From Mycoplasmataceae bacterium (lineage in GTDB: Bacteria > Bacillota_I > Bacilli_A > Mycoplasmatales > Mycoplasmoidaceae): 38,948 nt of DNA. A model generated the notes under the pieces. That model ran no database searches, was not told the origin of the DNA, and was given only the letters and a program-made list of their open reading frames with translations. Position numbers and translations under genes: made by a program. This document shows positions 1-38,948 of the stretch, piece after piece. The stretch is from positions 1 to 38,948 of the forward strand of contig JAISGU010000036.1 in the NCBI GenBank assembly GCA_031262935.1, read 5' to 3'. Each line of letters opens with the position of its first letter. Position 1 is the stretch's first letter.

Positions 1-11
1 TATTTTGTCAT
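1..11 (-). CDS. Start of an ORF running off the window (partial)
   Basis: Only the first three codons (M-T-K) are inside the window, so the product cannot be named. The start is supported by a good ribosome binding site, TAGGAG, 6 nt upstream on the minus strand. The start region (TAGGAG, 6 nt, ATGAC, then AAA) resembles that of the 48-aa ORF at 37696, which has TAGGAG, 5 nt, ATGACTAAA. The gene lies about 140 nt downstream of the small minus-strand gene at 153..299 and may be its partner. Homology between the two small downstream ORFs is a guess. Confidence 0.35.
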
Positions 12-121
12 AACTTAACTCCTACTTAATATAAGTTAGACAATTTTTTATACCTTTTTACGAAGTAAACTTTATAGATTTAACCTCTAAAAAAGCAAAC
101 ATTTTGAGACTTTATTCCATT

Positions 122-142
122 ATTATATACAACTTTTGTCAA
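122..142 (-). promoter_or_regulatory. Second promoter/operator motif of the left cassette
   Basis: On the minus strand the motif reads TTGACAAAAGTTGTATA followed by TAAT. It matches, with two differences in the first 17 bases, the motif 6 nt before the small gene at 153..299. It lies just downstream of that gene and upstream of the ORF starting at position 11. TTGACAA and TTGTATA form an imperfect inverted repeat, so it may be an operator overlapping a -10 box. Function is inferred. Confidence 0.4.
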
Positions 143-152
143 ATATTGTAAA

Positions 153-299
153 TTATTTTTCTTTTTTTAGATATGTTTTTCTATCTATTTGTACACGTTT
201 TAGTATTCGCCATTTTATAAACGATTCCTTGGTAACTTCTCAATATTTACCGTGTCTATCTTTAACTTTCGATATTTTAATCTCACCTGGTTTATCCAT
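153..299 (-). CDS. Small basic protein, YWxVTK family, left copy (48 aa)
   Basis: I do not recognise this from any named family. It encodes 48 residues, rich in Lys/Arg, with two Trp (one from TGA). It aligns along its length with the 51-aa product at 36365..36520: both share the pattern D-x-x-G-x-Y-W-x-V-T-K-x-S, then W-x-I-x-K-R-x-x-I-x-R. Conservation of a reading frame between two diverged copies is the main evidence that it is a real gene. A TATAAT box ends 6 nt before the ATG and there is no Shine-Dalgarno sequence, so the mRNA is probably leaderless. Upstream lies a 27-bp box that is also upstream of the other copy. Small size and basic charge would suit a nucleic-acid-binding role, but that is speculation. 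Confidence 0.6.
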
Positions 300-305
300 A
301 CAAAT

Positions 306-324
306 ATTATACAATCTTTGTCAA
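306..324 (-). promoter_or_regulatory. Promoter of the left small YWxVTK gene
   Basis: On the minus strand it reads TTGACAAAGATTGTATAAT. The perfect TATAAT ends 6 nt before the ATG at 299. TTGACA lies only 7 nt from TATAAT, too close to be a standard -35, so it may instead be half of an imperfect repeat bound by a regulator. Confidence 0.5.
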
Positions 325-350
325 ATATTACTAACTAACTTTTAAAATTT

Positions 351-377
351 ATGGACACATTCGTATATAAGAGCGAT
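351..377 (-). repeat. 27-bp conserved box, left copy
   Basis: Read on the minus strand, 25 of 27 bases match the box at 36267..36293 on the plus strand, including the core CGAATGTGTCCAT. Both copies lie 50-75 bp upstream of a small YWxVTK gene and point the same way relative to it. It could be the outer end of a mobile element, a recombination site or a binding site. Confidence 0.6.
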
Positions 378-2503
<2,126 letters not shown>

Positions 2504-2539
2504 TTCAATTCATTCTTTTCTATCCATATAATTCATTAC

Positions 2540-3877
2540 ATGTTCAAAGCAATGATTGCTTCAATTGTCGCTAAACATTTCAAAAAGAAATTAGACAATT
2601 GAACCATAAAAGAAGAAGACATTAATGAAGTATTAAAGCAAATAAGAATTGCTTTATTAGATGCTGATGTTAATTTATTAGTTGTTAAAGATTTTATTAA
2701 AAGCATTAGAGAACAATCCGTTGGTAGAGTTATTAACCCGGGAGAAGATGCTGAACAAGTTTTATTAACCATTATTAAAGAACAACTAATAAAAATATTA
2801 GGTAAAAATAAAGCTGATGTCAATACCGATACTAAAACATTAAAAATTATGATGGTCGGTTTACAAGGTAGCGGTAAAACAACTAGTGCTGCAAAATTAG
2901 CTTATTACTTTAAACATAAATTTAATAAAAAACCATTATTAGTTGCTTGTGACATTTATCGTCCTGCCGCTATTGATCAATTAGAAACATTAGCAAAAGA
3001 AATTAATGTGGACTTTTATCAAAAAGGTACACAAGATCCAGTCATCACCTCTAACGAAGCAATATCGATTGCTAACCAAAATAACAATGATGTTATTATT
3101 TTTGATACTGCAGGACGATTACAAACAAATCAAGAATTAATGGATGAGTTAACAAACATTAGAAATAAAGTGCGTCCAGATGAAATCTTATTAGTAGTTG
3201 ATGCTATGAGTGGACAAGATGTAATTAATGTTGCTACTGAATTTAATAATCATTTAAATTTATCTGGTTTTGTTATTACTAAATTAGATAGTGACGCTAG
3301 AGCTGGTGCTGTATTATCACTAACTCATTTATTAAATGTTCCAGTTAAATTTACTGGTGTTGGAGAAAAAGTACAATCATTAGACGTCTTTTATCCCGAA
3401 AGAATTGCAGATCGTATTCTTGGTTTAGGTGATGTAATGACACTTGCTGAGAAAGCAACTGAAGTCATGGATGAAGATAAAGCTAAGAAATCTTTAACAA
3501 GAATGTTAGCTGGTAAATTTGACTTAGAAGACTTATTAAGTCAAATGGAACAAATGTTTAAAATGGGATCAATGGGATCGATTATGAAAATGTTACCAAA
3601 TACTCCAAAAATTAATGAAGATCAAATTTTTCAAGCTGAAAAGAAAATGAAAACTTGAAAAATTTTAATGACATCAATGACATTGAAAGAAAGAAGAAAC
3701 CCCCAATTATTTAAGAAACAAGCCACACGTAGATTAAGAGTAACTCAAGGTGCTGGCAGAAAACCTGATGACCTAAATAAAATGTTAGCTGAATGAGAAA
3801 AAGCTAAAAAGAAAATGGATGAAATAGGAAATAAATTGAAACATGGTAAGAATCCATTTAGCCAGTTTGGACTCTAG
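2540..3877 (+). CDS. ffh: Signal recognition particle protein Ffh
   Basis: SRP54-type GTPase that binds signal peptides and, with SRP RNA and FtsY, brings ribosomes to the membrane. 445 aa, normal length. Order: N domain (1 to about 90), G domain with P-loop GLQGSGKTT near 106, DTAGR near 188 and TKLDSDARAG near 247, then a methionine-rich M domain. The M domain carries the SMTxKERxxP segment and an arginine-rich RNA-binding stretch (ATRRLRVTQGAGR). A TATAAT at 2527-2532 ends 7 nt before the ATG and there is no Shine-Dalgarno, so it is probably transcribed from its own promoter as a leaderless mRNA. Its 3' end overlaps the 3' end of the opposing coaX by 20 nt. Confidence 0.95.
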
Positions 3878-4571
3878 CAACTAAATAATATCCCTTTAAT
3901 ATTGCATTATCAATATGACTAATATTATTTGGTAATCCTATAATAGCATCTGATTTGCCGCCAGTTATATAACAATGATTAATATCGTATTTATTCTTGC
4001 AATAATCTAAACAACTTAAAATATAACCTCTCGCCATATGACTACCACCAGATGTTAGCGCTGTTTTAGTGCTATTTCCAAATGATAATAAATATTTATG
4101 GCAGACATTATTTGTTTTAGTTAATTCTGTTAAATTACCTAAATGTTTTAACCCAAATTCAATTGATGGGGCAATACTAACACCATAAATATTTTTATTA
4201 TTAATGGCAATAGCAAAAGTTGCTGTCCCAAAACATATTCCTAATGCTTTTTTATTTAACGATTTAATATACATTGCTAAAGCAAGAATGTCTAAACCTA
4301 TTTCGTTAATATTGAATTTACTTAAATTAAATTGGTTTTTAAAGTCTTTAGAACGAATTAATTTTGGTTTCAATTTATATTGTTTAAAGAGTTGTGATGA
4401 TATTTTTTTATTAATTGAAGTAACAACACTTCCAATATAAATTGAATCTATCCCAACAATTTTAGGAATACGATTCTTTTTAGTTGGTGTGATAATAGAT
4501 TTAACTAATTTATTTTTATAAAAAACACCAAATTTTGTAGTTGTATTACCAATATCTAATATTAAAACCAT
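3858..4571 (-). CDS. coaX: Type III pantothenate kinase-like protein (CoaX), active site altered
   Basis: Family enzymes phosphorylate pantothenate, the first step of CoA synthesis. The 237-aa product has the ASKHA-type phosphate motif DIGNTTTKFG at 6-15, a GTATF segment, IAPS where IAPG is usual, and a later ITGG motif. Two usually conserved features are missing: VxxDFGTA, whose Asp acts as base in studied enzymes, reads GICFGTA, and the GADR motif reads GLDI. It may be catalytically altered, or have another role. The start overlaps the coaD stop by one base (TAATG), indicating translational coupling in a recO-coaD-coaX operon. Its neighbour CoaD supports a CoA role. Confidence 0.7.
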   Translation of the reverse strand: MVLILDIGNTTTKFGVFYKNKLVKSIITPTKKNRIPKIVGIDSIYIGSVVTSINKKISSQLFKQYKLKPKLIRSKDFKNQFNLSKFNINEIGLDILALAMYIKSLNKKALGICFGTATFAIAINNKNIYGVSIAPSIEFGLKHLGNLTELTKTNNVCHKYLLSFGNSTKTALTSGGSHMARGYILSCLDYCKNKYDINHCYITGGKSDAIIGLPNNISHIDNAILKGYYLVARVQTG

Positions 4572-5017
4572 TATTTATTCCTTTGTTGTAATAGTTTCTT
4601 TTGTCTAATTAATTCTTTTTGATTTGTAGATGATACTTCTTTTAATTTTTTATCAGCAACAAAGAATATGGTTTCAATATTTTTATCTAATAAATGGTTA
4701 TTTTGAGCCATATTAAGTTCATATCCTACATCTTTACAATTTCTAATTGATCTAACAATATATTTGCATTTTATTTTCTTAAGTAAAGACGTAGTTAAAC
4801 CTATATTGGTAATAACTTTTACATTTTTTAAATGCAAATTATTTACCATCTTCTTTACATTTAAAACCCTTTTGTTTAAATCATCAACAGGTTTATCAAC
4901 ATTAATAGAAACCGCTACATAAAGGGTTTTAAATAATTTGCTTGCTCTTTTAATAATATCAATGTGGCCTTTATGAATTGGGTTAAAACTACCAGGGAAA
5001 ACTGCAGATAATAGCAT
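4571..5017 (-). CDS. coaD: Phosphopantetheine adenylyltransferase (CoaD)
   Basis: Transfers AMP from ATP to 4'-phosphopantetheine to form dephospho-CoA, the penultimate step of CoA synthesis. The nucleotidyltransferase signature PGSFNPIHKGH lies at about residues 8-18, with the HxGH motif intact. The central RSIR...YELNMA segment matches the family's RGLR...YExxMA. The C-terminus keeps a Ser-Ser near the expected ISSS position but ends early: 148 aa against about 160. I chose the ATG at 5017 because the family starts 4-6 residues before the AVFPGSF motif; an upstream in-frame TTG at 5056 would add 13 unlike residues. No clear Shine-Dalgarno is seen at either start. Confidence 0.85.
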   Translation of the reverse strand: MLLSAVFPGSFNPIHKGHIDIIKRASKLFKTLYVAVSINVDKPVDDLNKRVLNVKKMVNNLHLKNVKVITNIGLTTSLLKKIKCKYIVRSIRNCKDVGYELNMAQNNHLLDKNIETIFFVADKKLKEVSSTNQKELIRQKKLLQQRNK

Positions 5018-5057
5018 AAATAATTTGTAAATTATATGTAAAATCGTTATTAGCAAA

Positions 5058-5759
5058 TTAATAGTGATTTAATGCATTTAATTTAATACCTGTATTATCA
5101 TCGATGTATTGTTTTAATAATTTAATAACAAAATCTAATTCAGCAATATATTTACTTAATTCATTCAATTTGTTATTAAATAAATAATAAAAAACCTTAC
5201 TAACATCCAGCCCATAATGCCTATCTGTTTTAGAATCAAAACAAGCATTACAAATCATTCCGTGATTTGTAAGCGAAATGGTTTTTAATTTATTGCTACC
5301 GCATTTAACGCAATGATTAACTTCAAAATTAAGTCCAGATAATAAACAAAAATCTTTAAGAATAGCAAGTATTTGCATTTCTTCACTATATTCATTTTTA
5401 TTAATTAAATCTAATAACTCTTTATAAAAATCAAATACTTGCTTATCATACTTATTTGTCTTGTCCACACATTCATTTAATAAATTAAATTGAATTAAAT
5501 TTTCATATCTTCAATCAGCAGTTTTGATAGCATGAACCTTCTTTAATTTACTTAATTTATCTTGTGTTCTGCTTTCAAATATTTCAAACTCTACATAACT
5601 GCCTAAAAATAAATTTCTTGCATTTTTAGATTCTATTTTTCTACTACCTAATGAAATACAAGTTATTTTTTTATTAGGAATAATGAAAGTAATAATTTCA
5701 TCAAACACTTGATATGGTTGTCTTTTAATAACATATCCTTGATAGATAGATTCTGCCAT
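5058..5759 (-). CDS. recO: DNA repair protein RecO
   Basis: Recombination mediator that loads RecA onto single-stranded DNA with RecR. 233 aa. The N-terminal half (about 1-80) resembles the RecO OB fold in layout. The C-terminal half holds a CxxC...CxxC zinc site (CVKCGS then CNACFD) with the typical spacing. An in-frame TGA (Trp) follows residue 82. First gene of the recO-coaD-coaX unit and divergent from smpB across 33 bp. Confidence 0.85.
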
Positions 5760-5792
5760 ATGTGCATTATAGATTTTATAATTTGACTCATA

Positions 5793-6227
5793 ATGAAATT
5801 ATTGTTTCCTAATAAAAAAATAAATCTTAATTATCACATCCTTGATAAATATGAATGTGGTGTTAGTTTAAAAGGTACAGAAGTTAAATCAATAATTAAA
5901 GCAAACGCAAGTATTGATGAATCGTTTGTTGTTTTTAATAAGCAAGAAGCATACATTATTAATATGTACATTGCCCCATTCTTACAAGCTAATATTAATA
6001 ATATTGATTCTTATAGAAAAAGAAAGCTCTTATTGCATAAGAATGAAATTATTAAGATTGAACAACAAAGTAAAAAGGAAAGATTAGCCATTGTCCCTAG
6101 TAAATGTTATTTAGAACATGGGAAAATTAAATTAGAGATATGTTTATGTAAATCTAAAAACTCTAAAGATAAAAGACAAGATCTTAAAAAAAGAGACGAA
6201 ACTAGAGAGATGAAGAAATACTATTAG
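5793..6227 (+). CDS. smpB: SsrA-binding protein SmpB
   Basis: Binds tmRNA and brings it to stalled ribosomes for trans-translation. 144 aa. The family core is visible: ECGVSLKGTEVKSI near 21-34, the INNIDSYRKRKLLLHKNEI block, and the basic tail KDKRQDLKKRD corresponding to the KxHDKRxxxKxRD tail. A TATAAT at 5777-5782 ends 10 nt before the ATG without a Shine-Dalgarno. The stop is 3 nt from the opposing gldA stop. Confidence 0.95.
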   Translation: MKLLFPNKKINLNYHILDKYECGVSLKGTEVKSIIKANASIDESFVVFNKQEAYIINMYIAPFLQANINNIDSYRKRKLLLHKNEIIKIEQQSKKERLAIVPSKCYLEHGKIKLEICLCKSKNSKDKRQDLKKRDETREMKKYY

Positions 6228-6230
6228 TTT

Positions 6231-7400
6231 TTATCTGCAAGTATAAGGAACGATTACATCATTCTTACGTTCTCTTTTTGCTTTATATGCTTTACCCATT
6301 GCATCTGCAACTTTCATAGCAGCAAATACATCTTCAGGAGTAACTTTAAATGGCATATTACCCATTGGTACTCCTGGTCCTGTTGCTTTTTTAGCTACTT
6401 CCATTAATTGTTTATCCGTCACATTACCAATATGTAAATCATTAAAAGTAATTGGTAATCCAACGTTATAACAGAATTTAATTACTTTCTTTAATTCTTC
6501 TTTAGAAGCGTTTTCTAAAACCAAATGACTAATTGTCCCAAAAGCAACTTTTTCACCATGAAAGTTTTTATGAACTTCAGGAATGATTCCTAAAGCATCT
6601 TGAATTGAATGTGCCGCACCTAATCCACCAGACTCAAAACCAATAGTTGATAAATATGTATTTGCTTCAATCACATTCTCAAGCGCTTTAGTAGAAACAT
6701 TTAACTCACAAGCAACCATTGCTTTTTCACCATCATCCATAATTGCGTTGTAACATAACTCAGCTAAAGCGTAACCAGTTAATGATTGTTGCGCTTTTCA
6801 TTCAGTAACATTTCTTTCTTCAGTTTTATGACAACTTCTTGCTTCAAAGAAAGTTGATAATGCATCTCCCAAACCACAAGCCAACAATCTTGCTGGTGCT
6901 TCAGCAATAATATTACAATCTACAATAACCACATCTGGTGATTTGCCACCATTACCAGGAATTGGTGAATAAAAGTATTGATCAAATTCACCATTCTCTT
7001 TATAAATAATTGATGAATGTGAACATGGTGCATCTGTTGATGCAGCAGTTGAGAAAACAACTAAATGCATCCCATTTAATCCAGCAGCAACTTTTGCTGT
7101 ATCACAACCTTTACCGCCGCCAACACTTACTAAACAATCACATCCAGATTTTTTAGCAATTGCTGCAACACGTTTACATTCTTTCATAGTACATTCACCA
7201 TGAAACTCTTCAAACACTAATTGTGCTTTAGCATATTGTTTTTTGAACGATGCTTTTATTAAAGGCACACATTTGTTAAAAACTATCTTATCAACTAAAA
7301 ATAAATATTTAGTCCCCCAGTCTTTAACATCCTTTGCTATATTATTGATTTCATGGTTACCTTGTATATATCTTAATGGTGATCCAATGATTCTTGCCAT
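6231..7400 (-). CDS. gldA: Glycerol dehydrogenase (GldA)
   Basis: NAD-dependent, zinc-binding, iron-type alcohol dehydrogenase family; oxidises glycerol to dihydroxyacetone. 389 aa, slightly longer than the usual ~365. The nucleotide-binding VSVGGGKGCDTAK lies near residues 92-104. The three metal ligands expected for GldA are present: Asp in GLGDA (near 177), His in AAHSIQ (near 263) and His in FHGEK (near 279). The STAASTDAPCSH segment is also typical. The start has a strong Shine-Dalgarno (AAGGAG). It is 34 bp downstream of the flavodiiron gene on the same strand, and DhaK, which uses its product, is in the same run. Confidence 0.93.
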
Positions 7401-7434
7401 ATTATTTCTCCTTAAATTAATACTTATATGGAAA

Positions 7435-8640
7435 TTATAGTTCTGAATGATTAATAAATTTTATGAATTCTTTAATTAAATTCTTTGCACTATCTAATTG
7501 TTCCTTAGAAGGATTAAATCTAATGTGTATCCCTTGTTTAAATGGTTTCTGTTTTAATCCTTCTAAATACTTAATAACAATATTTTGTGCTTCTCCACTT
7601 CACCCATATGAACCAAACACAAGTATATTTTTATCAATTACATTAATTGTATCTAATGAACTTAACAATTGTACAGCTGGAGGTAATGCGTTTTTATTAA
7701 GCGTTGGTGTACCTATACAAAAAGCGGTAGAATCATTCATTAATTTAATCATTTGTGACATATCATTTTGATTCAAATCATAAACATTTGTTTTAATGTT
7801 TTGATTGATTTCATTTATGGTTTGTTTAATTGTTTGTGCAATATGTTTGGTATATCCATATGAAGAAACATAAAAAATTGGAATAGATAAAGATTGTTTT
7901 TCTTCTTTACTTCATTCCTTATATTTTTCAATTACAAAAGAAGCCAAACAATCTTTTGTTAAAATTGGTCCATGACTTGTACAATAATTATTTACATCTA
8001 ATATTTGTAATTTATCTAACCCACTTCTTGCATATTTTTTAAATGGACTAAAAATTACATCATAGTAAAGTTTTAATGACGACTTATATTCATTTACATA
8101 TGTAATGTTTTTATCAATCATTGTTGGTTCACAATAATGAGAACCTAAGAAATCACAAGTAAATATTGTTTTATCTTCTTTACAATATGTAAAAATAGAA
8201 TCTGGTCAATGTAAAAATGGAGTTAAAATAAACTCTAATGTTTTATTACCCAAATCTAATACTTCACGATCTTTAACAACATGAGTATTTAATTTAAGTT
8301 TTGTTATTTCTGTTAAAAAGATTTTACTAGCAGCAGAACAATAAATTTCAATATTAGGAATTTTTGTTAATAATGTTTTTAAACAGCCGGTGTGATCTGG
8401 TTCGCAATGATTAACGATTAAATAATCTATTTTGTCTAAAGGTGTAACTTCTTCTATATGAGATATATATTCATTCAAGAACATTTCATGACAACCGTCA
8501 ATGAGAGCAATTTTATTAGAACCTTTGACAATATATGAATTGTATGAAGTCCCATATTCAGTTCTCATAACAATATCAAAAATTCTCATGTTGGGGTTCA
8601 ATACCCCAACAGAATAAATATCTTTAGTTACTTTAAACAT
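7435..8640 (-). CDS. Flavodiiron protein (FprA type, oxygen/NO reductase)
   Basis: Reduces O2 to water (or NO to N2O) with electrons from rubredoxin; cytosolic protection of anaerobes. 401 aa, the standard length of the two-domain form. Domain 1 (1 to about 245) is a metallo-beta-lactamase fold with diiron ligands visible: NHCEPDHTG near 77-85 (HxExDH), FLHWPDS near 142-148, CDFLG, and TSHGPI near 222. Domain 2 (about 250-401) is flavodoxin-like, beginning at FYVSSYGYTKHIA and carrying a GSYGW segment. There is no fused rubredoxin domain; a separate rubredoxin gene lies 2 nt upstream. I cannot say from sequence whether O2 or NO is preferred. Confidence 0.95.
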
Positions 8641-8642
8641 AA

Positions 8643-8777
8643 TTAAAGTTTTCTAAATTGGTCTTTACCTGCGCCACAAGTTGGGCAAGTTCAAGATGCA
8701 TCTAAAGAATCAAAAGATTTGCCCTCTTTTTCTTCATCGTATGTATAACCACATACTGTACATTGATATTTAGCCAT
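8643..8777 (-). CDS. Rubredoxin, short form (44 aa)
   Basis: Small iron-sulfur electron carrier with one Fe bound by four Cys. Ligands are in CTVCGYTYD (residues 6-14) and CPTCGAGKDQF. The loop between the pairs is about 8-9 residues shorter than in typical 52-54-aa rubredoxins, resembling the known short rubredoxin of Desulfovibrio desulfuricans. One Trp before the second Cys pair is encoded by TGA. Shine-Dalgarno AAGGAG precedes the ATG. The stop is 2 nt from the flavodiiron start, so the two are co-translated redox partners. Too short for ordinary ORF cut-offs. Confidence 0.95.
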
Positions 8778-8862
8778 TTTTTACTCCTTGATTAATATCT
8801 ATCTTAATTGTAGAACAATAAACTAAATAAAATTGTTATTCACTTTTATTCAATGTAGCACA

Positions 8863-9855
8863 CTAAACATTAAAAGCTAATGTACTACAAGGTTTTTTAA
8901 TTAACTCTTCTAATTCATTATCTAGTTTCATTAAAGAAATTGACATCCCTGGCATATCAATTGCTGTCATGTAATTACCAACATGAGTAGATACGACCTT
9001 AATATCTTTTTGTTTCAAAATATCTTGTAATTTACGATTAGCAATATAAAGTTCCATTAATGGTGTTGCACCTAATCCATTTACTAAACAAGCAACTTTA
9101 TCATTTGATTGAATTTGTAAATGACTAATAATTGCTTCGGTCATTTCATTTACAAATTCATCTACAGATTTTAATGTTTCTTTTTTAACACCCGGTTCTC
9201 CATGAATTCCTAATCCCATTTCCACTTCGTTGTCTTTTAATTCAAAACCTTTTTTACCAACCGCTGGCACAATACAAGAATCTAAAGCCACACCATATGT
9301 ACCAACATTCTTAATTGCTTTTTCTGCAATTGCTTTAACTTCTTGTAATGATGCTCCGCTTTGTGCTTTAGCACCAGTTACTTTGTGAACTAACACCGTC
9401 CCAGCAATTCCTCTCATTCCTGTTGCTGCTTTATTGTTAATTAAAGCAACATCATCAGCAACAACTACATAATCAACATCCTTGCCTTCCATTTGTGACA
9501 TTTCAGCAGCCATTTTAAAATTCATTAAATCACCCGTATAGTTTTTAATAATTAGCAAAGCCCCTTTAGACGAATCACATTGATTAATAGCTGCTTGAAC
9601 CATATCTGGTGTTGGTGACGTAAATATTTGACCAGCAACAGCGGCAGATAACATCCCATCACCTACATATCCTGCATGCGCTGGTTCGTGACCACTACCA
9701 CCACCAGATACTAATGCAACATTATTTTTGTTAAATGTTTTGGAATAGATAACATTGTATCCTTCTACCCTTCCTAATCTATTAGGAGCAGAGGATACAA
9801 TACCATCTACCATTTCTGTAACAATGTTTTCAATTTTGTTTATTAATTTTTTCAT
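8863..9855 (-). CDS. dhaK: Dihydroxyacetone kinase subunit DhaK
   Basis: Binds dihydroxyacetone covalently and presents it for phosphorylation to DHAP. In the PTS-linked system phosphate comes from DhaM through ADP on DhaL. 330 aa, the standard DhaK length. The signature SGGGSGHEPAHAGYVG lies near 50-65, and the substrate-binding His is in LGIHGEPG near 217, close to His218 of E. coli DhaK. It is the K domain only: no DhaL or DhaM gene is next to it, so those must be elsewhere if the kinase works. Shine-Dalgarno GAAGGA. Same strand as, and 85 bp upstream of, rubredoxin. Confidence 0.95.
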   Translation of the reverse strand: MKKLINKIENIVTEMVDGIVSSAPNRLGRVEGYNVIYSKTFNKNNVALVSGGGSGHEPAHAGYVGDGMLSAAVAGQIFTSPTPDMVQAAINQCDSSKGALLIIKNYTGDLMNFKMAAEMSQMEGKDVDYVVVADDVALINNKAATGMRGIAGTVLVHKVTGAKAQSGASLQEVKAIAEKAIKNVGTYGVALDSCIVPAVGKKGFELKDNEVEMGLGIHGEPGVKKETLKSVDEFVNEMTEAIISHLQIQSNDKVACLVNGLGATPLMELYIANRKLQDILKQKDIKVVSTHVGNYMTAIDMPGMSISLMKLDNELEELIKKPCSTLAFNV

Positions 9856-10017
9856 AAATTAATCCTTCTATTAAACTAGTTAATTATCTTAATTATTTAT
9901 TGTTTTAAATCAATTTTTTATTATTAAGTGCGACTTCATTTAGCCGCATTTAAATAATTACCCTCACCACGCGCTGGGTTTGTATAAAACTTTCTGAAAA
10001 AGACATTTTAGACATAA
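9856..10017 (-). promoter_or_regulatory. 162-bp region upstream of dhaK with stem-loop
   Basis: Holds the only GC-rich patches in the neighbourhood. On the minus strand a 7-bp stem pairs TGCGGCT with AGTCGCA (plus 9929-9948, one G-U pair, 6-nt loop). A second GC-rich segment (CCAGCGCGTGG, near 9969-9979) lies upstream of it. This could be a terminator of the hydrolase gene or a structured dhaK leader. It matches no riboswitch consensus I know, and no T-run follows the stem. Confidence 0.35.
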
Positions 10018-10833
10018 CTACTTACAATTTTCCAATACTCTTTGAACGAATAATTCGGGTTCTTCTTCAAATATTAAATGACCAGAATTTTCAAATAAAT
10101 ATGTTTTTAACTGTTGTTCACTATGATGTTTTTTAAAGAATTTTAAAGCTCATTTAGCAGGAATTGTTCTATCATATTTACCAACCATCAAAACCATTGG
10201 AATTGTAATTGCTTTTTGTGCCCTTTTTACATATGTTAAAGAAGCTTTAGATAATTCTTTATATAAAGCTTTCATATTATCTCAATTATCTAACTGAAAT
10301 TGTAGTTGCTCTTGATTCATCTTAACTCATTCTGGGTTTTTAGAAAATTTCTCATAATTTTGTGGTGCATATAAACATTTTAATAATCGATTTTTTTGGT
10401 CCATATTTTTAGGGAAAAAGATATAAAAAGCTTTAAAACCAACATGTCAAGCACTAGGATTCGCAGGAGTTATTAAAAACAATTTTTTAATTTTTTCAGG
10501 AATTTTGGTTGTAACTAAAGAAACTAAAGCGCCTCCCATAGAGTGACCCATTAAATAAAAATTATTTAATTTTTTATGTTCAATATATGATGCTATGTAA
10601 TCAGCTATTCTCCATAGTTTCATATCTTCTGGAACTATCCCTTCTTTATTTGTCCCGTGACCAGGTAAATCAAGTAAATAAACGTTAAAATATTTAGATA
10701 ATTCATCAACAGCCTTGGCTGCATTAAAATAAGAATATTCTACGCAATATCCGTGTATTAATAGTAAATCCCCAAGATATTGCTCTTTATTTTTACAAGA
10801 TATATATTGATCTTTAAATGTAGTTGGTATCAT
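10018..10833 (-). CDS. Alpha/beta-hydrolase (serine esterase/lipase-like)
   Basis: 271 aa with a canonical alpha/beta-hydrolase layout: oxyanion LLIHGYC near 24-30, nucleophile elbow GHSMGG near 95-100, acidic residue in VGKYDRTIP near 219, and catalytic His in SGHLIFEEEPELF near 249. No signal peptide, so probably cytosolic. The substrate cannot be read from the sequence; the monoacylglycerol lipase/esterase group is plausible, and the glycerol genes downstream suggest glycerolipid cleavage. A minus-strand TATAAT at 10864-10869 and Shine-Dalgarno AGGAGA precede the start. It is divergent from the PAP2-like gene. Confidence 0.85.
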
Positions 10834-10863
10834 AAATAACGTCTCCTAAATTTATTCATATAT

Positions 10864-10883
10864 ATTATAGACAACAATATAAT
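10864..10883. promoter_or_regulatory. Divergent -10 boxes between hydrolase and PAP2-like gene
   Basis: TATAAT on the minus strand (10864-10869) serves the hydrolase, followed by a leader with AGGAGA. TATAAT on the plus strand (10878-10883) ends 7 nt before the ATG of the PAP2-like gene, which has no Shine-Dalgarno. Neither has an obvious consensus -35. Confidence 0.5.
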
Positions 10884-10890
10884 AACTTAT

Positions 10891-11922
10891 ATGAAAATCA
10901 ATTTGGGAAAGGATCGCTTCAATTTTTTTCATCGACATCATTACCACAGAGCAAACACTCCTCTCCTTTTATTTTTATTTTCTTTAATAATGCTAACATT
11001 TGCGCTTGAAGCGTTTGCGTATTTCGGGGTCGCAATTGTTTTTGGTAAAATTGTTGGTATCAACAATACGTTTGATTTTAAATTGCCTCTTGACAACAAA
11101 ATACCATGGTTTACCCCATTTATCATTTATTATGTCCCTTGAATTTTTATTTGATTTTTGGTTTTACCAATAATTATTTATTTTTCGAACGGTAAAAGAG
11201 CTGTGCTTAAATATATTATTGTTAGTATCGTATTTTATTTTATTAGTACACTCTTATATCTAACAATGCCTTCTACATGTAAACCTCACGATTATTGATA
11301 TAACTACGATTGTATATCTTCTAATGGTTTTATAGAGAATGACCCTTTTTATCCAGTTTTTCATTGACTGATGGGAACGACATCACAAAGTAATGGCGAG
11401 AACATTTGAGGTTCCTTCCCAAGTTTTCATAATTTTTGAGCCTTTATTTTAGTTGCTTTTGGCTTAATGAAAGGTACGAAAAACAGATACCGATATCCAA
11501 TGATTGTTTTTGGATTACTATTATCGTTATCAACCCTTATGTTACATCAACACAATATTATGGATGTAATAATAACATATGCTCTTGGTTTTTTGTGTTG
11601 AGTAATTGATATCTGATTAAATTGAACCAACAGACTAAATAAATTATTTGAAAATAAATTAAATTCACACATTCCATGAAACCCTAAAATTATTAATTTA
11701 TTATTATGGATTGGTAATGTTTTTTACACCGCAATGGTTATTGTAAATATTTTATCATCCATATTAACAATTAAATATATTGAATTTATTTCTATGGGGG
11801 TTTTCTTTGGATCATCTGTGTGGTTTATAATCGAAACCATTTGATTATTAAATATTGAAAATAAAGTGCACATTAAAAGAAAATGATGAAATAAAAATAT
11901 TAAAAACAAAGGAGATAATTAA
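10891..11922 (+). CDS. PAP2/Aur1-like multi-spanning membrane phosphatase
   Basis: 343 aa, with several hydrophobic spans (e.g. residues 25-50, 85-105 and 160-180). PAP2-superfamily motifs are recognisable: SFPSFHNFWAF near 174-184 (PSxH motif) and HQHNIMDVI near 218-226, equivalent to HxxxD. The first motif (KxxxxxxRP) is not clear, so the fit is closer to the inositolphosphotransferase/Aur1-like branch than to classical PAP2. Likely acts on a lipid phosphate or transfers a phospho-headgroup at the membrane; the substrate is unknown. The mRNA is probably leaderless. Its stop overlaps the start of the lipoprotein gene (TAATG), and the lipoprotein's Shine-Dalgarno lies within its last codons. 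Confidence 0.75.
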
Positions 11923-12545
11923 TGAAAAAAATAAACACTCTTTGACTCTCAGCAATGTCTTTAATTCCAATTGCAACTTTTGCAACCTCTTGCAGCAATT
12001 CTTTAACTATTGTATTAAGGAATGCCAATGACATCCAGATATATTTAAATAGTTATAGAACTATTTATACAAATCACAACATTATTACCAAACTTTATAG
12101 CGAACATAACAAAGTATTTTATGAAGAAAATATTTTATCCCATCAAGGTTTACAATGATTAATTAATGGTGTTTTGGTCTATATCTACGAATGTAGTGGA
12201 AATTTTACTATGTTAAAACAAATTCAAATTATATCGAAAGTAAATATGATGTCTATTGAGTTGTTTTTCTCAGATTCTACAAAAATAGAGCCAAATAATA
12301 CACCTTCCTTTATATCTTATTCATTAATTAATAACGCTATAAACTGAAACATTACAACAATTGCTAGCAATCAAACAAATGGAACTATAATTTCTACTAA
12401 TTTGCATAGCAAAATTGATGACTTCTATGATGGTGTTGGGAAACAATGAGGATGAGAATTATATGATGTTATAAGCGGCGAAGAACAACCCCCCTTATTT
12501 CTATCAATTATTGAATTCCCCAATTTAAACTATAAAGAAATATAG
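11922..12545 (+). CDS. Hypothetical lipoprotein
   Basis: I recognise no family. The 207-aa product begins with a basic start (MKK), a hydrophobic core and a mycoplasma-type lipobox ATSC with Cys24, so it should be exported and lipid-anchored. The mature part is rich in Asn, Ile, Ser and Thr with several TGA-encoded Trp, typical of mollicute surface proteins. Shine-Dalgarno GGAGA precedes the ATG, and the gene is translationally coupled (1-nt overlap) to the PAP2-like membrane protein, so the two may act together at the cell surface. Confidence 0.8.
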
Positions 12546-12552
12546 TTAATGG

Positions 12553-15177
12553 CTATTTCTCACTATTCTTTTGTTCCCCATAATAAGCATTTAAAAACAT
12601 CTGCTTAATCTCACTTATTAAAGGATACCTTGGATTGGCCCCCGTGCATTGATCATCAAAAGCTTCCTCAGATAAAATGTCAAGTTTTTTAAGAAATTCA
12701 TCCTCTTTAACACCTGTGGCTTTAATAGTTTTAGGAATACCAATGTGCTCCTTTAATTTATTAATTTCTTTAATTAAGTGGTTCACTTTGTCCATTGGAG
12801 TTTTACCACCAATTCCGATATATTCACTTAATTGGCTATATCTTTTTAATCCTTGTGGGTATTTATATTGACTAAATGCACCCATTTTAATTGGTGCTTC
12901 GCTACAATTAAATTTAATAACTTCTGTGATTAATAAAGCATTAGCTACACCATGGGCTATTGGGAAATGTGAACCAAGCTTATGAGCCATTGAATGACAA
13001 ACACCTAAAAAAGCATTTGCAAAAGCAATACCAGCCATACAAGAAGCGTTAGCCATTTCCTCTCTCGCTTTAACATCGTTTGCCCCATTGTCATAAGCAC
13101 TAGGCAAATACTTTAAAATTAATCTAACTGATTCCCTTGCCATACCATTAGTAAAGTCTGTTGCCATAACTGATGCTAAAGCTTCCAATCCGTGCGTTAG
13201 CGCATCAATACCACTCGCAGCAGTTAATCCTTTAGGTGTATTTAAAGTTAAATCTGGATCAATAATTGCCATCTTTGGCAATAATTCGTAATCAGCAAGT
13301 GGATATTTAATGTGTGTTTTATTATCAGTAATAACAGCAAACGGAGTAACTTCACTTCCTGTCCCTGCGGTTGTAGGAATTGCACAGAAGTATGCTTTAT
13401 CTCCCATATGAGGAAATTTTTCAATACGTTTTCTGATATCCATAAATCTCATTGCTAAATCTTCAAAAACAACTTCTGGGTGTTCGTATAAAACTCACAT
13501 AATTTTAGCAGCATCAATGGCACTACCACCACCCACAGCAATAATTAAATCTGGTTTAAATACTTTCATTGCTTCTGCACCATTCCTTGCTGTATCAATA
13601 CTTGGATTTGGTTCTACATCAAAGAATGTTGCATGTTGAATGTCCATTTCATCTAAATATTTAGTAACTTCTTTTGTAAAACCTGAATAATATAAGAAGT
13701 TATCCGTAACAATAAATGCTCGTTTTTTGTTATAAACATCTTTAAACTCTCTACAAGCAAAAGCTAGTGAGCCTCTTTTAATAAATACTTTCTCTGGTAC
13801 TCTATATCACAACATATTTTCTCTCCTACATGCAACTATTTTGTAATTTAATAAATGTTGTACACCAACATTTTCACTAACGGCATTCCCACCTCAAGAA
13901 CCACATCCAAGTGTTAACGAAGGTTTTAGTTTAAAATTAAACAAATCGCCAATACCGCCTTGCGAAGCTGGTGAATTAACCAAACATCTACCTGTTTTCA
14001 TCGCTGTTTGTCATTTAATAATTTTGTCATAGTCAGTTTCATGATTAATAAATAAAGAGGAAGTATGACCGAGCCCCCCTTGTTCAACTAGCCTTTGTAC
14101 TTTTTTAATTGCTTCATCAAATGTATTTGCTTTATATAAAGCAAGTAATGGACTAAGTTTTTCGTGCGCAAATGGTTCTCTTAAAAATTCTACAGAATCA
14201 ACTTCCGCCATTAATATTTTTGATTCTTTAGGAACATTTATACCCGCAAGTTTAGCAATTGTAAAAGCTGATTGACCAACAATTGCTGGATTTACGCTGT
14301 TGTTTTTTAAAATTATTTTACCAACCTTATTTGCTTCATTTTTATTTAACAAATAGGCCCCTTGTCTAATAATTTCTTTTTTAAATTCATCATAAACATC
14401 TTTTAAACATGTGACAGATTGTTCACTGGCACATATCATTCCATTATCAAATGTTTTAGACATCAAAATGCTACTAGCAGCCATTGGAATACTAGCAGAA
14501 CTTGCTACAATAACTGGTGTATTGCCCGGCCCAACTCCAAGTGCTGGTTTTCCAGAACTATATGCTGCTTTTACCATACCCGGCCCACCAGTTGCCAATA
14601 TTAAATCCGACCCCTTCATTACTTCGTTAGATAATTCAAGAGATGGTTCATCTATTCAACCAATTATTCCTTCTGGTGCCCCAGCAGCAACGGCAGCATT
14701 TAATAATGTTTTAGCAGCTGTAATGGTGCAATTTTTAGCACGAGGATGTGGGCTAATAATTAACCCATTTCTTGTTTTTAAAGCAATTAATATTTTAAAT
14801 ATAACTGTTGACGTGGGGTTTGTTGTAGGAATAATTGCAGAAATGACACCTATTGGTTCGGCAATTTTTGTATACCCGAATGTTTTATCTCTTTCTAAAA
14901 TACCACATGTTTTAGTGTTTTTATAGGCATTATAAACATATTCGGCTGCATAATGGTTTTTAATCACTTTATCTTCTACTATACCCATCCCAGTATCTTT
15001 AACAGCCATTTTAGCAAGGGGTATTCTTTGTTTATCCGCTTCTCTTGCAACAGCTAAAAAAATCTTATCAACTTGCTCTTGTGTATAAGTTGAAAATGTT
15101 TGTTGTGCTATTTTAATATCATTTAATTTTTGTTGAAGTGTTTTTATATCGTCAACTTTATATTCTTTTTTTTGCAT
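12553..15177 (-). CDS. adhE: Bifunctional aldehyde-alcohol dehydrogenase (AdhE)
   Basis: Reduces acetyl-CoA to acetaldehyde and then ethanol, oxidising two NADH. 874 aa: both domains are complete. The N-terminal CoA-acylating ALDH domain (1 to about 440) has GVGPGNTP and the catalytic Cys in NGMICASEQ near 249. The C-terminal iron-type ADH domain (about 450-874) has AVGGGSAIDAAK near 547, PTTAGTGSEVT, and iron-ligand histidines in CHSMAHKLGSH and PIAHG near 730-745. AdhE usually forms helical spirosomes. Shine-Dalgarno TAGGAG; its -10 box overlaps that of the divergent GDPD gene. It would recycle NADH from GldA and glycolysis. Confidence 0.96.
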
Positions 15178-15194
15178 TGTAATCTCCTAAAAAA

Positions 15195-15202
15195 ATTATA
15201 CT
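15195..15202. promoter_or_regulatory. Overlapping divergent -10 boxes (adhE / GDPD)
   Basis: Only 33 bp separate the two starts. TATAAT on the minus strand (15195-15200) fits adhE. TATACT on the plus strand (15197-15202) fits the GDPD gene and ends 8 nt before its ATG. The boxes share four base pairs, so polymerase could not occupy both at once. Confidence 0.5.
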
Positions 15203-15210
15203 TTTAGTAT

Positions 15211-16278
15211 ATGAAAAAAATATTAAAAAATATTCCACTAACTACCGTGTTGGGTGGAATAATCTCTGCACCATTATTCTCAACATCTTGTTCTGAAAAA
15301 GTTATTACTCAACTTATTGCCCATAGAGGTGCACCTGGTCATAATGGCGTCACAAACGAATATACATTTGAGAATAATGTTGAATCTTTTGAACCGTGTA
15401 GTAAACAAAACAATTTCTTTGGAATAGAAACAGATGTGTATTTAACTAAAGATTTAAAATGAGTTGTTGTCCATGATGACAACCCATTTGACAATGGTAA
15501 AAATGAAAACGAAAGAAATACATCTGAATATGTGGCTGGCTCTTTTATAAATGACAACCCCTCCTCCCTAATGTCTTATGAAAAATGTATATCTACACCT
15601 ATTGTCACATCAAATGCTTACCCAAAATTTGTTGACCCGGGTGTAGATAAAAAACAACATAAATTAACAACATTCGGTGATTATTTAGATATTTGTAAAA
15701 ACGGAAATAAGAATGCGATTATAGAAATTAAGGAACCAAAACACTTGGTGGGGAATGGTAAAGAAGATTGTAAAGGAGATAAAGGTTATTTACTTCCTTA
15801 TGGGATAGATGGGTTTTCTGGTTATATGTGAGATTTGTACAACACAATTGTTGATCATAAAATGCAAAATAATTGTGTAATTATTTCGTTTCAGGAATGT
15901 TATATAAGATGATTAGCTAAAAATATCCCTTTTTTGTTAAAGAATCATCAATTACAAATGTTGGGAGACGCACTTACTGGAATAGATAGAACAGATCCAA
16001 CATCTAACACTGACCCAAAAATATTAGTTGATGAAGGTTTTGATGTAAGCATTGGTGACTGCGATTGAGCTTGGGGGAATTTTTGACACCAAGAAGATAT
16101 GAATGTAACAAGTGATTTTGTTAAATATGCCCATAAGAAAAAATGTAAAGTTGCAATATGAACTGTAGATGTAAAAAGTATTGCCCAAAAATATGAAAAC
16201 ATGGGGGTTGACTTTATTACAACAGATTACTACAATTTTGTAGATGACTTTAGTCAAATACCGGGTTTTAACCATTAA
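15211..16278 (+). CDS. Glycerophosphodiester phosphodiesterase lipoprotein (GlpQ-like)
   Basis: Cleaves deacylated phospholipids (glycerophosphodiesters) to glycerol-3-phosphate and an alcohol. 355 aa. A lipoprotein signal with lipobox STSC (Cys27) places it on the outer face of the membrane. GDPD catalytic motifs: AHRG at 37-40, the metal-binding IETDVY, and VVHDD. The C-terminal strands VAIWTVD and GVDFITTDY are typical. The insert between about 95 and 170 is longer than in minimal GDPDs. No Shine-Dalgarno; a -10 box ends 8 nt upstream, so probably leaderless. Could supply glycerol phosphate from host lipids. Confidence 0.92.
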
Positions 16279-16296
16279 ATAAAAATCGTAAGTAAA

Positions 16297-18852
16297 CTAT
16301 TCTTTATTTTCTTCTAAAACAATCTTTTTAGTCATCTCTTGAATTTGTTCAACTTCATCAACATCAATTTCTGGAGCAGTTTCATCTCCACCAATACTTT
16401 CAAATATGGCTACCGATTGTAGTTTCTCATTTTCTTCGATATGCATTAATTTCACACCTTGAGTGCTTCGACCAATTCGACTTACAGTTGATAATGAGAA
16501 TCTAATGACTTTACCAGACGAAGTAATCATTAACGCATCCTCATCACCATTAACAGCCCCAACACAAACTAATTTACCAGTTTTTGGTGTAACTTTTAAT
16601 GTTCTAACGCCTTTGGCGTTTCTTTTGGTTAAACGATATTCTTCTACTGGAGTTAATTTACCAACCCCTTTAGCTCCAACAGATAAAATAAATGAACCAT
16701 TTGCAGAGCTACTCAAACCTACAACGATATCTTTAGAACCTAAATTAATGGCATGAACACCAGCTGCTGTTCTTCCCATGCAACGAACTTGGCTTTCATT
16801 AAATCTAACCATATTACCATTAGACGCACCAATAAAAATTTCTTGATTTGGCAAAACCTTAATAACTTTAAATAATTTATCTCCCTCTTTCAATGAAACA
16901 GCAATTTTACCTGATTGATTAATTCTTTCAAATTCTGATAACAAAGTTTTTTTAGAAATACCATTCAGTGTTGTAAAAAATAAAGCAACATCTTGGTAAT
17001 TATCAACTGGTAAAATAGATAGAATTTTTTCGCCCTTCTCAATATTTATTAAATTTATTGCTGGTATCCCTTTTGCTTGACGACTACCCGCAGGAATTTG
17101 ATGCCCTCTAATTCGATAAACTTTACCTGCATCGGTGAAAAATAGAACATCCGTATGCGTTGATGCAGTAATAATTTTTTCAACATCATCGTCTTCGTGT
17201 GTTTCTAATCCGATTACTCCGACTCCGCCTCGTCTTTGAACACGGTAAGTGTCTACTGGTAAACGTTTTAAATAACCACGAGAAGACATAGTAATTAAAA
17301 TATCTTCAACAGGAATTAAATCTTCGTCATCAATGTTTGCTGATGAAGTAAAATCAATTTCTGTTCTTCTTTCATCACCAAATCTTTTAACAAGATTATC
17401 AAGTTCAACTTCAATAATCCTAATTTTACGTTCACGACTTTTTAATACGCCTTCTAAATCAACAATTGTGTTTTTTAGTTGCTTTAGTTCGTCTTGGATT
17501 TTTTGAATTCCTAAACCATTTAAAGCACCAAGTCGCATGTCTGAAATGGCTTTTGCTTGAATTTCAGTTAATTTGAATTTATTTATTAAATTTTTAATTG
17601 TTTCTTCATTGGATTTAGATTCTCTAATGGTTTTAATAACAGCATCAATATTTTGAACAGCAATATGCAAACCCTCTAGAATGTGTTCTCTTTCTTTGGC
17701 TTTTTTTAATTCAAATTTAGTACGTCTTGTTAAAACGTTTAATTGATGGTCAATGTAAATTTGGATTGATTGCTTAATATTTAAAATTTGTGGTACACCA
17801 TCAACGAGTGATAACATATTAACACTGAAGTTGGTTTGCAATTGTGTGGCTTTAAACAATTGATTCATTAAAACTTCAGGAATAATCCCTCTTTTAGTTT
17901 CAATAATAAATCTTAATCCGTCCCTTGTTGGACCACCACCAATATCAGCAATGCCTTCAATTGTGCCGCTTGAAACTAAATCAGTAATCCTTTCTTCTAG
18001 TGAACGAGTGGTTACCATATAAGGAATCTCAGTAATGGTAATTCTTGTCTTCCCATTGTCTTGAGTCTTATATTCATACTTAGCACGAACGGTTACTGAA
18101 CCACGCCCAGTTCTAAAATAATCATCAATCCCTTGTGTACCAATAATTTGAGCACCAGTAGGAAAATCTGGTCCTTGCAAAACTTGTTTTATTTCATCAA
18201 TGGTGCATTCAGAATTGGCTGCCACCATTTTGATTGCTTGTACTAGTTCATTTAAATTATGTGGTGGAATGTTTGTTGCCATACCAACCGCAATACCATT
18301 AGAACCATTTGCTAACAAATTTGGAAAAATAGCTGGTAAAACAACAGGTTCAATCTCACTCCCATCATAGTTATCAATCATATCAACCGTATCTTTTTCA
18401 AGATCGTTCATCAATGTGTCACCGATTTTAGATAGTCTTGCTTCAGTATAACGCATAGCAGCAGGACTATCACCGCCCTGACTACCAAAGTTACCGTGTC
18501 CGTCTACTAATGGATATCTCATACTAAAAGGTTGAGCTAAACGAGCCATGGTGTCATATGCTGCAGTATCTCCATGTGGGTGATACTTACCAATAACTTC
18601 ACCAACTAATCTCGCTGATTTTTTATGCGGTTTGGTTGAAGTCATACCAAGTGCATATGCCGCATACAATACACGTCTATGCACGGGTTTAAAACCATCG
18701 CGTGCATCTGGAAGCGCACGGGCCACAATAACACTCATTGCATATTCTAAAAATGAATCTTGTAATTCCTTAACAATTGGGTGATTATCTAATTTTGTTT
18801 TTTTAAGATTTTCTTTAATTTCTTCTACTGTTAGTTTTCTATTTACTGCCAT
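16297..18852 (-). CDS. gyrA: DNA gyrase subunit A
   Basis: Breakage-reunion subunit of gyrase; with GyrB introduces negative supercoils. 851 aa. The active-site Tyr is in AMRYTEARL (Tyr135). The quinolone-determining loop reads [12 protein letters not shown], with Thr96 where E. coli has Ser83, and Asp100 matching Asp87. A QRRGGVGV element in the second half corresponds to the GyrA box (QRRGGKG), which ParC lacks and which DNA wrapping needs. The C-terminal domain repeats follow, ending in an acidic tail. Starts 11 nt after the gyrB stop with a GAGG ribosome site. Confidence 0.95.
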
Positions 18853-18863
18853 AATCTACCTCA

Positions 18864-20831
18864 CTATACATCCAAATTCTTCACAAATTTAGCATTTTGC
18901 GAAATGAAATCCTTTCTTGGTTGTACATCATCGCCCATTAAAAAAGAAAACATTTGATCAGCCCTAATAGCATCATCGATTGTCACTTGGTGCAAAATTC
19001 TTCCTTCTGGGTCCATAGTTGTTTCTCATAATTGTTGAGCGTCCATTTCACCAAGACCTTTATATCTTTGAATGGTAAACTTCTCGCCTTTACCTTCTTT
19101 TTTAATTTTTTCTAATTCTTCATCACTATAAGCATATTGAGAAATTTTACCACTCATATATTTATATAAAGGTGGCTGGGCAGCATATACGTGCCCTTGT
19201 TCAATTAATGGGGTTAAATATCTAAAGAAGAATGTTAATAATAAGATTCTAATGTGTGCCCCATCAACATCAGCATCCGTCATAATAACCACTTTATCAT
19301 AACGAAGTTTAGTCATATCAAATTCTGGTTTAACACCAACCCCAATAGCGTTAATGAGGGCATTAATTTCTTCATTCTCAAAGATCTTAGTAGTCTTGGC
19401 TTTTTCAACATTTAAAATTTTTCCTCTAATTGGCAAGATTGCTTGGAACGCATGATCTCTTCCTTGTTTAGCGGAACCACCAGCCGAATCTCCTTCAACA
19501 ATGTAAAGTTCAGTAACTGAATTATCTTTCATTTCACAATCAGTTAATTTACCTGGTAAATTGCCTGAATCAAAAGGTGATTTGCGTCTTGTTGCCTCCC
19601 TTGCTTCTTGAGAACGAATTCTAGCTTCTTTGGCAAATAAGATTTTTTTAAGAATAGTATTTGCTTCTTCGGGGTTTTCTAAAAAGAATTTCTCAAGAAT
19701 GTTACTTACAACATCATTAACAAAAGGCCTTACTTCACTGTTTCCTAATTCTCCTTTAGTCTGTCCTTTATATTGTGGATTAGGATGTTTGACAGAAATG
19801 ATGGCTGTTAAACCTTCCAGAATATCATCTTTGGAAATCTTATCATCTTTTTCTTTCATTAATTTCTTATCTAAAGCAAATTTATTTACAATTCTTACAA
19901 TTGCTAATCTAAATCCCTCTTCATGGGTACCACCCTCGGTGGTATGGATGTTGTTACAAAAAGAATAAACTGAAGGTACATAATTTTTATTGTATTGAAA
20001 AGCAACCTCACACATGACGTTATATTTACGGTTACTTTCGTCTGGTGCTTTTAATTCTTTAGTTTGTTCTCCATAAATAATTTGTGGGATTAATGGGTTT
20101 TTATCTTTATTTAAATCTTCAACATATTGTTTCAAACCACCTTCAAACATTCATTCTTGTTTATTGTTGGTCCTTTGATCATCTAAAATAATTTTGATCC
20201 CTTTATTAAGATAAGCCAACTCTTTTAAACGCGCAGCAATAACAACATCATCTCAAACGTTGTGTTCCATAACTGTAAAATCAGGAAAAAATTCAATAGT
20301 TGTTCCAGATTTTTTTTCTAATAACAAATCAACTTGTTTTAACGATTCTAATCCATGCCCATTGTGAGGTAAATGATAAATATCTTCATTGTCAAATTGC
20401 ATGAAATAAACTTTATCTTCACGTTTAACTCACACCTTCATTCATTTACTTAAAGCGTTTACAACTGATGCACCAACACCATGCAAACCGCCAGAAACTT
20501 TATAAGCACCATCACCAAACTTACCACCAGCATGTAATTTACACAAAGCTAATTCAACGCCAGACAACCCACTTTCTTGTTTATTAACAGGAATACCACG
20601 TCCGTCATCATCAACCATAATTGAACCATCTTTTGTAATGGTGACAATAATTCTTGAAGCATAACCAGCCATCGCTTCATCAATGGAATTATCAACAATT
20701 TCTCAAATCATATGGTGAAGACCTTTAACGGAAGTATCACCAATATACATACCCGGACGAACTCTTACAGGTTCTAGTCCTAATAATTCTTTAATTTCTG
20801 TATATCCACTATCTTTTAATTCTTCAGCCAT
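18864..20831 (-). CDS. gyrB: DNA gyrase subunit B
   Basis: ATPase subunit of gyrase. 655 aa. The ATPase domain has [11 protein letters not shown] and [15 protein letters not shown] in the N-terminal third. The transducer has [15 protein letters not shown], typical of GyrB. The Toprim domain has [14 protein letters not shown] and [12 protein letters not shown]. The C-terminus ends [20 protein letters not shown]. Shine-Dalgarno AAGGAG. Lies 4 nt after yaaA and 11 nt before gyrA, so the three form one transcription unit. Confidence 0.95.
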
Positions 20832-20835
20832 ATTT

Positions 20836-21057
20836 TTACTCCTTGTTAATAGCTTGAATTTGAAAAACTTGTTGATCAACACTGATTACATCGTTAGGAT
20901 AAATCTTTTTACCACGTTTACTTTCTAAAATTTCATTAATTTTAATTTTATGATCTAATAAAAAAAATTTAGCTTGACCACCATTAGAAATTAAATTAAC
21001 TAATTTAAGAAATTGTCCTAATTTTATAAAATTTGTACTTATTTTAACAATTTCCAT
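20836..21057 (-). CDS. yaaA: S4-domain RNA-binding protein (YaaA/RlbA-like)
   Basis: 73-aa single S4 domain: [21 protein letters not shown] near 14-34, followed by a [22 protein letters not shown] strand-turn segment. It corresponds to the small YaaA protein found next to dnaN in Bacillus and relatives, thought to bind RNA, perhaps in ribosome assembly. No RecF gene follows, unlike Bacillus; gyrB comes next after 4 nt. A perfect 29-nt palindrome lies just upstream of the start. Confidence 0.8.
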
Positions 21058-21064
21058 AACAATA

Positions 21065-21093
21065 ATGATTCATATTATATTAATATGAATCAT
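21065..21093 (-). promoter_or_regulatory. Perfect 13-bp inverted repeat upstream of yaaA-gyrB-gyrA
   Basis: ATGATTCATATTA and TAATATGAATCAT are separated by TAT. It lies 7 nt upstream of the yaaA start, on the leader side of the gyrase unit. The arms pair without mismatch. It could be an operator or an RNA hairpin masking the ribosome site. No T-run follows, so a simple terminator is less likely. Confidence 0.55.
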
Positions 21094-21152
21094 AAACATA
21101 TTAAATTTTTAAATATTTTTATCAGGTATAGAAAATGTATTACTACCGATGA

Positions 21153-21186
21153 AAAACCGCTAAAAATAGGCTTTTATAGTGGTTTT
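21153..21186 (-). terminator. Probable stem-loop terminator after dnaN
   Basis: On the minus strand AAAACCACTA pairs with TAGCGGTTTT (one A-C mismatch), closing a 14-nt loop and ending in a T-run. It begins 15 nt after the dnaN stop. It would separate dnaN from yaaA-gyrB-gyrA at least in part. Confidence 0.45.
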
Positions 21187-21201
21187 AACAATAATTTATT
21201 A

Positions 21202-22314
21202 TTACATTGCACGAATTGGTAATATTAAAGATGTGTAATTTTGTGTTTTTTTATCTTTAAAAATAAATGGTTTAGTATTAGTATCAAATTCAATAAGAAT
21301 TTCTTCGCTTTCAATATTTTTTATTAAATCAAGTAAATATTTAATGTTAAATGTTACATTAATTTGTTGACCAGAATAGTTAGAGATTGGAATTTGTTCA
21401 AAAGAACTACCAAATTCTACACTTCTACTCGTTAATTTAATCCCTTCATCCGTAATGTTCAACATAATAGATGGTTTTTTTTCATCACTCGCCAACACCA
21501 TCCCTCTTTCAATGGCTGAATATAAATCTTCTTTTTTAACAGAAAATGAATTTGGTTGTTTTTCTTCAATAAATTTAACTGATGAAGGATATTCGCCATC
21601 TAATAAACGACAATTGAATAAAACATTATTAATTTGAATAATTAGGTGGTTATCTTTAAAATATCAAATCACATCATCATTTAACATTACAAGTTCAGAT
21701 ATTTCTAATAAACTATCTATTCCTAACACAAACTTAAATTTTTCACCAATATATTCTTGCTTTAAATGAGATAAATGATAACCATCAGTACCCACACTTT
21801 CAATAAAATTATTTAATCTTAACGAATCAAATAAGATTCCGTTTAAGATTGTGGAGTGATCAGGTTGAATTGTTGTGGTGTTTATTAATTTATTAATTAC
21901 ATTTTTTAAATATTGTTTTGGCAAAACTATTTTCTTCCATCCTTCGTAATTAAAATTGATTGAAGGATAAGAAGTTGATTCCAATGTGTTAATATCACTA
22001 GAGAAATTAGATGTAGATATTCTTAAAACGGAATTATCAACTATTTCAATAGTGATGTCTTCGTTTTTTAATTTGTTGATGATGTTAAACAAAATTTTCC
22101 CTCTAACTAATACAATCCCTTCTTTTTGTATGTTAGCATCATTTATTGTTGTAATAAAAGAAATGTTGTTATTAGATGAAGTGATGGTTAATGTTTTATC
22201 TTTACAATTAATTAATATTCCAGATAATACTGGGTTAATATTATTGTTATCAATAATGTTTGTCGCTTGTTTTAATGCTTTTAAAAATGAATTTTTGTTA
22301 ATGGTGAATTTCAT
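21202..22314 (-). CDS. dnaN: DNA polymerase III beta subunit (sliding clamp)
   Basis: Ring-shaped clamp that holds DNA polymerase on its template. 370 aa, normal length. Recognised by the N-terminal MKFTINKNSFLKALKQA, the central VGTDGYHLSHL, and the C-terminal TSLILPIRAM, which corresponds to the conserved Y-x-x-PxR/M end. It lies directly downstream of dnaA in the usual order. No Shine-Dalgarno before the ATG. Confidence 0.95.
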
Positions 22315-22483
22315 ATATTTGGTTTAATTTATTTTAATATTATTATTATATGTAATGTGGATTTGTGTGGGTTTCTATACTTTTCCTTCTTAAATTTTCC
22401 AACATTTTACACTTTATAACCTCCTGTAAATATTTTCAATAAAATTTTTAAGATTTTCATCTTTTTTTAATAATTTTTCCACA
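22315..22483. other. Probable origin of replication (DnaA-box cluster)
   Basis: The dnaA-dnaN gap and the 3' end of dnaA hold several near matches to the DnaA box TTATCCACA: TTTTCCACA at 22475-22483 (8/9), AAATCCACA on the minus strand at 22356-22364 (7/9), and weaker ones at 22366-22374 and 22395-22403. An AT-only run at 22330-22350 could be the unwinding element. Genes on both sides point away from this region. The dnaA-rpmH gap (23755-23850) is a second possible part of the origin. Confidence 0.5.
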
Positions 22484-23754
22484 TTTGTAATTGCTTCTAT
22501 AACTGTTGTGTGGTGTTTTTGAAACAAGCTACCAATTTGCTCATAACTCATATTAAATTTTTGTCTTAAAGCATACATACAAATATGTCTAACTTGACTA
22601 ATTTGTTTTGTTTTAATTTTGGATTTAATCATTTTAGGTTCAACTCCATATACATTACAAATTTGATCTATTAGAATGTTTGGGTCAAAATCAAAACCTT
22701 TACTTTTCAATTCTTCTTTAACTTCCACATCAATATTTTTTTTAATTACTTCTTCTGTGATAATGGCGTTTGGAGGGAGGTTAGTGACTGCATAAAAAAT
22801 AATTTTATTTAAAAATCCTTCTAATTTTCTAATGTCATCATTATGTCTTCTAGCAATATATTCTAAAGCATCATTAGAAAATTTAAAGGAGTGTTCTTCA
22901 TTTTCTAATTTACTATTAAAAATATTTTTAATAGATTCTAAACTTGGTTTAGAAATATTGATAATAAGGCCAGAAGCAAATCTTGATTTCATTCTGTCCT
23001 CAAAATGTTCTAATTGATTAACGGGTTTATCACTTGATAAAACAATAATTTTATTTTTAGAAATGTTATTATTAAAAATATGAAAGAAGATTTCATTAAT
23101 TTTCTCTTTTCTAGAGAAGAATTGAATATCGTCTAAAAGTAATAAATCATAGCTTTGGTATAAATCTTTTAATTTTTCTATCTCATCATTTTGGTTGGAT
23201 AAAGCGTTATATGTTTGTCTAATAAAATTATCACTAGTGATGTATTTAACTTTTTTATTAGGAAATAATTGTAAATACTTATTACCAATAGCGTGTAGTA
23301 GGTGGGTTTTGCCCAACCCTACTTCTCCGCTTAAAAAAATAGGATTAAAATATTTTTTTGTAAATAGTGTTTGTCCAGCAGCAAAAGCCATTTTGTTGAA
23401 AGAACCAACAACAAAATTATCAAAAGTAAATGAGTGGTCTAATCCACTATCATAATTTGTTGAAATAATAGTCTGTTGGTTATTGTTATCACTTACACTA
23501 TTTGTAAACCAAACAATAAAATTGCTATTTAGTTTTTTATTTAATGTTTCAGCAAATTTATTGCTTCATTTTTCATTCAAAGAATCAATAATATATTGGC
23601 TAGAACCATATAAAAAAATTTTGTTATTTTTAATGTTTAAAATTTTAATTGGTTCAATAAAAGTGTTAAAGTAATTTTCATCATTCAAACCTTGATGAAA
23701 ATTACTTTTTATTTCATTAATTACTTTTTCTAATTGCTCTTTTTGTATCTCCAT
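22414..23754 (-). CDS. dnaA: Chromosomal replication initiator DnaA
   Basis: Binds DnaA boxes and unwinds the origin. 446 aa, normal length. Order: domain I (1 to about 85), a short linker, the AAA+ domain with Walker A GEVGLGKTH near 145 and Walker B LLLLDDIQF, then the DNA-binding domain IV. The domain IV signature reads QKHHTTVIEA, where most bacteria have RDHTTV, so a conserved Asp contact is His here. Divergent from rpmH across 96 bp and first gene of the dnaA-dnaN unit. Confidence 0.96.
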
Positions 23755-23785
23755 ATTTTCTTAGGGATATATTTATAAAATAAAA

Positions 23786-23808
23786 ATGATTATTTTTGCA
23801 ATAATCAT
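23786..23808. promoter_or_regulatory. Perfect 9-bp hairpin between dnaA and rpmH
   Basis: ATGATTATT and AATAATCAT flank the loop TTTGC. It sits in the middle of the 96-bp divergent gap, between the probable promoters of dnaA and rpmH. It may be a regulator site, or part of the origin. No T-run follows on either strand. Confidence 0.4.
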
Positions 23809-23850
23809 AGATTTATATTATTATTAATACCACCATTTTATTAATTAATT

Positions 23851-23997
23851 ATGAAACGAACATATCAACCAAACAAAGCAAAAAGAGCAAAAACCCATGG
23901 TTTTTTATCTAGAAGTAAAACTAGAAAAGGTAAAAACGTTATTAAAAGAAGGAGATTAAAGGGCAGAAAACGTTTAACAGTTTCTGATGAAAAGTAA
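23851..23997 (+). CDS. rpmH: Ribosomal protein bL34
   Basis: 48-aa highly basic protein of the large ribosomal subunit. [19 protein letters not shown] at the start and [22 protein letters not shown] after it match bL34 throughout. Its 3' end overlaps the rnpA start by 11 nt, the usual arrangement. Too short for ordinary ORF cut-offs. Confidence 0.97.
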
Positions 23998-24313
23998 GAT
24001 ACAGTCATTAAAATCTCCAAAAGATTTTAGGAATGTACTAAACCATTGTAAAGAGTTTAGTAATCCAGTCTTTAAAATAAAATTAGTTTCTAATAAACTA
24101 AATAAATTACGTTATGGATTGGCTGTTAATAAAACAAACTTTAAAAAAGCAGTCACCAGAAACAAAGTGAAGAGACAAATGCGAACATTTATTAGCACAT
24201 TAAAACCACTTAAAGCAATTGATATGATTATTGTTGTTAAAGCTAATTACATTAACAATACATATCAAGCTAATAAAAAAATGTTCACACAATTGTACGA
24301 CACAATAAAATAA
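23987..24313 (+). CDS. rnpA: Ribonuclease P protein component
   Basis: Protein subunit of RNase P, which trims the 5' leader of tRNA precursors with the RnpB RNA. 108 aa. The family core is seen in [20 protein letters not shown] followed by [10 protein letters not shown], equivalent to the RNRIKRxxRE motif, and the [10 protein letters not shown] strand. Starts within the end of rpmH; yidC follows after 3 nt. Confidence 0.95.
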
Positions 24314-24316
24314 AAT

Positions 24317-25456
24317 ATGAGTACCAAACCAATATTTTCATTCTCAAGTATGAATAGTGGCAATCAAACCATTAGCCCTTTTTGAGTTCATCCAGAACCC
24401 AAAAAGCAAAAAGCGAAGGCGATATTAAAAGTTATTTGAAAATGATTTAAGTTAGCTTTATTTGCTTTTTTGATGATCATGGGTTTGTGAGGATGTTTCC
24501 AATCAATGTGAGATTCAACCATCGCTACAAGCCCGACTGTTGGTGGGGGATTAGAATTTGGTTTTCCATATGGTAAAACTGGTAATTGAGCATATGATCT
24601 TGGGAACAATATGGATGCTCAATACCACACTTTTACTGATTGAACAATGGCTTATGGTCCATTTTATGCGTTGTTTGTTTATCCTGGTGCGTGACTAGTT
24701 TTAAATTTAAGCTGAGCGTTACATAATTGGTGGGGTGGGATGAATACTTTATTAGCCATTTTTTTATTGTTATTAATTATTCGTGCGTTATCTATTATGG
24801 TTACTTTAAGATCAACATTACAAAATGAAAAAATGACTGAAGTGCAAGGGAAGATATCTGAAATTAATGCCAAATATAAAGATATGAAAGATATGGCTTC
24901 ACGTCAAAAGAAACAACAAGAGACAATGGATTTATATAGAAAATATAAAATAAAACCATTTGCTGCTTTTGAGCAAATGTTTATTACATTACCAATTTTC
25001 TTAATTATTTATCGTGTTGTTACAATTGTTAGACCATTAAAAGCTACTAGTTTATTTACAATATGAAACTTTGGGTTAACACCTTTAAGTCAGGTTTTTA
25101 GTAGTCAATTTACACAAGGTGGTTGAGTTTATTTGTTCTTCTTAATTATTGTTATACCTTCTCAATTTTTATCGATGATCATGCCACAAATTTGAGCTAA
25201 AAAAAGGAATCGTAACGCACAAGCAATGAGCAGCAAAGGTGGAAAACAACAAAGAAAAATGAAGATATTCCAATATGTCTTCGCGGGTGTTATGGGATTA
25301 ATTGTGGCGTTCTCTGCTGTGGGAGTTGGTGTATATTGGTTTTTAAACTCTTTATTTTCATTGGGGCAATCATATTTAATGCATAAAATCATTTTAAGAA
25401 ACAGAACCAAAGGTGGGAAACTAGAAGCAAGACTTGCTAAACTTGGTATTGATTAA
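24317..25456 (+). CDS. yidC: Membrane protein insertase YidC
   Basis: Inserts and folds membrane proteins, alone or with SecYEG. 379 aa. A cytoplasmic N-terminal stretch of about 35 residues leads into a first membrane span. The family core follows: [16 protein letters not shown], a long span starting near residue 142, the coiled [15 protein letters not shown] region, [15 protein letters not shown], and a last span near [13 protein letters not shown]. The tail is basic, as expected for ribosome contact. At least eight Trp are encoded by TGA. The rsmA start follows the stop directly. Confidence 0.95.
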
Positions 25457-26254
25457 ATGATAAAATCACAAGTGATCGAATATTTATCGAAACATAATTT
25501 TCATCCATCAAAAAAGATGGGACAAAATTTTTTAATAGAAGAAAATGTTGCAAAAAAATTAGTTTCTTATATTGATTTTAAAAATGTTGATGTGATTGTT
25601 GAGGTCGGGCCGGGGTTAGGACAACTCACAGAACAACTAGTTCAAAAAAATATTAAAGTTATTTGTATTGAATTAGATAAAAGGTTAAGTGAACACATTA
25701 AAACAAAATTTTTAAATGTTGAATTAATTAACGATGACATTTTAAATGTTGATTTATTTAATTTATTAAAACAATATAAAAATCCAATACTAGTTTCTAA
25801 TTTACCATATTCTATTAGTAGTTTAATGATTAAAAAATTTTTGCAACAAGATAAAATTAAAAACTTTTATTGTTTATTACAAAAAGAATATGTTAATAGA
25901 CTAAAAGCAACCAACAACAACGCTGAATATAATAGCTTGTCTGCGTTGACGCAATTTTATACATCTCTTAATGTTCTAGTAGATGTTTCTAAAAATAATT
26001 TTATACCTGAACCACAGGTAGATTCAACTTTTATATCTTTAAAAAAAAATAACAATAAGTGAGACTTCTCTTTTAATAAATTTATTCAATATTGTTTTTT
26101 GGCAAAAAGAAAAACACTATTAAATAATTTAAAGCAATATTATGATATTTCTAAAGTGAAACGTTGATTAAATAACAAAGGAATGGATGTGACTATTAGA
26201 GCAGAAAAACTTACAGCAGAGCAACTCTATAGTCTATATACTTTATTAAAGTAG
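25457..26254 (+). CDS. rsmA: 16S rRNA dimethyladenosine transferase (KsgA)
   Basis: SAM-dependent enzyme that dimethylates two adjacent adenosines near the 3' end of 16S rRNA. 265 aa. KKMGQNFLIEENVAKKL near 20-36, SAM motif VEVGPGLGQLT near 51, acidic IELDKRL, and the catalytic NLPYSISS near 115 are all present. An in-frame TGA follows residue 201; the rest of the C-terminal domain continues in frame. Loss of this gene causes kasugamycin resistance in other bacteria. Starts with no gap after yidC; ispE follows after 2 nt. Confidence 0.95.
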
Positions 26255-26256
26255 AT

Positions 26257-28425
<2,169 letters not shown>

Positions 28426-28444
<19 letters not shown>

Positions 28445-29142
28445 TAGCAAGTAAAACAAATCAGAAGCAACAAGCACAAGCAAAGTTGTGACAAAAATTA
28501 GCTCGTGAAATTAAAGCCGCTGTTAAAGTTGGTGGTTCCAATATTGAAGCTAATCCAAGGTTAAAAGCGGCCGTTGATAAGGCGTTACAAAATAATTTAT
28601 CAAGAGAATCAATTGATAGGAATATCAATGGTTCCAATAAAGATCCACAACAGTTAAATCAACTAGAATTTGAATGTTACGGACCAAACGGAATACAAAT
28701 CATTGTTCAGGCATTAACGGATAATACCAATCGTGTGGCAAGTGATTTAAGAGGTTACTTATCCAAGTTACATGGTGAAATTGCTAAATCAAACAGTGTG
28801 AAAATATTTTTTGACAATGTTGGTTATATTGCTGTTTATAAGACACCCTCAATCACAATCGATAAAATTATGGAATGAACTATGGATTTTAATATTGTTG
28901 ATATTATTGAACAAGAGGATGCTATTGAAGTTAAAACAATTCCTAATGACTTTTATAAAGTAAAAGATGAGTTAATTAAAAATGGATGTAAAGTATTAGA
29001 TGCTGAGGTTAAACTAATTGCACAAAATCCGATTGATGAATTAGATAACGATTCGAGAGAAAGATTAAATAAATTTATAGATTCTTGTAATGATAATGAT
29101 GACATTCAATCGGTTGTTACAAATTATGATGGTGAATTTTAA
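28426..29142 (+). CDS. yebC: YebC/PmpR-family protein
   Basis: 238-aa member of the YebC/TACO1 family, proposed as transcription regulators and as translation factors that help at proline-rich stretches. The N-terminal segment (MPRKHLV...LWQKLAREIKAA) replaces the more common AGHSKWxNI start. The LKAAVDKALQNNLSRESIDRNI block and the acidic C-terminal domain are conserved. The start lies inside the gltX end. The stop overlaps that of the opposing galE by 4 nt. Last gene of the rpmH-led run. Confidence 0.93.
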
Positions 29143-30095
29143 TTCAACTTCATTAAAATTCTAAAATCATAATCCGATTTAATCATATCTTTTAATGAAT
29201 ATTGTGGTGATCAACCTAACTCTTGTTTAACAAATTGATTGCTTGCAATCAATTCATCTGGATCACCACTTCGTGGTTTTTCAACTTGATATTTAAAAGA
29301 AATGTTATTTACTTTACATGCTTCTCTAACGACCTCTAAAACAGTATTGCCGGAATTACTACCTAAGTTAAAAATGCCAACTTTATTATTTTTTAAATAT
29401 TCAACACCATCAATACAAGCGCTAGCGATATCAATAACATGAATGTAATCTCTTAAGCATGTACCATCTCTTGTTTTGTATTGGTTACCATAGATGATTG
29501 GTGTTTTGTTTTCAATAAGCAATTTACTAATACACGGTATTAAATGTGTTGGGTGTTTATTCATTTCACCAAATTCATTATCAGCACCAGCAACATTAAA
29601 GAAACGAAAAATAACATATTTCATATTGCGTCTCTTAATAATTAAATCTTCTGCATCTAGTTTAGATTGACCATAAGGATTTATTGGTTCTTTATTATCG
29701 TTTTCATCAATAGGAATATTTTTAGGGTTACCATAAACTGCCGCAGTAGATGTAAATATTAGTTTGTTGCAATGATATTTAGTCATTACATCTAAAATGT
29801 TTTGCGTACCAATAGTATTTACATCACGATAAAGTTTTGGTAATTTAACTGATTCACTAACAACAATCTTTGCTGCAAAGTGGAAAACAATGTCAATAGG
29901 ATTGTTTTTAAAAATATCATCTAATTTATCAACATCTAGAATATCGCCTTTGATAAATTTAGCATGTGGATGAATTAATTGTTTATGACCACATGATAAA
30001 TCGTCATAAATAATTACATTGTGTTTATTTTGAATTAATTTATTAACGGTTACTGAACCAATATATCCAGCGCCACCAGTGATAAGAATATTCAT
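29139..30095 (-). CDS. galE: UDP-glucose 4-epimerase
   Basis: Interconverts UDP-glucose and UDP-galactose with bound NAD. 318 aa. Rossmann motif TGGAGYIGS at 6-14, catalytic YxxxK in NPYGQSKLDAE near 138, STAAVYG upstream of it, and a VEKPRSGDPDELIAS segment typical of GalE. The C-terminal 16 codons lie beyond an in-frame TGA (Trp). Divergent from glf across 45 bp; GalE would supply the UDP-galactopyranose that Glf uses. Confidence 0.93.
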
Positions 30096-30127
30096 AATTA
30101 TTTAAAAAATTATATAGAGGATGTTTC

Positions 30128-30133
30128 TATAAT
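30128..30133 (+). promoter_or_regulatory. -10 box of glf
   Basis: A perfect TATAAT ends 7 nt before the glf ATG, and no Shine-Dalgarno is present, implying a leaderless mRNA. On the other strand a TATAAT about 13 nt before the galE start gives galE a similarly short leader. Confidence 0.5.
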
Positions 30134-30140
30134 TCATAAT

Positions 30141-31280
30141 ATGATTATTTTTGGAGCAGGGATATCTGCGGCAACAATTGCTAATAAATTTGCCAATCTC
30201 GGTATTAAAGTAAAAGTTTATGAAAAAAACAAAATAGGTGGTAATTGTTTTGATTATAAAAATAAGTATGGTATATGAATCCAATCATATGGTCCGCACA
30301 TATTCCATACTGATAAAAAAAATATTTATGATTTCATTAAACAATTTACTAGATTAAATACATTTGATAATAAGGTGTTAGCAAAGATAGAAGATAAATT
30401 AGTGAATTTACCAATTAATTTTAAAAGCATTAAGTTATTGTCCCCCAATCAAGCAGATAAGATTATTAATTACTTATCATCACACTTTAAAGGAAAACAA
30501 AAAGTTAGTATTTATGATTTATTAAATTGTAAAGATTCTTATATTCAAGATTTTGCTAAATATATTTACAAAAACGTTTATGAAAATTACACAACAAAAA
30601 TGTGAGGAATAAACCCACAAGATATTGATAAATCGGTGCTAGAAAGAGTAGGTATTACTATTGGTAATAATGATAATTATTTTCCAACGGATAAATGGCA
30701 AGGCATTCCCATAAATGGATTTACAAACATGATTGAAAAAATGTTCAAACACAAAAATATAGATGTAAGCTATAAACCACCCAAAATTAAAATTAAGAAT
30801 AATTATGTTTATATTAATAATCGCCCCACACGAGAATTAATATTTTATTGTGGTTCATTAGATGAATTGTTTGACTATAAGTATGGTCATTTACCGTATA
30901 GAAGTTTAAACATAGTATTTCAAGATGTTAAAACTACTTCTTTTCAAAATACAGCCATTGTTAATTATCCCAATCATCCAACAATGACAAGAATTTCAGA
31001 ATATAAAAAACTATATTTGCAGAATACCAAGAATATATCAACCATTTCGAAAGAATATCCTGGACAATACGATCCAACTTCTAATAAATTTAATAAACCT
31101 TTTTATCCCATTCAAGACGAAACAAGCAAGAAACAATATCACCAATATTACGATTTAGTAAAAGATATTCCTAATTTTATTCCGCTAGGCAGATTGGCTC
31201 AATACAAATATTATGACATGGACGATGCCATTGATAATGCTTTAGCATTATTCAATAAGTTTAAAGATAAAACAGTTTAA
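30141..31280 (+). CDS. glf: UDP-galactopyranose mutase
   Basis: FAD enzyme that contracts UDP-galactopyranose to UDP-galactofuranose, the donor for galactofuranosyl lipids and polysaccharides. 379 aa, standard length. The FAD-binding [14 protein letters not shown] lies at 2-15. [46 protein letters not shown] (split across residues 230-258), [16 protein letters not shown] and [15 protein letters not shown] are all characteristic. Its stop overlaps the opposing ptsI stop by 4 nt. Suggests a galactofuranose-containing surface glycan. Confidence 0.95.
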
Positions 31281-33001
31281 AGAAGTTTTTTCTTTTTTAA
31301 AAATTGAGTTACTAAATCGTTTACTTCTTTGCATGTATCTAGTTTTAAAGCTTTGCTTGCAAGTAATTTGCATTCCTTAAAAGATACATTGTTAATTAGC
31401 ATTCTTGCTTTAGTCATGCTAGTTGCACTCATACTAAAAGCATCTAAACCCAATCCAAGCAATAAAGGTATAGATGAATAATCTCCAGCCATTTCACCGC
31501 ACATACCAACTCATCTTTTTTTACTATGACCACCAACAATCGTCGAATTAATTAAATTTAATAATGCTGGGTTATTTGGTTGGTAAAGATATGCAACCGA
31601 TTGAGACATACGATCGCAAGCAAAAGAATATTGGATTAAATCATTTGTACCGATTGAAAAGAAATCAGAATATTTAGCAAATTGCTTAGCTAAAGCTGCG
31701 CTTGACGGGATTTCAACCATCATACCAATTTGAATATCATTAGAAACTTTATGGCCTTCTTGTTTTAATTCTTTAAATGTATCTAATGCAAATTGTTTAG
31801 CGGTTTTAAATTCATCAATTGTTGCAACCATTGGGAACATAATAGCGAGCTTACCAAACGGTGACGCCCTTCCCAATGCCCTTAATTGAACTTTAAAAAT
31901 GTCTTTACGATCTAAACAAAATCTAATTGCACGATAACCTAAAAATGGGTTCATTTCTTGAGGGAAAGTAAAATAAGAAAGTTTTTTATCTCCACCAATA
32001 TCAAGAGTTCTAATAACAACAAGATGATCTGGCATTGATTCTAGAACTTTTTTATAACCAGACAATTGTTCCTCTTCTGTCGGCCAATGATCATTGTTCA
32101 TATATAAAAACTCACTACGATACAAACCAACACCTTCACATCCATGTTGAATGGCTAATTCAGCGTCGGTAGGTTTTCCAATATTTGCCTCGATCAAAAC
32201 TTTATGATTATCTTTAGTTTTTGTTTTCACATTAATAAATTTTTTTAATTCAGTTTGTTCTTTATCAAATCTTGCAATTTCATTTTTTCATTTTTTAAGA
32301 TCAATTGGATTAATTTCCATTTCGCCAGTACTACCATTCATAGCGATTGTATCGCCAGTTTTAATATCTTGCAAGATATTACCCGCACCAAGAATTGCGG
32401 GTATTTCCATTGTTCTTGCCATAATAGCTGCATGTGATGTTCTACCGCCAATTTCAGTGACAAAGCCCTTAATATATTTTTTATCTAATAATGCAGTTTC
32501 ACTTGGTGTTAGATCGTTAGCTACAATTATGGATTCTGTATTAATTCCAAAAATGTCTGGCAATGGCATATTTAAAACATTAGCAAGGACTCTTTTTTTA
32601 ACATCGCCGATATCAGATGCCCTTTCCTTAAAATATGCATCCTCCATGTTTTTAAAAATATCATAATACTTATCATAAACATGACGAATACATCAAGCGG
32701 CATTAATGTGAGCTTCATTAATTTTTTTTTCAATTTCACTTTTGATTTCTGGGTCATCAACTAATTGAATGTGAGCATTAAAAACATCTGCTTTTTCTTC
32801 GCCTAATTTTTTTAATGCCACTTCTTTAATTTTGTTTAGTTGATCAATAGATATCTCTATTGATTTATGATAATTTTCAATCTCTTTATTTACGTCATTT
32901 ACAGTATTTTCATTTAAGCTAAATATAGGGTTAGATAAGATATAAGCCTTACCAATTACAATTCCACTACTTGCACCAATACCTTTAAATAACTTACCCA
33001 T
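31277..33001 (-). CDS. ptsI: PTS enzyme I (phosphoenolpyruvate-protein phosphotransferase)
   Basis: Takes phosphate from PEP and passes it to HPr, powering sugar PTS uptake and, where DhaM is present, dihydroxyacetone phosphorylation. 574 aa, standard length. The phosphorylated His is in [13 protein letters not shown] near 188. The PEP-binding barrel has [19 protein letters not shown] and [11 protein letters not shown], ending in CGEMAGD. I start at [13 protein letters not shown] (33001), which aligns with family starts; upstream codons in frame look unlike the family. No Shine-Dalgarno; a TATAAT ends 14 nt upstream. Divergent from dnaG. Confidence 0.95.
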
Positions 33002-33067
33002 ATAAATTTTGGTAATTATAAGATTTAACCTTATAAAAACAATTAAGATTTCTATAATAATAAACCC

Positions 33068-35098
33068 ATGTTGAATAGAATTAACTTTAATCTTATTAAA
33101 GAGATTCAAGATAAAACCGATATTGTTGCTATTATTTCATCGTTTATTAGATTGACTAGGAAAGGGAATAACTATGTTGGTATCTGTCCCTTTCATGCTG
33201 ATAAAAATCCTTCTTTAGTAGTTTCTCCAAAGAAGAAGATTTTTAAATGTTTTGTTTGTAATGCTAAAGGGAATGTATTTGGTTTTGTACAACAATATAA
33301 AAAGGTTCATTTTATTGAGGCGGTTAAAATTGTTGCAAAAGTAATTAATTATGATATTTCTAAAATAGAAGTTTCATCAAAAGACACATACTTTGATGAC
33401 AAAGTTAAAAGATTAATTAATGCTAATAATCAAGCTAATGAATGATATCAAGGTCTTTTATACAATAAAGGTAATGTTGACAAATTAAATTATTTACACA
33501 ATCGTGGAATTACAGACGAAGTTATTAAAGAATTTCAATTTGGATGTACGCCAAGTGGATACGATACTTTGTATAAAATGTTATCAAATCACAATAATAT
33601 GTTTGGAGAAAATCGTGTCAGCGATTTAGTTTGAAATGAAAAAGAACTAAAAGAAGCGGGATTAATTACGATTAATGAGCAAGGTAATATTAATGATTTT
33701 TTGATTAATCGTATTACTATTCCAATATATGATAACAACGGTTATTTAGTGGCTTTTAGCGGCAGAACTATTAAAAAAGATGTAGAACCAAAATATTTGA
33801 ATACTTCTACAACAAAACTATTTTCTAAAACAACTACACTATTTAATTTTTTCAACGCTAAGAAATATGTTGACGATAAAATCATTATTGTCGAAGGATT
33901 CATGGATGCTATTGCACATGTAAGAGCTGGTTTTAAAAATGTTGTTGCAACTATGGGAGTAGCTTTAAGTGCTAATCATATGAACGCTTTAAGTTCATTA
34001 GAATATCTAAAGACAGTTATTCTATCTTTTGATAATGATGTCGCTGGTATTCAAGCAACCATTGAGAACGGAAGAAAACTTATGGAAAACGGATTCAATG
34101 TTTATGTTGTTGGTTCATATGATAAATCTATTAAAGATGTAGATGAATTAATTCAAAAGAATGGTAATATAGGTATTTGTAGCATCATTGAAAATAGAAT
34201 AGATTTTGTTACTTTTTTAATTAACAATGCATTTAATAAAAAAATGCCACTGGATGAAATTCAAGATAGCGTTAATAAGATTATTAGTTATATGGTTGAC
34301 TTTGGAAATAATTCAGTTTTATTAAAGACACAACATTTAAAATTACTGGCAGAAAAATCTAATCTCAACTATGAAGATATTAAACAAAAATATGAGAATG
34401 ATATTAATAAATTACAAACAGCTGATACTAAAATAACACATAATAAAAAAATTTATAAGCCAACAAACAATGTCGGTTTAAATGAAAAGTTTTATGAAAC
34501 TGAAGAACAAAAAAACGAAGAAGAAAGACCTAATGTGTATAAACACATGATTGGTGATTTAAATAATGAAATTAAAATGATTTCAAGAAAACTCACCCAA
34601 CTGTATGATTATTTAATTGAAAGTATTTTAGCCAACCCCAATCAAATATCAAAAATAAATAATGAATTAAATTTCAACACCCAATATGAATTCATTGAGC
34701 AAAAATTAATTATTAAAGCAATGCTTTATTTACATACTAAAGGTGTTGGAATTAATAGTAATGAGTTATTAAAATTTTTAGAAAATAAAAGTAATGGTTC
34801 TTTAGAAATAAATTGGAACTATCAAAAAGCTTTTAAATATTTTAATGATTTTCTTAATAATCCCTTATTAAGATTTAATCAAACCATCGGGAATACTAAA
34901 AAACAATCTAGGATAGATGAAATTATTAAAAATATTCAAATATCTAAATATCAAATCATTATTTTACAAGAAAGGTTAAATCTATATCAGTTATCTATTA
35001 CTAATAAAGATGCTAATCAAAAATTAATTGGAGAGTTAGAAGATAAAATAACATCATTAATTAGCAATTACAAACAATTTATTAAACAATCTAAATAG
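33068..35098 (+). CDS. dnaG: DNA primase
   Basis: Synthesises RNA primers for replication. 676 aa, longer than the common ~600. The N-terminal zinc domain CPFHADKNPS...FKCFVCNAKG lies near 40-62. The Toprim core has IIVEGFMDAIAHVRAG near 273-288 and LSFDNDVAG near 320. The C-terminal region (about 440-676) is Lys/Asn-rich and poorly conserved, probably the helicase-binding domain. In-frame TGA codons occur at 33443 and in the following 250 nt. A TATAAT at 33053-33058 ends 9 nt before the ATG. Confidence 0.95.
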
Positions 35099-35124
35099 TT
35101 ATTCTCTATATAATTTTGCTTATT

Positions 35125-35835
35125 ATGACACCACATATAAAAGCTAAAAAAAATGAAGTTGCAAAAGCAGTATTAATGCCCGGAGATCCATTAAGAGCAA
35201 AATGAATATCAGAAACTTTTTTAACAAAGCCAAAACTAATTAATGATGTAAGAGGCATGTTAGGTTATACGGGAACTTACAAAAATAAAAAAGTTACTGT
35301 AATGGCTCATGGTATGGGCATGCCCTCCATTGGAATATATTCTTATGAATTATTTCATTTCTATGATGTGAATACCATCATTAGAATTGGCTCATCTGGT
35401 TCATTTGTAAAAGAAGCAGATGTTGGTAGCGTAATGGTTGCAGAAAAAGCTTTTAGCCATAGCATTTATGCTAAAGATTTAGGTGTAAAAGATCACAATC
35501 ATTTTTTATCAGCGACATCTATCACTTTAAATAAATGTTTACAAACAGCTAAACAACTTAATATGAAAATATTTAAAGGAAATATCTTATCAGAAGATGT
35601 TTTTTATAGTGCTATCCCATGGCAAAAAAGAGCTAAATTAGGTGGTGGAACAATTGGGTGTGAAATGGAAGCATATGCACTATATGCAAATGCAATTAAA
35701 ACTAAAAAGAACGCTCTATGTTTATTAACGGTTGCTAATTCTTTTGTTACAGGGAGTGATATGTCAGCACAAGATCGACAAACTTCTTTTAAGAATATGG
35801 TTAAATTAGCTCTAGAAACAGCAATTAAACTTTAA
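35125..35835 (+). CDS. deoD: Purine nucleoside phosphorylase (DeoD type)
   Basis: Splits purine nucleosides with phosphate into base and (deoxy)ribose-1-phosphate for salvage. 236 aa, standard for the hexameric type. The phosphate-binding MPGDPLRAKW lies near 15-24 and GMGMPS near 65. RIGSSGSF near 88, ECEMEAYALYA-type segment GCEMEAYALYA near 180, and the catalytic Asp in GSDMSAQDRQ near 210 match. A TATAAT at 35109-35114 ends 10 nt before the ATG. The stop overlaps the opposing unknown gene by 4 nt. Confidence 0.94.
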
Positions 35836-36134
35836 GAAAATAATGGTGTAATATTTTTTGCTTTATTGTAAAAATATTGTTTCTTTACTTTTTTGCAATA
35901 ATAGTAATCGTCAAAAAAATAATCTTGGACAAATTCAATAGTAGAAAAATCTTCTAATGTTATCTTTTTGATTCATAAGATTTGATTTAACATAACTAGA
36001 ATTAAACCATTTTTAGATTTAATGATAGTTTTTGGTGTTGGTTCGATATCGTTAGAAGTTAATAAGACATAATCTTCTTTTACGATGTCGTCATATGTAC
36101 AAATGCTTTTAGCCAGTATAAATGGTGGTAACAT
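35832..36134 (-). CDS. Hypothetical protein (100 aa)
   Basis: Not recognised. Open for 101 codons with ATG start and one TGA-encoded Trp; rich in Ile, Lys, Tyr and Asp, with a DYFFDDYYYCKK cluster in the C-terminal third. No signal peptide or clear membrane span. It starts one nucleotide after the stop of the 33-aa ORF upstream, whose end supplies a ribosome site (AAGGAAT), so the two look like an operon. Length, gene-like packing (4-nt overlap with deoD end) and coupling support it as real. Confidence 0.6.
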
Positions 36135-36135
36135 T

Positions 36136-36237
36136 TTATTCCTTTTCTAATGATTTAAGATAACGATTTCTTTTTTCTGCAAAACTACGGTGAGTTTGTG
36201 GAGTTTTCTTTCTTCATTTACCAAGATCACGTTTCAT
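36136..36237 (-). CDS. Hypothetical small basic protein (33 aa)
   Basis: Not recognised. 33 residues, about half charged, with many Arg and Lys (MKRDLGKWRKK at the start, FAEKRNRYLKSLEKE at the end) and a TGA-encoded Trp. A perfect TATAAT (36247-36252, minus) ends 9 nt before the ATG, suggesting leaderless initiation. It immediately precedes the 100-aa ORF with a 1-nt gap. May be a small ribosome- or RNA-associated protein, but charge is the only hint. Confidence 0.45.
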
Positions 36238-36364
36238 AGAATGGTGATTATATATATGAATTTATAATCGCTCTTTTAAACGAATGTGTCCATTAATTGG
36301 TTAGTGGGACGTCAGAAAGCATAAATATTTTTTAATTTTTTTATAAAAATGGTATACTATTTAC
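36238..36364. other. Intergenic region carrying the cassette's left boundary
   Basis: Contains the promoter of the minus-strand 33-aa ORF, the 27-bp conserved box, about 50 bp of AT-rich sequence starting with the unusually GC-rich GTGGGACGTCAGAAAG, and the promoter of the plus-strand 51-aa ORF. No gene is seen. Confidence 0.5.
36267..36293 (+). repeat. 27-bp conserved box, right copy
   Basis: Matches the box at 351..377 (minus strand) in 25 of 27 bases. It is 72 bp upstream of the 51-aa gene; the left copy is 52 bp upstream of the 48-aa gene. If the transposase belongs to the cassette this may be its left terminus. Confidence 0.6.
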
Positions 36365-36366
36365 AT
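36345..36366 (+). promoter_or_regulatory. Promoter of the right small YWxVTK gene
   Basis: TGGTATACT is an extended -10 (TG-N-TATACT) whose last base is 6 nt before the ATG at 36365. The surrounding AAAAATGGTATACTATTTAC is nearly repeated upstream of the transposase gene. Confidence 0.5.
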
Positions 36367-36520
36367 GCCTAAAAGTGAACAAAGAATAGAATACAACCGT
36401 GATAGCAAAGGTAATTATTGGAAGGTTACTAAGCAGAGTTATACGATGTGAAATATAGTAAAACGTGAGAAAATCAGCAGAGTAGAATGGCAAAAGTATA
36501 ACAAAGGTGACAGACATTAA
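36365..36520 (+). CDS. Small basic protein, YWxVTK family, right copy (51 aa)
   Basis: Not a named family that I know. 51 residues, strongly basic, with three Trp, one of them from TGA. It aligns with the 48-aa product at 153..299: DSKGNYWKVTKQSYTMW against DRHGKYWEVTKESFIKW, then IVKREKISR against ILKRVQIDR. The start is supported by the homologous start of the other copy and by a -10 box 6 nt upstream, with no Shine-Dalgarno. Located 83 bp upstream of the transposase on the same strand; could regulate it or be part of the same mobile unit. Confidence 0.6.
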
Positions 36521-36559
36521 AAATAGTTAAAAAAGTTTAAAATAATTGCTCCACTTTCT

Positions 36560-36585
36560 TAAAAATATGGTATAATATTTTACAT
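36560..36585 (+). promoter_or_regulatory. Promoter of the transposase gene
   Basis: AAAAATATGGTATAATATTT includes an extended -10 (TGGTATAAT, box at 36571-36576). It nearly repeats the promoter at 36345-36366. A Shine-Dalgarno, AAGAGG, follows 7 nt before the transposase ATG. Confidence 0.5.
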
Positions 36586-36603
36586 TTTTTAAGAGGTATT
36601 TTA

Positions 36604-37686
36604 ATGACTATTAATTATTCAACAATTGACAATTTATGCAGACAAGTTGAACTTTTAAACCAAGATGAACTAAGCATATTACTCTCTAAACTCGATAGAA
36701 CTTCAAGAGATAGACTACAAACCGAAATATTTGACTCTTTATCTCAAAACACTAATAACGGTATTGAGTATTGTCCTTATTGCGGTGGTATTCGTATTAA
36801 CAAGAAAGGTAAAGCACACGGTACTCAACGATACATATGTAGAGACTGTAATAAAACATTCACAAGTACTAAGAACTCCATCTTCTATCACTTTAGAAAA
36901 GACTACGAGCCTAAATTTAAAAAGTTTATTGAGTGTATGGTAAATAGACTGACATTGATACGATCTGCTGAAATTAGTGGTATTACTTTGATGTGTAGTT
37001 GAAATTGAAGACACAAGATTATGAATGTAATTGACAAGTTCTTTGAAAACGACCAATTAACAGGACTAATAGAAATGGATGAAACATTCTTCTCTAAATG
37101 TTTTAAAGGTAATCACAAACACTTCCAGTTACCAAGAAAAGCTAGACATCGTGGATTTAGTCATTGAGTATGTGACCCAGCTGGTATTGGTAAACATAAA
37201 GTATGTGTATCTACAAGTGTTGGTAGAAACAAAGGAGTATTAAACCATATTCTAGGTTGTGGTAATCCAAATAGTGAATTAATTGTTAATGCTTACAAGA
37301 ACAAGATTATCAAGACTGAACAAACTAAACTAATCATTGATGGTGCTGGTTGATCATGTTTAGCTGCAAAACAAATGAACATCCAATACAAACAATTGGT
37401 TAAGAAAGGTAAAAATCCTAATGACCACTCACCAGTCGTTAAAGGGAAATACCACTTACAAAATGTTAATAACTATCATTCACAAATTAAAGGACTATTA
37501 AACCAAACTTTCAAGGGTGTGGCAACTAAATATTTAGAACGATATTTAAACTTAGTGAAATGATTAAGAATTAACAACAATGGTTTTAACGTTAGTGTTC
37601 AAGCAATGTTAACAATGTGTGTAACCGTTAGTCGTAACATGATTAATACTCAAATTAGAACTATGAATATTTTAACTTTGAACTAG
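36604..37686 (+). mobile_element. IS1595-family transposase
   Basis: 360-aa transposase, apparently intact. An N-terminal segment leads to a zinc ribbon (CPYCGG...CRDCNKTF, residues 58-83). The DDE-type nuclease core has the first Asp in IEMDETFFSK near 157 and the second in IIDGAGW near 246. The C-terminal block NNYHSQIKGLL...GVATKYLERYL matches the YHSRLK...GVATKYLxNYL block of IS1595-type transposases. Seven or more Trp are TGA-encoded, so it is adapted to this genetic code and not a recent arrival from a standard-code host. No inverted repeat matching the left box was found on the right side. Confidence 0.85.
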
Positions 37687-37695
37687 GAGCAAACT

Positions 37696-37842
37696 ATGAC
37701 TAAACGTAAAATGGAATATCTTGCAACTCATAAAGACATTGAACTTAAAGAAAAATGAAAGTGAACTATTAAACTATCGATCTTGTTAGCTAGAGGAAGT
37801 GATGATCCAATTAGAACACTAAAAATATTGTGGTCGTATTAA
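37696..37842 (+). CDS. Small ORF downstream of the transposase (48 aa)
   Basis: Not recognised. 48 residues starting MTKRKMEYLATHKD, with two TGA-encoded Trp in KWKW and a hydrophobic-basic C-terminal half. A good Shine-Dalgarno (TAGGAG) and a 9-nt gap to the transposase stop suggest co-expression. Its stop overlaps the hsdS stop on the other strand by 4 nt. The start context resembles that of the ORF at positions 11..1 minus. Could be a passenger of the insertion sequence. Confidence 0.5.
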
Positions 37843-38828
37843 ATTAGTAGATTAATTAATTTAGAATGTATCTCGTTTAAGTATTCAATATTTTTACTCA
37901 TCACGTAGTTATTCATAAGTATTGTGTCTATTTTCTTTCCATATTCATTTATCTCGTCTATTGATAAGTTAGGAATTTGTATTGATAAAAAAGAATTGTT
38001 GTTAATACCAATCATTGTTGTACCTGAACTATTCAAATCTTTATTACTCTGAAAATCTTTAGTTTGAACAAGAATGTATAAGTAGTTAATTAAATATTGA
38101 TTTGTTGATGTTAAACCAATAAAACCTGTTGAAAATATTTGTTTGCTTAAAATATCTTTGCTGTAATCTTTAACTAAAATAAATTTTGGTGAATTTGATA
38201 GCTTTGCTAATCATACAGAATTAACTATCGGTTGCATATTGGCTCTAGATGGTCTATCTAATAATGTAATATTAATTCCTTCTTTAACTTGTTGTACTCC
38301 ATCTATACACGATGTATCTATGTATTCCTTGTTATTAACAAAATCATTGATACCTGACTTAATAAAGTCAACATCTTTTAAATTTCTCATAGTTGTAAAA
38401 CTCTTATTTATTATTATTAGTTTTAATAATTTTTTACATAGTTGAAGATTCTTATTAACTGATGATATCAATGTTTCTCTTAACTTTTCTATAGGTTCAA
38501 TAATGTCAATTATTTGTCGTTGAACAAAAATTGGTGGTACATACAATAGTAAATTTGATAATTCATCATTTCTTAAACTTTGTATAGTAGATTTTGCTGA
38601 CATTTTAATTAATCTGTCTTTGACCATATTTAAATAATGTCATAAATATTTTTCTAAAATTTTATCACCGCATTGAAAAATAAAATTTGCATTATTTGAA
38701 TAAAAAGGTGAATTAATTCAATGTAATGTTCCTACAGAACCTGCTCTTGCCATTGTTATATGAGCATTGAATGAATTAGAATTTGTAAAATATCCTATTG
38801 GTTTTGCTCCTCCTGAGTAAACAGGATA
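37839..38828 (-). pseudogene. hsdS: Type I restriction specificity subunit HsdS, 5'-truncated (silent cassette?)
   Basis: HsdS reads the DNA target of type I restriction-modification enzymes. About 330 codons are recognisable. The sequence begins inside the first target-recognition domain (YPVYSGGAKPIGYFTN, then HITMARAGSVGTLHW). Next come the central conserved helices (VPPIFVQRQIIDIIEPIEKL), the second recognition domain, and the final helix region (SIDEINEYGKKIDTIL... SKLINLLI). The N-terminal ~50 residues are missing: the frame continues upstream without similarity, has no ATG, and meets a TAA at 38943-38945. This fits a silent hsdS cassette used for recombination, as in other mollicutes, or simple decay. 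No hsdM or hsdR gene is in the window. Confidence 0.8.
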
Positions 38829-38884
38829 TATATAAGTTAGGATAAATAAGTCGGACCAGTTTTGTGAAAGAAACGAGGTTAGAC

Positions 38885-38948
38885 ATGAAAAGAAAAAGAG
38901 CAGACTATATCACAAGATTAATTTATTCTTGTGAATGAGTTTTTAATA
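38885..38948 (+). CDS. Start of an ORF running off the window (partial)
   Basis: Twenty-one codons are visible, starting MKRKRADYITRLIYSCEW, with a TGA-encoded Trp and a ribosome site GAGG 7 nt upstream. Not identifiable. It faces away from the truncated hsdS and begins about 55 bp beyond the point where hsdS homology ends. Confidence 0.35.

Follow-up and report, generated by a model that had tools for sequence, protein, structure and literature searches.

The features at either end of the window, which is the entire 38,948-nucleotide contig C11 of a 742-kb draft genome in 46 contigs, are almost certainly the left ends of transporter ISs, here transposons of the IS1595 family that carry passenger genes. 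The host is a mollicute-like genome in which TGA encodes Trp, and small open reading frames were translated with genetic code 4 (TGA = Trp). The explanation that best accounts for the results combines this element identity with autoregulation by a small protein, the YWxVTK protein, encoded next to the left end; we put its probability at roughly 0.6. For the regulatory mechanism taken by itself, the odds are about even.

The original prediction placed a 27-bp box and, after it, a small gene at each window end, as diverged copies in inverted orientation, and this arrangement was confirmed in the sequence. The boxes lie at 36267-36293 (+) and 377-351 (-) and are identical at 25/27 positions, as had been claimed, with 0 expected in shuffles. 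A relaxed box pattern matched 19 sites in the draft genome, compared with 0 for the reversed control. The box is a left terminal inverted repeat (at least 25 bp, beginning with CGCT) plus 2 bp of the target: the repeat of the right copy spans 36269-36297 (+), and that of the second, interrupted element spans 347-375 (-). Beside the former, 36261-36268 (+) is an 8-bp target copy, TTTATAAT, positioned as in the perfect duplications of four sister elements; the 8 bp outside the repeat of the left copy (376-383, -) are ATAACAAT. Within the contig each copy has its left repeat alone, and terminal repeats and duplications were judged on the sister elements.

On contig C38, two boxes face each other across 9.4 kb and make up the longest inverted repeat pair in that region; the left and right repeats of this element both carry TATATACGAATGTGTGTATAAA, unlike those of other elements. 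With the repeat start taken as CGCT, perfect 8-bp duplications were found in 4/4 two-ended elements of this genome: the C38 element (TTTATAAT), an element whose two halves on C5 and C16 are joined only by their matching ends (ATTATACA), and two MITEs, one of about 120 bp in C34 (CCTATAAT) and one of about 110 bp in C6 (ATTATAGG). The target sites favour NNTATANN; even with this preference, the probability of an 8/8 match by chance is about 0.014 for each element. The outer flanks had raised the readings that TATA lies inside the repeat or is a 4-bp duplication; both were dropped, as the CGCT start gave 4/4 perfect 8-bp duplications. Several IS1595 relatives also start with CGCT, perfect 8-bp duplications were also seen at more distant IS1595 elements (contig C35 and genome G007), and 8 bp is the usual target duplication of the family (PMC8101967).

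The gene following the right copy had been called an IS1595 transposase, and profile searches bore this out. It lies at 36604-37686 (+) and encodes 360 aa, with an N-terminal zinc-binding domain and a DDE domain at residues 151-320. The protein matched NF033547 with 116.8 bits (cut-off 75; E = 1.2e-33), PF12762 (DDE_Tnp_IS1595) with 33.1 bits (cut-off 27), and the IS1/IS1595 zinc domain NF050000 with 46.5 bits (cut-off 28; E = 3.9e-12) at residues 57-89. D159 and D246 are conserved in three transposases of this genome and are candidate catalytic residues. The C38 transposase is 63% identical to that of the window. Related transposases were detected in 2/35 other genomes of the genus, and also in gut Bacilli and others.

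The C38 sister element is closed, 9.5 kb long, and has a complete type I restriction-modification (R-M) system inside its repeats. From the left repeat, it contains the YWxVTK gene, the IS1595 transposase gene, a 48-aa orf3, and genes for HsdM, a PtuA/AAA_15-like ATPase, HsdS, a Fic-domain protein (on the other strand), and HsdR, followed by the right repeat. It thus carries, within its repeats, passenger genes unrelated to transposition, by which transporter ISs are defined. The ATPase gene interleaved with the R-M operon (L021 10692-12101, -) and the opposite-strand Fic-domain gene within it (L021 8656-9321, +) are possibly additional defence genes. The right copy of the window has the same gene order, ending in a truncated hsdS. 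Its orf3 (37696-37842, +; 48 aa) is conserved in three elements, each time with the transposase on one side and the cargo on the other; the other copies are at L021 13751-13891 (-) and L016 8858-9001 (-). orf3 is 90-94% identical across the three, whereas the adjacent transposases are just 63-73% identical; its changes are mostly synonymous, DNA homology stops sharply at its stop codon, and it had no match in any relative searched. The passenger that follows is an hsdS-like type I specificity gene (37839-38830, -), which has lost its start and is cut near 38830 by another repeat common to other contig ends. Because the right inverted repeat lies beyond the contig, the cargo reading of this copy rests on the sister elements.

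The left copy consists of the repeat, the small gene, and the transposase promoter (126-147, -), after which it is interrupted by an unrelated high-copy IS, whose end (1-117, -) cuts off the transposase gene and ends the contig. The original prediction saw a changing partner in the gene starting at position 11. Positions 1-117 recur at 14 contig ends, and the gene is therefore part of this inserted IS rather than of the element. The same IS interrupts the C5 element, again just 3' of the transposase promoter. In the copies that it has not cut (C11 right, C38, and C25), the gene after the YWxVTK gene is always the IS1595 transposase. Both window ends lie in repeated elements (1-117 at 14 contig ends, 38830-38948 at about 4), which is why the assembly stops there. 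Passenger genes also occur in a 6.9-kb unit of G027, which has matching inverted repeats, an Eco57I-type methylase, a T5orf172 protein, and a transposase, and in the C35 element, whose cargo is a GIY-YIG gene. These elements and the units of this genome can therefore be placed in the known class of transporter ISs.

The YWxVTK gene spans 36365-36520 (+) in the right copy, encoding a basic protein of 51 aa with a predicted beta-beta-beta-alpha structure that is a candidate autoregulator, and 153-299 (-) in the left copy, encoding 48 aa. That the two proteins are related, as originally claimed, was upheld by the shuffle check: their alignment scored 94, whereas none of 5000 shuffles scored above 58. 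Five copies are present in the draft genome (C11 right, C11 left, C38, C5, and C25), and for every pair 0/5000 shuffles reached the observed score. Synonymous change exceeds amino-acid change, with dN/dS well below 1 across the five copies; the C38 and C5 genes encode an identical protein (pS 0.35, pN 0). Judged by this sequence evidence, the small gene truly encodes a protein. The last base of the -10 hexamer (TATACT on the right, TATAAT on the left) lies exactly 6 nt 5' of the ATG, and this leaderless spacing, first claimed for the two window copies, holds in 5/5 genomic copies. Wherever a copy is readable, the gene has the left inverted repeat on one side and the transposase on the other. 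The proteins have a pI near 10, and their invariant residues include Y18, W19, V21, K23, S25, W29, I31, R34, I37, and R39.

AlphaFold2 predicted three strands and a short helix (E-E-E-H) for both window proteins, with mean pLDDT values of 82.5 and 71.5, obtained with two sequences. The protein did not conform to the ribbon-helix-helix (RHH) fold, given the E-E-E-H prediction and no Pfam match. An integrase-arm/AP2-like beta sheet, suspected from the DxxGxYWxV pattern, found no support in any search. The prediction had named further copies with changing partners and dN/dS well below 1 as support, to be sought in this genome and related ones. Three further homologues (C25, C38, and C5) with dN/dS well below 1 were indeed found in this genome, but the partners do not change, and relatives of the host yielded none: the protein was absent from the 35 other genomes of the genus, from the 98 relatives searched, and from 319 other genomes of the order, where two marginal matches are what chance would give in so many genomes. 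Genome and viral contig collections, scanned by pattern, gave no match either, although such scans may miss genes with TGA for Trp. Nothing in Pfam, PHROG, NCBIfam, or PDB pointed to a function, and a Foldseek search of the predicted folds returned nothing below E = 0.001, which counts against an autoregulator. The small protein therefore matches no described family in these libraries and PDB, as originally stated, whereas the arrangement does have a match, the transporter IS. The YWxVTK proteins are a candidate new family of small regulators, known so far from one genome.

Promoter comparison supported a regulatory role. In the right copy, the small-gene promoter (36337-36364, +; -10 TATACT at 36353-36358, leaderless start) has a motif in common with the transposase promoter (36555-36580, +; p = 0.0095). 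In the left copy, the motif of the leaderless small-gene promoter (308-329, -; AATATTTGACAAA..TATAAT) is that of the transposase promoter at 126-147 (-; p = 0.0005). The two promoters share a motif within the element in 6/6 elements (p = 0.0005-0.02 vs shuffles), each element group having its own motif: (TTAC)ATATTTGACAAA in C38, C5, and C11 left, ATGGTATA-ATATTT in C11 right, and TTTATGCTATAMTTA in C34. The C34 motif has two exact matches in the genome, both in its own promoters. Similarly, TTACATATTTGACAAA with at most one mismatch occurs exactly 4 times in 742 kb, in both promoters of C38 and of C5. Re-pairing the motifs of five elements gave a modest result, as 2/120 permutations reached the observed sum. 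Against autoregulation, an old duplication or the -35/-10 consensus could account for part of the motif sharing. The corresponding slot of the C34 sister element is occupied by another small basic protein, which matches RHH/CopG weakly (RHH_3, E = 0.0027, below the Pfam cut-off; CopG, E = 0.025).

The full element reads, in order, 8-bp target, inverted repeat, YWxVTK gene, transposase, orf3, R-M genes, inverted repeat, and 8-bp target, the right-hand inverted repeat and right 8-bp target copy being outside the window and taken from sister copies. For its operation, we propose the following model. The transposase would cut or copy at the two repeats and insert the element at NNTATANN sites. The YWxVTK protein, translated from a leaderless mRNA, would be a small DNA-binding autoregulator that binds an element-specific operator in its own promoter and that of the transposase. 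After arrival of the element in a new cell or at a new site, transposase would thus be produced for a short time and then be shut down. In the C34 sister element, a CopG-like RHH protein appears to take the YWxVTK slot. A broader version, that YWxVTK proteins form a new beta-beta-beta-alpha family of transposase regulators in an exchangeable slot (YWxVTK, RHH, or empty) of IS1595 transposons shuttling R-M systems in a minimal genome, is put forward tentatively, at somewhat less than even odds.

The original prediction offered two roles for the small protein, an accessory or regulator of the element and part of an independent small mobile or regulatory unit. The first is supported by its position between repeat and transposase and by the element-specific promoter motif common with the transposase gene. 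A regulator nevertheless has a competitor within this role, as the protein could be a transposition co-factor, a small end-binding protein that aids transposase assembly on the repeats in an architectural or targeting capacity rather than as a repressor. It is basic, its gene adjoins the left repeat, and it was seen only with this IS1595 subgroup. However, the C44, C35, G027, and G007 elements have transposases but no such gene, and the element-specific common motif lies in promoters, not in repeats; we regard a co-factor as unlikely. Slightly less likely still is a passenger with its own job, such as an anti-restriction protein, an R-M modulator, or an antitoxin, that merely sits at the left end. 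In favour of this, the R-M and nuclease genes aboard the elements could require restriction to be delayed, but the YWxVTK gene always lies between repeat and transposase and never among the cargo, is retained where the cargo differs or is unread (C25 and C11 left), and has a promoter motif in common with the transposase gene.

The second role, in which box and small gene form an independent cassette recruiting varied neighbours, did not survive and is very improbable. The box is the terminal repeat of the transposon, the small gene is not flanked by a repeat on its other side, the transposase comes next in all readable copies, and the left "partner" is the high-copy IS at 14 contig ends. MITE-like box pairs that contain no genes do exist in C6 and C34, and the repeats can therefore move without a transposase. 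Autoregulation by the YWxVTK protein remains our preferred reading.

The transposon type itself is known; what is new is the small-protein family, the exchangeable slot 5' of the transposase, and complete R-M cargo in this lineage. Elements of the IS1595 family (ISPna2, IS1595, and IS1016 groups; eukaryotic relative Merlin) share with those described here the transposase domain, zinc domain, inverted repeats, and 8-bp duplications. They normally have a single transposase gene (PMC8101967), whereas a leaderless small gene is found here 5' of the transposase, and orf3 and cargo 3' of it. Among IS1595 transporter ISs with passenger genes are MTnSag1 (tISSag10) and tISCpe8 (PMC5704250, PMC3129680); tISCpe8 is a lincomycin-resistance element, and both have been described as mobilizable (PMC5704250). 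These are alike in having an IS1595 transposase and passengers within one inverted repeat pair. The present elements differ in their cargo of complete type I or type II R-M systems, their mollicute-like host, and the presence of a regulator-like gene. A limited literature search found no earlier report of IS1595 elements with R-M cargo in mycoplasmas. CopG-type RHH autorepressors are likewise small basic proteins with a candidate operator in their own promoter, but the YWxVTK protein is predicted to have three strands and a short helix rather than an RHH fold, and the analogy is functional only.

A transposon with a single transposase can thus carry complete R-M (anti-phage) systems around a reduced, mollicute-like genome, and our results suggest that such IS1595 elements carry an interchangeable small transposase repressor. 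If the regulatory step is true, the motif and protein pairs would constitute a compact, testable operator-repressor set that has diverged inside one genome.

Other box-bearing units were also observed. The MITE-like elements of about 110-120 bp, which have the same repeats, adjoin the ends of full elements at L017 (C34) 4629-4820 and L016 (C6) 5467-5625. Neighbouring elements are separated there by exactly one 8-bp target copy (CCTATAAT and ATTATAGG, respectively), which indicates repeated insertion into the same target. At L018 (C33) 7739-9186, a box precedes genes for two proteins, one of 230 aa that looks membrane-anchored and one of 213 aa in which an HNH-like motif was recognized by eye. 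The contig ends before any transposase gene, and this unit is possibly a non-autonomous transporter element.
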